Positions 1 through 64,000 of a DNA stretch of 64,000 nt are shown here, piece by piece (position 1 is the stretch's first letter; each line of letters opens with the position of its first letter). The notes under the pieces are model-generated. The model made no database searches and was not told the origin of the DNA. It saw only the letters and a list, made by a program, of their open reading frames with translations. Source of the DNA: Actinospica acidithermotolerans (GTDB lineage: Bacteria; Actinomycetota; Actinomycetes; Streptomycetales; Catenulisporaceae); assembly GCF_018139625.1 (NCBI RefSeq), contig NZ_JAGSOH010000030.1, forward strand, positions 1 to 64,000, written 5' to 3'. The position numbers and the translations under genes are program-made.

Positions 1-2
1 CG

Positions 3-359
3 GGGGAGGGCTGGGGCCGGATCGTGAACGTCTCGAGCGGAATCGCCGCGCGCCCCGAGTCGATGGTGCGGGGCAACGCGTACGCCGCGACCAAGGCGGC
101 TTTGGAGGCGCATACGCTCAACCTGGCCGCGGAGCTGCGGGGGACGGGCGTGACGGTGAACGTGTTCCGGCCGGGCCGGGTGGACACCGCGATGCAGGAG
201 TGGATCCGCGGCCAGGACTTGGAGCGGATCGGCGCGGCGCTGCACGGCAGGTTCAACCGCTTCGTGACCTCCGGCGAGCTGATCACGCCCGAGCGCTCCG
301 CCGCCGCACTGCTCGCCCGGCTCGGCGGCGCGGAGACCGGGGCGATCTGGGAGGCCTGA
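3..359 (+). CDS. Short-chain dehydrogenase/reductase, C-terminal part
   Basis: The reading frame is open from the window edge and stops at 357-359, so the N-terminal Rossmann half lies outside. The visible part begins with GRIVNVSSG, the strand carrying the catalytic Ser region of the SDR family, followed by the active-site Y-x3-K in AYAATKAAL and the conserved TVNVFRPGRVDTAM loop. SDRs are cytosolic NAD(P)-dependent oxidoreductases; the substrate cannot be told from this fragment. The next gene is on the opposite strand, so this is the end of a transcript entering from the left. Confidence 0.9.
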   Translation, partial: GEGWGRIVNVSSGIAARPESMVRGNAYAATKAALEAHTLNLAAELRGTGVTVNVFRPGRVDTAMQEWIRGQDLERIGAALHGRFNRFVTSGELITPERSAAALLARLGGAETGAIWEA

Positions 360-372
360 CGGGCTAAGGCGG

Positions 373-588
373 CTAGGGACTGGTGACAGCGGCGAGCAGG
401 CCCTCGAAGTCCTCGCCGCATGGGCCGCACGCCGCCAGGTGCGCGGCCACCCCGGGATAGGCTGCGGCCGCGTCCCGCCCGTCGGCGATAAGGTCGACGT
501 ACACGTGCAGAACCGCCATCGCCTCCTCGCAACCGACGTCCGCCGGGTCCGTGGCGAGGAAGCGTCCGAGCCTGTCCCGGTGATTCAT
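373..588 (-). CDS. Small zinc-finger anti-sigma-factor-like protein
   Basis: A 71-residue protein whose C-terminal half carries H50-x3-C54-x2-C57 with an upstream C20, the arrangement of zinc-binding anti-sigma domains. There is no membrane segment, so it should be cytosolic. Its ATG overlaps the stop of the upstream sigma-factor gene by four bases (ATGA), giving translational coupling, as is usual for sigma/anti-sigma pairs. It probably sequesters the adjacent sigma factor and may respond to redox or metal state. The assignment rests on the motif, the small size and the neighbour. Confidence 0.7.
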   Translation of the reverse strand: MNHRDRLGRFLATDPADVGCEEAMAVLHVYVDLIADGRDAAAAYPGVAAHLAACGPCGEDFEGLLAAVTSP

Positions 589-1241
589 CGCGCGCCCGTC
601 CCTTCCTGCTCCAGATAACCGTTGGCGACCAGATACGCCCGGATCTTTCGGCGGGCGTCGAAAACAGTCTTGTAGATCGCGTTCCGGTTCGTGCCCAGCC
701 GGACGGCCAGTGCGTCCAGCGGCGTCCCCTCGAGCACGATGGCCGTGAACAACCGACGCTGGTGCGCGGTCAGCGTCTCGTCCACCGCGCGGCCCATGGC
801 CCGCACCAGCTCCGCCCGCTGCACGTGCTCGGCCGGATCGAGACCGAACCGGTCGGGAAGCCGTTCCCAGGCCTCCGCCTCCAGCGCGACCGGCGGATGC
901 ACCCGCCAGTAGTGCCGACCGAGCTTCGCCGAGACCTCGAGGATCACGAACCGGTAGGCCCAGGTCGTGAACCGGCTCTCACCGCGGAACGTCCCCAGCT
1001 TCCGCAGAATCGCGAGCATCGCGTCCGCGGCGGCCTGATGCGCGAGATCCTCCAGCTCGACTCCGGCGAGCCACGGCGAGGTCGTTCGGCGCCTGCCCAA
1101 CTCGTGCAATGCCACCCGAACGAGCATCCCATGCAGCCGCGCCTCACGCTGCGCACGCTCTGCCGCCGGCCCGGTCAACGCCGCGACCCACTCAGCCGAC
1201 TCCGCATCCAGCGCTGCGACGAGTTCCTCCAACGGCTTCAC
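585..1241 (-). CDS. ECF-type RNA polymerase sigma-70 factor
   Basis: A 218-residue sigma factor. Region 2 is visible around ESRFTTWAYRFVI (about residues 90-105) and region 4 as the helix-turn-helix stretch LDALAVRLGTNRNAIYKTVFDARRK near residues 175-200. An acidic linker joins them, and there is no extra domain. It is transcribed with the zinc-finger anti-sigma gene that overlaps its end, and divergently from the nitrilase cluster starting at 1751. Control of that cluster is possible but not shown. The target promoter is unknown. Confidence 0.85.
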   Translation of the reverse strand: MKPLEELVAALDAESAEWVAALTGPAAERAQREARLHGMLVRVALHELGRRRTTSPWLAGVELEDLAHQAAADAMLAILRKLGTFRGESRFTTWAYRFVILEVSAKLGRHYWRVHPPVALEAEAWERLPDRFGLDPAEHVQRAELVRAMGRAVDETLTAHQRRLFTAIVLEGTPLDALAVRLGTNRNAIYKTVFDARRKIRAYLVANGYLEQEGTGAR

Positions 1242-1750
1242 ACCACAACCCTAACCTTCCGCTCGTGCAGCAACGCACCGAGGGCCAATGGGAAGAACCC
1301 GCACATGGGGCGAGTTCGTCGCGGATGGCCGCGCGTAGCGGGTCGCGCTCGTGGCCAAGCGCGAGTGCGCATCGCTCCACCGCTCACGCAGGGGGCGCCA
1401 GACCGGCCGGCCGATCGAGACCCTCGATCGGCTGCGCTAGGTTCAGTAGGGGCGATGCCGGAGTGGGACAGGGCCGACCACGTCGCCCACTGGACATCCG
1501 AATGAATCAGCGATCCGTCACGCTCGCCGCTCCCTCCTTCGAGCAGTCCGGCGGCACCTACCGCGTCGCCTCCGGATCGATTGATACCAGTGTCCTCCTG
1601 GCGTACACGAAGGCGTCGCCAGCGCGATACGGGCTAGATCTCGGCAACGTTTCTTTAGTCCGGATGACATCGTTCCGAAATCAACCGGGTTCAGTTTTGG
1701 TTTCCGAGAGCCGGTTCCGAGGCGTTGAGGCGCCTGGTACGGAGGATGTC
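1242..1750. other. Divergent intergenic region
   Basis: This 509-base gap lies between the sigma-factor start and the first gene of the nitrilase cluster. An open frame continues upstream of 1751 on the plus strand, but nothing in its translation looks like protein, and the GGAG at 1740-1743 fits the ATG at 1751. It must hold promoters for both directions. I found no convincing -35/-10 pair and no clean GlnR box. Confidence 0.5.
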
Positions 1751-2056
1751 ATGCCCGAAATGTATGTCGTCGTGCGCTGGCCGGACGGCGTCACGCAGCG
1801 CTGCTATTCCCCGTCCACAGTCGTCGCGGATTACTTCGCGGCGGGCGCTGAGTACGCTGTCGCGGAGTTCGTCGAGCGCAGCCGTACTGCGCTCGGGATC
1901 GCCGGGGAGCGGGTGCGGGACAAGTACGGCTTCTTATGTACCGGGGCTTCCGCGGAACTCGCCCGGATCGAGCAGGCCGCCGCCGCATATGCCCGTGTGG
2001 ACGGGGCGACGGTCACTGTCGAGGCCTTGGTCGATGCCGACGGGCGTGTCCGATGA
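1751..2056 (+). CDS. MSMEG_0570-family nitrogen starvation response protein
   Basis: A 101-residue protein with the family hallmarks VRWPDG near the start, CYSPS, an AEFVERSRTAL helix and ERVRDKYGF. The family is known only as part of nitrilase-1 (Nit1C) gene clusters, which are linked to nitrogen starvation and to growth on cyanide. Its biochemical role is unknown. The start at 1751 is preceded by GGAG at seven bases and fits the usual family length. It is the first gene of an operon, and its stop overlaps the next ATG (ATGA at 2053-2056). Confidence 0.85.
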   Translation: MPEMYVVVRWPDGVTQRCYSPSTVVADYFAAGAEYAVAEFVERSRTALGIAGERVRDKYGFLCTGASAELARIEQAAAAYARVDGATVTVEALVDADGRVR

Positions 2057-3372
2057 GTAGCGCCGTACGGCTTGCGGGGGCGCACTTTCCGGTGGCCGTG
2101 ATCGGCGGCGGGCAGGCGGGTTTGTCGGTGAGCTACTGCCTGCGCAAGCGCGCGGTCGAGCATGTCGTCATTGAGGCGAACGCGGTCGGGCATGAGTGGC
2201 GGAGTCGGCGGTGGGATTCGTTCTGCCTGGTCACGCCGAACTGGCAGTGCAAGCTTCCTGGCTACGCGTATCAGGGCACCGATCCCGATGGCTTCATGGT
2301 GCGCGAGGAGATCATCGGGTATCTCGAGGCGTACGCGGCGTCGTTCGCGCCGCCCCTGGTGGAGGGGGTTCGCGTCACGCGGCTGCGCCGGTCGCCGGCT
2401 GGCGGGGTGTTCGAAGTCTCGACGAGTGCGGGCGACCTCACGGCGGACCAGGTAGTGGTGGCGACCGGGCCGTATCACACGAGGTTTGTGCCCGCCCTCG
2501 CTCAGCGCCTGCCCGACGGCGTTGAGCAGGTCCACTCGTCCGAGTACCGCAACGCCGAGCAGTTGCCGCCGGGCGCGGTGCTGGTGGTCGGCACGGGGCA
2601 GTCGGGCTGCCAGATCGCGGAGGACCTGCATCTCGCGGGGCGGCCGGTGCATCTGGCGGTGGGCAGCGCGCCCCGGGTCGCGCGGTTCTACCGCGGGCGG
2701 GACTGCGTGGCGTGGCTCGACGAGATGGGCCACTACCGGAAGAGTATCGATGAGTTCGATGACGCGGCCGCCGTGCGGATGCGGGTGAACCACTACGTGA
2801 CCGGCCGCGACGGTGGGCGCGATATCGACCTGCGGGCCTTCGCGAGAGACGGAATGCGGCTGTACGGACGGTTGACTGGGGTCAGCGGGACCCGGCTGGA
2901 GTTCGCCGACGATCTGAAGGTGAACCTCGATCACGCGGACGCGGTTGCCGAGAGCATCAAGGACGCGATCGACGCGCACATCGCCGCGCAGAGCATCGAC
3001 GCGCCGGCGGAGGCGCGCTACGTGCCCGTGTGGGAACCCGGTGACCAGGCGGGCGAAATCGACCTGGTCGAGGCTGGGATCACCTCCGTCGTATGGAGCA
3101 CCGGTTTCCGGCGGGATCACCGGTGGATCGAGGTTCCGGTGTTCGACGGGCGGGGCTATCCGATGCACTGGCGTGGCGTGACGGGTACGCCCGGGCTCTA
3201 CTTCCTCGGTCTGCCCTGGCAGTACTCCTGGGGATCGGGCCGCTTCGAGGCCGTGGGCCGAGATGCGGCTTTCCTCGCCGACCACATCGAGGCCTCGCGC
3301 CGCATGGCGGACGTGTGCGGCACACTCACCGGCGCTCCTACCGGGCTCACCGCCGCTCTGCCGGTCGGCTGA
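2053..3372 (+). CDS. MSMEG_0569-family flavin-dependent oxidoreductase
   Basis: A 439-residue flavoprotein monooxygenase-like enzyme. It has an N-terminal FAD-binding G18-x-G20-x2-G23 (VIGGGQAGLS) and a second Rossmann motif GTGQSG near residue 180 for NAD(P)H. The layout resembles class B flavin monooxygenases. The substrate is unknown. The family occurs in Nit1C clusters beside nitrilase and radical SAM genes, so a role in processing a nitrile- or cyanide-derived compound is inferred. It is translationally coupled to the gene before it. Confidence 0.9.
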   Translation: MSSAVRLAGAHFPVAVIGGGQAGLSVSYCLRKRAVEHVVIEANAVGHEWRSRRWDSFCLVTPNWQCKLPGYAYQGTDPDGFMVREEIIGYLEAYAASFAPPLVEGVRVTRLRRSPAGGVFEVSTSAGDLTADQVVVATGPYHTRFVPALAQRLPDGVEQVHSSEYRNAEQLPPGAVLVVGTGQSGCQIAEDLHLAGRPVHLAVGSAPRVARFYRGRDCVAWLDEMGHYRKSIDEFDDAAAVRMRVNHYVTGRDGGRDIDLRAFARDGMRLYGRLTGVSGTRLEFADDLKVNLDHADAVAESIKDAIDAHIAAQSIDAPAEARYVPVWEPGDQAGEIDLVEAGITSVVWSTGFRRDHRWIEVPVFDGRGYPMHWRGVTGTPGLYFLGLPWQYSWGSGRFEAVGRDAAFLADHIEASRRMADVCGTLTGAPTGLTAALPVG

Positions 3373-3389
3373 AAGGACTGCGAGATCCC

Positions 3390-4205
3390 ATGGTTTTCGA
3401 CGCGCATCGGCACATCGGGGTTCTGCCCGCGTATCCGTTCTACGGCGGGCCGCCGGTGAACCCGGACGTCACGGCTCGTGCCACGATCAAGCAGCTGATC
3501 TCAGACCTCGATGCCGAGGGCACCGAGCGCGCGCTGGTCATCCCGAATTACGGCGTGCCGGACCCGGCGATCGCGTTCTCCTTCAACGAGTTGGCGCTCG
3601 AGGCCGCGCAGCGCGACGACCGGATCCGGGCCGGGCTGTGGGTCTCGCCGCGGCCGGATGATTCGGCGCGCACGGCGGCGGCGCTGGCGCTGGCCGGAGA
3701 GCCGGGAGTCAGGGTTCTGAAGCTGAGCTTCCTGCTCGGCGGACGGGTCACGGATCCGGCCTGCCGCCCGCAGCTCGATCTGATCTTCGCCGCGGCCGAG
3801 CGGCACGGCCTGGTGGTGCACGTGCACACCTCGCCCGGCGCGGCTTCGGACATCGACGAGGTGGGGCACCTCGTCGACTGGTACGCCGACCGTGTGCCGG
3901 TGCACCTGGTGCACTTCGGCGGCGGGATGAGCGGCCACATCAAGCTCGCCGGCTCGCGGTTCTTCGACTGGATCGCGGCCGGCAAGCGGGTCTACACGGA
4001 CCTGTCCTGGGCCATCGGCTTCGCGCCGGGTTGGCTGGCCCGGGAGATCGAACGGCGCGGCATCGGCCACGACCGGGTGTTGTTCGCCAGCGACCAGCCC
4101 TGGGGCGACTACGCGGGCGAGCACGCGCGGATGGCCGCGGCGTTCGGCGACGGGGAACTGGCCCGGTTCGCGTTCCAGGACACCTTCGCCGCGCTCTACG
4201 ACTGA
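3390..4205 (+). CDS. Amidohydrolase-family metal-dependent hydrolase
   Basis: A 271-residue TIM-barrel hydrolase of the amidohydrolase-2 type. The metal-binding H6-x-H8 (FDAHRHIG) lies at the N terminus; later His in VVHVHTS and LVHFGGG and the final Asp in FASDQPWG complete the usual metal site. The start at 3390 puts HxH where the family has it. Within the nitrilase operon it could hydrolyse an amide or cyclic intermediate; this is inferred from family and context only. It is seventeen bases downstream of the flavoprotein gene. Confidence 0.8.
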   Translation: MVFDAHRHIGVLPAYPFYGGPPVNPDVTARATIKQLISDLDAEGTERALVIPNYGVPDPAIAFSFNELALEAAQRDDRIRAGLWVSPRPDDSARTAAALALAGEPGVRVLKLSFLLGGRVTDPACRPQLDLIFAAAERHGLVVHVHTSPGAASDIDEVGHLVDWYADRVPVHLVHFGGGMSGHIKLAGSRFFDWIAAGKRVYTDLSWAIGFAPGWLAREIERRGIGHDRVLFASDQPWGDYAGEHARMAAAFGDGELARFAFQDTFAALYD

Positions 4206-4232
4206 CCCTCGACACTCCCAAGGAGAGAGAGC

Positions 4233-4748
4233 ATGACCGTCGAACTGTCCGACATCGAGACCAAGTCTCTGAACGAGATCCCGCACCCCTCGCTGCCCGA
4301 GGGATCGACGATCTACGGGTCCACCAAAGTCTTCCCTGACTACCAGGCGGAGGACGGCGAGACCTACTTCACCCTCGTGCACGGCATCGCGCACGAGTCC
4401 TCCGTCAGCTTCGTCGCCGTGCTGCAGGCCACCCGGGCACTGCGCAAGGGTTTCGAGTCGGCGATCTACTTCTACGGGCCCGGCTCGCTCAACTGCCTTG
4501 CCACCCGCGGTTTCCCGACCACCGGCAACTCCGCGTTCCCGGGCGAGCACAACATCAACAACCAGCTCAAGACCTTCATCGCGGAGGGCGGCAAGGTCTA
4601 CTGCTGCCGCTTCGGCCTCTCGCTGCACGGCGCCCGCGAGGAGGACCTGATCGAGGGCGTCATCCCGACCCACCCGCTGGACGTGCAGGACGCGATCATC
4701 CACTACGCGCGTAAGGGCGCGATCATCAACTCCACCTACCAGCTGTAA
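4233..4748 (+). CDS. MSMEG_0572/Sll0783-family nitrogen starvation response protein
   Basis: A 171-residue protein with no known catalytic motif. The blocks HPSLPEGSTIYGSTKVFPDY, GFESAIYFYGPGSLNCLATRGFP and EHNINNQLKTFI match the family found in cyanobacterial and actinobacterial nitrilase clusters, whose expression rises on nitrogen starvation. The biochemical function is unknown. The start follows AGGAGAGAG. It precedes the radical SAM gene by eleven bases that contain that gene's Shine-Dalgarno sequence. Confidence 0.88.
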   Translation: MTVELSDIETKSLNEIPHPSLPEGSTIYGSTKVFPDYQAEDGETYFTLVHGIAHESSVSFVAVLQATRALRKGFESAIYFYGPGSLNCLATRGFPTTGNSAFPGEHNINNQLKTFIAEGGKVYCCRFGLSLHGAREEDLIEGVIPTHPLDVQDAIIHYARKGAIINSTYQL

Positions 4749-4759
4749 GGAGGTGCGAC

Positions 4760-5848
4760 GTGAGCGTTGGCACCCAGTCTTCGAGCGCGGTGGACGTGCG
4801 CGTCCTGACCCGGGCCGAACTCGCGCTGCACGGTGTGCGCGTCGAGGCCCCGGTGCGGCGGCCGGACGGAGCAGGACCCAGCGACGACGGCCATGTGCTG
4901 GTCGACGGTGCCAACGCCGCGTTGCCCACCAACCCGCAGAGCCCTTATTCGGTGCGCGAGGGCCGGGTGTGGCTTGGTGAGCAGGACACCGGCCTGACCC
5001 TCATCCCCGTCACCCGGCCCCGCTTCTACGATCTGAGCACGGCCGATGGCGTGCCCTACGAGCACATCGCCCGGCTGCACGGAGCGGACGTGCTGGCCAC
5101 CACCGTCGTGCAGACCTGCATCCGCTACGAGGAGTCCGAGCGCTGCCGCTTCTGCACGATCGAGGAGTCGCTGCGCGCCGGGGCGACGGTCGGCGCGAAG
5201 ACGCCCGCGCAGCTCGCCGAGGTCGCCGAGGCGGCCGTCCGCTTGGACGGGGTGCGGCAGATGGTGATGACCACCGGCACCACCACGGGTCCCGATCGCG
5301 GTGCTCGGGCACTGGCCAGGTCGGTGCGCGCGGTCCTGGAGGCGGTGCCAGGCCTGCCGATTCAGGTTCAGTGCGAGCCGCCGGGCGACCTGCAGTGGAT
5401 CAACGCCCTGTACGAGGCGGGCGCGACCTCGATCGGCATTCATGTAGAAGCGCTCGACGACGCGGTGCGAAGCCGCTGGATGCCGGGCAAGTCGCGGGTG
5501 CCGATGACAGAGTACGAGGCAGCGTGGGACGAGGCGGTTCGCGTGTTCGGCCGCAACCGCGTCTCGACGTACCTGCTGGTCGGCCTGGGCGAGAACCCCG
5601 ACGAACTGATCGCGGGCGCCGGACGGCTGATCGAGCGCGGAGTGTACCCGTTCGTCGTGCCGTTCCGGCCGATGCGCGGCACGCTCGCCGCACGCGACGG
5701 CATACCCGCACCGAGCGCCGAGCTGCTGCGATACGTGACCGAAGGCGTCGCGGTGAAGCTGCGTGCGGCCGGGATGACCGGCGCGGATCAGAAGGCCGGA
5801 TGCGCGGCGTGCGGCGCGTGCAGCGTGCTGCAGAGCGCGGGAGGCTGA
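4760..5848 (+). CDS. MSMEG_0568-family radical SAM protein
   Basis: A 362-residue radical SAM enzyme, related in overall shape to biotin synthase. The iron-sulfur ligands are probably C120, C129 and C132, giving CX8CX2C instead of the textbook CX3CX2C. A second cysteine set, C348-x2-C351-x2-C354, sits near the C terminus and could hold an auxiliary cluster or metal. The GTG start is preceded by AAGGAGGTG. The family is restricted to nitrilase-1 clusters, so it probably makes or alters the compound the nitrilase acts on. The reaction is unknown. Confidence 0.9.
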   Translation: MSVGTQSSSAVDVRVLTRAELALHGVRVEAPVRRPDGAGPSDDGHVLVDGANAALPTNPQSPYSVREGRVWLGEQDTGLTLIPVTRPRFYDLSTADGVPYEHIARLHGADVLATTVVQTCIRYEESERCRFCTIEESLRAGATVGAKTPAQLAEVAEAAVRLDGVRQMVMTTGTTTGPDRGARALARSVRAVLEAVPGLPIQVQCEPPGDLQWINALYEAGATSIGIHVEALDDAVRSRWMPGKSRVPMTEYEAAWDEAVRVFGRNRVSTYLLVGLGENPDELIAGAGRLIERGVYPFVVPFRPMRGTLAARDGIPAPSAELLRYVTEGVAVKLRAAGMTGADQKAGCAACGACSVLQSAGG

Positions 5849-5849
5849 C

Positions 5850-7289
5850 TTGTACCTCGACGGTACCGCGTTGCCCGCTGCGGCGGATCCGGTGATCGAC
5901 ATCCTGGCGCTGCTCGGTGATCGCAGCACACTGGCCCGGGTGCCGGACTTCCGCATCGAGCAGGCACAGGACGCGGCGTCCGTCGCCGCCTACCGCGAGC
6001 TGCGGCGCGAGATCTTCGTGCACGAGCAGGGGCTGTTCGACGGCCACGACCTCGATGCACCCGACGAGGACCCGCGAACGATCGTGCTGGTGGCGCGGGA
6101 CCGCAGCGGTCGTATCGTCGGCGGCGTACGGCTCGGGCCCGCGCTCGACGGCCCGGATATCGGCTGGTGGCAGGGCGGACGGCTCGTTGTCGCGCCCGAC
6201 GCGCGTGGCCTGGGCGGACTCGGTTCCGCGTTGGTGCGTGCCGCGTGCGCACGCGCGGAGAGCGAGGGCGCGCTGCGCTTCGAGGCGCATGTCCAGGCCC
6301 GCAACGAAGGCCTCTTCACCCGAATCGGCTGGCAGCGCGTACGCCCCGTGACGATCGCGGGCGCCCCGCATGTTCTGATGCGCTGGCCGATCGGCCGTAT
6401 CAGCGCTCTGGCCGCGGCGACGAAGGCGCGGCTCGGCACCGTGCTGAGCGCGCTGCCACAGGGGCTCGGCGGCGCGGGCTACGTCGGCGACGACGGCGCC
6501 CCCGTGCCGGGTACAGACGTCATCGCGGCCTGCGACGCGATCGTACCCGCCATGGTCGAGCGCGATCCGGAGTGGGCCGGCTGGTGCGCGGTCCTGGTCA
6601 ACGTCAACGACCTGGCGGCGATGGGCGCACGTCCGGTCGGGCTGCTCGACGCGCTCGGCGCGAAGGACGCACGGCACGCCGGCCGCGTGCTCGAGGGCTT
6701 GGCGAGCGCCGCCGAGGCCTACGGGGTTCCCGTGCTCGGCGGCCACACCCAGTTCGGCGTTCCCGCCGCGCTGGCCGTGACCGCGCTCGGCCGCACCGCA
6801 CACCCGATTCCGGGCGGCGGCGGGCACGCGGGCCACGCGGTGCGGCTGACAGCCGACCTGCACGGCGGTTGGCGTTCCGGATACCGCGGGAGGCAGTGGG
6901 ATTCCACCTCGCGTCGCACCGGCGAAGACCTGCGCACGATGATCGGCTCGGTCGCGGCGGCGCGCCCGGCCGCGGCCAAGGACGTCTCGATGGCCGGGAT
7001 CGTCGGCACGCTCGGCATGCTGGCCGAGGCGAGCGGCTGCGCTGCGATCCTCGACGTGGCAGCCGTGCCGAAGCCGACGGGCGCCAGCATGGGCGACTGG
7101 CTTACCTGCTTTCCCGGCTTCGCGATGCTCACCGCTGACGAGCCGGACGCGCCTGCGCTCCCGGCCGGCCCCGCCGTGAGCGTGAGCTGCGGCGAGTTGG
7201 CCGAAGGCAAAGGTGTGGGGCTGCACTGGCCCGACGGAGAGATCACGGCCGCGCTCGACGGGCCGGTAACCGGAATGGGACCTGCATGA
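5850..7289 (+). CDS. MSMEG_0567-type GNAT acetyltransferase / AIR synthase-like fusion
   Basis: A 479-residue two-domain protein. Residues about 30-185 form a GNAT fold (acetyl-CoA loop VVAPDARGLGGLGSALV). Residues about 190-479 resemble the PurM/SelD/ThiL ATP-binding family (GDDGAPVPGTD and VNVNDLAAMGARP). In other bacteria the two halves are separate genes of the Nit1C cluster. The start is TTG with GGGAGG upstream, directly after the stop of the previous gene; a GTG further in is possible. Its stop overlaps the nitrilase start. The substrate is unknown. Confidence 0.85.
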   Translation: MYLDGTALPAAADPVIDILALLGDRSTLARVPDFRIEQAQDAASVAAYRELRREIFVHEQGLFDGHDLDAPDEDPRTIVLVARDRSGRIVGGVRLGPALDGPDIGWWQGGRLVVAPDARGLGGLGSALVRAACARAESEGALRFEAHVQARNEGLFTRIGWQRVRPVTIAGAPHVLMRWPIGRISALAAATKARLGTVLSALPQGLGGAGYVGDDGAPVPGTDVIAACDAIVPAMVERDPEWAGWCAVLVNVNDLAAMGARPVGLLDALGAKDARHAGRVLEGLASAAEAYGVPVLGGHTQFGVPAALAVTALGRTAHPIPGGGGHAGHAVRLTADLHGGWRSGYRGRQWDSTSRRTGEDLRTMIGSVAAARPAAAKDVSMAGIVGTLGMLAEASGCAAILDVAAVPKPTGASMGDWLTCFPGFAMLTADEPDAPALPAGPAVSVSCGELAEGKGVGLHWPDGEITAALDGPVTGMGPA

Positions 7290-8143
7290 GTACCCTGCGT
7301 ATGGCGGCCGTGGCCGCCGAGTTCGGCCGCGACCTGGAGGAGGACTTCGCGATCGCCGAGCGCCTGGTCAAGCAGGCCCGCGAGGACGGAGTCCGACTGC
7401 TCGCGCTGCCCGAGGCCTGCCTCGGCGGCTACCTGCTGAGTCTCGACGGCTACGCCGACCACGACGCCGGACCTCCCGCCCTCGCGCTCGACGGCCCGGA
7501 GATCCGTCGCTTGATCGCGCTCGCGCGGGACATGGTCGTCATCGCGGGCTACTGTGAGGACGGCGGCGACGGCACCCGGTACAACAGCGTCGTATGCGTC
7601 ACCGGCGACGGAGTCCTGGGCAACCACCGCAAGGTGCACCAGCCGCTCAGCGAGGACGCCAGCTACTCCTCCGGCGACCGCTTCCACGCCTTCGACACCC
7701 CGGCCGGCCGGATCGGCATGATGATCTGCTACGACAAGGCCTTCCCGGAGTCCGCCCGCGCCCTCGCCCTGGACGGGGCAGAAATCGGGGTCGTCGTCTC
7801 CGCGTGGCCCGGCGCGCGTACCAATCCGTCAGCCGACCTGGCCGAGGACCGCTGGAAGCGGCGCTTCGACCTGTTCGACCGGGCCCGCGCCCTGGAGAAC
7901 CAGATCGTCTGGCTCTCGGCGAACCAGGCGGGCACCTTCGGAACGCTACGCTTCGTGGGCAGCGCCAAGGTCGTCGACCCGGGCGGCGAGATCCTGGCCG
8001 ACACCGGCGTCGAGCCCGGACTCGCGATCGCGGAACTCGACGTCGCCCGCGCCCTGGAGACCGCCCGCCGTTCCATGGGCCACCTGCGCGACCGGCGCCC
8101 GCGGACCTACACCTACGACACGGGGGAAGCAGTCACCGCATGA
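7286..8143 (+). CDS. Nit1-type nitrilase (carbon-nitrogen hydrolase)
   Basis: A 285-residue nitrilase-superfamily enzyme with the full catalytic triad: E43 (LALPEACLGG), K116 (GNHRKVHQP) and C148 (MMICYDKAFPE), plus the supporting E123. It should hydrolyse a nitrile or amide in the cytosol; the natural substrate of the Nit1 branch is not settled. It starts inside the previous gene (ATGA) and ends inside the next, a divergent copy of itself, so both are made from one message at coupled levels. Confidence 0.93.
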   Translation: MSTLRMAAVAAEFGRDLEEDFAIAERLVKQAREDGVRLLALPEACLGGYLLSLDGYADHDAGPPALALDGPEIRRLIALARDMVVIAGYCEDGGDGTRYNSVVCVTGDGVLGNHRKVHQPLSEDASYSSGDRFHAFDTPAGRIGMMICYDKAFPESARALALDGAEIGVVVSAWPGARTNPSADLAEDRWKRRFDLFDRARALENQIVWLSANQAGTFGTLRFVGSAKVVDPGGEILADTGVEPGLAIAELDVARALETARRSMGHLRDRRPRTYTYDTGEAVTA

Positions 8144-8979
8144 CCAGCATCCGGATCGCGGCCGCGGCCGCCCACTTCGGCCGCGACCTGGAGTTCGACC
8201 TGGCCCGCATCGCCAAGCTGATCGCCGACGCCCGCGCCGAGGGCGCCGGCCTGCTGGTCTTGCCCGACGCGGCGCTCGGCGGCTACCTCGCCGACCTGCG
8301 CCACCCCGACCCGGACGCGCTCCCGCCCGCGCTCGCCCCGGACGACCCCCTCATCCAGCGTGTGGCCTCGCTCGCCGCCGAGATGGTGGTCTGCCTCGGC
8401 TACTGCGAGGACGGCGGCGACGCGGTGCACTACAACGCGGCGGTCTGCGTCAACGGAGACGGCGTGCTCGGCCGCCACCGCAAGGTGCACCTGCCCGCCG
8501 GGGAGATCGCCGCGTACGCTCCCGGCGACACGTTCGATGCGTTCGACACACCGGTCGGCCGGATCGGGATGCTCATCGACTACGACAAGACCTTCCCCGA
8601 ATCAGCCCGCTCCCTCGCCCTGGACGGAGCGCAGATCCTCGCGTGCCTCTCCGCCTGGCCCACCAGCATCACCAACCGGGCGCCGCGGATGGCCCAGGAC
8701 CGGCAGGCCAGGCTCTTCGACCTCTACGACCAGGCGCGCGCCGCCGAGAACCAGCTCGTGCTCGCCTCCTCCAACCAGACCGGCGCCATGGGCGGCATGC
8801 GCTTCCTCGGCCAGGCCAAGGTCGTCGGCCCCGGTGGCGAGATCCTCGCCCGCACTTGGGCCAAGGCCGGACTCGCCGTCGCCGAGGTCGATGCCGCGGC
8901 CGAGGTCGACCGCGCCCGCCGTATCCTGCACCACCTCGACGAACGCCGCCCTGACGTCTACCGGGAGAAGCGTTCGTGA
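8140..8979 (+). CDS. Nitrilase paralogue lacking catalytic Glu and Cys (probable pseudoenzyme)
   Basis: A 279-residue tandem copy of the preceding nitrilase that aligns almost without gaps. The catalytic Glu is D43 (LVLPDAALGG) and the catalytic Cys is D147 (MLIDYDKTFPE). The Lys is kept (K115 in GRHRKVHLP), as are the supporting E122 and the sequence around the active site. The frame is intact, codon use matches its neighbours and it is coupled to genes on both sides, so it is not decaying. Nitrilases assemble as dimers and spirals, so an inactive partner subunit or ligand sensor is a reasonable inference. Hydrolysis by the usual thioester route is impossible. Confidence 0.9.
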   Translation: MTSIRIAAAAAHFGRDLEFDLARIAKLIADARAEGAGLLVLPDAALGGYLADLRHPDPDALPPALAPDDPLIQRVASLAAEMVVCLGYCEDGGDAVHYNAAVCVNGDGVLGRHRKVHLPAGEIAAYAPGDTFDAFDTPVGRIGMLIDYDKTFPESARSLALDGAQILACLSAWPTSITNRAPRMAQDRQARLFDLYDQARAAENQLVLASSNQTGAMGGMRFLGQAKVVGPGGEILARTWAKAGLAVAEVDAAAEVDRARRILHHLDERRPDVYREKRS

Positions 8980-10139
8980 AAATCGCGCTGCTGTCCTACT
9001 CGACGAAGCCGCGCGGCGGAGTCGTGCACACCCTCGCCCTCGCCGAAGCCCTGGCCGCGCTCGGCGAGGACGTCACCGTCTGGAGCCTGGGACGCGGCGG
9101 CGACCAGGGCTTCTTCCGCCCCGTCGATCCGTCCGTACAGCTGCGCGTCGTTCCCTTCCCTGATGGATCGTCGGACGAGGGCGTCGGACCGCGCATCCTG
9201 CGCTCCATCGCCGTGCTGCGCAGGGCGTTCGAGTCGGCGTCGGCCGAATACGACATCGTCCACGCCCAGGACTGCATCAGCGCCAACGCCGCCATGCCGA
9301 GCGGCCCCTGCATCCGCACCGTCCACCACATCGACCACTTCACCACGCCCGAACTGGCCGCCTGCCACGAGCGCGCCATCGTCGAGCCCTACGCCCACCT
9401 ATGCGTTTCCCGCGCCGTGGCCGACGAGCTCGCTCACGGCTGGGGTATCAAGGCCGAAGTCATCCCCAACGGCGTCGCGTACGACCGCTTCGCCGCCACC
9501 GACCCTGCCGCCCGCGCCGCCCGGCGCGCGAAGCACGGCCGCTACATACTCACCGTGGGCGGCATCGAGCCCCGCAAAGGCTCGCTCGATCTCCTTGAGG
9601 CCTACGCCTTGCTGCGAGCCGCTCGCCCCGACGTCAGCCTCGTGATCGGCGGCGGCGAAACGCTCTTCGACTACCGCGACTACCGCGCCGCCTGGGAAGC
9701 CCGCGCGCGAGAGCTCAGCGTGCACCCGATCGTGCTCGGCCCCGTACCCGATGACGAGCTGCCGGCCCTCGTCGCCGGCGCCGACGCGTTCGCGTTCCCC
9801 TCCACCAAGGAAGGCTTCGGCCTCGCCGCCATGGAGGCGCTCGCCGCGGGCACCCCGCTCGTCGTACGCGACCTGCCCGTCCTGCGCGAGGTCTTCGCCG
9901 ACGCCGCCCGCTTCGCCGCCACCGTCGACGACTTTGCCGCCGAACTGCACGACGCCCTCGCGGTCGAGGACCCCACGAAGCGGGACGCCGGACGAATCCT
10001 CGCCGCCCGGCACACCTGGACCGCAGCCGCACACCGCCACCTCGACTTCTATCGCACGCTCGCCGACGGCGTCGGTAGAGGTAGTCCGCGATACGCCAGA
10101 CCGGCTGATCCGCGAAGCGCGCTCCCCACCCTGGAGTAG
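8976..10139 (+). CDS. MSMEG_0565-family GT4-type glycosyltransferase
   Basis: A 387-residue GT-B glycosyltransferase. The C-terminal nucleotide-sugar half shows VGGIEPRKGSLDLLEAY and the E279-x7-E287 motif in KEGFGLAAMEALA, typical of retaining GT4 enzymes. The family is tied to the nitrilase-1 cluster, which suggests that a glycosylated product is made there; donor and acceptor are unknown. The GTG start overlaps the stop of the nitrilase paralogue (GTGA). It is the last gene of the operon, and no clear terminator hairpin follows. Confidence 0.9.
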   Translation: MKIALLSYSTKPRGGVVHTLALAEALAALGEDVTVWSLGRGGDQGFFRPVDPSVQLRVVPFPDGSSDEGVGPRILRSIAVLRRAFESASAEYDIVHAQDCISANAAMPSGPCIRTVHHIDHFTTPELAACHERAIVEPYAHLCVSRAVADELAHGWGIKAEVIPNGVAYDRFAATDPAARAARRAKHGRYILTVGGIEPRKGSLDLLEAYALLRAARPDVSLVIGGGETLFDYRDYRAAWEARARELSVHPIVLGPVPDDELPALVAGADAFAFPSTKEGFGLAAMEALAAGTPLVVRDLPVLREVFADAARFAATVDDFAAELHDALAVEDPTKRDAGRILAARHTWTAAAHRHLDFYRTLADGVGRGSPRYARPADPRSALPTLE

Positions 10140-10727
10140 ATCGCGTTCACCTTCGACGACCTGGAGCCTGATCAGCTCCTGCCGCGAGCTCGGGCGGGCG
10201 ACTTCGCAAGGCGCGGTCCAGAACGCGCAATCCGACAAATGATCAAGAAGGCCAACCCATTGAAGCCACCTCGAGGGGCCGGCAGGCTCCGCGGCAGCGA
10301 TGGCTCAGAGCCGAGGGCCGGCGATCCGCATGAGATGGACAGCGCGCCCGCACGCCTAAAGGCCCAGGTCAACGCCACGCGGGCACGCTGTTTTGCTGGC
10401 ACGAGCCTGAGCCCGCCGCCGAACCGTCACGATGCTCGAGACCGGTCGCTTCGCCGACGAGGCCGAGGCCGTCGCGAGACCTTCCGCTGGATCGCGTTCT
10501 CCAACCACCGCCGCAGGCACCGGCGAGCCGGGATGCTCGCGCCGGCCGACTATACGAGTAGCTACACTACAGCGACCATAAGAGTCCTGATGGACCTGCT
10601 ACACCCATATCCATAGCCGCATGAAACCCGGTGGGCCGTCCCCCGCTCGGCGAAGCGAAGGCCGGCATGTTCATCTACCGCTGCTCCCACGGCCATCTGG
10701 GCGCGCCGGCCCCGAAGCGGGCGCCGC
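10140..10727. other. Gene-poor gap with degraded sequence
   Basis: There are no convincing intact genes in these 588 bases. Frames are short and lack ribosome sites. One stretch (10479-10553) looks like the tail of an IS3-type transposase, so the gap may be the scar of a lost insertion element. The AT-richer stretch near 10550-10615 shows nothing I can name. Confidence 0.5.
10479..10553 (+). pseudogene. IS3-type transposase C-terminal remnant
   Basis: The translated stretch FRWIAFSNHRRRHRRAGML followed by APADY resembles the end of IS3-family transposases, where a W-x4-N-x-RRRHS-x-LG-x-L-x-P-x-x-Y pattern is normal. No upstream catalytic DDE part is readable and no terminal inverted repeats were found. 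It is a short similarity only. Confidence 0.35.
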
Positions 10728-11777
10728 TCAGCCGAGCCCGTGGTGGCGTTCAGGCGCCGCCACGGCCGCGAGTTCGTTGACCCGCGCCTCGCTCGCCGCG
10801 GAGAACGGGTCGTTGCGCGCGGCGACGGCCGCGTTCGTTTCCTCCATCACCAGGTCGAAGTTGATCTGCGCGCCCGCCGTGGCACCCGCCGCCGCGGCCG
10901 CGCCGACCTGTGCGGACGGATCGGCGACGTTGCCCGCGAACCAGACGCCCGGCACCTCGCTGCGTCCGGCCGGATCGGCGGGCAGGTACTCGCCCATGCC
11001 CGACTCGTGCTGCTGCGGCTGCAGGCCGAGGCCGCGGAGAAATTCTGCGCGCAGCGCCGCACGCGGCGCGACGACGATCACCTCTCGGGCGAAGACCTTG
11101 CCACCGACCAGCCGCACCCCGGTGATCCGGTCGGCCGCGGCGTCGATCTCGATCCGGGCGACTCGGCCCTCGACGACGTCGATCCCGCGCGCTGCCACCC
11201 GATCCCACTGCTCGTCAGTCAGCGCGGGCATGGTGTGGGCGAAGAGAGTGACGTCCGCACTCAATTGGCTGAACAACAGCGCCTGATGGGCCGCCATCGG
11301 ACCGCTGCCGATCACACCTATGGCCCGATCGCGTGCCTCCCAGCCGTGGCAGTAGGGGCAGTGGATGACGTCACGTCCCCACCGCTCGCGCAGCCCGGCC
11401 ACATCAGGCAGTTCGTCCACCAGCCCGATGGTCACCAGCAAGCGCCTGGCCAGGGTGCGCCGGCCGTCCGCAAGTTCGACCTCGAACCGTTCGCCGGACG
11501 CCTGCCGCACCCGCCGTACTCCGGCGACCTCGCCGGAGACCACGCGGCCGCCGTAGCCGCGGACCTCGGCCCGGCCGCGCTCGAGGAGCTCGCCGGGCGG
11601 CATCCCCTCCCGGCCGAGCAGCCCGTGCACGCCCTCGGCCGGCGCGTTGCGCGGCGCGCCCGCGTCGATCACCGCCACCGACCGCCGCGAACGCGCCAGT
11701 TGCAGCGCCCCGTTCAGGCCGGCCGCTCCGCCGCCGACCACCACCACGTCATACATCTCGTGCAGTTCCTGGGTCAT
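10728..11777 (-). CDS. Thioredoxin-reductase-like NAD(P)/FAD oxidoreductase
   Basis: A 349-residue protein with an N-terminal FAD motif VVVGGGAAGLNGALQLARS, a redox-active C140-x2-C143 pair (IHCPYCHGWE) and a C-terminal FAGNVADPSAQVGAAAAAG segment that binds FAD. This is the thioredoxin-reductase fold. The natural acceptor may be a small disulfide substrate rather than thioredoxin, because no thioredoxin gene is nearby. The start at 11777 is chosen for its GGAGG and because the FAD motif begins eleven residues later. It is divergent from the XRE-cupin regulator and probably controlled by it. Confidence 0.9.
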   Translation of the reverse strand: MTQELHEMYDVVVVGGGAAGLNGALQLARSRRSVAVIDAGAPRNAPAEGVHGLLGREGMPPGELLERGRAEVRGYGGRVVSGEVAGVRRVRQASGERFEVELADGRRTLARRLLVTIGLVDELPDVAGLRERWGRDVIHCPYCHGWEARDRAIGVIGSGPMAAHQALLFSQLSADVTLFAHTMPALTDEQWDRVAARGIDVVEGRVARIEIDAAADRITGVRLVGGKVFAREVIVVAPRAALRAEFLRGLGLQPQQHESGMGEYLPADPAGRSEVPGVWFAGNVADPSAQVGAAAAAGATAGAQINFDLVMEETNAAVAARNDPFSAASEARVNELAAVAAPERHHGLG

Positions 11778-11821
11778 GACCACCACCTCCGCGTCGACGA
11801 TGCGTCCTGGGCACGTCGGCT

Positions 11822-11837
11822 GGCAAACCTTCTTGCC
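11822..11837. promoter_or_regulatory. Candidate operator between divergent genes
   Basis: GGCAA and TTGCC form a perfect five-base inverted repeat with six bases between. It lies 20 bases before the XRE-cupin start and about 45 bases before the oxidoreductase start. Its place in the divergent promoter region suggests a regulator site, but the arms are short. Confidence 0.35.
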
Positions 11838-11856
11838 GATCCTGCAAAATAGAGGC

Positions 11857-12477
11857 GTGAAGCACACGGACGATCCGACGGGCGCCGCATCCGCCGCACT
11901 CGGCACGGGCGATGCGCTCGACGCGGTCGGCGCCCGACTGCGCATGCTGCGGCAGGCCAGGCAGAACACGCTGGCCGAGGTCTCCGCGCAGACGGGCATC
12001 TCGGTCAGCACGCTCTCCCGGCTCGAGTCCGGCGGCCGCCGGCCCACGCTGGAACTGCTGCTCCCCCTGGCGAAGGCCTACAGAGTGACGCTCGACGACC
12101 TGGTCGGCGCGACGCAGACCGGCGATCCTCGCGTGCACATGAGGCCCGTGACCGAGCACGGGATGACGCGGGTGCCGCTCACCCGCAATCCGGGCGGCAT
12201 CCAGGCGCACAAACTGGTGCTCAGGCCGGGCGGCCGGAGTCGTGAGCCCGATCCGCGCACGCACGAGGGCTACGAGTGGCTCTACGTACTCAACGGCAAA
12301 CTCCGCCTTGTGCTCGGCGACCTCGATCTGGTGATGTCGACGGGCGAGGCGGCCGAATTCGACACGCGCGTCCCGCACTGGTTCGACAACGCCGACGAAC
12401 ACCCGGTCGAACTGCTGGTGCTCTTCGGCCGCCAGGGAGAGCGTGCCCACCTGCGCGCCCGACCGAAGCAGAACTGA
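11857..12477 (+). CDS. XRE-family regulator with cupin sensor domain
   Basis: A 206-residue protein. A helix-turn-helix near residues 25-80 (LAEVSAQTGISVSTLSRLESG) is followed by a C-terminal cupin barrel at about 130-195 (GYEWLYVLNGKLRLVLGD). Such regulators bind a small ligand in the cupin and usually control a neighbouring gene. Here the divergent thioredoxin-reductase-like gene is the likely target. The GTG at 11857 has AGAGG just upstream and gives the usual length. Confidence 0.88.
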   Translation: MKHTDDPTGAASAALGTGDALDAVGARLRMLRQARQNTLAEVSAQTGISVSTLSRLESGGRRPTLELLLPLAKAYRVTLDDLVGATQTGDPRVHMRPVTEHGMTRVPLTRNPGGIQAHKLVLRPGGRSREPDPRTHEGYEWLYVLNGKLRLVLGDLDLVMSTGEAAEFDTRVPHWFDNADEHPVELLVLFGRQGERAHLRARPKQN

Positions 12478-12772
12478 CAGAAACAGAGCGACCGGCGACC
12501 GGACAGGATGCCTGTGTCTTGGGGCGGTCGCGGGGCAGATCTGGCGGGCTCCGGTCGCCACGGCAGCCGGCTGCCCCCGGGGCCGGGCATTCGCACCTCA
12601 TTCCGAATCTCCCATCAAGAGGCGCGATTCTCGCCGCCGATCAACTCCGCGACCGGCGCGGCTGCATGCGGGATCGCTCCGTCGTGAGCGCAGGTTTCCC
12701 AGACCTTTAGGCCGTTCGGTCGAGGCTCGCGGTTACCCGTCGGCGGCCGGCGGCGGTCGGCGGTCTCGGGCG

Positions 12773-12801
12773 TTGACGCTCATCTACTTTAGCGATAAGT
12801 T
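12773..12801 (+). promoter_or_regulatory. Promoter with LacI-type operator for the GH127 gene
   Basis: The -35 TTGACG (12773-12778) is followed after 17 bases by the -10 TAAGTT (12796-12801). ACTTTAGCGATAAGTT covers the spacer and the -10 element. The same layout recurs at 14769 before the LacI gene, so the overlapping sequence is the probable operator. Confidence 0.75.
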
Positions 12802-12858
12802 CCGTCTGCTTTCGGAGGCTTCAGTCGGCGAAACCGACCCAGAACAGGAAGATCGCCC

Positions 12859-14772
12859 ATGAACTCTGGCGGACTGGACCGTCCCGTGGCCGCGCTCAGC
12901 GCCGACGCGAAGGCCGTGCTGCGGCCGCTGCCCGCCGGGTCGGTGCGCTTCGGCCCCGGGTTCTGGTCGGAGCGGGTGGCGGTGAACAACGAGCGCTCGC
13001 TCGCGGCGGGGCTTGAGCGCATCACCGCCTCCGGGGTGCTGGAGAACCTCGAGATCGCCGCGGGCAAGGCGGACGGCCCGTATCGCGGCGACCTGGTGTT
13101 CCTTGATACGGACGCGTACAAGTGGCTCGAGGCCGTCTCCTGGAGCCTGCGCGACGGCTCGGCTCCCGAGCTGCTCGAGTCGGCCAAGGCCGTGATCGAG
13201 CTGATCCGCGCCGCCGCGGAACCGGACGGATACGTCAACAGCTATACGACGGTGGTACGCGGCGGGGAGCGCTGGGCGGACCTGCTCAACGGCCACGAGA
13301 TGTACTGCGCAGGCCATCTCATCCAGGCCGGGATCGCGCATCGGCGGGCGACGGGCGAGACGGGCCTGTACGAGGTGGCCATCCGCTTCGCCGACGTCCT
13401 GGTGGCCGAGTTCGGCGAGCACGGCCGGCGCGCGGGCTACTGCGGCCACCCGGAGATCGAGACGGCCCTGGTCGAGCTGTACCGGGAGTCGGGTACGCGG
13501 GCATATCTCGACCTGGCGCGTCGCATGGTGGATCTGCGCGGGGGAGGGCTGATCGGCGAGCACCGCTTCGGACGCCACTACTTCCAGGACACGACGCCGG
13601 TGCGCGAGACGCGCAGTCTGCACGGCCATGCCGTGCGCGCGCTCTATCTCGCCGCCGGAGTGACGGACCTCTACCTCGAGACCGGCGATGAGCAACTGCT
13701 GACCGCGCTGCGCGCACAGTGGGCGGACCTGGTCCGCGGCAAGGCGTATCTGACCGGCGGCGCCGGAGCGCGTCACCTGGACGAGGGGTTCGGCGACGCG
13801 TTCGAACTGCCGGCGGACCGGGCCTACACCGAGACCTGCGCCGCGATCGCGTTGATGCAGTGGTCGTGGCGGATGCTGCTGGCCACCGGAGAGGCGCAGT
13901 TCGCCGACATGTTCGAGCGCGTGCTCTACAACGGTTTCCTCGCCGGCGTCTCGCTCGACGGCTCGCGCTTCTTCTACGTCAACCCCCTGCAGGTGCGGCC
14001 GGATTCGACGCTCGGGCCGGGCGGCCGCCAGGAGTGGTTCCACTGCGCCTGCTGCCCGCCGAACGTGATGCGCACCCTGGCCAGCCTCAGCCACTACGTC
14101 GCCACGGTCGACGGCGATGGTCTGCAGATCCACCAGTACGCGTCCGGCTCGATCCGCTCGCCGCAGGGCTTCGGCGCGGACGTGCGGACGGGATATCCCT
14201 TCGAGGGTGGCGTGAGCATCACCATCCCGGGCGAAGCCGCGGGCGAGTGGACGTTGTCCCTGCGTGTTCCGCGGTGGGCGCGCGGCCGGGTGGAAGCCGC
14301 TTTGGACGGGTGGCCGATCGACGTCGGCACGGCCGACCGGCTCAGGATCACCCGGCGGTGGCGCGGGGGAGAGCGCATCGAGGTCGGATTCCCGGTGGAG
14401 CCGCGGCTTACGGTGGCCGACCCGCGGGTCGACGATGCGCGCGGATGCGTGGCCGTCGAGTGCGGCCCCCTGGTGTACTGCGCGGAGCAGGTCGACCAGG
14501 ATGCGGACATCGACACGCTCGTCCTGTCCGGCGCGGCGGAACTCGGCGCCGAACGGGAGATCGGCGGGATCGCGCTGCCCACGGTCCGGGTGGACGCCAC
14601 GGCGGCGGGGTCCGCGGCGCCGGAGGAGGACTGGCCGTACCGGACGCTCGGTGCGGCGGCCGAAACCGGTGTGCGCGGCCGGGTGACGGCCGTCCCCTAC
14701 TTCGCCTGGGCCAACCGCGAGGCCGGCGCCATGCGCGTCTGGCTGCCGCATCGTGCCGTGCGAAGTTCTTGA
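12859..14772 (+). CDS. GH127 beta-L-arabinofuranosidase
   Basis: A 637-residue family 127 glycosidase. The zinc-bound cysteine active site known from HypBA1 is visible: E325-T-C327 and C398-C399 (HCACCPPN), with the acid/base Glu matching E309 (RHLDEGFG). There is no signal peptide, so it acts in the cytosol on short arabinosides imported by the ABC system downstream. It releases beta-L-arabinofuranose from oligosaccharides. It is expressed from its own promoter overlapped by a LacI-type operator and stands just before the LacI gene. Confidence 0.92.
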   Translation: MNSGGLDRPVAALSADAKAVLRPLPAGSVRFGPGFWSERVAVNNERSLAAGLERITASGVLENLEIAAGKADGPYRGDLVFLDTDAYKWLEAVSWSLRDGSAPELLESAKAVIELIRAAAEPDGYVNSYTTVVRGGERWADLLNGHEMYCAGHLIQAGIAHRRATGETGLYEVAIRFADVLVAEFGEHGRRAGYCGHPEIETALVELYRESGTRAYLDLARRMVDLRGGGLIGEHRFGRHYFQDTTPVRETRSLHGHAVRALYLAAGVTDLYLETGDEQLLTALRAQWADLVRGKAYLTGGAGARHLDEGFGDAFELPADRAYTETCAAIALMQWSWRMLLATGEAQFADMFERVLYNGFLAGVSLDGSRFFYVNPLQVRPDSTLGPGGRQEWFHCACCPPNVMRTLASLSHYVATVDGDGLQIHQYASGSIRSPQGFGADVRTGYPFEGGVSITIPGEAAGEWTLSLRVPRWARGRVEAALDGWPIDVGTADRLRITRRWRGGERIEVGFPVEPRLTVADPRVDDARGCVAVECGPLVYCAEQVDQDADIDTLVLSGAAELGAEREIGGIALPTVRVDATAAGSAAPEEDWPYRTLGAAAETGVRGRVTAVPYFAWANREAGAMRVWLPHRAVRSS

Positions 14773-14821
14773 CGCCCTCGGACTTTAGCGTTAACGTTTC
14801 GCACATCACTTTAGCGATATA
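14769..14821 (+). promoter_or_regulatory. Promoter and two operator copies for the LacI operon
   Basis: TTGACG (14769-14774), 17 bases, TAACGT (14792-14797). ACTTTAGCGTTAACG starting at 14782 overlaps the -10, and a second copy, ACTTTAGCGATATA, lies at 14808-14821. The -35 overlaps the stop codon of the GH127 gene. Autoregulation by the LacI protein encoded at 14838 is the simple reading. Confidence 0.75.
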
Positions 14822-14837
14822 GCTACCAGGAGGACCG

Positions 14838-15929
14838 GTGCCGGACCGCGTGACCATCGCCCAAGTCGCCGAGGAGGCGGGTGTCTCGGCGATGACGGTG
14901 TCCAATGTGCTGAACGGGAAGCCGGGCGCCTCCGACGAGACCCGGCGGCGCGTGCTGGACGTGGCGCAGCGGCTCGGGTACCAGCCGAACATCTCCGCAC
15001 GCAATCTCAAGGCGGGTCGCAGCGGGTTGATCGGCGTGCTGACCCTGGACCTGACCACGCAGTACGGCCTGGAGATCGTGCGCGGGATCGCGGACGAGCT
15101 CGCGGCGGCCGAGCGCGAGCTGCTGATCAACGCCACCTATCAGGACGGCGTGCGGGAGATGGAGCGGATCGAGTTCCTCTCGCGCGGGTTGGTGGACGGC
15201 GTGCTCATGGTCGCCCCGGTCCTTGATGAGGAGACCGTCGAGCTGCTGCGGCGCAAGAACATCCCGTGCGTGGTGATCGACCCGCGTCGCCAGGACGTGG
15301 CGCTGCCGCGGGTGATCGTGGACAACTACGAGGGGATGCGCCGAGGCGTGCAGCACCTGCTCTCGCTCGGGCACACCCGGATCGGCTACATCCGCGGCGA
15401 GTCGGACATGGACAGCTCCTCGATCCGCTTCCGGGGCTTCTGCGACGCGCTGACTCTGGCCGGCGTGGAGGTGGACCCGCGGCTGGTGGTGGACTGCGAT
15501 TTCACCTACGCGCACGGGTTCCAGGCGGCCTCGGCGCTGATCGGCGAGCATCGGCCGACGGCGATCGCCGCCGGGGCGGACCTGATCGCCTTCGGTGCGG
15601 TGGACGCGGCGCGGGCGCTGGGCCTGAGCGTGCCAGACGAGTTCTCGGTGCTCGGGTTCGACGATCTGCCGCAGGCCTCGCAGTCCTTCCCGGGCCTGAC
15701 GACGGTGCGTCAGCCGCTGCACGACATGGGCCAGACCGCGGCGCGTGCGCTGCTGTCGATCCTGGACGGCCAGCGGCTGCTGCTGGACCGGATGCAGTTG
15801 CCGACGGAGCTGATCGTGCGGGGCACGACGGCGGCCCCGGCCGACGTCGACGCCATCCTCGACCGGCTGCTCGCCTCGTCGCGCGGCACGTCGGACGATG
15901 CCGTGGGCGCGAGCGGGCAGGACGCCTGA
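14838..15929 (+). CDS. LacI-family transcriptional regulator of the arabinoside locus
   Basis: A 363-residue LacI/GalR repressor. The N-terminal HTH is VTIAQVAEEAGVSAMTVSNVL, with the hinge-helix region to about residue 60, then a periplasmic-binding-protein-like ligand domain. The GTG start has AGGAGG at the right distance. Operators of the ACTTTAGCG type overlap its own promoter and that of the GH127 gene, so it probably represses both until an arabino-oligosaccharide binds. The downstream propeller gene begins three bases after its stop. Confidence 0.92.
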   Translation: MPDRVTIAQVAEEAGVSAMTVSNVLNGKPGASDETRRRVLDVAQRLGYQPNISARNLKAGRSGLIGVLTLDLTTQYGLEIVRGIADELAAAERELLINATYQDGVREMERIEFLSRGLVDGVLMVAPVLDEETVELLRRKNIPCVVIDPRRQDVALPRVIVDNYEGMRRGVQHLLSLGHTRIGYIRGESDMDSSSIRFRGFCDALTLAGVEVDPRLVVDCDFTYAHGFQAASALIGEHRPTAIAAGADLIAFGAVDAARALGLSVPDEFSVLGFDDLPQASQSFPGLTTVRQPLHDMGQTAARALLSILDGQRLLLDRMQLPTELIVRGTTAAPADVDAILDRLLASSRGTSDDAVGASGQDA

Positions 15930-15932
15930 CGG

Positions 15933-16781
15933 ATGCCGACCTACGTGATGTCGTATTTCACCGAGCGGGACGAGTCGCTGCACCTGGCCGTGAGCCGGGA
16001 CGGCGGCTACAGCTTCCTGCCGGTGAACGAGGGGCGCCCGGTGCTGCGCGGCAGCGTCGGCACCGGCGTCCTGCGCGACCCGTTCCTGGGTCTCGGCCCG
16101 GACGGGCGGATACACATGCTGGCCACGGACGGCTGGTCGAGTCCCTCGATCGTGCACGCCGTGTCCGTGGACGCCGATCTGAACCGCTGGTCGGCGCAGC
16201 GGCTGCTGCCGGTGATGGCCGAGGTGCCGGGCGCGCACAACGCGTGGGCGCCGGAGTTCTTCTTCGACCACACCACCGGCCGCTACCACCTGATCTGGTC
16301 CTCGGTGGTCGACCCCGCCGTGCCCGCCGAGGGTCGGGACTGGCAGAACGTCGGGCAGGACCACCGCATCTGGTCCTGCACCACCGAGGACTTCTCCTCC
16401 TTCTCGCCCGCCGAGGTCTTCTTCGATCCCGGCCACCCGGTGATCGACGCGACCGTGGTGCGCGACGGGGAGCGCTTCCTGATGGCCTACAAGGACGAGC
16501 GCGGCGTCAACGAGACCTCCACCAGCCACAAGCACATCCTGCTGACGACCTTCGACCAGCCCGGCGGACCCTACGAGGCGCCGCGCGGACCGGTCGGACC
16601 CTCGGCGGTGGAGGGCCCGTGCCTCTTCCGCAGGGGCGAGGAGTGGGTCATGATCTTCGATCACTACCTCGAAGGGCGGTACGGCGCCGTGCGCAGCGGC
16701 GACGGCGCGCACTGGCAGCCGGCCGAGGTGGAGGTGCCGACGGGGATCCGGCACGCCTCCGTCCTGGCGCTGCCCGACTGA
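15933..16781 (+). CDS. Five-bladed beta-propeller glycosidase (GH43-like)
   Basis: A 282-residue protein without signal peptide. Blade-like repeats include LHLAVSRDGGYSF, VLRDPFLGLGPDGRIHMLATDG, NAWAPEFFFDHTTGRYHLIWSS and VEGPCLFRRGEEWVMIFDHY, which is the GH43/62/32/68 superfamily pattern. The Asp in RDP and the Glu in EGP fit the catalytic and pKa-modulating residues. It likely removes arabinose or a related sugar from imported oligosaccharides; specificity cannot be told. It is coupled to the LacI gene. Confidence 0.8.
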   Translation: MPTYVMSYFTERDESLHLAVSRDGGYSFLPVNEGRPVLRGSVGTGVLRDPFLGLGPDGRIHMLATDGWSSPSIVHAVSVDADLNRWSAQRLLPVMAEVPGAHNAWAPEFFFDHTTGRYHLIWSSVVDPAVPAEGRDWQNVGQDHRIWSCTTEDFSSFSPAEVFFDPGHPVIDATVVRDGERFLMAYKDERGVNETSTSHKHILLTTFDQPGGPYEAPRGPVGPSAVEGPCLFRRGEEWVMIFDHYLEGRYGAVRSGDGAHWQPAEVEVPTGIRHASVLALPD

Positions 16782-16862
16782 GCCACCATACGCACCACGA
16801 CTGCACCAGATCCGAACGATCAAAACCAAAGCAATATAAGAATTCTCATATGGAGTGAAACA

Positions 16863-18236
16863 ATGGAGTTTTCACGCGCGTTGTCACGTCGTTCCGTGAT
16901 CAGAGGGGCCGGCGCCCTGGCCGGGTCCGCTGCCGCTATGCCGCTGCTGAGCGCCTGCGGGGGCACCGTGGGCACCGGTTCGTCCGGGACGGCGAAGGTG
17001 CAGGACATCAAGCCGGGCACGCTGACCGTCATGTCGCCGACCGGTGAGATCGGCAGCGACCTGGTCAAGAGCTTCGAGACCGCCTACCCGCAGCTGAAGG
17101 TCAACCTGATCAACGTCGACCAGACCCGGCTGAACGCGATGCTCGCCGCCGGCAACCCGCCGGACCTGGTCGAGCAGCCGGGTACCGACGTCACCCCGTA
17201 CATCGCCAGCCAGGGCATAGCGCTGAACCTGGACGCGTACTTCGAGCAGTCCAGCGTGTTCAAGGAATCCGACATCATGCCGGTCAACGATGTCTGGAAG
17301 TGGGACGGCTCGAAGCAGGGCTCGGGTTCGCGCTACGGCATCGCCAAGGACTGGTCGCAGGACGCGATGTGGTGGTACGACACGCAGCTGTGGTCGGCGG
17401 CGGGCAACGCCGCGCGCAAGCCCACCGAGCCGATCACCTATGACGAGCTGCTGGACGCCGCGAAGGCGATGACGAAGACCTCCGGCGGCAAGACCTCGAT
17501 GTACGGCCTGTGGTACGTGACGCCGGACATCGACCGGATCGCCGCGATGGTGGCGACCGCGGGCGGCCGGATCATCTCCGAGGATCTGTCCACCGTCGAC
17601 TTCACCTCGCCCGAGGCGATCAAGGCACTGACCTGGATCGTGGAGGCGGGCAAGGCGGGCGTGGGCTACTCGGTGACGAACCCGAGCCCGGACTGGGACG
17701 GCCCGGAGATGTTCGCGGGCAAGCAGGCCACGGCGTGCCAGGGCTACTGGTACACCGGCTTCACCGAGTCCACGGCCCCGGCCTTCGAGTCCAAGCTCCA
17801 GTTCAACGCCGCGCCCCTGCTGGGTTCGACCCGGATCAGCCCGTCGTTCGGCGCGGTCGGCTTCTGGGTTCCGGCGAAGGCGAAGAACCCGGGCGGCTCC
17901 TTCGCGTGGCTGGAGTGGTTCTGCGGCGGCGCGGGCGCCAAGCAGCGCATCTCGAAGGGCGACGGCCTGCCCTCGCTGAAATCCATGGTCTCCCTGCTGC
18001 CGCAGCGCAACGACTTCGAGCGCGCGTGCGTCGCGACGCAGAACAACGAGCTCGACTACATCGACGTCGTCCAGGTGGCCTCGCCCTATGCGCTCAACAC
18101 CGCGATCAACACGACACTCGCCAAGGACTTCCCGGCGGCCATCACCGGGTCCATGTCGGTCGCCAAGCTGGCCGACACACTGACGACCGACGTCAACGCC
18201 GTGCTCGCGGCGGGCAAGAAGGCGCTGGGTAAGTGA
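16863..18236 (+). CDS. ABC sugar transporter substrate-binding lipoprotein
   Basis: A 457-residue extracellular solute-binding protein of the CUT1 type. The N terminus has a twin-arginine-like SRRSVIRG, a hydrophobic stretch and a lipobox LLSAC with the acylated Cys at 32, so it is an anchored lipoprotein. It delivers oligosaccharides to the two permeases that follow. An AT-rich stretch (about 16825-16855) and GGAGTG precede the start, and a separate promoter is possible. Arabino-oligosaccharides are the likely ligand, judged by the neighbours. Confidence 0.92.
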   Translation: MEFSRALSRRSVIRGAGALAGSAAAMPLLSACGGTVGTGSSGTAKVQDIKPGTLTVMSPTGEIGSDLVKSFETAYPQLKVNLINVDQTRLNAMLAAGNPPDLVEQPGTDVTPYIASQGIALNLDAYFEQSSVFKESDIMPVNDVWKWDGSKQGSGSRYGIAKDWSQDAMWWYDTQLWSAAGNAARKPTEPITYDELLDAAKAMTKTSGGKTSMYGLWYVTPDIDRIAAMVATAGGRIISEDLSTVDFTSPEAIKALTWIVEAGKAGVGYSVTNPSPDWDGPEMFAGKQATACQGYWYTGFTESTAPAFESKLQFNAAPLLGSTRISPSFGAVGFWVPAKAKNPGGSFAWLEWFCGGAGAKQRISKGDGLPSLKSMVSLLPQRNDFERACVATQNNELDYIDVVQVASPYALNTAINTTLAKDFPAAITGSMSVAKLADTLTTDVNAVLAAGKKALGK

Positions 18237-18240
18237 AGCC

Positions 18241-19209
18241 ATGAGTACCTTTCAGATCGCCTCCCCGGCGCCGCGGCGCCGGGGAGGGCGGGCCCGGCGG
18301 ATCCGCGGCGCGCTGGCCTTCTACGGCTTCATCTCGCCATGGCTGATCGGCACTCTGCTGCTGACGGCCTTCCCGGTCGGCTACGCCGTCTACATGAGCT
18401 TCACCGACTGGAACGGCATGACTTCATTCATGCCGTGGGTGGGCCTGTCGAACTACCAGCAGGTGTTCACCTCCGGCGACACGCTCTCGGCGCTCTCGAA
18501 GACGCTGATCCTGTGCGCGATCGTGGTCCCGATCACCATCGCCGGCAGCCTCTTCCTGGCCGTGCTGCTGAACAAGCGGATGCGCGGGCGGACGATTCTC
18601 CGCACCTTGATCTACCTCCCGGCGGTCGTCCCGCCGGTGGCCTCGGCGCTGATCTGGAAGGTCATCTTCGACAAGAACTCCGGAGCGGCCAACCGGATCC
18701 TCGCCATCTTCCACGTCGACCCGCTGGACTGGCTGAACGGCCAGCTGGCCTTCGTCGTGATGATCGTGGTGCTGCTGTGGGGCGTCGGCGCCGGAATCAT
18801 CATCAACCTGGCCGCGCTGCAGACCGTCCCGGCCGAGCAGTTGGAGGCGGCGAAGATGGACGGCGCCAACGCCTTCCGGTCCTTCCGGCACGTGACGCTG
18901 CCCGCGATCTCGCCGATCCTGCTGTTCCAGACCGTGCTGGTCACGATCACGACGCTGCAGACCTTCGTCCCGGCCATCCTGCTCTCGCCGATCGCCGGCT
19001 CCAACGTCTACACGAACATCCCGCCGGCCAACGACGTGTACATGGTCGACGTCTACGAGCAGTACTTCGACTACTCGCGCTACGGCATGGGCTCGGCGAT
19101 GCTCGTGGTCTTCTTCGCGGTGATCCTGCTGATGACCGGCCTCATCTTCAAGTTCCTCGGCCGCAGCGTGTTCTACGCGGTCGATCCCAGCGAGTCGGGG
19201 AAGGGCTGA
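18241..19209 (+). CDS. ABC sugar transporter permease (MalF-like)
   Basis: A 322-residue inner-membrane permease with six predicted membrane segments, beginning at ALAFYGFISPWLIGTLLLTAF. The cytoplasmic EAA loop is at AAKMDGANAFRSFRHVTLPAI, which contacts the ATPase. It begins four bases after the binding-protein gene. No ATP-binding gene occurs in the locus, as is normal for actinomycete CUT1 systems energised by a shared MsiK-type ATPase encoded elsewhere. Confidence 0.92.
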   Translation: MSTFQIASPAPRRRGGRARRIRGALAFYGFISPWLIGTLLLTAFPVGYAVYMSFTDWNGMTSFMPWVGLSNYQQVFTSGDTLSALSKTLILCAIVVPITIAGSLFLAVLLNKRMRGRTILRTLIYLPAVVPPVASALIWKVIFDKNSGAANRILAIFHVDPLDWLNGQLAFVVMIVVLLWGVGAGIIINLAALQTVPAEQLEAAKMDGANAFRSFRHVTLPAISPILLFQTVLVTITTLQTFVPAILLSPIAGSNVYTNIPPANDVYMVDVYEQYFDYSRYGMGSAMLVVFFAVILLMTGLIFKFLGRSVFYAVDPSESGKG

Positions 19210-19215
19210 TCCGCG

Positions 19216-20121
19216 ATGGCCTTGCACGACGTGCGTACAGATCCGGAGACGACCACCCGGACACCCCGTCCGGCTCCGCGGCCGCCGGCCGCGCCGATCC
19301 GCCGCCGCCGCGAGCGCAACCGGATCGCGTTCGCCATCCTCGTCCTGGTGGCGTTGCTGGTCACCGCCCCGTTCGTCGAGCTGCTGATCAGCGCCCTGAC
19401 GCCAGGTTCGGAGATCGGGGCCGACCGCTGGCTGCCGAGCATGTTCCGCTGGGCCAACATCAGCGACGCGATCGACTACATCCCGTACTGGGACCTGACC
19501 CGCAACTCGGTGTTCCTGGCCACCTTGTCCGGGGTGCTCACGACCTTCAGTTCGGCGATCACCGGCTACGGCTTCGCCCGGATGCGCGGTCCGGGAAAGA
19601 AGTTCCTGTTCGGCGTGCTGATCATGACGATGATGGTCCCGCCGATCGTCACGCTCATCCCGACCTATCTGCTCTTCTCCCGCTACGGCCTGGTGGGCAC
19701 CTACCTGCCGTGGGTCTTCTGGGGAGCGGCCGGAACGCCGTATACGATCTTCCTCTACCGGCAGTTCTTCTCCAGCATGCCGAAGGAGCTGGAGGAGGCC
19801 GCGATCATCGACGGCGCGGGACGCATCCGGATCTTCGTGCAGATCTTCCTGCCGCTCTCGCGTCCGCTGCTGGTGACCGCGTTCGTGCTGGCGTTCAACG
19901 CGGTCTGGGGTGACTTCGTCGCGCCGGACCTGTTCCTGAACTCGAGCAACACGACGCTCGCGGTCGGCGTTTCCTCCGGCTACACGAACCAGGCCGGATA
20001 TCCGCTCTACAACCTGCTGGCTTCCGGCGCGATGCTCTACGTCATCCCCGTGGTGCTGCTGTTCCTGTTCGCCCAGCGCAGCTACGTGCGCGGCTTCGCC
20101 AACTCCGGACTCAAGGGCTGA
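19216..20121 (+). CDS. ABC sugar transporter permease (MalG-like)
   Basis: A 301-residue permease partner of the preceding protein. Hydrophobic segments start at IAFAILVLVALLVTAPFVELL, and the EAA motif lies at EEAAIIDGAGRIRIFVQIFLPL. The C terminus FAQRSYVRGFANSGLKG is typical of MalG-like subunits. It completes the importer together with the lipoprotein and the MalF-like permease. Confidence 0.92.
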   Translation: MALHDVRTDPETTTRTPRPAPRPPAAPIRRRRERNRIAFAILVLVALLVTAPFVELLISALTPGSEIGADRWLPSMFRWANISDAIDYIPYWDLTRNSVFLATLSGVLTTFSSAITGYGFARMRGPGKKFLFGVLIMTMMVPPIVTLIPTYLLFSRYGLVGTYLPWVFWGAAGTPYTIFLYRQFFSSMPKELEEAAIIDGAGRIRIFVQIFLPLSRPLLVTAFVLAFNAVWGDFVAPDLFLNSSNTTLAVGVSSGYTNQAGYPLYNLLASGAMLYVIPVVLLFLFAQRSYVRGFANSGLKG

Positions 20122-20130
20122 GCGGCCGAG

Positions 20131-21069
20131 ATGGACAGGGAACTGCCGCTCTACCGCGACCCGGTCTTCGACGGCGCGACCGACCCTGTGCTCGTGTGGA
20201 ACCGCGGGCTGCGCCAGTGGTGGATGTTCTACACGCAGCGCCGCGCCGCCGTGCCGGGGCCGGGCGTGGCGTGGGTGCACGGCACCGACATCGGCATCGC
20301 CGTCTCTGAGGATGCGGGGACGACGTGGCTGTATCGCGGCATCGCGCGTGGTTTGGAGTACGAGCCGGGGCGCAACACGTACTGGGCACCGGAGATCTTC
20401 TGGGCCGAGGGTCTGTACCAGATGTTCGTGTCCTACATCCGCGGCGTTCCGGACCGGTGGGAGGGCCACCCGCGGCAGATCCTGCACTACACGAGCGCGA
20501 ACCTGATCGACTGGCGGCTGGCCGGGCCAGTGCGCCTCGACTCGGACAAGGTGATCGACGCGGCTGTCCGCCGGCTGCCGAGCGACGACTACCGCATGTG
20601 GTTCAAGGACGAGGCGCACGGCTCGCACACCTACAGCGCGGACAGCGCCGACCTCATCGCCTGGAGCAGACCGGTCCCGGTGATCACCGACCGGGCGCAC
20701 GAGGGCCCGAACGTGTTCGAGTTGGCGGGGTGGTACTGGCTGATCACGGACGAGTGGCGCGGCCTCGGCGTGCACCGCTCGACGGACCTCGAGACCTGGC
20801 GGTACCAGGGGCTCATCCTCGGCGTGCCCGGCAAGCGCGCACACGACGCGGACTTCGGCAGGCACGCCGACGTCGTCGAGACCGGGGACGGCGAGACGGC
20901 CTACATCTTCTACTTCGTCCATCCGGGGCTCGCCCCGGGAACAGATCCCGACGCGACGTACGAGGCGCGCCGCTCGAGCATCGAGGCCGCGCGGCTGCGC
21001 GTCGTGGACGACACCCTCGTGTGCGACCGCGACGCCGATATCCCCGATCAGTTCCTCCCGGTGAACTGA
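20131..21069 (+). CDS. Glycosidase of the five-bladed propeller superfamily
   Basis: A 312-residue cytosolic protein with repeated sheet motifs: DPVLVWNRGLRQWWMFYTQRR, TYWAPEIFWAEGLYQMFVSY, DAAVRRLPSDDYRMWFKDE and HEGPNVFELAGWYWLITDE. Asp, Asp and Glu residues are placed as in GH43-like enzymes. It is distinct from the propeller gene at 15933, so the locus carries two specificities. It sits in the same operon, ten bases after the permease, and probably degrades the imported sugar. The substrate is unknown. Confidence 0.78.
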   Translation: MDRELPLYRDPVFDGATDPVLVWNRGLRQWWMFYTQRRAAVPGPGVAWVHGTDIGIAVSEDAGTTWLYRGIARGLEYEPGRNTYWAPEIFWAEGLYQMFVSYIRGVPDRWEGHPRQILHYTSANLIDWRLAGPVRLDSDKVIDAAVRRLPSDDYRMWFKDEAHGSHTYSADSADLIAWSRPVPVITDRAHEGPNVFELAGWYWLITDEWRGLGVHRSTDLETWRYQGLILGVPGKRAHDADFGRHADVVETGDGETAYIFYFVHPGLAPGTDPDATYEARRSSIEAARLRVVDDTLVCDRDADIPDQFLPVN

Positions 21070-21095
21070 GTCTCCACGAAGAGGTGAGAGCTCTG

Positions 21096-22013
21096 ATGGC
21101 CAAGAACAAGCAGCGGCCCGCCGCCCGCACGGTGCCGAAGAAACCGGCCGTGCGGCCCTCCAGTGCACAGCGCCGGTTCGCCCGACCGCGCCTGATCCTC
21201 GCCACGATCGCCCTGGTGGTCGCGGGCGCGGGGGCCGTGTCGCTGAGCCTGCTCGGCCACCAGAGCGCGAGCGCGTCCGCCGCGGCCCCGGCGACCGCCT
21301 CCATCTCGCCGGACTCGATGGCCGCCGTCGAGACCGTCGACGGCATGGCGCTGCCGGTGCGCGAGTACGAGCTCTTCCTCGCCCAGGACCGGGCCGAGAC
21401 CTTCGCGTACTTCCAGCAGCACTACGGCGTCACCGACTCCGCGACCTTCTGGACCACCGCGCACGGCGGCCAGACGCCGACCAAGTACCTCGAAAACGCG
21501 GCGCTGGCCGACGCGACGAAGGCGTGCGTGCAACAGGTCCTCGCGGCCAAGTACGGCGTCGTCTCCGGATTCAGCTACGCGGGCTTCCTCCAGGCCTGGC
21601 AGGCGCAGAACGCCAGCCGTTCCGCTGCCCTCGCCGCGCACAAGGTCGTCTACGGGCCGACGCACTACAGCGAGAGCGACTACTTCACCCACGTGTCGGC
21701 CCAGATCGCGGAACAGTTGCAGACCACGTTGGCGAGCAAGGGCGTCGTCAAGGTCACCGACGCGGCGCTGGAGAGCTACTACACCGCTCACAAGGCGCAG
21801 TTCGCCAGCGGCGCCAGCGGCCCCGCGCAGGAACTCGAGCCCAAGGCCGCCGGGCCCTCCGCCGCGGCCACCGCCGTCTCCTTCGCACAGGTGAAATCCG
21901 TCGTGCGGCAGTACTACGTGCAGGCCGCGTACGAAGCGCTCGTCGCCCAGCGGACGAAGCAGGCCGTCGTGCACGTGGACCAGAGTGTCCTGGCCGGAAT
22001 CGCGATCAGCTGA
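21096..22013 (+). CDS. Exported SurA/PpiC-like protein
   Basis: A 305-residue protein with a basic N terminus, one membrane segment (about residues 30-55, LILATIALVVAGAGAVSLSLL) and an external part. The motif VDGMALPVREYELFLAQDR and the long helix ending in YTAHKAQF resemble the N-terminal chaperone helices of SurA and PpiC proteins, but no parvulin catalytic domain is clear. It may assist folding of the secreted enzymes encoded next. The function is inferred; no close family is recognised. Confidence 0.55.
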   Translation: MAKNKQRPAARTVPKKPAVRPSSAQRRFARPRLILATIALVVAGAGAVSLSLLGHQSASASAAAPATASISPDSMAAVETVDGMALPVREYELFLAQDRAETFAYFQQHYGVTDSATFWTTAHGGQTPTKYLENAALADATKACVQQVLAAKYGVVSGFSYAGFLQAWQAQNASRSAALAAHKVVYGPTHYSESDYFTHVSAQIAEQLQTTLASKGVVKVTDAALESYYTAHKAQFASGASGPAQELEPKAAGPSAAATAVSFAQVKSVVRQYYVQAAYEALVAQRTKQAVVHVDQSVLAGIAIS

Positions 22014-22073
22014 CGATCGTCCGGACCAGGTCGGTACCGCCCTTCCCCTGTCCTCCCAGCCAAGTTGGTGACG

Positions 22074-24899
22074 ATGAAGTCCACCAGTCGGCGTATTCGC
22101 CGTACCTTGATAACCGCCTTAGCCACGACCGCCGCATTGCTGTGCGGCATGATCCCGCAGCTTGCCGCGTCCGCGTCGGCCGCGACGTGCACGACGTATT
22201 ACATCTCCTCGTCCAGCGGCAGCGACAGCAACAGCGGCTGCAGTTCGAGTGCGCCCTGGCAGACGCTGACCAACGTCAACGCCACCACCTTCGCCGCCGG
22301 CGCCCAGATCCTGTTCCAGGACGGCGGCTCGTGGACCGGCACGCTGCACCCGCTCGGCTCCGGCTCCAGCGGCTCCCCGATCGTGGTCTCGAGCTACGGC
22401 TCGGGCAACGCGCCGATCATCGCGGGCGCCGGCGCGGCCGAGGCGGTCTACCTCGACAACCAGCAGTACATCACCGTCGAGAACCTCGAGATCACCAACA
22501 ACGCCTCCTCGGCCGCCGCCCGCAGCGGCATCGAGGTGCAGAACGACACCAGCGGCATCCTCAACGGCATCACCATCGCGAACAACAACATCCACAACGT
22601 GCTGGGCTGGTGGTCGAGCAGCGAGAACGAGCAGCCCACCAACTCGATGGGCATCGCCTTCAACCTCTCCGACTCGTACACCACCAACGGGTGGAACGGC
22701 GTGACCATCTCGGGTAACACGCTCACGGACGACGACGCGGGTGGCATCTACGTCGGATCGCTGGCGGGCAACAACCACGGCATCGACACGACCGGCGTCG
22801 TCATCGAGAACAACACGCTGACCGATGTGGGCGGCAACGATATCGTGTGCGTGTTCTGCCAAGGCGCCACGGTGCAATACAACGTCGCGACCGACAGCGG
22901 CTACCGCTACTCCGGCGCCGGATTCTGGACCGCGGTGTCGAATAACGGCCTTTGGCAATACAACGACATCTCCGACCAGTGGCGCGAGGCTGTCGACGGC
23001 CAGGCGTTCGACTTCGACTGGGACACCAGCGGCAACATCATGCAGTACAACTACACGCACGACAACCCGTACGGCTTCATGGAGTTCTGCTGCAGCAACA
23101 GCGCCGGTTCGACGGGCTCGATCGTGCGCTACAACATCAGCCAGAACGACGGCGCGGCGAACGCCGTGTTCGGCACGCTCGGCGGAGCCACTTCGAGCGG
23201 TACGACCCAGTTCTACAACAACACCGTGTATATGGGGCCGGATGACAACGGTGCGGTCACCGGAGGCTCCGCGAACGGCTCGAACATGTACTTCGACAAC
23301 AACATCATCTACGACCTCGGCTCCGGCGGATACTCCGGCACCGGTACGTGGAGCCACAATCTCTTCTACGGCAACCACCCCAGCAGTGAGCCCTCCGATT
23401 CGAGCAAGGTGACGAGCAATCCGCTGCTGGTCTCGCCGGGAGGCGGCGGGGCGACCCTCGCATCCGCGGCGGCGTACGAATTGCAGCCGAGTTCGCCCGC
23501 GATCGGCGCCGGCGAGCTGATCTCCGGAAACGGCGGCGCGGACTTCTTCGGCAACTCCGTCTCGTCCACGGCCGCCCCGAACATCGGCGCGTACAACGGC
23601 AGCGGCGTCACCCCGACCGCCAGCGAGTCCGGCGCGTTCTGGCCGCTCTCCGAGGGAACCGGCAGCACCGCGTACGACCAGACGAACGACCACAACACGA
23701 TGACGCTCGGCGCCGGGGCCTCGTGGGCGACCGGCGACACCGAGCCGTACGCGCTCGCGCTGACCGGCGGGAGCACCAGCTACGCGCAGTCGACCGCGCC
23801 AGCGATCAACACGGCGGGCAGCTACACGGTCTCGGCCTGGGTCAAACTCAACAGCCTCAGCGGCAACCAGACCTTCGCCAGCATCGACGGCTCGCACATC
23901 AGCCCGTTCTACCTGCAGCTGTCCGGCGGGGTTTTCGCCTTCACCTTGCGCAGTAGCGACTCGACGGGTGCCTCATACGTCGAAGTCACCGGCCTCGCCC
24001 CGAGCACCGGCACCTGGTACCAGGTCACCGGCGTCTACAACGCGAGCTCCCACACCGCATCGCTGTACGTCAACGGCGCTCTGCAGAACTCGGCCACCTT
24101 CACCTCACCGTGGGCCGCCACCGGCAAGTCCTCGATCGGCCGAGCGCTGTGGAACGGCGCGGACGTCGACTTCGTCAACGGCGACATCGGCGATGTGCGC
24201 ATGTACAACAAGGTGCTGACCTCAGAGGACATCCTTGCCCTTGGCACCGGCGCCGCCGCCTACTTCCCGTTCAACGAGGGCACCGGCAGCAGCGCCTACA
24301 ACCTCATCCAGAACACGGCACCGGCGGACTTCACCGGCGACGCGGCCTGGGCGGGCAGCGGGCACGGCAGCAGCAACTCCGTCGCCCTCGACGGCACGCT
24401 CGGCACCACCGCCTTCTCCCCGTCGGCGGCGGTCAACACGGCGGGCAGCTACGCGGTCTCGGTGTGGGTCAAGTTCACGACCATCTCCAGCAGCGCGAAC
24501 AACACGTTCGTCAGCCTCGACGGCAACGCCCGGCAGGAGACCAACATCAGCCCCTTCTACCTGCAACTGGCCAGCGGGAAGTTCACGCTCGCCGAGCGCA
24601 GTTCGGACTCGACGAGCTCCACACTGACCACGATCACCGGGCCGTCGGCGACCACCGGCACCTGGTACAACGTGATCGCCGAATACAACGCCGGCACCGA
24701 TGTCGCATACCTGTACGTCAACGGCACACTGGCCGGCTCGGCCTCGTTCTCCTCGCCGTGGGCGGGGTCGACGACTCAGTTCGGCGACGCCGTCTGGGCC
24801 GGCGCCCAGGTCGACGCCACCAGCGGCGACATCGACGACGCCGTGCTCTACAACCGGGTGCTGACCTCGAGCGAGATCAGCGAACTGGCTGCCGGGTAG
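22074..24899 (+). CDS. Secreted beta-helix protein with two LamG-like domains
   Basis: A 941-residue secreted protein. A signal peptide ends near AASASAA. Residues about 40-530 form a right-handed parallel beta-helix, with many Asn/Gly-rich rungs such as NNNIHN, GVTISGNTL and TGVVIENNTL. Two LamG-like jelly-roll domains follow at about 545-715 and 720-940, each with an ASLYVNG or AYLYVNG strand. Such helices are found in polysaccharide lyases and glycosidases; no catalytic residue can be assigned. It probably acts on extracellular plant polymer. GTG at 22068 is an alternative start. Confidence 0.8.
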   Translation: MKSTSRRIRRTLITALATTAALLCGMIPQLAASASAATCTTYYISSSSGSDSNSGCSSSAPWQTLTNVNATTFAAGAQILFQDGGSWTGTLHPLGSGSSGSPIVVSSYGSGNAPIIAGAGAAEAVYLDNQQYITVENLEITNNASSAAARSGIEVQNDTSGILNGITIANNNIHNVLGWWSSSENEQPTNSMGIAFNLSDSYTTNGWNGVTISGNTLTDDDAGGIYVGSLAGNNHGIDTTGVVIENNTLTDVGGNDIVCVFCQGATVQYNVATDSGYRYSGAGFWTAVSNNGLWQYNDISDQWREAVDGQAFDFDWDTSGNIMQYNYTHDNPYGFMEFCCSNSAGSTGSIVRYNISQNDGAANAVFGTLGGATSSGTTQFYNNTVYMGPDDNGAVTGGSANGSNMYFDNNIIYDLGSGGYSGTGTWSHNLFYGNHPSSEPSDSSKVTSNPLLVSPGGGGATLASAAAYELQPSSPAIGAGELISGNGGADFFGNSVSSTAAPNIGAYNGSGVTPTASESGAFWPLSEGTGSTAYDQTNDHNTMTLGAGASWATGDTEPYALALTGGSTSYAQSTAPAINTAGSYTVSAWVKLNSLSGNQTFASIDGSHISPFYLQLSGGVFAFTLRSSDSTGASYVEVTGLAPSTGTWYQVTGVYNASSHTASLYVNGALQNSATFTSPWAATGKSSIGRALWNGADVDFVNGDIGDVRMYNKVLTSEDILALGTGAAAYFPFNEGTGSSAYNLIQNTAPADFTGDAAWAGSGHGSSNSVALDGTLGTTAFSPSAAVNTAGSYAVSVWVKFTTISSSANNTFVSLDGNARQETNISPFYLQLASGKFTLAERSSDSTSSTLTTITGPSATTGTWYNVIAEYNAGTDVAYLYVNGTLAGSASFSSPWAGSTTQFGDAVWAGAQVDATSGDIDDAVLYNRVLTSSEISELAAG

Positions 24900-24915
24900 C
24901 GGCCAGGACTGGACC

Positions 24916-24950
24916 GGGGTCCGCCGCCGGGCGAAGCGGCGGCGGGCCCC
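24916..24950 (+). terminator. Hairpin after the beta-helix gene
   Basis: Thirteen-base arms (24916-24928 and 24938-24950) pair with one G-T wobble around a nine-base loop, followed by TT. It lies 17 bases after the stop codon, between the secreted protein and the GH51 gene. Confidence 0.6.
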
Positions 24951-24998
24951 TTCCACCAGGATCCACTTTCAGACACAGAATCATGAGGATTGCCAGCA

Positions 24999-26540
24999 AT
25001 GACCGAACTCTCCGCCTCCGCCGCCCGCTTCGTCCTCGATCCGGCCTTCGAGGTCGGCCCCGTGGACCCCAGGCTGTTCGGGTCCTTCGTCGAGCACCTC
25101 GGACGCTGCATCCACACCGGGCTGTACGAGCCGGGCCACCCGGCCGCCGACGCCGATGGGATGCGCACGGACGTCCTCGCGCTGATCCGCGAGCTCGGCG
25201 TCACCGCGATCCGGTACCCAGGCGGAAATTTCGTCTCGGCGTACCGCTGGGAGGACGGCGTCGGTCCGCGCGAGCACCGGCCGCGCCGCCTCGACCTCGC
25301 CTGGCGCTCGATCGAGACCAACGAGTTCGGTCTCGGCGAGTTCATGAACGTGATCGGCAAGCTGCCCGAGAGCGAGCCGATGCTGGCCGTGAACCTCGGC
25401 ACCCGCGGCGTGCCCGAGGCGATCGAACTGCTGGAGTACGCCAACCACCCCGGCGGCACCGAGATCTCGGACCGCCGCGTCGCCGCGGGGGACAAGGAAC
25501 CGTACAACGTGCGGCTGTGGTGCCTGGGCAACGAGATGGACGGACCCTGGCAGATCGGCCACAAGAACGCCGAGGAGTACGGCAAGCTCGCTGCGGCCGC
25601 CGCGTGGGCGATGCGGCTGATCGACGAGGACATCGACCTGGTCGCCTGCGGAAGCTCCACCCGCGCCATGGACACGTTCGGCACCTGGGAGTCAACAGTC
25701 CTCGAACACACCTACGACCTCGTCGACTACATCTCCATGCACGCCTACTACGAGGAGCTCGACGGGGACCGCGACTCCTTCCTGGCCTCCGCCGTGGACA
25801 TGGAGGCGTTCATCGAGGGCGTCGTGGCGACCTGCGACCACGTTGCCGCCCGGCGTAAGAGTTCGAAGAAGATGAAGATCTCCTTCGACGAGTGGAACGT
25901 GTGGTATTCGAGCCGCACCGTCGGTCAACCGCCGCGGCCCTGGGCCGAGAACCCCCGGCTGCTCGAGGACGTCTACTCGGTCACGGACGCGGTGGTCTTC
26001 GGCTCGCTGCTGATCGCCCTGCTCCGGCACGCGGACCGGATCGCGATCGCCTGCCTGGCCCAGCTCGTCAACGCGATCGCCCCGATCATGACCGAGCCGG
26101 GCGGCCCGGCCTGGCGGCAGACCACGTTCTTCCCCTTCGCGCAGACCGCCAGATACGCGAAGGGAGCGCGGGTGCTCACGGTGAACGTGCTGAGCCCCAC
26201 CTATCCGACGGCCAAGCACGGCGAGGCGGCGCTGCTGCACGCCACCGCGGTCATCGACGACGCGGGTGCCGTGACGATCTTCGCCGTCAACCGCGACCGC
26301 GAGGCAGCACTTCCGCTGGAGGTCAGCCTGCGCGGACTCGAGCACCTCACGAGCGTCGCGGAGCACGCGGCACTGGCCGACGACGGGGACCCGGACGCGG
26401 CGAACACGCTGGAGAACCCCGAGCGCGTCGCGCTACGACCGGTAGACGGGACCACGCTGGAGGCGCCGGGCAGCGCGAACGCCAGACTGAGCGCGACGCT
26501 GCCGCCGCTGTCCTGGAACATCATCCGCCTCGTACCCTGA
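24999..26540 (+). CDS. GH51 alpha-L-arabinofuranosidase, intracellular
   Basis: A 513-residue family 51 enzyme without signal peptide. The acid/base is E179 in LGNEMDGPW and the nucleophile E298 in ISFDEWNVWYSS; the substrate-pocket motif IRYPGGNFVS is intact. It hydrolyses terminal alpha-L-arabinofuranosyl residues from imported oligosaccharides. The length and TIM barrel plus C-terminal sandwich match bacterial AbfA-type enzymes. The start is chosen for GAGG ten bases upstream. It is followed by the GH31 gene after about 30 bases. Confidence 0.95.
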   Translation: MTELSASAARFVLDPAFEVGPVDPRLFGSFVEHLGRCIHTGLYEPGHPAADADGMRTDVLALIRELGVTAIRYPGGNFVSAYRWEDGVGPREHRPRRLDLAWRSIETNEFGLGEFMNVIGKLPESEPMLAVNLGTRGVPEAIELLEYANHPGGTEISDRRVAAGDKEPYNVRLWCLGNEMDGPWQIGHKNAEEYGKLAAAAAWAMRLIDEDIDLVACGSSTRAMDTFGTWESTVLEHTYDLVDYISMHAYYEELDGDRDSFLASAVDMEAFIEGVVATCDHVAARRKSSKKMKISFDEWNVWYSSRTVGQPPRPWAENPRLLEDVYSVTDAVVFGSLLIALLRHADRIAIACLAQLVNAIAPIMTEPGGPAWRQTTFFPFAQTARYAKGARVLTVNVLSPTYPTAKHGEAALLHATAVIDDAGAVTIFAVNRDREAALPLEVSLRGLEHLTSVAEHAALADDGDPDAANTLENPERVALRPVDGTTLEAPGSANARLSATLPPLSWNIIRLVP

Positions 26541-26571
26541 GCCGCGGAACAGACAGGGAACCGACCTCATC

Positions 26572-35405: not shown

Positions 35406-36731
35406 TCAGTCGGTGGCGTAGGTCTTCCAGTCGGCCGTCTCGGCGGCGACGGTGTCGTGGTACGGGGTGCCGTGGGTGGAGGGTGTGACGAGGAACTGGT
35501 CGTCGTTGGCGCCGCTGTTCGCGTTGACGACGTAGTTCAGCCCGTCGCAGTTGGACAGCCACCGGTTGCCGTCCTGTCCTTCGGCCAGGCATTCGCCGTT
35601 GGTGGACATGATCTCGCTGCCGTCGAAGTACCACCACTGGCTGGAGTTCCTGCTCCAGTCACAGGCGGCGAGGTTGACCTTGCTGTAGTTGCCGCCGGAG
35701 GGGGTGAGGCATTGGTTGCCCTGGGATATCGCGTAGCCGATGGCACCGTCGCTGTTGGTGCCGCCCAGTTTCGTGATGGTCCAGGTGTAGTACTCGCTGG
35801 TGCCGCTGCCGGAGTGCAGGTCCTGGTGGTCGATGCCGGTATCGGAGCTCCAGTTGTCCGCGACGGCCCGGATCTCCACGTCGGTGGCGCTCTTCGTGGC
35901 GACGGCGGCGGGGACGATCGATGCGCCGCCGTGGTAGGCGACGGGGACCGGGCCCGCCCATCCGGCCGCGACCAGGACGTTGGTGTTGATCCAGTCCGCC
36001 GCGTTCTGGATGTAGCTGATGAAGCCGGAGCCCAGGCCGCCGATCCGGTTCGCCACGGAGGCGACGGCCCCGCCCGCCTGGCGGAACGTGCTCGTCACGC
36101 CCTTTTCGATGTAGCTTTCCGAGAGCTTGTCCAGACCGGAGAAGGAGAGCATCGAGACGGCCGCGTCCAGGAAGGCGTAGCCGACGCTCTTCCAGTTGAG
36201 GGTTCCGTCGGTCAGGTACTGGAAGGCCATCGACCCGAGGAAGCCGCCGGCGAAGCTGGCGAAGCGCACCCCCCATCCGCAGTAGGCGGGGGCGAAGTAG
36301 CAGATCGTCGTCGCGGCCAGAATGGTCACGACCGCGTCCACGGCGATCTCCACGGCGCGGGCCGAGAGGTACGACCAGCCGGTCTGCAGCGCGTTGAGTC
36401 TGCGCTCGCAGTTCGCGCTCGCCTGCCGGCGCGCGGCGTTCAGCGTGTTCGTCTGCCGAGTGGTGGAGGTGTAGGCGGCAGGCTGGACGTCAGCCCCGGT
36501 CGACGTGGACTCGGCCCGGGTGCGGTAGGCGGCAGCGACCGCCGTTACGGACTGGTCGCAGAGCTGGGCGACCGAGATCCGGGGCGCGGCCGTGTTCTGC
36601 CGGGGAGCGGTCGTGTCGAGTGCGGCGCAGGACAGCGCGAAGGCCAGCGCTGCGATGAGGAACGCTCGCAGCGGTAATCGCGTGAAGCGGCGAGTGCCCG
36701 AAAAGGACAGCACGAAATGAACTCCTTGCAA
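35406..36731 (-). CDS. Secreted protein of unknown function with lectin-like C terminus
   Basis: A 441-residue protein. The N terminus has a basic stretch and a hydrophobic segment (LPLRAFLIAALAFALSCAAL) that could be a signal peptide or a lipoprotein signal with Cys in ALSCA. The middle holds a hydrophobic, glycine-rich part (about residues 130-260, TICYFAPAYCGWGVRFASFAGGFLGSMAF). The last 130 residues contain NQCLTPSGGNYSKVNLAACDWS and SSQWWYF, which recall ricin-type QxW repeats. I do not recognise the family. It stands alone between convergent and divergent neighbours. Confidence 0.6.
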   Translation of the reverse strand: MQGVHFVLSFSGTRRFTRLPLRAFLIAALAFALSCAALDTTAPRQNTAAPRISVAQLCDQSVTAVAAAYRTRAESTSTGADVQPAAYTSTTRQTNTLNAARRQASANCERRLNALQTGWSYLSARAVEIAVDAVVTILAATTICYFAPAYCGWGVRFASFAGGFLGSMAFQYLTDGTLNWKSVGYAFLDAAVSMLSFSGLDKLSESYIEKGVTSTFRQAGGAVASVANRIGGLGSGFISYIQNAADWINTNVLVAAGWAGPVPVAYHGGASIVPAAVATKSATDVEIRAVADNWSSDTGIDHQDLHSGSGTSEYYTWTITKLGGTNSDGAIGYAISQGNQCLTPSGGNYSKVNLAACDWSRNSSQWWYFDGSEIMSTNGECLAEGQDGNRWLSNCDGLNYVVNANSGANDDQFLVTPSTHGTPYHDTVAAETADWKTYATD

Positions 36732-37240
36732 TCGGTGGGCAGATCATAACGAATCCCGGGTAGGGCGGACCGCGCTCATAGACGGGCCGCCGACCCGAAG
36801 TTGAGGGGAGCATAAACGCACCCTGGGAGCGCTCACAATAGAACCGAGGAGTCACATCATCGTGTTTTGATTAAAATTTACTGGAACTCGTCTCACTGTC
36901 CTGAGGACGCAAAAAGATGACGAGATAAACTCACGCGCTATTCGACGAAATCCGAAGCCTGCCGGCGAGCCGCCGGGGCGGGTCGCTAGCAGCGCTCATC
37001 GTGCTGGCCACTGGGCCCGTGCTCCAGCCCTTACGAAGGTTCGGCGCCCTGCCACGTTCCTGTGGAATCGTCAGCGGAGCGCCCTTGGGCTACGGATTTC
37101 GCAGTGACCTTCTGCTTGCGCAAAGTAATGACATGCCCGGGAATTGGATCAGGGCGCGGCGTAGCATTTTATTTCCAGCCCGTTACGCGCTTCGCCTCGC
37201 GATCTCGGATGAGGTGAGTGAAAGCCACGGCGTCGATGTG
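36732..37240. other. AT-richer intergenic region
   Basis: About 500 bases upstream of the secreted-protein gene with no supported coding sequence. The stretch near 36855-36950 is clearly richer in A and T than the rest of the window (e.g. TTTTGATTAAAATTTACT) and could hold the promoter for the minus-strand gene at 36731. No clear -35/-10 pair was fixed. Confidence 0.4.
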
Positions 37241-38168
37241 TTAGAACTTGCGGCGCCAGACGGCCGGAGGCTGGTGGTGGGCGAGGTCTGAGAACCACTG
37301 GATGCACTCGGGCCCGTCGTAGTTGGAGGCGTGGTTGGCGTCCCAGTACATGGAGGAGTTCACGGTGTCGCCCAGGCCCTGGGTGATCGCCGCGAGGTTC
37401 GCCATGATCACCGGGGAGGTGTTGGTGTCGATGGTGCCGACGCGCAGGAACCAGTTGCGCGCCCGATTGGGGTTGCGCCTGCCCGTTCGCGTAGCTGATG
37501 CCGGGGTTGGCGGCCAGGTAGGCCTCGACCTCGGCGTCGGTCAGCGAGGACAGGTACCGAGTCGCCGCGGGCAGCAGGAACTGCTTGAGCAGGAACTCGC
37601 TGTAGTTGTCGGCGCTCAGCGCGCCGAAGCCCCGGTAGCTCAGATTCAGCCCGTCCTGGTACTGGCGGAACAGTTCGATGAGTTCGGCCGAGAGGGTCTG
37701 GTCGACCTCGTCGCCGGTGCTGCCGCCCACCGGCAGGGTGCCGAAGCAGTATTCGTAGGGGCGGTCGGCGTGGTCGAGGTCGGTGATCGGGCAGTAGGAC
37801 GCCACACCCCATACGGAGTCGCTCGCCGGAGCCGCCCCGATCGCCTCGAGGTAGGGGTCGTACGCGGCGACGTCCCCGGACGCGCCCTGCAGCGCCGCCA
37901 GCGCCCCGCCCGCGCTGAGGCCGGTCACCACGATCTGCTCGGTGTTGCCGGGAACGCGGCCCGCGTTGAACTTCAGGTAGCGGGTCGCGGCCTTCAAGTC
38001 CACGATCGCGGCCGGCGCGACCCCGTCGTAGTCCCCGTGCGAGTTCACCAGGTCGTGCCCGCGCGCGCCCGGCTCGACCATGACCCACCCGGCCGCCAGG
38101 GCGACCGCGTTGTCGGAATACTGGGTGCGATAGGTGACCATCGAGGCTCCTCGGCTTGCGTTCTTCAT
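37241..38168 (-). pseudogene. Tannase-like (subtype B) esterase, truncated and frameshifted
   Basis: The frame beginning at 38168 encodes the middle of an alpha/beta esterase: VMVEPGARGHDL, AAIVDLKAATRYLKFN and the nucleophile elbow TGLSAGGALAAL. Near 37470 the frame breaks. The proper C terminus continues in another frame as ARNWFLRVGTIDTNTSP, YWDANHASNYDG and a stop at 37241-37243. The N-terminal part with the HGG oxyanion motif is missing. Intact relatives are secreted tannase-family esterases. Two defects suggest a decayed gene rather than a sequencing slip. Confidence 0.7.
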
Positions 38169-38197
38169 GGCGGACGAACAACAAGCGAGGAGCCTCG
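38142..38197. repeat. Paired palindromic repeats at the broken esterase 5' end
   Basis: CGAGGCTCCTCG (38142-38153) and CGAGGAGCCTCG (38186-38197) are each near-palindromic and complementary to one another, about 32 bases apart. They bracket the point where similarity to the esterase begins, so they may mark a rearrangement end. It could also be a simple hairpin. Confidence 0.45.
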
Positions 38198-38384
38198 TGC
38201 GTCACGTCGCCCGATCCGGCGACGAGGGTGCCCGTGGACGGGCCTGAAGTCGGCGTAGATGAACTTCATCGCACCGGGCACCTCGCCGTCTCGGGCCGGG
38301 ACGCCGATGGCGTCGCGCCCGGTCGTGCAGTCGGGTCCGACGGTCGTTGCAGCCATGCCCGTCCTGTGCAAGGCGGACGCGGCG

Positions 38385-38954
38385 TCAGCAGAGGGATGTG
38401 GATGCCTGCACGTCGTCGAGTGCTTGCCGGGCGAGCTTGCTGAAGTCGTCGCCGTCGGTCGCCTGGGCCCAGCGTTCATCGGCGATCGCGGAGGCGAGGG
38501 CGCCGAGGTTCGCGGCTACACGAGCGGTCAGGTCGGGTACGCCGCGCTGCTCGAGCGCAGTGGTCATCGATGCGATGAGGCCGAGGTTCTTGAGCGCTTC
38601 GCGTTCTCTCAGCTCGGAATGCGCGGCGATTACCGCCCGTCTGCGGGCCGTGAATTCGCGGCGGGCGGGCGTGAAGACTTCCCTGCCGACCGCGTCGAGT
38701 GCGTGGGCGACCGCTTCGAGCGGAGTGGCGTCGTCCGGCGCCGCGGCGATCGCGTTGGTGATTAGTTCGTTCACCGCGCCGCGGCCGAAGAGTACTTCCC
38801 GCTTGTCCTGGAAGTACCGGAAGAAGGTGGTCTTCCCGAGCCCCGCGCGCTGCGCGATGTCGATGACGGTGGTGTTCTCGTAGCCGCGCTCGGTGAACAG
38901 GTCGAGGGCGGCTTGAGCGAGCCGTTCGGGGGCGTTCGGTTCCCAGCGAGCCAT
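38385..38954 (-). CDS. TetR-family regulator
   Basis: A 189-residue TetR regulator. The N-terminal HTH is VIDIAQRAGLGKTTFFRYFQDK (about residues 30-51), with a helical ligand domain after it. It is divergent from two quinone-oxidoreductase-like genes. Three copies of a GGAACCAAGTCC-type sequence lie in the 121-base gap, so it likely represses itself and those genes. The inducer is unknown, perhaps an electrophile or quinone. Confidence 0.92.
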   Translation of the reverse strand: MARWEPNAPERLAQAALDLFTERGYENTTVIDIAQRAGLGKTTFFRYFQDKREVLFGRGAVNELITNAIAAAPDDATPLEAVAHALDAVGREVFTPARREFTARRRAVIAAHSELREREALKNLGLIASMTTALEQRGVPDLTARVAANLGALASAIADERWAQATDGDDFSKLARQALDDVQASTSLC

Positions 38955-38968
38955 GAGCGCAGTTTACA

Positions 38969-39057
38969 GGACTTGGTTCCCTCGTTTGAGGCAGTGAGAG
39001 AACCAAGTTCCGTCACTTGTGCTAGCGTGAGCGGTGAGGGAACCAAGTCCCGTCACT
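38969..39057. promoter_or_regulatory. Three TetR operator copies in the divergent promoter
   Basis: GGACTTGGTTCCCTC (38969-38983) is the exact reverse complement of GAGGGAACCAAGTCC (39036-39050). A middle copy, GAGAACCAAGTTCCGTCACT, lies at 38997-39016, directly repeated at 39038-39057 with two changes. The core GAAC-CAA-GTTC is palindromic. The spacing and number suit cooperative TetR binding. Confidence 0.75.
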
Positions 39058-39075
39058 GTTCCGTGGGAGGTCCGC

Positions 39076-39996
39076 ATGAGCCGAGCTGTCATCTTCGAGA
39101 AGTTCGGGGGTCCCGAAGTGTTGGAGGTGCGGGAGGTTCCGGAGCCGCACGCCGGCCCGGGGGAGGTCCGGGTCCGGGTGACGGCCGCCGGGCTGAACCC
39201 GATGGACTGGGGCATCGCGGCACGACCGGAGGCGGCGGCGCGGTTCGGCATCACGGTGCCGTCCGGCTTCGGCTCCGACTTCGCCGGGGTGATCGACCAG
39301 GCTGGCGAAGGCGTCACGGGGTTCGCCGTGGGCGACCGCGTCTACGGCGGCGCCCTCGGCAAGGCGGTTGCCGACTTCGTGGTGGTCCAGCCTGCCGCCG
39401 GCTCGCTGTGGCATACACCGGAGGGCATCGGCGACGTGGTGGCGAGCACGCTCGGGGTGGCGGGCCTCACCGCGGTCGCCGCCTTGACGGCGATCGGCGT
39501 GCGCTCCGGCGATACCGTCCTGGTCGGCGGCGCGGCCGGCGGCGTGGGCGTGTTCGTCGTGCAACTGGCGGTCCTCGCCGGCGCGAAGGTGATCGGCACC
39601 GCCTCGCCGGGCAGCTTCGACGCCCTGCGCAAGCTGGGCGCCGAGCCCGTGGCCTACGGTTCCGGGCTGGCCGATCGGGTGCGGGCGCTGGCTCCCGGCG
39701 GGGTGACGGCGGCGGCCGACCTGTTCGGCACGGAGACCGTGGAGGCCGCGCTGGCCCTCGGTGTGGCCCCCGAGCGCATTGCGACGATCGCCGCCGGCCC
39801 CAACCCTCCCGGCGGCGTCCGTGCCACCGGCGGCTTCGACGCGGCGCCGGACGCCGTCCAGCAGGTCACCGACGCGATCCTGGCCGGCCGGCTCAGCGTC
39901 CCGATCGCCGCGCGCTACCCGGTCGAGCAGATCCGCGACGCCGTCACGCTCCAGGCCGGACGCCACGTGCACGGCAAGGTCGTGGTCACGCTGTGA
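39076..39996 (+). CDS. NADP-dependent quinone oxidoreductase-like protein (MDR family)
   Basis: A 306-residue zinc-free medium-chain dehydrogenase/reductase. It begins with SRAVIFEKFGGPEVLEVREVPEP, and the nucleotide-binding motif is VLVGGAAGGVGVFVVQLA. Such enzymes reduce quinones or conjugated ketones with NADPH. The ATG has GGGAGG upstream and lies 26 bases past the last TetR operator copy, so it is the probable direct target of the divergent regulator. A paralogue follows. Confidence 0.9.
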   Translation: MSRAVIFEKFGGPEVLEVREVPEPHAGPGEVRVRVTAAGLNPMDWGIAARPEAAARFGITVPSGFGSDFAGVIDQAGEGVTGFAVGDRVYGGALGKAVADFVVVQPAAGSLWHTPEGIGDVVASTLGVAGLTAVAALTAIGVRSGDTVLVGGAAGGVGVFVVQLAVLAGAKVIGTASPGSFDALRKLGAEPVAYGSGLADRVRALAPGGVTAAADLFGTETVEAALALGVAPERIATIAAGPNPPGGVRATGGFDAAPDAVQQVTDAILAGRLSVPIAARYPVEQIRDAVTLQAGRHVHGKVVVTL

Positions 39997-40048
39997 CCGA
40001 AGCCAGCAAGCTTCCTAATATAAAAGCACGAATAGATGGAGGACGACG

Positions 40049-40987
40049 ATGAAGCGGATCCAATACCACCAGTACGGCGGCCCGGAAGTCATGCGGCTCG
40101 AAGACTTCGAGCCGGCCCCGCCCGGTGCCGACGAGGTCCTGGTCCGGGTGCACGCCGCCGGGGCCAACCCCATGGACTTCGGCATCCGCGCCGGCCGCAT
40201 GAAGGCCGTGACCGGCCGGCGCTTTCCGCGCGCGATGGGTTATGACTTCGCGGGCGTCGTCGAAGCGATCGGCGACCGTGTCACCCGAGTGCACGTCGGT
40301 GACGAAGTGCTCGGCGGGATGCGACTGAAGTCCGCGGGCGCGTTCGCCGAGGTGGTCGTCGCCCGGCAGCAGGACGTCGTGCACAAGCCCGCGGACCTCT
40401 CGTTCGAGGACGCCGCCGCACTCCCGACGGTAGGGATCACCGCCCTGCAGGCCCTGGTCAAGCACGGAAACCTGCGCGCGGGCCAGGCCGTGTTCGTGCA
40501 CAGCTGTCTCGGCGGGGTCGGCCGCTCCGCCGTGCAGATGGCTATGGCGCATGGGGCCACGGTCGCCGGCAGCTGCCGAGATTCCGCCCGGCCGGAAGCG
40601 CGTGACCTCGGCGTCGACCCCGTCGTCGATTTCGACTTCGATCCCGCCTCGCTGCCTAGACGCTTCGACCTGGTCCTCGACGCCGGCGGCGTCCACTCGC
40701 TACCGGTCAAGGCCGCACGCACGTTGCTCAAGCCCGGCGGCCGCATCGTCAGTGTCCTGCCCTCGCCGGCGAACCTCCTGAGAACTGCCCTGCCCGGGCC
40801 GTTCCACGCCTTCGCGGCCAAGCCGGTCACCGAAGACCTCGAACAGGTCGCGCAGGCCGCCGGCCAGGGCACGCTGCGGCTGCCGATCTCCCGCACCGTC
40901 CCGCTGTCGCAGGCCATCCCGGCGCTCACCGAGCTCGAACAAGGCGGTGCGGCCAAGCGGGGGAAGCTGATCATCACGCCACGATGA
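40049..40987 (+). CDS. Second quinone oxidoreductase-like protein (MDR family)
   Basis: A 312-residue paralogue of the preceding enzyme, starting KRIQYHQYGGPEVMRLEDFEP, with the cofactor motif VFVHSCLGGVGRSAVQMAMAHG and the late motif FDLVLDAGGVHSL. It lies 52 bases downstream with its own GGAGG and probably shares the transcript. NADPH-dependent reduction of a quinone or enone is inferred from family. Confidence 0.9.
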   Translation: MKRIQYHQYGGPEVMRLEDFEPAPPGADEVLVRVHAAGANPMDFGIRAGRMKAVTGRRFPRAMGYDFAGVVEAIGDRVTRVHVGDEVLGGMRLKSAGAFAEVVVARQQDVVHKPADLSFEDAAALPTVGITALQALVKHGNLRAGQAVFVHSCLGGVGRSAVQMAMAHGATVAGSCRDSARPEARDLGVDPVVDFDFDPASLPRRFDLVLDAGGVHSLPVKAARTLLKPGGRIVSVLPSPANLLRTALPGPFHAFAAKPVTEDLEQVAQAAGQGTLRLPISRTVPLSQAIPALTELEQGGAAKRGKLIITPR

Positions 40988-41062
40988 ACCAACCGGCCGG
41001 ACCCGGCTGCGCCGGCCGGGCGGCCCTCCAGCGGCCCGCTGGGCCTCCATGAGGAGAACCTC

Positions 41063-42092
41063 ATGGGCACCACGACCGTTGACCAAGAGCGGCTGCGGGC
41101 GATCGAGCAGCACTACGGCCCGCTCGGCCCGTATGGTGTCGAGCTCACCGACCAACTGATCGTCACCGGCGATGACGGCTTCGAACTCACCGGCACCCTC
41201 GCCTTTCCGGCAGGCGCTGGCACGGTGCCGGCCGTCCTCATGCGCACGCCCTACAACCCCGCCTCATTCCCGCCCGAGGTCGCCGCTTTCTACATGGGTG
41301 AGGTAATCGCCTGGGCGTCCCATGGATAGGCATGCCTTCTTCAGACCACCCGTGCCAGCACCTCGTACTTCGACGAAGCCGCCGACGGCGCCGCCACCGT
41401 CCGCTGGATCGAGCAGCAGCCGTGGTTCGACGGACGCCTCGGCCTAAACGGCGCCAGCTATCACGCCTTCACCTCCTGGGCCACCGCTTCCACGCGGCCC
41501 GCCAGCCTGAAGGCGATCTCCACCGCGATGTACAGCACCGACCGGATCAGCTCCTGGTACCCCGGCGGCGGCTTCGGCCTCGAACTGGCCCTGAGCTGGA
41601 CCGCTATTCAGCAGGCCAACGGCGCCGCGGTCAGCGAGAACCTGTACAACCACCTACCGCTGAACCAGGCGGACATCGCCGCGACCGGCAAAACCCTCGA
41701 CTTCTACCAAGAGCGCCTCGCCCACGACGGCGCCGACCCCCACTGGCAGCCCCTGAACTTCGCCGAACTGCTGGACGACCCTGTTCCTACGGGTCCTGGA
41801 TGTCCATGAAGATGGGCAGGTGCAGAGCGTGGCTGACGGCATCCTTCGCATCACAGATCCCGGCCTCACCGACGGCGTGCCCGGCGAAGTCTATCTCGGC
41901 CCCGTCGGTCATCGCTTCGCGGCCGGCCACCGCATCCGTCTCCTGGTGTCCAGCGGCGCCCACCCCTACTACAACCGAAATCTCGGCAACGGCGACCCGA
42001 CCGGGACGGCCACCCAGATTCTCCGCGCCCATCAAGGGGTCGTAGTCGGCGGCGAAAACGGCCTGCGTATCCACCTTCCCCTCGCCCGCTGA
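41063..42092 (+). pseudogene. CocE/NonD-type alpha/beta hydrolase, heavily decayed
   Basis: Three fragments in different frames align in order with one protein. 41063-41329 holds the N terminus (VTGDDGFELTGTLAFPAG, VLMRTPYNP). About 41335-41790 holds EAADGAATVRWIEQQPWF, a nucleophile elbow GASYHAFTSW and more. 41785-42092 holds FLRVLDVHEDGQVQSVADG and RIRLLVSSGAHPYYNRN. The middle of the family, with the Asp of the triad and beyond, is missing at about 41785. There are at least two frameshifts and one deletion, so it cannot be functional. Confidence 0.75.
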
Positions 42093-42244
42093 AGGCAGGC
42101 CGAGTCTTGTACCTCACGCTGGATCCGCCCCGCGATGCCCAGGAACTGAAGACGGCAACCTTTCGACGGGCTGCGGCCCACTAGGGGGTGCGCGTCCACC
42201 GGGCGACGCTCATCCTCATCCGGACGGAAGGTCCCGCAGAATCC

Positions 42245-44023
42245 ATGCCCCGTATATCCCGACGCCGATTCGCCGTGGCCGCCGGCGTACCCGCCGTGCT
42301 CGCACTGACCGCGGGCGGCTTCCTGCTCGCCCAGGGCGCGAAGGCGAGTAGCACGATCGCGATCGATGTGAACGCGGCCCAGCATCTGGGCACCGTCTCG
42401 AGCGTCGCGAACGGCCTGAACACGGCCACCTTCGACGGTCACCTCAACGACAGCGCGGTGATCCCGGCGATCACCGGCGCGGGCGTCGATGCGCTGCGCT
42501 ACCCCGGCGGCTCCACCGCGGACGCCTATCACTGGAAGACGAACACGACCGTCGACGGCCTGGGCTACGCGAATCCGTCCAACGGGTTCGACGACTTCAT
42601 GCGCATTGCGCAGAAGACCGGCGCGAGCCCGATCATCACCGTCAACTACGGCTCCGGCACCGCGGCCGAGGCGGCTGCCTGGGTCAAGTACGCCAACGTC
42701 ACCAAGCACTACGGGATCAAGTACTGGGAACTCGGCAACGAGATCCCCGGCGACGGAACCTACGGCACCCAGTGGGAGCACAACACCAAGCCCAAGGGCG
42801 CCACCACCTACGCGAACAACATCGCCGACTACATCACTCAGATGAAGGCCGTCGACCCGAGCATCAAGGTCGGCGCCGTGCTGACGACCTACAACAGCTG
42901 GCCGGACGGCCTGATCGCCACCCAGTACGGCGACACCGCGGACTGGAACAGCACGGTCCTGAAGAGGGACGGATCAAAGCTCGACTTCGTCATCATCCAC
43001 TACTACCCGACCTCGAAGTCCGAGGCGGACCTGCTGGGCCAGTACAAGAACATCGCCTCGCTCGTCTCGCACACCCGCGCCGAGATCAACCAGTATGCGG
43101 GCAGCAACGCGGCGAACGTCCAGATCATGATTACCGAGACGGACTCAAGCTACGAGTACGACTCCGTCCCGGCTGCCCTCTACGCCGCCGACACCTACAT
43201 GACGTTCCTGGAGAACGGCGTCGACAACATTGACTGGTGGGACCTGCACAACGGACCCGGCTCGACCAGTAGCAGGCTGCCCGACGGCCTCACCGAATAC
43301 GGCGACGGAGGCCTCCTCTCCAGCGGTGGCTGCTCCGGCGGTGTGTGCGAACCCGCAGCCAACACCCCGTTCCCCGCCTACTACGGACTTCAGGCCTTGG
43401 GCGGTTTCGCCACGCCCGGCGCTCAAATGGTCGGTACTACGAGCTCGAACTCCGCGGTCACGTCTTACGCGGTCAAGACCGCTACCGGCCTGAACCTCAT
43501 GCTCGTCAACCACAGCGCCCAGACCAGCGAGCCGGTCAGCATCTCCTACGCGGGGTTCAACCCGGCCGGCGTCACCTCCGCCGAGCAGTTCAGCGATGCG
43601 AGCAAGAAGCTTCAGCCGGTCAACGGGCTGAACGCGAACGGACTGACCTTGCCCGCTTACTCCATCACGATCCTGAAGCTCTCCGCCTCCGGCGCAGCTC
43701 CCAACCCGTCGTGCACCGTGACCGCCGGCCCCGCAGCGTCCTGGTACGGCGGCTACACCGAGAACGTCAGGATCACGAACAACGGTCCCGCGACCAGCAA
43801 CTGGAAGATCACCTTCGGTCTCCCGGCCAATGCCCACGTCGTCAACAGCTGGAACCTGACCCACAGCCAGGACGGCACCACCGTCACCGCCCAGGCCGTG
43901 AGCTACGACAAGACCATCGCCGCGGGAGGCACCCTGCCCTTCGGCTTCGTCACCGCCGGCTCCGGCAAGAACGTCGCCCAACCAACCTGGTACGCCCTCA
44001 ACGGCGTCCGGTGTAGCGGCTGA
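42245..44023 (+). CDS. Secreted GH51-like alpha-L-arabinofuranosidase with CBM2
   Basis: A 592-residue secreted enzyme. The signal (residues 1-34) has a twin-arginine-like SRRRFA. The catalytic barrel shows IRYPGG-like LRYPGGSTADAYHW, acid/base E166 (WELGNEIPGD) and probable nucleophile E298 (IMITETDSS). Residues about 485-592 form a family 2 cellulose-binding module (CTVTAGPAASWYGGYTENVRITN). It probably trims arabinose from arabinoxylan bound at cellulose. The ATG at 42245 is chosen because the signal starts there; the frame is open upstream. A strong terminator follows. Confidence 0.85.
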   Translation: MPRISRRRFAVAAGVPAVLALTAGGFLLAQGAKASSTIAIDVNAAQHLGTVSSVANGLNTATFDGHLNDSAVIPAITGAGVDALRYPGGSTADAYHWKTNTTVDGLGYANPSNGFDDFMRIAQKTGASPIITVNYGSGTAAEAAAWVKYANVTKHYGIKYWELGNEIPGDGTYGTQWEHNTKPKGATTYANNIADYITQMKAVDPSIKVGAVLTTYNSWPDGLIATQYGDTADWNSTVLKRDGSKLDFVIIHYYPTSKSEADLLGQYKNIASLVSHTRAEINQYAGSNAANVQIMITETDSSYEYDSVPAALYAADTYMTFLENGVDNIDWWDLHNGPGSTSSRLPDGLTEYGDGGLLSSGGCSGGVCEPAANTPFPAYYGLQALGGFATPGAQMVGTTSSNSAVTSYAVKTATGLNLMLVNHSAQTSEPVSISYAGFNPAGVTSAEQFSDASKKLQPVNGLNANGLTLPAYSITILKLSASGAAPNPSCTVTAGPAASWYGGYTENVRITNNGPATSNWKITFGLPANAHVVNSWNLTHSQDGTTVTAQAVSYDKTIAAGGTLPFGFVTAGSGKNVAQPTWYALNGVRCSG

Positions 44024-44039
44024 CCGACCGATAGGCAGA

Positions 44040-44072
44040 CAGGTGCCCGCCCGAGCATGGGGCGGGCACCTG
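44040..44072. terminator. Hairpin after the GH51-CBM2 gene
   Basis: Thirteen-base perfect arms (44040-44052 and 44060-44072, core AGGTGCCCGCCC) with a seven-base loop, 17 bases past the stop codon. The next gene is convergent, so it may serve both. Confidence 0.75.
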
Positions 44073-44128
44073 CGGGCTTTGCGGCGGAAGTCACCCTCTA
44101 TGTATGTGGCGGAGGTAGCTGCTGTCGA

Positions 44129-45829
44129 TCACAGCGGTGACTGGGTGCCACGCCGCTGCGCGTCGCGGGCGAGGATGAGGTAGGCGCTGGCGGTCCAGGT
44201 GTAGGCGAGGTCGCGTTGTCCGGCGCCGGTCTCGGCGTCGAAGTTCTCTGCGAAGCCGGAGGTCTCGCACAGGCGACGGAAGCGGAGGCTGATCCGGTCG
44301 GCGAGGCCGATGTGGCCGGCGCGGCGCAGGCCGTTCTCGATCAGCAGTGTCGACGGCGCCCAGATCGGGCCGCGCCAGTAGCCGTCCGCGGCGTAGTGCG
44401 GGGAGTCGGCCGGTTCGGTGGCCGGGCCGAATTCGGTCACGTGGCGCTCGATCCGGCTGGCGAGCGCCGACGCGACGTGCTCGGGCAGGAGTTCGCCGAG
44501 GATGATCGGCATCGCGTCGAGCAGGCTGTCGCTGGTGTGCGCTTCGCCGTTCTCGACGATACGTGCACTGAATCGGTCGCCGGTCCACAGCAGGTCGAGC
44601 AGGGCCTTGAGAAGCGTGGCTGCTTCGGCGGTCCAGTGCGCGGCGGCTTGAGTGCGGCCGAGGTCGACGGCGAGCGTGGCCAGTTCGCGCATCTGCAGGA
44701 TGAGGAACGCCGAGAGGTCGGCGCTCTCGATCACGCGCGCCGGATCGAACGAGGTGGCGTTGTCCCACCCGCTGTCATTCCCGTGGTGGTAGTGCGGGAA
44801 TGGCGAACCCGGCGCTCGACGGCCGAGCCAGTAAGTCGTCCACTGTTCGAGGCGCCGGTAGGTCTCTTCGGACGCGGTCTCCGCGCCGCTGCCGAGGCGT
44901 TCGCGGAGCAGGCCCAGCGCCCAGCCGTGGATAGGAGGCTTGACGTAGTTGTAGAGCACCTCGGAGTGGGTGACGGAGTCGGGCAGCGCGCCGGCCGGAT
45001 CCTGGTGGTCGAACGGGAGGCTGAACTGATGCCAGGCAAGTTCGGGTTCGCCTTCGGCCAGGGCGATCGCGTTGAAGCAGTGGTCCCAGCTCCAGACCTT
45101 GTCCATCCAGTGCTTCGACATCAGGACCGCGGGCCGGGCGAGGAACCCGGCCGGAGCGACGGTCGCGGACCACAGGACGTAGGCGGCGAGCTCGCCGGCC
45201 GGCGTGTTTTCGCCTCGCCACGGCGCGACCCGGTCGGCGAACGCGGCGAACTCCGTTGCCACGCGCTTCTCGACGACCGGGAACGCGTCGGTCGGAGTGT
45301 AGGCGGGGCGGCCCGCTTGATACTCCTCGATGGCGATCTCCCAATCCATGGACGTCGTCAACGCGCGTGCCGCGGCGCCGAGGGCCTGGTCGCCGGTCTC
45401 GGTCGCGATCGAGCCGTCGAGCAGCGTGATCCGGTAGCGCCTGCCGGTCTCGTAGCTGGTGAAGACGTGCGAGCCGTCCACGGGATCGCGGTAGAGGTAG
45501 GTGCCGCTGAATGGGGTGAGCTCCGGCGCCGCCGCCGCGATCTCGAGGCTCAGGTTGGCGCCGCACAGTCGCAGGGTGTCAGCGGACTCGTACGCGGCGT
45601 CGATGCGCCCTGCGTCGGTGATCCAGCTCAGCCGGGATGCCGTGGCCTCGACCCGTGCGCCCGCGCAACGCAGGGCGAGGATCGGGTGCATGCCCTGCTG
45701 ATGCGAGACGAGGTGGACGTCTTCCGCGCGGCGCGCATTTCCGACGACCGGGGACAGGGCGAACCAGGATCCGTAGTAGCTGAACGGGATGTCGCGCAGA
45801 TCGAACGCGGGCGGTGTGGCGTGGTTCAT
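44129..45829 (-). CDS. GH63/MGH1-like alpha-toroid glycosidase
   Basis: A 566-residue protein with an (alpha/alpha)6 barrel signature: MDKVWSWDHCFNAIALAEG, FPHYHHGNDSGWDNATSFD and YWRGPIWAPSTLLIENGL. Those motifs are shared by GH63, GH37 and mannosylglycerate hydrolase-like enzymes; the Asp in GNDSGWDN is the likely acid. No signal peptide. The start at 45829 lies 22 bases after the stop of a permease remnant, so the gene once ended a sugar-import operon. It is probably regulated by the LacI protein encoded divergently at 46242. Confidence 0.8.
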   Translation of the reverse strand: MNHATPPAFDLRDIPFSYYGSWFALSPVVGNARRAEDVHLVSHQQGMHPILALRCAGARVEATASRLSWITDAGRIDAAYESADTLRLCGANLSLEIAAAAPELTPFSGTYLYRDPVDGSHVFTSYETGRRYRITLLDGSIATETGDQALGAAARALTTSMDWEIAIEEYQAGRPAYTPTDAFPVVEKRVATEFAAFADRVAPWRGENTPAGELAAYVLWSATVAPAGFLARPAVLMSKHWMDKVWSWDHCFNAIALAEGEPELAWHQFSLPFDHQDPAGALPDSVTHSEVLYNYVKPPIHGWALGLLRERLGSGAETASEETYRRLEQWTTYWLGRRAPGSPFPHYHHGNDSGWDNATSFDPARVIESADLSAFLILQMRELATLAVDLGRTQAAAHWTAEAATLLKALLDLLWTGDRFSARIVENGEAHTSDSLLDAMPIILGELLPEHVASALASRIERHVTEFGPATEPADSPHYAADGYWRGPIWAPSTLLIENGLRRAGHIGLADRISLRFRRLCETSGFAENFDAETGAGQRDLAYTWTASAYLILARDAQRRGTQSPL

Positions 45830-45851
45830 CAGGGGGCTTTCCGTGTGTCCG

Positions 45852-45930
45852 TCAGTCTTTGACCGCGCCGGCGGTGACATCGGCGGAGACGAATTTCTGG
45901 GCGGGGACAAGCAGGATCGTGGCGGGGACC
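45852..45930 (-). pseudogene. Remnant of a MalG-like ABC permease C terminus
   Basis: The minus strand reads VVASVPATILLVPAQKF then VSADVTAGAVKD and stops at 45852-45854, a close match to the end of MalG-type sugar permeases. A further piece, LQLGFLGSVGGLIVADP, continues upstream in another frame to about 46000. The binding protein, the other permease and most of this one are gone, which points to an internal deletion between the promoter and the last permease codons. Confidence 0.65.
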
Positions 45931-46067
45931 GAGGCGACGACGGGTCCGCGACGATCAGCCCGCCGACGCTGCCCAGGAAGCCGAGCTGCAGGAACGGCGG
46001 AGAGGGTCGAGCGGTTGTCCACGGCGCATCCTCGAGTTCGTCGGGTGAACGTGGATCGGGCGGCTTA

Positions 46068-46126
46068 TCGAACCGATTTGGCGAATCGGTTCGACAGACG
46101 ATAAGACGCACAACGCGGCCCGTCAA
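46068..46126 (-). promoter_or_regulatory. Promoter and LacI-type operator for the GH63-like gene
   Basis: On the minus strand TTGACG (46121-46126) and TATCGT (46098-46103) are 17 bases apart. Directly downstream lies an inverted repeat with perfect 11-base arms, TCGAACCGATT (46068-46078) and AATCGGTTCGA (46084-46094). The placement suits repression of the transcript that now reads through the permease remnant into the glycosidase. Confidence 0.75.
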
Positions 46127-46151
46127 CACCAGGGGCGAGCGCACCGTTTCG

Positions 46152-46196
46152 TTGACCGCCGCGACCAGGCTGCCTACACTGATCCGAATCGATTCG
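46152..46196 (+). promoter_or_regulatory. Promoter and palindromic operator of the LacI gene
   Basis: TTGACC (46152-46157), 17 bases, TACACT (46175-46180), then the perfect palindrome CGAATCGATTCG (46185-46196) at the expected transcription start. This is a near-consensus vegetative promoter with an operator placed for negative autoregulation. Confidence 0.85.
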
Positions 46197-46241
46197 CCCC
46201 GCCGCGACGGGCCGGGGGCGCGCCGCGCACGGGAGGGCCGC

Positions 46242-47264
46242 ATGAACATCGGCGAGATCGCCAAGCGCGCGGGGGTCTCGCGCAGCACCGTCTCCTACGC
46301 CCTCAGCGGGAAGCGGCACGTCTCGCCGGAGACCAAGGCGCGCATCCAGCAGGTGATCGACGAACTCGACTACCGGCCGAACGCGGCGGCGCGCGCCCTG
46401 AAGGAGGGCAGGACGCGCACGATCGGCCTGGTCATCCCGCCGCCGGTGCGCCGTCTGACGTACATGCAGCTGGAGTTCGTCGCGAGCGTGCTCGAGGCGG
46501 CCTCGCAGGCCGACCTGGACGTTCTGCTCTCCCCGTCGGGCGACACGCACGCGCCCGCGTTCAGCAGGCTGATCGACGGCCGGCGGGTGGACGGCGTGAT
46601 CCTGATGGAGATCCGGCTGCAGGACCCGCGCGTCGACCAGCTGCGCAAGGCGGGCATGCCGTTCGTCACCATCGGCCACACCGCGCACCCCGAGGGCGTC
46701 TGGTGGGTCGACGTCGACTACCAGGGCCTCGTCGGCCGCTGCGTCAAGCATCTCGCCGACCTCGGCCACCGCGACGTCGCGCTGATCAACCGGTCCGCCG
46801 AGATGCTGGCCGACGGCTACGGGCCCGGACTGCGCGCGCAGCAGGGCTTCGCGCAGGCCGTCGCGCAGTACGGCTTGACCGGATTCGAGTACCCCTGCGC
46901 CGACGACGCCCCGGCCGGCGACGCGTGCGTGGAGCGGATCCTGAACGAACACCCCGAGGTGACCGCCGCGGTCACGGTGAACGAGTCGGCGCTGCCCGGC
47001 TTCCAGCGCGCGCTGCAGCGAGCGGGTCTGCGGGTTCCCGCCGACTTCTCGCTGATCGGCGTGGCCGCGCAGCACTGGGCCGAGGAGTTCCAGCCGCCGC
47101 TCACCTCCGCCGACGTGCCCGCCGTGCAGATGGGCGCCGAGGCCGTCCAGCTGCTGACCGAGTACATCGCCGACCGCGCCGCGGCCCCCAAGCACCTGCT
47201 ACTCTCCCCGCCGATCTCGCTGCGGGACAGCGTCAGCCGCGCCCGAACACTCGAGCGCGACTAA
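46242..47264 (+). CDS. LacI-family regulator (CGAATCGATTCG regulon)
   Basis: A 340-residue LacI/GalR protein. The HTH is IGEIAKRAGVSRSTVSYALSG with the hinge PNAAARALKEGRTRTIGLV, then the sugar-binding domain. GGGAGG precedes the ATG. Palindromes of the CGAATCGATTCG type sit at its own promoter, at the divergent GH63-like gene and upstream of the GH59, GH54 and GH-A genes 6-10 kb away, so it is probably the local regulator of this polysaccharide region. The inducer is unknown. Confidence 0.92.
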   Translation: MNIGEIAKRAGVSRSTVSYALSGKRHVSPETKARIQQVIDELDYRPNAAARALKEGRTRTIGLVIPPPVRRLTYMQLEFVASVLEAASQADLDVLLSPSGDTHAPAFSRLIDGRRVDGVILMEIRLQDPRVDQLRKAGMPFVTIGHTAHPEGVWWVDVDYQGLVGRCVKHLADLGHRDVALINRSAEMLADGYGPGLRAQQGFAQAVAQYGLTGFEYPCADDAPAGDACVERILNEHPEVTAAVTVNESALPGFQRALQRAGLRVPADFSLIGVAAQHWAEEFQPPLTSADVPAVQMGAEAVQLLTEYIADRAAAPKHLLLSPPISLRDSVSRARTLERD

Positions 47265-47332
47265 CGACTGTTCCCTCTGGCTACGACACGGTCGCTGAGT
47301 CGAGAGCGATGATGTCGTTGCTGCCAGCGCTG

Positions 47333-47382
47333 TTCTTGGGTCTTGGTTCTTGGTTCTTGGTTCCGGTGACGGTGACGGTGAT
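47333..47382. repeat. Adjacent short tandem repeats
   Basis: About four copies of TTCTTGG (47333-47360, one copy imperfect) are followed by three GGTGAC/GGTGAT hexamers (47365-47382) in the gap after the LacI gene. No function is evident. The gap 47265-47444 has no supported gene. Confidence 0.6.
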
Positions 47383-47444
47383 CGTGATGGGTGCGAGCGG
47401 TCCTTCCTCAAGCACGAGTTCTTCTTCGAGGAGATCGTGCCGGT

Positions 47445-48248
47445 CTAGAAGGCTCCGGACCCGCTCAGCGACTCTCCGTCGGCGGCGGTCGCGGTGACGC
47501 TGTAGGTGTCGAGTGCGAAGTCGTGGCCGCTCGCCGGGCGGTTGAACTGGAAGCCGAATCGGTAGACGGTCGGCCCCAACGACTGGCCGGACTTGAGCGC
47601 GACTTCGTACACGAGGCCGCCCGACGCGCGGGTCACCGTCGTCACCAGGTTCGCGGACGGGATGGTCGTCCAGATGCCGGTCGAGGCCACACCTGAACCA
47701 CCCGAGACGGTGACGGTGATACGCAGGCTCCTGATAGTGCTGGCGGGCGTGACCGTGAGGTTCTCCTGAACCCAGTACTCGGTGCTGTGTGCATCCACCG
47801 ACGCCGCCGTCGCCAACCGGCCGGTCACGCCGCCGTTTCCGGTCGCCCGGGTCGTGGCGGGCGTGGTGGCCCCTTCGGTCGGTGCCGAACTCGTGCTCGG
47901 CGAGCTCGGCGCCGCCGTCGTCGATAGGGCGGAGGTCTTCGGCGAGGTGACGGGCACCACCGCGCGCGGGTGCGGCGAGGCGGAGACCGCGATGCCGACC
48001 GAGACCGCCACAGCCACCGTCGCCGAGGCCAGCGCCGCCGCGATGCCGAGCGGAATCCCGAGCAGCCGCATCCGCATCGGACCGAGGGGGCGGCGACGCT
48101 GTGCGCGGGGTGCCGCTTGCCCGGTCGTCAACTGCTCGAACCTCGCCGTGATCCGCTCGAGATCCGCCTCGTGGCCCCGTGTCCGGTCGCGGAGCGCGTC
48201 CGAGAGCCACGCGCCGTCGTCATGCGAGCCGCCGTCTGCGCGCTTCAT
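47445..48248 (-). CDS. Single-pass membrane protein, probable sigma-factor partner
   Basis: A 267-residue protein with a cytoplasmic N terminus (about residues 1-55, charged), one membrane segment at about 60-90 (LGIPLGIAAALASATVAVAVSVGIAV), a Ser/Thr/Pro-rich linker and an external beta-rich domain (about 145-267, TEYWVQENLTVTP and YRFGFQFNRPASGHD). Its ATG overlaps the stop of the upstream sigma-factor gene (ATGA). Architecture and position suggest a membrane anti-sigma protein sensing something outside, perhaps polysaccharide, because the external part resembles a carbohydrate-binding sandwich. This is inference. Confidence 0.6.
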   Translation of the reverse strand: MKRADGGSHDDGAWLSDALRDRTRGHEADLERITARFEQLTTGQAAPRAQRRRPLGPMRMRLLGIPLGIAAALASATVAVAVSVGIAVSASPHPRAVVPVTSPKTSALSTTAAPSSPSTSSAPTEGATTPATTRATGNGGVTGRLATAASVDAHSTEYWVQENLTVTPASTIRSLRITVTVSGGSGVASTGIWTTIPSANLVTTVTRASGGLVYEVALKSGQSLGPTVYRFGFQFNRPASGHDFALDTYSVTATAADGESLSGSGAF

Positions 48249-48870
48249 CGATTCGCTCCCTTCGCCGCCGACCTGCGCCCGCCACCGACCGCGACCGACT
48301 CGGCGCGCGAACCGCGCAGCTGCGCTGCGAGTTCCTCCAGTCCCCGAGAGCTCTGGCTTTTCACCGTGCCCACGCTGATCCCGAGCGTCGAGGCCGTCTC
48401 GCGCTCGGAGAGGTCATAGTAGTAGCGCAGCACTATGCAGGCGCGTTTGCGGGCCGGCAACCGCAACAGCGCGCCTGCAGATCGACCGACGCGTCACTGT
48501 CCCGGCCCGGCGCCTGCTCGCTCCGGCCGCCGCTCCACAAGCGCCAGCCGCGGCGCTCGCGCACGATCCGATCGGTGCGCTGCGCCGCGATGTTCGCCAC
48601 GATACGGCGCACGTAGGCCAGCGGCCGATCCGCCGTCGACACCCTGGCCCAGCCCTTCCACGCCTCGGCCAGCGCCTCCGCCGCCACATCGTCGGCCGCC
48701 GCATGCTCGCCGACCAACAGCAGGGCGAAACGCGCCAGCTCGTTGTAGTGCTCGGCGAAGAACGCCGCGAAATCGGCATCGACCCCGCTCGGACGGCGAC
48801 GCCCGCCCCCGCCTTCCGCATCGATCACCGGCGGAATATAGCAGGGGCGGGTTACTGGCTCATCAACCAT
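48245..48870 (-). pseudogene. ECF sigma factor (SigE-family-like) with a frameshift
   Basis: Region 2 reads in one frame (FAAFFAEHYNELARFALLLVGEHAAADDVAAEALAEAW) to VDLQA near 48475. Region 4 continues in another frame as LLRLPARKRACIVLRYYYDLSE and TLGISVGTVKSQSSRGLEEL to the stop at 48245. Restoring one missing G in the GCGCGCTG stretch joins them as VDLQAALLRLPARKR. The first frame otherwise ends soon after at PANAPA. Only one defect is seen, so a sequencing error is quite possible. The start (48870 or up to 48915) is uncertain. Confidence 0.75.
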
Positions 48871-48938
48871 CAGCTTCAAGATCACCTTCGATGGCCTAAA
48901 CGGTTGGCCTGACACCTGTAGTGCCCTGGAGCCTCCGA

Positions 48939-48958
48939 AAAAGTTGCCGGCAACTTTT
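48939..48958. promoter_or_regulatory. 20-bp perfect palindrome upstream of the expansin gene
   Basis: AAAAGTTGCCGGCAACTTTT is a perfect loopless palindrome, flanked by CCG and CGG, 25 bases before the expansin ATG and also upstream of the divergent sigma-factor gene. The GTTGCCGGCAAC core with A and T flanks resembles LacI-family operators of actinomycete cellulase and xylanase genes. It is unlike the CGAATCGATTCG sites nearby. Confidence 0.65.
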
Positions 48959-48983
48959 CGGCGCCCTCGAGGCCACTAGAGGG

Positions 48984-49967
48984 ATGGACGAACGAACTGC
49001 GGCGAGAGGACGAGGCGTGAGTGCGACCCATCGGGGCCCGGGGGACCGCGGACGCCGCGGAAAATGGCTGATCGGCTCCGTGGCCGTCGCGACGGTCGCC
49101 GTGGGTGTGATCGCGAGCATGGCGCTGGGCTCGACCCCGCAGCGGCATGTGGTGACCGGATACGCTGCGGCAAGCACGAGCGGCGGCACGAGTGCGAATG
49201 CGGTTCTTCCCGGCGACGCGTCAGCCGGCGCGCCCACGACGGCGACAGCTTCGAGCGCACCGCTCGCGACCACCACCAGTACGAAGCCGAGCGCGTCGGT
49301 CTCGAAGACCTCGTCGCAAGGCTCGACCTCCGGCTCCGGCTCGACCTCGTCGGCCGGACGGATTCAGCCCGGCGTCACCTACAACGGCGTCGCGACCGAG
49401 TACGCCGCCGGAGACGGCAATGGCGCATGCCTGTACGGCCCGGCCGCCACGATGATGATCGCGGCGATGAACTACACCGACTACGAGAACTCCAAGGCCT
49501 GCGGCGACCACATCCTCGTACGCGCCTCCGACGGCGCCGAGATCACCGTCCTGATCACCAACGAGTGCCCGCTGCCCTGCGCACCCGGCCAACTCGACCT
49601 GAGCCAGCAGGCCTTCGCGAAGATCGCTAACCGGTCGGCCGGACGCATCTCCGTCACCTGGCAACTGCTCAGCCCGAGCGACGCCGGCAGCATCTCGTTC
49701 CGGTACCAGACCGGATCGAGCCAGTGGTGGTGCGACATCCAGACCATCGGCCAGCGCAACCCCGTCGCAGAACTCGAAGTGCACACGAGCAGCGGATGGA
49801 TCCGGCTGCCCCGCACCAGCTACGACTACTTCCAATCCGCGCATGGCGCGGGCTGCGGCGGCGAGATCAGAATCACCGACATCTACGGCCAGCAATTGAC
49901 GGCGTCCGGCATCTCGATCGAACCGAACGTGGTGCAGCCGACGCAACTGCAGTTCGCACAGCACTAG
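48984..49967 (+). CDS. Expansin-like protein (EXLX1 type)
   Basis: A 327-residue secreted or membrane-anchored protein. One hydrophobic segment (about residues 25-48, WLIGSVAVATVAVGVIASMAL), a Ser/Thr-rich linker, then a double-psi beta-barrel (GVATEYAAGDGNGACLYGP, ITVLITNECPLPCAPGQLDLS) and a family 63-like binding domain (SISFRYQTGSSQWWCDIQ to the end). Bacterial expansins loosen cellulose or xylan networks without hydrolysis and help the glycosidases encoded around it. The catalytic-like Asp in QLDLS is kept. The start is chosen for GAGGG and length. Confidence 0.88.
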   Translation: MDERTAARGRGVSATHRGPGDRGRRGKWLIGSVAVATVAVGVIASMALGSTPQRHVVTGYAAASTSGGTSANAVLPGDASAGAPTTATASSAPLATTTSTKPSASVSKTSSQGSTSGSGSTSSAGRIQPGVTYNGVATEYAAGDGNGACLYGPAATMMIAAMNYTDYENSKACGDHILVRASDGAEITVLITNECPLPCAPGQLDLSQQAFAKIANRSAGRISVTWQLLSPSDAGSISFRYQTGSSQWWCDIQTIGQRNPVAELEVHTSSGWIRLPRTSYDYFQSAHGAGCGGEIRITDIYGQQLTASGISIEPNVVQPTQLQFAQH

Positions 49968-49988
49968 CGGCGGGGCGGCAAACGGTGA

Positions 49989-50023
49989 CGGTCCGGGCTC
50001 CCGCGGCGGGGGAGCCCGGACCG
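49989..50023. terminator. Hairpin between the expansin and GH59 genes
   Basis: Perfect 14-base arms (49989-50002 and 50010-50023, core GGTCCGGGCTCC) with a seven-base loop, between the convergent ends of the expansin (+) and GH59 (-) genes. It can act for both. Confidence 0.75.
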
Positions 50024-50060
50024 CGTCTGTGCGGCGCGCGGATGAGCCGGGGTCAGCCGG

Positions 50061-52670
<2,610 letters not shown>

Positions 52671-52765
52671 TCAAGGGTCGCGGCGGAGGCCGCCCGATTC
52701 CGGGCCGAGCCGAGCTGGTCGGATGAGTGTGACTGATTCTGAAATTTTTTTCAGGCCGCGCCACG

Positions 52766-52855
52766 GAATCGATTCGCCACCGCCGCTCGGCGATTGACCG
52801 ACTGTGAGTGCGGTCGTACGATCCCGCTCGATCCTCGTGTGCTGAATCGGTTCGA
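52766..52855 (+). promoter_or_regulatory. GH54 promoter with two CGAATCGATTCG-type operators
   Basis: GAATCGATTCG (52766-52776) and GAATCGGTTCGA (52844-52855) flank a promoter TTGACC (52794-52799), 17 bases, TACGAT (52817-52822). The second site lies just past the expected transcription start. The first may also serve the divergent GH59 gene. These match the sites at the LacI gene at 46242. Confidence 0.8.
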
Positions 52856-52941
52856 CGCATCGAGCGCGGCGTGGGCGGCCAATGATGAGTCTGAACCTTC
52901 TCCCATTCGACTACGAAGCATCTGCGAATACGGAGGGCTTC

Positions 52942-54426
52942 ATGCCACTGATATCCACTCCGCTCCGACGGCGAGTCAGACTGCTCGTCGCCTCCCTGAC
53001 CGCGGCGCTGATCGCCATGTCGATCACGGCCGGGATCGCGACGACCGCCAGTGCGGCGACGTCGCTCCCGTGCGACATCTACGCCGCGGGCGGCACGCCG
53101 TGCGAGACCGCGCACAGCACCACCCGGGCTCTGTTCGCTGCCTACGACGGTCCGCTCTACCAGATCCAGCGCGCCTCGGACGGCAGCTACCTGAACGTCG
53201 GATTGACGGCGGCGGGCGGTGTGGCCGCGACGGCGCCGCAGGTCTCGTTCTGCGCGGGCACCACGTGCACCATCACCAAGATCTACGACCAGACCGCCAA
53301 TCACAACGATCTGCCGATCTCCTGGGGCGGCTACTGGAAGGGACCGGGACCGAACGGCGCGGACATCGGCGCGAACGCCATGGCGCTGCCGCTGACCGTC
53401 GGGGGCCAACCGGCCTATGGCGTCAAGGTCACTCAGGGCGTGGGATACCGCGTCGACAACGCCAAGAACGTGCCGACCGGCTCCGCGCCCGAGGGCGTGT
53501 ACATGGTCACCTCGTCGACTTTCGTGGACCAGTACTGCTGCTTCGACTACGGCAGCGGTGAGAACACGCATACCGACACCGGAAACGCGACCATGAACGC
53601 GATCGAGTGGGGCACCGCGTGCTGGTTCGGCGGCTGCTCCGGCAGCGGCCCGTGGGTCGAGGCCGACCTGGAGAACGGCATGTACAGCTCGAACACCGGC
53701 CCGAACCAGCCGAGCTATCAGGGCATGAACTTCCCGTTCGTGACCGCGGTGGAGAAGAACAACGGGACGAGTAACTTCACCCTCGAATACGCGAACGCGG
53801 ACAGCGGCGGACTGACCACCGGCTTCTCGGGCCCGCTGCCCAGCGGCTATTCGCCGATGAAGACCGACTCCTCGATCCTGCTCGGCACCGGCGGCGACAA
53901 CAGCAACAGCGGAGTCGGCGAGTTCTTCGAGGGGGCCGTCACCGCCGGGTACCCGTCCGATGCCACCGAGGCGGCCGTCCAGGCCAGCGTGGCCGCGGCG
54001 GGCTACGCGTTCGGCGGCTCCACTGGCGGCACCACCGGTCCGTTGCACGCGGTGGGTGCGGGCAAGTGCCTGGACGATCCGAACTCGACGACCACCGCGG
54101 GCACCCAGCAGCAGATCTGGGACTGCAGCGGCCAGGCGAACCAGACTTGGACCCACAACTCGTCCAACGAGCTGACCCTCACCGTCGGTGGCACCACCGA
54201 CTGCCTCGACGCCAACGGCCAGGGCACCAGCCCCGGAACCAAGGTCATCATCTGGCCCTGCAACGGCCAGGCCAACCAGCAATGGAACATCAACTCCAAC
54301 GGCACCGTCACCGGAGTCCAATCAGGACTCTGCCTCGACGTGACCGGGGCGTCCACCGCAGACGGAGCCCTCGCCGAACTCTGGACCTGCAACGGCGGCA
54401 GCAACCAGCAATGGAGCCTCGGGTAG
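52942..54426 (+). CDS. GH54 alpha-L-arabinofuranosidase with ricin-type lectin
   Basis: A 494-residue secreted enzyme. Signal peptide to about residue 39 (ASAA). The catalytic domain (about 42-360) has the vicinal pair C199-C200, nucleophile E244 (ADLENGMY) and acid/base D319 (TGGDN), matching the spacing of fungal AbfB. Instead of the usual arabinose-binding CBM42 the C terminus (about 365-494) is a ricin/CBM13 lectin with QxW repeats. It releases arabinose from arabinan or arabinoxylan outside the cell. CGGAGGG precedes the ATG. The lectin part is nearly identical in DNA to two other genes here. Confidence 0.92.
   Translation: MPLISTPLRRRVRLLVASLTAALIAMSITAGIATTASAATSLPCDIYAAGGTPCETAHSTTRALFAAYDGPLYQIQRASDGSYLNVGLTAAGGVAATAPQVSFCAGTTCTITKIYDQTANHNDLPISWGGYWKGPGPNGADIGANAMALPLTVGGQPAYGVKVTQGVGYRVDNAKNVPTGSAPEGVYMVTSSTFVDQYCCFDYGSGENTHTDTGNATMNAIEWGTACWFGGCSGSGPWVEADLENGMYSSNTGPNQPSYQGMNFPFVTAVEKNNGTSNFTLEYANADSGGLTTGFSGPLPSGYSPMKTDSSILLGTGGDNSNSGVGEFFEGAVTAGYPSDATEAAVQASVAAAGYAFGGSTGGTTGPLHAVGAGKCLDDPNSTTTAGTQQQIWDCSGQANQTWTHNSSNELTLTVGGTTDCLDANGQGTSPGTKVIIWPCNGQANQQWNINSNGTVTGVQSGLCLDVTGASTADGALAELWTCNGGSNQQWSLG
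54013..54415 (+). repeat. Ricin-module DNA repeat, copy 1
   Basis: A 403-base segment encoding the linker and ricin lectin of the GH54 gene. By eye it differs from copy 3 (59629-60031) at about seven positions, with equal length and no gaps, and it closely matches copy 2 (56743-57117, inverted). The catalytic parts around it are far more diverged. Confidence 0.9.
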
Positions 54427-54659
54427 GAACCGACGTCGTCTGAAGTCACCCTGCCGGGGCGGCAGCACCCACCGCTCCGGCAGCGTCGTATTCAGCCGAA
54501 GACCCGACGCTGGATCTCGCGCCGGTAGTCGTCGTTGTGCGCGCCTGCCACCTGCTCGTCCGGCGAGCTTCACGAGAAGTATGGCGCACGCGACGCGGCG
54601 GCGGCTCCGGCTGTGCACCGGGCCGTCGCCGCGCTGTACCCGCTACGTCACCTGCGACG
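54427..54659. other. Intergenic region between convergent genes
   Basis: No supported gene in 233 bases. A short minus-strand peptide ending AGAHNDDYRREIQRRVFG just before a stop looks protein-like but is preceded by an in-frame stop after a few residues, so at most it is a scrap of a lost gene. No strong terminator hairpin was found. Confidence 0.4.
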
Positions 54660-56507
54660 TCACCGGGGACTGAAATCCTGGTTCGTTCCCGGTGCGTTCT
54701 TGCACGGCCACTGATCGAGCTGCTGGCCGAGGTTGGAACCGGCGCCGTACACGTCGAGGCACAGCCCGCTGTTCTGGTTGCGGAACTCGTAGCTGCCGTC
54801 GGACTGCTGGATCGGCTGCCACAGGGCGTCCGCCGCTCCGCTCGCCGAGTCCTGGACGATGTCCGGCGTGCCCTGGGCCGTGGAGCCGCCCGCGACAGTG
54901 ACAAACTCGCCGGAGTTCTCAGCCTGCAGTTCGCCGTAGCCGCCCGAGGCGGGGACGAACTGGAACTGCTGGTTGGTCTGGCCGTTGCACGTCCACTGGT
55001 CGATCGCCGCGCCCGCGCTGCTCGAAGCGCCGTAGACATCCGCGCACAGGCTGTCGTTGCCGACGACAAGCTGGTGGTAACCGGACGGGTATCCGGTCGT
55101 CGCACCCGCGGGCGTCAGGTAGATCGCGAACGCGTCGTGCGAGGCCTGGAACGTGAACGGCACGGTGATCGAGCCGCCGGACGTGCTCACGTTCTGGCTG
55201 GAGACGGTGAGCGGCGCGGTCAGGGGTGCCTGATCGGGAATCCGCTCGACGGTGACGTTCACCGCGCCGCCGCCGGCCAGCCACGGTACGGCGGAAAGCC
55301 CGCTGAAGGTGACCGACGCGGTGCCGGTGTAGCCGTTGGAGTCCCCGACGATGGCCACAGCGCGCTTGGCGGCGCTGTCCTCCGACGCCGAGATCGCCGT
55401 GCTTCCGACCTGGCCCGAGGTGGTGACGAGCGTGCCGGTCATGTCCGCGTAGTCTCGCATCGCCCACCAGTTGCCGGTCGGCTCCCACGTGCCGTTCACC
55501 TGCGTGAGCACGCCGGTGAGGTTCGGGGTGACGCAGCAGACCCAGTTGCCGCGCATCGCGTTGGTATAACCGGACTGCGCGAAGCGGGCCAGGTACCACG
55601 CCGTGACCCCCGCCGTCTGCCGATCCGCCGGCTGGTATTCGTTGGCTGACAGCGGCACCTGTCCGATGCCCGCCGCGGACACGTCGGAGTCGATCGCCTG
55701 GGAGACGGTGACCGGATCGTCGACGTCGCCCTCGTCGTGGTTGGTGATCATGTCCGGCACCGTGCCCGCGCTCTTGACGTGCGCCAGCCACGTCTGCCAC
55801 TCGCCCTGGTTCCGCTGCGGCGTGTAGGCGAAGTCCGGGCCGACGATCTGCGCGTTCGGGGCGATGCGGCGGATCTCCCTGTAGGCGGTATCCCACATCT
55901 GGAAGTACTGAGTCGTGTCCACGCCGCGCGGCCAGAAGATCGAGATGTCGGGCTCGTTGTAGATGTCGTAGGCGAACTTCAGGCCGGTGGCCTGCAACGC
56001 GCCCACGGTGTCGTCGATGAACGTGACCCAGTTCGAGCAATCACCGTTGTCGCAGGGGTAGACCGTATCCGAGGGCTGACCTCCGTTGAGGCCGTACAGG
56101 TCGCTCAGCAGCATCTCGTACTGCGCGTGGTACGGGGCTTGGGTCAGCCGCTTGGCCTCGGCGACGATGGAGTTGATATCGGCCTGAGTCGCCGACCCGA
56201 AGCTGTAGTTGTCCTTGACCCAGCCCCCGGAGAACCAGCCTCCGCCGCGGAACGCGGTGATGTTCAGCGGCTGCAGGTACTGGTCGCTGGGCTGCGTGCC
56301 GTCCGAGCTGATGCCGTAGAGGAATCCCTCGCCGACGCCGGTCGACGCGCCGCGGGCGGCGGACAGGTCCACGCTGAGCGACTCTCCCGCCGTGGCGGCA
56401 GCGGCGGCGGCATGGCCGGCGGTCGGCACCAGGCCCGTCAGGGCCAGCGCGAGAGCCGCGGCGAGGGCGGCGAGCACCAGGCGGATGGATCGGGTTCGCG
56501 TACGCAT
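54660..56507 (-). CDS. Secreted clan GH-A glycosidase with ricin-like C terminus
   Basis: A 615-residue secreted protein. Signal peptide to about residue 38. The barrel has acid/base E185 in DIYNEPD and probable nucleophile E290 in LSANEYQ, at the ends of strands 4 and 7, as in GH39-like and related clan GH-A enzymes. A beta-sandwich follows, and the last 135 residues are ricin-like (LCADVYGASSSAGAAIDQW, LCLDVYGAGSNLGQQLDQW). Xylosidase or arabinogalactan-side-chain activity is likely, but the family number is not certain. AGGAGGA precedes the ATG, and a promoter with LacI-type operators lies upstream. Confidence 0.8.
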   Translation of the reverse strand: MRTRTRSIRLVLAALAAALALALTGLVPTAGHAAAAAATAGESLSVDLSAARGASTGVGEGFLYGISSDGTQPSDQYLQPLNITAFRGGGWFSGGWVKDNYSFGSATQADINSIVAEAKRLTQAPYHAQYEMLLSDLYGLNGGQPSDTVYPCDNGDCSNWVTFIDDTVGALQATGLKFAYDIYNEPDISIFWPRGVDTTQYFQMWDTAYREIRRIAPNAQIVGPDFAYTPQRNQGEWQTWLAHVKSAGTVPDMITNHDEGDVDDPVTVSQAIDSDVSAAGIGQVPLSANEYQPADRQTAGVTAWYLARFAQSGYTNAMRGNWVCCVTPNLTGVLTQVNGTWEPTGNWWAMRDYADMTGTLVTTSGQVGSTAISASEDSAAKRAVAIVGDSNGYTGTASVTFSGLSAVPWLAGGGAVNVTVERIPDQAPLTAPLTVSSQNVSTSGGSITVPFTFQASHDAFAIYLTPAGATTGYPSGYHQLVVGNDSLCADVYGASSSAGAAIDQWTCNGQTNQQFQFVPASGGYGELQAENSGEFVTVAGGSTAQGTPDIVQDSASGAADALWQPIQQSDGSYEFRNQNSGLCLDVYGAGSNLGQQLDQWPCKNAPGTNQDFSPR

Positions 56508-56577
56508 GCGGATTCCTCCTGCGGTTGCGGCCACTGCGTTGGGGCGACGCGAAGGGGCGGCGGCCGGCCGCACCCAG

Positions 56578-56700
56578 TCGAACCGATTGCGCGAATCGAT
56601 TCGGGCAGTCGGTTCGACCGGGATGCTAGAGGCGGTACAGACGGACGTCAACAGCACTCTGCGGCAGTCGCTCGTCGGATGGAAGGGATCGAATCGATTG
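56578..56700 (-). promoter_or_regulatory. Promoter with operator cluster for the clan GH-A gene
   Basis: On the minus strand TTGACG (56646-56651), 17 bases, TAGCAT (56623-56628). Downstream are TCGGTTCGA (56609-56617), the perfect palindrome CGAATCGATTCG (56592-56603) and TCGAACCGATT (56578-56588). Another copy, CGAATCGATTG, lies upstream at 56690-56700. Four sites in about 120 bases suggest tight, looped repression by the LacI protein of the 46242 gene. Confidence 0.8.
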
Positions 56701-56731
56701 CCTCAATCGACCTAGTCCCCGCGTGAAATCT

Positions 56732-58186
56732 TCAGTTGAGCGTCCACTGCTGGTTGCTGCCGCCGTTGCAGGTCCAGAGTTCGGCGAGGGCTCCGTCGGC
56801 GGTGGAGGCCCCGGTCACGTCGAGGCAGAGTCCTGATTGGACTCCGGTGACGGTGCCGTTGGAGTTGATGTTCCATTGCTGGTTGGCCTGGCCGTTGCAG
56901 GGCCAGATGATGACCTTGGTTCCGGGGCTGGTGCCCTGGGCGTTGGCGTCGAGGCAGTCGGTGGTGCCGCCCACGGTGAGGGTCAGCTCGTTGGACGAGT
57001 TGTGGGTCCAGGTCTGGTTCGGCTGGCCGCTGCAGTCCCAGATCTGCATCTGGGTGCCCGCGGTGGTCGTCGAGTTCGGATCGTCCAGGCACTTGCCCGC
57101 ACCCACCGCGTGCAACGCTCCCGTCGTACCGCCACCGCCACCGCTGCTGGAACCGCCGAGTGCGGCGAGCGCCGCGTAGAACGAGGGCTTGGGCTGGTAG
57201 TTCTGGTCGAACATCGTGGCCGCGCCCCACCCCGGGAAGGTGCCGGGAATCCACGAATCGGGGTCGCCCACCCCCCACTGCGAGACACCCACACAGCGGG
57301 AGACGGCCAGGCAGTCCTTGACGACGTTGCCGTAGTCAGTGGCCTGCTGCTGGAGCGCGGCGCTGGACGCGGGCAGCTGGATCCGGTCGTCGAGCTCGGT
57401 CACCGCCACGTCCAAGCCCAGGTTGGCGAAGCGCTGCATGTTGGCCTGCATGTCCGAGGGCACCTGGCCGACGATGAAGTGGCTCTCGAATCCGATGCCG
57501 CCGAGCGGCACGCCCTGGGCGAGCAGCGATTGGGCGAGGTTGTACATCGCGTCGCTCTTGGCGTTCTCGCCCTCGATGTTGTAGTCGTTCAGGTACAGCT
57601 TCGCGTTCGGGTCGGCGGCGTGCGCGGTGCGCAGCGCGTCGGCGATGTAGCCGGAGCCCATCGCGTTGTAGAACGCGTCCGCGACGAACGAGCCGTCCCC
57701 GTTGAACGGCTCGTTCACCACGTCCCAGGAATAGACCTCGCCCTTGTAGTGGGTGACCTCGGCCGTGATGTGCGCCTCCATCGCGCCCTGGACCTGGTTG
57801 GACGGCAGGCTCGAGACCCAGGAGGGCAGCTGGTTCTGCCAGACCAGGTTGTGGCCGCGCACCCGCATGCCGTGCCCGGACGCATAGGAGACGATCTGGT
57901 CGCCGGGCCCGAAGTTGTACGAGCCGTTCGACGGCTCGGTGGTGTCCCACTTCATCTCGTTGCCCGGGGTCACCATGTCGAATTGGGCGTCCGCGACGCC
58001 CAGCAGCGTCGAGTCGCCGAGGTTGCCGTCGGTCAGGGCGGTGCCGAAGTACCGCCCGTCCGCCGTCGCGGCCGCCTTGAGCGTGGTGGCGCTCGCCGCG
58101 GCGGCGGGCGCCGCCCCGGTGGCGACCGCGGCGATCAGGGCGCCCGTGGCGGCGAGCGCCAGTATCGATGTTCTCGGAGAATGCAT
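56732..58186 (-). CDS. GH10 endo-beta-1,4-xylanase with ricin-type lectin
   Basis: A 484-residue secreted xylanase. Signal peptide to about residue 31. The barrel has acid/base E159 (DVVNEPFNGDG) and nucleophile E264 (AVTELDDR), with the GH10 motif GHNLVWQNQLPSW. Residues about 360-484 form a CBM13/ricin lectin like that of S. lividans XynA. It cleaves the xylan backbone. AAGGAT precedes the ATG. Unlike its neighbours it has no CGAATCGATTCG site upstream but a TGAAACTTTCA palindrome 164 bases before the start. Confidence 0.95.
   Translation of the reverse strand: MHSPRTSILALAATGALIAAVATGAAPAAAASATTLKAAATADGRYFGTALTDGNLGDSTLLGVADAQFDMVTPGNEMKWDTTEPSNGSYNFGPGDQIVSYASGHGMRVRGHNLVWQNQLPSWVSSLPSNQVQGAMEAHITAEVTHYKGEVYSWDVVNEPFNGDGSFVADAFYNAMGSGYIADALRTAHAADPNAKLYLNDYNIEGENAKSDAMYNLAQSLLAQGVPLGGIGFESHFIVGQVPSDMQANMQRFANLGLDVAVTELDDRIQLPASSAALQQQATDYGNVVKDCLAVSRCVGVSQWGVGDPDSWIPGTFPGWGAATMFDQNYQPKPSFYAALAALGGSSSGGGGGTTGALHAVGAGKCLDDPNSTTTAGTQMQIWDCSGQPNQTWTHNSSNELTLTVGGTTDCLDANAQGTSPGTKVIIWPCNGQANQQWNINSNGTVTGVQSGLCLDVTGASTADGALAELWTCNGGSNQQWTLN
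56743..57117 (-). repeat. Ricin-module DNA repeat, copy 2 (inverted)
   Basis: The DNA encoding the xylanase lectin is nearly the same as copies 1 (54013-54415) and 3 (59629-60031) but in the opposite orientation. The match starts after the linker, at the end of the module. Confidence 0.88.
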
Positions 58187-58349
58187 CGTGAAATCCTTCG
58201 CAGGCCATGCTGCACGGAAGGGTGGGCAAGACGCGCCGTCGCCGCCCGGCGCGGGCAGCCGCGGGCGAAGGCGGGCCGGCACACGGCCGGCGAGGACCCG
58301 GGCTGTGCGATGCAGAAAACCCGCGCGAGGCCGGGACGTCAAGTGCCGC

Positions 58350-58360
58350 TGAAACTTTCA
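58350..58360. promoter_or_regulatory. TGAAACTTTCA palindrome upstream of the xylanase gene
   Basis: A perfect palindrome around a central C, upstream of the GH10 gene on the minus strand. GAAACTTTC-type repeats are known operators of actinomycete xylanase genes. A similar TGAAACTTACA lies at 61908-61918 upstream of the GH12 gene. Confidence 0.5.
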
Positions 58361-58421
58361 CGACCCCATGCGCGATACGCACGCACGTCCGTGGCCTGAC
58401 GCCCGGAACTCAAGGAAAGGT

Positions 58422-58450
58422 TTGACATCCGGGCGCGCCGGGTGCAACGT
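58422..58450 (+). promoter_or_regulatory. Candidate promoter of the second GH54 gene
   Basis: TTGACA (58422-58427), 17 bases, CAACGT (58445-58450). The -35 is consensus, the -10 is weak. It lies about 125 bases before the GTG start, with an operator-like palindrome between. Confidence 0.45.
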
Positions 58451-58510
58451 CTCCCCCCGCATCACCTCGGGCCCCCATCCAGATCCACCCGCCGCATCCG
58501 GGGCTCGAAA

Positions 58511-58524
58511 TGTTAGCGCTAACA
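58511..58524. promoter_or_regulatory. TGTTAGCGCTAACA operator-like palindrome
   Basis: A perfect 14-base palindrome with the central CG typical of LacI-family operators, 52 bases before the second GH54 start. It resembles neither the CGAATCGATTCG sites nor exactly the TTTAGCGATAA sites, though it shares TTAGCG with the latter. Confidence 0.65.
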
Positions 58525-58575
58525 GTGTTGTGTCGATCCTTGATGTCCATCGGTTTCAATCACAGGAGGCACCCG

Positions 58576-60042
58576 GTGAGAAAGAACCTCACCTCCAACC
58601 CCGGTCGCGTGCTCGCCGCGGTCGCGCTCGCCGCCGCAGCGCTGACCGGCTACGCGGCCACCGCCGCCCCGGCGCACGCCGCGACGCAGGGCCCGTGCGA
58701 CATCTACGCCGCGGGCGGCACCCCGTGCGTGGCCGCGCACTCCACCACCCGGGCCCTGTACGGGTCCTACAACGGCAACCTGTACCAGGTGCGGCGCTCC
58801 TCGGACAACGCCACCTTGAACATCGGCGTCACCTCGGCCGGCGGCTACGCGAACGCCGCCGCGCAGGACAGCTTCTGCGCCGGCACCACCTGCGTCATCA
58901 CGATCATCTACGACCAGTCCGGACGCGGCAACAACCTGACCGACGCCCCGGCCGGCGGGGCGCAGCCGGGACCGGACAACCTCGCGATCGCCACCGCCGC
59001 CCCCACCACGCTCAACGGGCACGAGGCATACGGGGTCTACGTCGTGCCCGGCACCGGCTACCGCGACGACACCACCAACGGCATCGCGACCGGCGACAAC
59101 CCGGAGAGCGAGTACGCCATCTTCGACGGCACTCACTACAACGGCGGCTGCTGCTTCGACTACGGCAACGCCGAGACGAACAACAACGACGACGGCAACG
59201 GCACCATGGAGGCCATCTACTTCGGCAACATCAAGGTCTGGGGATACGGCACCGGCAACGGCCCCTGGATCATGGCCGACATGGAGAACGGCCTGTACTC
59301 CGGCGTGAACGCGGGCTACAACGCCAACGACCCGACCATCGACTACCGCTACACCACCGCGATGATCGAGGGCGGCGCCAACCAGTGGGCCATCCTCGGC
59401 GGCAACGCCCAGTCCGGCGGCGTGTCCACGTTCTACAGCGGGCCGCGGCCCAACGTCTCCGGCTACAACCCGATGCACAAGCAGGGCGCGATCATCCTCG
59501 GCATCGGCGGCGACAACAGCGACGGGGTCGACGGCACCTTCTACGAAGGCGTCATGACCACCGGCTACGCCTCCGCCTCCACGGAGGCCGCCGTCCAGGC
59601 CAACATCGTCGCCGCCGGCTACGGCTCCGGCGGCTCCACTGGCGGCACCACCGGTCCGTTGCACGCGGTGGGTGCGGGCAAGTGCCTGGACGATCCGAAC
59701 TCGACGACCACCGCGGGCACCCAGCAGCAGATCTGGGACTGCAGCGGCCAGGCGAACCAGACCTGGACCCACAACTCGTCCAACGAGCTGAGCTTGACCG
59801 TGGGTGGCACCACCGACTGCCTCGACGCCAACGGCCAGGGCACCAGCCCCGGAACCAAGGTCATCATCTGGCCCTGCAACGGACAGACCAACCAGCAATG
59901 GAACATCAACTCCAACGGCACCGTCACCGGAGTCCAATCAGGACTCTGCCTCGACGTGACCGGGGCGTCCACCGCAGACGGAGCCCTCGCCGAACTCTGG
60001 ACCTGCAACGGCGGCAGCAACCAGCAATGGACACTCGCATGA
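58576..60042 (+). CDS. Second GH54 alpha-L-arabinofuranosidase with ricin-type lectin
   Basis: A 488-residue secreted enzyme. The GTG start has AGGAGG upstream; the signal ends near PAHAA (residue 36). The catalytic domain has the vicinal pair C192-C193, nucleophile E237 (ADMENGLY) and acid/base D313 (GIGGDN), with exactly the spacing of fungal AbfB. The C-terminal ricin module is nearly identical in DNA to the 52942 gene, while the catalytic halves have clearly diverged, so the two enzymes may have different arabinan or arabinoxylan preferences. Confidence 0.92.
   Translation: MRKNLTSNPGRVLAAVALAAAALTGYAATAAPAHAATQGPCDIYAAGGTPCVAAHSTTRALYGSYNGNLYQVRRSSDNATLNIGVTSAGGYANAAAQDSFCAGTTCVITIIYDQSGRGNNLTDAPAGGAQPGPDNLAIATAAPTTLNGHEAYGVYVVPGTGYRDDTTNGIATGDNPESEYAIFDGTHYNGGCCFDYGNAETNNNDDGNGTMEAIYFGNIKVWGYGTGNGPWIMADMENGLYSGVNAGYNANDPTIDYRYTTAMIEGGANQWAILGGNAQSGGVSTFYSGPRPNVSGYNPMHKQGAIILGIGGDNSDGVDGTFYEGVMTTGYASASTEAAVQANIVAAGYGSGGSTGGTTGPLHAVGAGKCLDDPNSTTTAGTQQQIWDCSGQANQTWTHNSSNELSLTVGGTTDCLDANGQGTSPGTKVIIWPCNGQTNQQWNINSNGTVTGVQSGLCLDVTGASTADGALAELWTCNGGSNQQWTLA
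59629..60031 (+). repeat. Ricin-module DNA repeat, copy 3
   Basis: The same 403 bases as copy 1, with about seven mismatches by eye. The lectin-coding DNA of three neighbouring enzyme genes has been copied or kept alike by gene conversion. Confidence 0.9.
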
Positions 60043-60050
60043 CGACCTGA

Positions 60051-60296
60051 GTGCACTACTCCTGCCGCCCCGACGGTGTCGGGGCGGCAGCAGGCAACTA
60101 CCCACGTATTGCCGTGCAAAAGGGAAGCGATGTCGACCGAAGCATCAACTCGCTGTCGTACGTGTCCTCCGGTCCCGACGTGCACAATGTCGGACCGCTC
60201 GGCTGGTGCGTCGGCTACGTCACCACCTGGGAGATCACCACGGAGAACCCGGGGCAGAACTTCCAGGTCCACATCCACTGGACCGCCTTCGGCTGA
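60051..60296 (+). CDS. Possible small gene or gene remnant
   Basis: The plus-strand frame reads SINSLSYVSSGPDVHNVG then CVGYVTTWEITTENPGQNF and stops at 60294-60296, right before a strong hairpin. The second half looks like the end of a real protein. No ribosome site supports the GTG at 60051, and the first 40 bases form the hairpin that ends the GH54 transcript. The start is unknown; it may be the tail of a deleted gene. No family is recognised. Confidence 0.3.
   Translation: MHYSCRPDGVGAAAGNYPRIAVQKGSDVDRSINSLSYVSSGPDVHNVGPLGWCVGYVTTWEITTENPGQNFQVHIHWTAFG
60062..60090 (+). terminator. Hairpin after the second GH54 gene
   Basis: CTGCCGCCCCGAC (60062-60074) and GTCGGGGCGGCAG (60078-60090) are perfect 13-base arms with a three-base loop, 19 bases after the stop codon. 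No T-tract follows, which is usual in high-GC actinomycetes. Confidence 0.75.
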
Positions 60297-60343
60297 CGTG
60301 CGTCCGCCCGCTCGGAGACGGTTCCCGAGCGGGTGGACGCACG
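60297..60343. terminator. Long hairpin between convergent reading frames
   Basis: Nineteen-base arms (60297-60315 and 60325-60343) pair with a single G-T wobble around a nine-base loop. It directly follows the stop at 60296 and lies ten bases from the GH12 stop on the other strand, so it likely terminates both. Confidence 0.75.
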
Positions 60344-60352
60344 CCGCGGCGC

Positions 60353-61744
60353 TCAGTTCAGGGTGCAACTGAGCGTCGGAGCCGCATTGGTGCCGGAGTA
60401 GTTCGCCTGGAAGCCGAACGAGGTGTTACCGCCGGGCGCGACGGAGCCGTTGAAACTCGCGTTCGTGACGGTCTCACTCTGCCCGCTGTGGCTCTCCACA
60501 CCGTTCCAGAGGTTGGTGATCTGCTGGTTGCCACCCCAGTTCCAGGTCACCTTCCAGCCGTTGCTGCTCGCGGAGCCGTTGTTCGTCACGGTCACCGTCG
60601 CGGTGAACCCGTTGCCCCACTGGCTGGTCACCGCGTAGCCGGCGACGCATCCGCCGCCGCCGCCGCTGCCGGCGGACGTCGTCGCGGTCACGCCGGCGGA
60701 TTGGGCGGAGACGTTGCCCGCCGCGTCGTAGGCGGCCACGGTATACGTGTACTGCGTCGACGCCGACAGGCCGGTGTCGGTGAAGGTGGTGCCGGTGCTC
60801 GTGCCGACCTGGACGCCGTTGCGGTACACCCGGTACCCGGCCACACCGACGTTGTCCGTGGACGGCGACCAGGACAGCGACGCCGAGGAACTGGTCACAC
60901 CGGTGACCGCGAGGTTCGCCGGAGTCGAGGGCGGAGTCGTGTCACCGCCGCCGCCGTTGGCCGTCGCGGTGACCGAGAAGCTGTTGGTGCCCAGGCCCTG
61001 GCCACCCTGCCAGATCTCGAAGCCCGCCTCCACGTCGATCAGGTAGTTCGAGGGGTTGATCGATCCGCGCGCCACCGCGTCCTCGAACAGGGCCTTGAGA
61101 TCGAGGTTGCTGACGGACGTCGTGCCCGGATTCAGCACGTAGGAGATGATCTTCCACGAGGTTTGCTGCCCGGTCCACACGTTCCAGTTCATGCCGTCGA
61201 GGCTCGCGGTGCCGGTCTGCGAGCCAAACGGCTGCACACCGCCGCGGCTGTTGATCCAGACCATCACCTCGGTGCCGTCGGGCTGGCCCGTGGTGGTGGG
61301 CGTGGAGTTGAACCAGATGTCGTAGGCGACGTCGTACGCCCCGGAGGCGGGCTGCGTGGTGCTCCACGAGGAGACGGTGCTGCCCAGGTTGCTCATCTGG
61401 ATCGGCAGGCCGCTGTTCCCGGTGCACGACCCCCAGTGGCAGCCCTTGTATATGGATGGGTAGGTGGCCGGCGCGCCGTTGGTGCCCAGGTTGAAGTTCG
61501 CCGTCGACACGTTCCAGCCGGTCCCGCCGGTGTACGTGATGCACTGCTGAGCGGTGGAGTTCCACTCGTTGGCCTGGATCGTGTAGTCGCCGGCCGCGAT
61601 CGTGCCGGTGGCGGAGCACGTGGAGGTGTCCGCCTGCGCGGCCGGCGCGGCGACGGCGGCGGGCAGCGTCACCGCGAAGGCGAGCGTCAGCGCCGTCGCG
61701 AGCGCGCGCAGCCGGAGGAGTCTTCGAGCCATCGTTGAGTTCAT
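60353..61744 (-). CDS. GH12 endoglucanase with fibronectin III and CBM2
   Basis: A secreted enzyme of 463 residues from 61744 (an ATG at 61732 is equally possible; the AAGGG fits neither well). Signal to about residue 38. The GH12 jelly roll has nucleophile E159 (GTEVMVWINSRGG) and acid/base E243 (VEAGFEIWQGG). A fibronectin III domain follows (about 265-350, PPSTPANLAVTG), then a family 2 cellulose-binding module (CVAGYAVTSQWGNGFTATVTV to the end). It cleaves beta-1,4-glucan or xyloglucan. A TGAAACTTACA site lies 164 bases upstream of the start. Confidence 0.93.
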   Translation of the reverse strand: MNSTMARRLLRLRALATALTLAFAVTLPAAVAAPAAQADTSTCSATGTIAAGDYTIQANEWNSTAQQCITYTGGTGWNVSTANFNLGTNGAPATYPSIYKGCHWGSCTGNSGLPIQMSNLGSTVSSWSTTQPASGAYDVAYDIWFNSTPTTTGQPDGTEVMVWINSRGGVQPFGSQTGTASLDGMNWNVWTGQQTSWKIISYVLNPGTTSVSNLDLKALFEDAVARGSINPSNYLIDVEAGFEIWQGGQGLGTNSFSVTATANGGGGDTTPPSTPANLAVTGVTSSSASLSWSPSTDNVGVAGYRVYRNGVQVGTSTGTTFTDTGLSASTQYTYTVAAYDAAGNVSAQSAGVTATTSAGSGGGGGCVAGYAVTSQWGNGFTATVTVTNNGSASSNGWKVTWNWGGNQQITNLWNGVESHSGQSETVTNASFNGSVAPGGNTSFGFQANYSGTNAAPTLSCTLN

Positions 61745-62396
61745 CCCTTCGAGAGACCGCATCGCTCGGGAAGGTGCCAACGCCTTCGCCGCGGCTCAAG
61801 GGCCGACCACGCCGAGGGGGCCGGGGCGGTTCGGCGCCCCGGCGGACGGCGCAGGTCAGCGCCCGCTTCCGCCGGGGTCGCGGCGGCTCGGCGCCGTCCC
61901 GTAACCGTGAAACTTACAGACGTTGCGCTGAACCCGATGCCCTGGCCGGGAACGTCTCCGCCTTCGGTACCACGATGAGTGAGCTGAGCGGGCACGACCT
62001 GCGTACCTGGCGTACTCATCGCCGATTGGCTCTCACGCGGCCTGTCGAGGGGGAGCGCTCAGTACGTGTACTTCGCCGCCATCTTCAGTCGGGGCGGCGA
62101 TGGCTACTACCTGTGCCGCCTTTGCCGGGCACCGTCGCGCCGGGTGGGAGGCGACATCGGAGCGCCCACTGGAGCTGAGCGCTACTCATTTCTTTTCTCG
62201 AAGTTCAAACTGCGGTCCGGGCTGCGGACTGTGGATGGCTGCCTTGACGCGGTGATAGGAACGAGGCTGGTAGCGGTGTGAGGGCCAAGTGAGCGCCGTA
62301 TGCGGCTCGTAGGCGCTCGTCGAGGTCTTCGCGTGCTGCTGCTTTGGCGGGCTCGCGGCCCGAATCACTCCCACGAGCAAAGGGCCACGGGCAACG
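61745..62396. other. Intergenic region before the permease gene
   Basis: No supported gene in about 650 bases between divergent genes. TGAAACTTACA at 61908-61918 resembles the site upstream of the xylanase gene. I looked for a c-di-AMP (ydaO-type) riboswitch before the KimA-like gene and did not find its conserved blocks with confidence. Confidence 0.45.
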
Positions 62397-64000
62397 ATGA
62401 GTACCTCGACAGCAGGAGCGGCGCACGAGGCAATTGAGTCGCCTGATCAGCCGCCGGTGCTCTCGGCCGCGGGTTGGGAGATACCGGAGAGCCTGGGCTA
62501 TCGGGTCAAACGCGCGGTGCTGGGCAAGCCGCTGGTGACCGAGGCCCTGAGCACGGAGCGGCTGAGCAAGAAGATCGCCCTGGGCACCATGGGCATCGAC
62601 ATGATCTCCTCCTCGGCCTACGGCTCGGAGCAGATGCTCACCCAGTTGCTGCCCTACTTCGGCACGCTGGCGTTCATGCTGATCATGCCGATCACCGGCG
62701 TGATCCTGGGTCTCGCGTTCCTGCTGCTACTGTGCTACCGCGACGTGCTGAGCGTGTACACCAAGGCGGGCGGCTCCTACGTGGTCGCGCGCGAGCAGTT
62801 CGGCCCCAAGATCGCGCAAATCGCCGCGGTCGCGTTGTTGATCGACTACGTGGTGACAGTGGCGGTGCAGGTCTCCTCCGGCACGGATGCGATCGCCTCG
62901 CTTCTCGCGCTCAGCTACAACATCGACATCACCAGCGCGACGCTGTGGATCTCGGTCGGGGTCATCGTTCTGATGGCGTTCATGAACCTGCGCGGTGTGC
63001 GCGAGGCCGGGCGGGTGTTCGCCATGCCCGCCTATGTCTACCTTCTGCTGGTCGGTGCCACGCTGCTCGTCGGCCTGGGGGAGTTGGCCACCGGCAACCT
63101 GAGCCACGCGAACAACCTGCACGACACCAGCTACGGCGGCGTGGTCGCCCTCGGCACGCACACGCAGTGGCTGGTCAGCTTCGCGGCGATCTCCGCGATG
63201 CTGCGCGGCTTCGCCAACGGCGGCTCCTCGCTGACCGGTCTCGAGGCGATCTCCAACGGCGTGTCGGTGTTCAAGAAGCCGGTGGCCAAGAACGCCCGGA
63301 TCACCCTGACGTATACGGTCGCGGCGCTCGGCTCGCTGGTGCTTGGCGTGTCGATCCTGGCCTGGCAGGCGCAGACGATGCCTTACAACAACGGCAGTCC
63401 GACGGTGCTGGCGCAGCTGACCCACCTGGTGTGGGGGCACTCCGGGTTCGGCAACTTCCTGTTCATCCTGGTGCAGATCGCCACCGCGCTGATCCTCTAC
63501 ACCGGCGGCAACACCTCGTTCTCCGGCTTCCCGTTCCTGACCTCGTTCGTCGCCTCCGACTCGTTCCTGCCTCGCCAGTTCACCCAGCGCGGACACCGGC
63601 TGGCGTACTCCAACGGCATCATCGTGCTCACCGGCCTGTCCCTGGCGCTGATCATCGTGATGGACGGCAACCTGACCCGGCTGGTCGCGTTGTACGCGAT
63701 CGGTGTGTTCACCGGCTTCGTGATGGCCTCGGCCGGCATGTTCCGCTACCACCTGCGCCGCTCGGAGGAACGCCGCACGCTCAAGCTGGTCATCAACGGC
63801 GCCGCCTGCATCGCCTCGACCCTGGTGGTGCTGGTCTTCGCCATCTTCAAGTTCACCGAGGGCGCCTGGATCGTCGTGGTCATCTTCCCGATCGGCGTGT
63901 TCGCCCTCATCAAGCTGAACGAGAGGTACCGCAGGGAGGCCGCCGCCCTAGCCGAGGCCCCGGCGTCGGCCAGCGTGCCGACGCTGACCCGCTCCACCGT
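62397..64000 (+). CDS. KimA-like APC-family permease, 3' end outside window
   Basis: An open frame of 534 codons from ATG 62397 to the window edge without a stop. About 12 membrane segments are visible (e.g. FMLIMPITGVILGLAFLLLL, FAMPAYVYLLLVGATLLVGL). The start region KPLVTEALSTERLSKKIALG then DMISSSAYGSEQML, plus SSLTGLEAISNGV and TGGNTSFSGFPFLTSF, match the KimA/YdaO branch of the APC superfamily, known as high-affinity potassium importers in Bacillus. Amino acid transport is the alternative. The ribosome site is weak (GGGC). Confidence 0.85.
   Translation, partial: MSTSTAGAAHEAIESPDQPPVLSAAGWEIPESLGYRVKRAVLGKPLVTEALSTERLSKKIALGTMGIDMISSSAYGSEQMLTQLLPYFGTLAFMLIMPITGVILGLAFLLLLCYRDVLSVYTKAGGSYVVAREQFGPKIAQIAAVALLIDYVVTVAVQVSSGTDAIASLLALSYNIDITSATLWISVGVIVLMAFMNLRGVREAGRVFAMPAYVYLLLVGATLLVGLGELATGNLSHANNLHDTSYGGVVALGTHTQWLVSFAAISAMLRGFANGGSSLTGLEAISNGVSVFKKPVAKNARITLTYTVAALGSLVLGVSILAWQAQTMPYNNGSPTVLAQLTHLVWGHSGFGNFLFILVQIATALILYTGGNTSFSGFPFLTSFVASDSFLPRQFTQRGHRLAYSNGIIVLTGLSLALIIVMDGNLTRLVALYAIGVFTGFVMASAGMFRYHLRRSEERRTLKLVINGAACIASTLVVLVFAIFKFTEGAWIVVVIFPIGVFALIKLNERYRREAAALAEAPASASVPTLTRST

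Follow-up and report, generated by a model that had tools for sequence, protein, structure and literature searches.

A conserved nitrilase-superfamily paralogue without the catalytic Cys and Glu in an actinobacterial Nit1C-like (gpr) gene cluster

The window, the whole stretch of 64,000 nt analysed here (Actinospica acidithermotolerans, contig NZ_JAGSOH010000030.1), carries a single tightly packed cluster on the + strand at positions 1751-10139, whose genes and family matches are as follows.

1751..2056, + strand: MSMEG_0570 family nitrogen starvation response protein, which opens the cluster (NCBIfam TIGR04042, 125.9 bits, cut-off 79.85)
2053..3372, + strand: FAD, MSMEG_0569 family flavin-dependent oxidoreductase (TIGR04046, 649.8 bits, cut-off 498.35)
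3390..4205, + strand: AHY, Amidohydrolase_2 family protein (Pfam PF04909, 62.8 bits; start codon by inspection)
4233..4748, + strand: MSMEG_0572/Sll0783 family protein (TIGR04044, 256.4 bits)
4760..5848, + strand: rSAM, MSMEG_0568 family radical SAM protein (TIGR04043, 501.1 bits)
5850..7289, + strand: GNAT/AIRS, MSMEG_0567 fused GNAT and AIR-synthase-like protein (TIGR04045, TIGR04050)
7286..8143, + strand: ACT, carbon-nitrogen hydrolase with intact E43-K116-E123-C148 (PF00795, 148.9 bits)
8140..8979, + strand: DEAD, putative pseudo-nitrilase paralogue with D43-K115-E122-D147 (PF00795, 124.3 bits)
8266..8268, + strand: codon 43 of DEAD (Asp), the site of the catalytic Glu
8578..8580, + strand: codon 147 of DEAD (GAC, Asp), the site of the nucleophilic Cys
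8976..10139, + strand: GT, MSMEG_0565 family glycosyltransferase (TIGR04047, 453.9 bits, cut-off 259.85), starting within the DEAD stop codon

The gene set of Nit1C clusters, namely 0572, radical SAM, GNAT, AIRS, 0570 and flavoprotein, is complete at 1751-7289 (TIGR04044, TIGR04043, TIGR04045, TIGR04050, TIGR04042 and TIGR04046), and every family of MSMEG_0565-0572, the gpr operon, is represented in the window. The first-pass annotation had called the locus a nitrilase-1 operon. The neighbouring genes are indeed of the Nit1C type, but the active enzyme is not a subfamily-1 nitrilase: against the model of that subfamily (TIGR04048, Nit6803; cut-off 502.6 bits), ACT scored 28.2 bits and DEAD 26.7 bits. 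The GNAT and AIR-synthase-like domains fused in 5850-7289 are encoded by separate genes (Sll0786/Sll0787 type) in the inspected proteobacterial clusters. AHY, which matched no NCBIfam model, is a regular member of actinomycete clusters and is missing from the mycobacterial order. One crude GTNAC-n6-GNAAC scan upstream of 1751 revealed no GlnR box.

DEAD is encoded by an intact frame of 279 codons with an ATG start, which overlaps the upstream ACT gene by ATGA (8140-8143) and the downstream GT gene by GTGA (8976-8979). In BLASTP, the two hydrolase-like proteins are identical at 161 of 275 positions (59%, 297 bits) with one single-residue gap, and the CN_hydrolase domain (PF00795, cut-off 23.2 bits) spans the full length of DEAD. 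D43, K115, E122 and D147 of DEAD align with E43, K116, E123 and C148 of ACT; thus, D43-K115-D147 stands in DEAD in place of the Glu-Lys-Cys catalytic set of active nitrilases and amidases. In all these respects, i.e., full-length paralogy with the gene at 7286, residue numbering, overlaps and intact frame, the first-pass annotation was accurate. The codons of Cys (TGC/TGT) and Asp (GAC/GAT) are two bases apart, and the same residues are found in independent assemblies at 87-93% identity, indicating that the Asp residues are not a local error. DEAD is therefore a member of the nitrilase (carbon-nitrogen hydrolase) superfamily by descent and, judged by its sequence, a pseudoenzyme.

A scan of GTDB genomes yielded 80 loci with a DEAD orthologue of 68-93% identity, in Streptomyces, Amycolatopsis, Actinoplanes-type organisms, Microbispora, Saccharothrix, Kribbella, Nocardioides, Aeromicrobium, Rhodococcus and others; the closest match, from a Catenulispora MAG, is 93% identical. 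D147 is present at all 80 loci, and an E-K-E-C partner lies in the same cluster at 79 of them, the 80th being cut by the contig end. One locus (L088, contig CAJCIY010000149.1), labelled Candidatus Melainabacteria, harbors an actinomycete-type cluster with both copies, which is probably a binning error and possibly a transfer. Adding loci from further genomes gave 111 distinct DEAD and 122 ACT sequences from Actinomycetota. All 122 ACT sequences retain E-K-E-C. Among the 111 DEAD sequences, D147 and K115 are invariant and E122 occurs in 110, and none has Glu at position 43 or the Glu and Cys of an active homologue. The earlier proposal of a conserved D/K/D set thus held for K115 and D147 but not for position 43, which is Asp in 103 sequences and Gly (4), His (2), Tyr (1) or Gln (1) in the other eight. 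These counts define K115/E122/D147 as the constrained set, and little constraint is left on the former general base. The motifs of the pocket are preserved in DEAD as well.

Conservation is slightly higher in DEAD than in ACT, with a mean column entropy of 0.82 vs 1.00 and a mean distance of 0.33 vs 0.40. The median dN/dS over 3047 pairs, by a simple counting method, is 0.277 for DEAD and 0.276 for ACT. Purifying selection on DEAD is strong and equal to that on ACT, which bears out the suggestion of a conserved, non-decaying pseudoenzyme. Besides D147, T151 and L192 are fixed in all 111 DEAD sequences, and K242 (110/111) and W240 (94/111) are nearly so; ACT and single-copy outgroups seldom or never carry these five residues.

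We inferred the origin of DEAD from a quick maximum-likelihood tree of 133 rows. All DEAD sequences form one clade (SH-aLRT 94) that is sister to the cluster-borne ACT, and both fall within a cluster-borne lineage with 100% support, with the stand-alone E-K-E-C paralogues outside. The DEAD/ACT label changes once on the tree, and no revertant with a restored Cys was seen among the sampled DEAD orthologues. This topology points to a single duplication inside the cluster and a single loss of the Cys. The deepest DEAD member, from another class (G312), carries D-K-D-D, and orthologues with Asp147 span at least two classes.

To describe the distribution of DEAD, 395 genomes of the class were sampled, 55 of which have the radical SAM gene of the cluster. 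Among the 50 genomes with a hydrolase-type cluster, 34 carry both ACT and DEAD, 16 carry ACT only, and none carries DEAD only; hence DEAD is accompanied by ACT in 34 of 34 genomes. The cluster occurs in three gene orders: FAD-AHY-0572-rSAM-GNAT/AIRS-ACT-DEAD-GT; AHY-0572-rSAM-GNAT/AIRS-ACT-0570-FAD-DEAD-GT; and the mycobacterial type, 0572-ACT-0570-FAD-rSAM-GNAT/AIRS-DEAD-GT, seen in G085, G269, G663 and G618 and in genomes of family f4. The expectation of a tandem pair in related clusters was therefore right as to the constant company of ACT but not as to adjacency, which is seen at 70 of 79 loci; nocardioid, rhodococcal and mycobacterial clusters no longer have it. The most constant neighbour of DEAD is the GT gene, immediately downstream in all three orders: fewer than 60 bp separate the two at 74 of 76 loci, and GT directly follows DEAD at 24 of 25 sampled loci of the class. 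GT itself is present in all 50 genomes, whether or not DEAD is. Clusters L235-L250 from other actinobacterial groups contain radical SAM and GNAT genes (with 0572, AHY and GT in some) and no carbon-nitrogen hydrolase was detected in their vicinity, which suggests that the pathway may not always include the nitrilase.

The absence of DEAD coincides with the loss of the MSMEG_0569 flavoprotein and not with a change in ACT. In the 50 genomes, both FAD and DEAD are present in 32, neither in 14, FAD only in two and DEAD only in two (Fisher p 1.4e-8). On the tree, DEAD changes state only 2 times; the co-loss is thus essentially a single event in one family, and the raw association does not represent independent events. 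Twelve clusters of the frankia-like family f94 lack 0570, the flavoprotein and DEAD. In the four that were inspected, the space between ACT and GT is taken, in place of FAD and DEAD, by a large unrelated flavin monooxygenase; its type (Trp_halogenase / FAD_binding_3) comes from a family search on one of them (L202). The inspected proteobacterial clusters contain one Nit6803 nitrilase and no DEAD, together with the flavoprotein and/or GT.

The AlphaFold2 model of DEAD (94 rows; pLDDT 94.8, pTM 0.93) has a standard nitrilase fold. Its best matches in the PDB are all nitrilases or amidases (3ivz, 6ypa and 5h8j; TM-scores of 0.81-0.86 by query, 0.83 to 3ivz), and the closest folds are those of PH0642-type amidases and N-carbamoylputrescine amidase. 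Helix 188-204 belongs to the dimer surface of the superfamily. Functional members of the nitrilase superfamily have a basic dimer in common (PMC4700190), and closed lids are located between adjacent protomers (PMC13275509). Moreover, dead paralogues activate their oligomeric sister enzymes in the cases of the AdoMetDC prozyme (PMC5201418) and deoxyhypusine synthase (PMC3663545). On these grounds, ACT suggests itself as the partner of DEAD and a heteromer of the two is plausible.

We tentatively favor, at somewhat less than even confidence, that DEAD is a non-hydrolytic, prozyme-like accessory subunit of the actinobacterial Nit1C-like (gpr) pathway, pairing most likely with ACT. On this view, the carbon-nitrogen hydrolase of the cluster was duplicated once, and the copy that became DEAD lost the Cys-Glu chemistry a single time and was then retained as an accessory part of the pathway. 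Hydrolysis of a nitrile or amide by the superfamily mechanism is likely ruled out, and the carboxylate of D147 at the former thiolate site, paired with K115, likely makes a closed or ligand-holding pocket. DEAD may then work in trans through the conserved dimer surface of the family, its C-terminal arm serving as a lid for the ACT subunit or its pocket as a sensor of an intermediate, coordinated with the flavin and glycosyl-transfer reactions of the neighbouring genes. Physical pairing with ACT is the weakest step and, taken on its own, is possible but rather less than probable. Several observations speak against the accessory subunit. Adjacency to ACT is incomplete while that to GT is nearly universal, and the absence of DEAD tracks the flavoprotein. 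ACT of the genomes without DEAD is nearly unchanged (two shifted sites) and thus has no visible dependence on DEAD. Partial mirror-tree and mutual-information/covariation signals between ACT and DEAD were no stronger than those of other cluster pairs; as other pairs give equal signals, these tests are uninformative on an ACT-DEAD contact.

The gene orders and the flavoprotein pattern would also be explained if DEAD, as a homodimer standing on its own, bound or escorted a ligand for the flavoprotein and GT steps, its old pocket holding an amide, nitrile or acid intermediate and passing it on while leaving ACT untouched. The position directly before GT, the shared occurrence with the flavoprotein and the replacement of both FAD and DEAD by an unrelated monooxygenase in the inspected f94 clusters all agree with such a role. 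However, the co-loss amounts to essentially one event, the flavoprotein occurs without DEAD in two genomes, proteobacterial clusters with the flavoprotein and/or GT do without DEAD, and GT is kept regardless of DEAD. We consider the escort role unlikely, though worth keeping in view. GT as the sole partner of DEAD is weakened by its presence in 50 of 50 genomes with or without DEAD, as well as in proteobacteria without DEAD.

It is more doubtful that DEAD is a neofunctionalised enzyme in which D147, K115 and E122 carry out a different reaction on a pathway intermediate, e.g., hydration, a lyase reaction or a transfer, with Asp as the nucleophile or acid/base. The practical invariance of these three residues, the fixation of new class-specific residues and a conservation at least equal to that of ACT, beyond the need of a mere scaffold, are what such an enzyme would show, but the general-base position takes D, G, H, Y and Q, and DEAD is predicted to have the overall fold of ordinary nitrilases. 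We know of no nitrilase-superfamily enzyme that acts through Asp. That K115-E122-D147 would be the working site of a new chemistry, converting what ACT produces in a different step and thereby completing the Nit1C/gpr pathway, seems improbable too. Finally, the absence of two catalytic residues from DEAD might have indicated a decaying duplicate or a sequencing error, which is refuted by the intact frame, the two-base codon change, the same Asp in 111 orthologues and a dN/dS as in ACT.

Whichever role DEAD plays, it represents a predicted pseudoenzyme branch of the nitrilase superfamily that is overlooked, widespread and anciently conserved; a search of the available literature library found no prior description of nitrilase pseudoenzymes. 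The database annotation of DEAD-type genes as amidase is probably wrong.

Among the known systems, the Nit1C cluster (Podar et al. 2005, PMC1199592) with its NitC/Nit6803 nitrilase shares the neighbours 0572, radical SAM, GNAT, AIRS, 0570, flavoprotein and sometimes a glycosyltransferase with the window. In contrast to the single Nit6803 gene of the inspected non-actinobacterial Nit1C clusters, which lack DEAD, the hydrolase in the window belongs to another carbon-nitrogen hydrolase branch (28 bits vs the TIGR04048 cut-off of 502.6) and is doubled. The closest characterised relatives in sequence and fold are AguB (N-carbamoylputrescine amidase; TIGR03381, 106.8 bits, below the cut-off) and the PH0642-type amidases, which, unlike DEAD, are hydrolases with the full Glu-Lys-Cys set. 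The trypanosome prozymes of AdoMetDC and deoxyhypusine synthase (PMC5201418; PMC3663545) likewise keep a dead paralogue beside an active sister, and DEAD too is found only with its active sister, in all 34 genomes that carry it and at 79 of 80 loci, the remaining locus being truncated. In the prozymes, which have another fold and come from other organisms, the heteromer and allosteric activation are proven, whereas for DEAD both would be candidate features.

The third gene order is identical to that of the gpr operon of M. smegmatis (MSMEG_0572-0565), in which DEAD takes the place of MSMEG_0566 and ACT the place of MSMEG_0571. The window differs in that the ACT and DEAD genes lie side by side and the cluster has an additional amidohydrolase gene. 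All eight gpr genes are expressed together in biofilms, and the operon depends on GlnR, responds to nitrogen starvation and is required for the peroxide resistance of nitrogen-starved cells (PMC6039565). Under nitrogen starvation, MSMEG_0566 was up 8.9-fold and MSMEG_0571 48-fold (PMC4222082). MSMEG_0571 was proposed to read through UGA into MSMEG_0570/0569 as a selenoprotein (PMC6039565). In four mycobacterial-type clusters (L194, L198, L115 and L116), the hydrolase and the flavoprotein are apparently separate genes, with 0570 detected between them in L194. MSMEG_0566 has been named a putative aliphatic amidase that possibly contributes to nitrogen assimilation (PMC6039565), a name also used in two transcriptome papers, whereas the syntenic DEAD sequences have neither the catalytic Cys nor the Glu. 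If the correspondence of DEAD to MSMEG_0566 and of ACT to MSMEG_0571, suggested by gene order and family names, is right, MSMEG_0566 would not be an amidase of the usual kind, and the annotation of MSMEG_0566-type genes as amidases would need correcting. DEAD would then offer a clean way into the role of the Nit1C/gpr cluster, being one gene, accessible in a laboratory mycobacterium or streptomycete, with a known phenotype; it is in that pathway that most of the interest lies.
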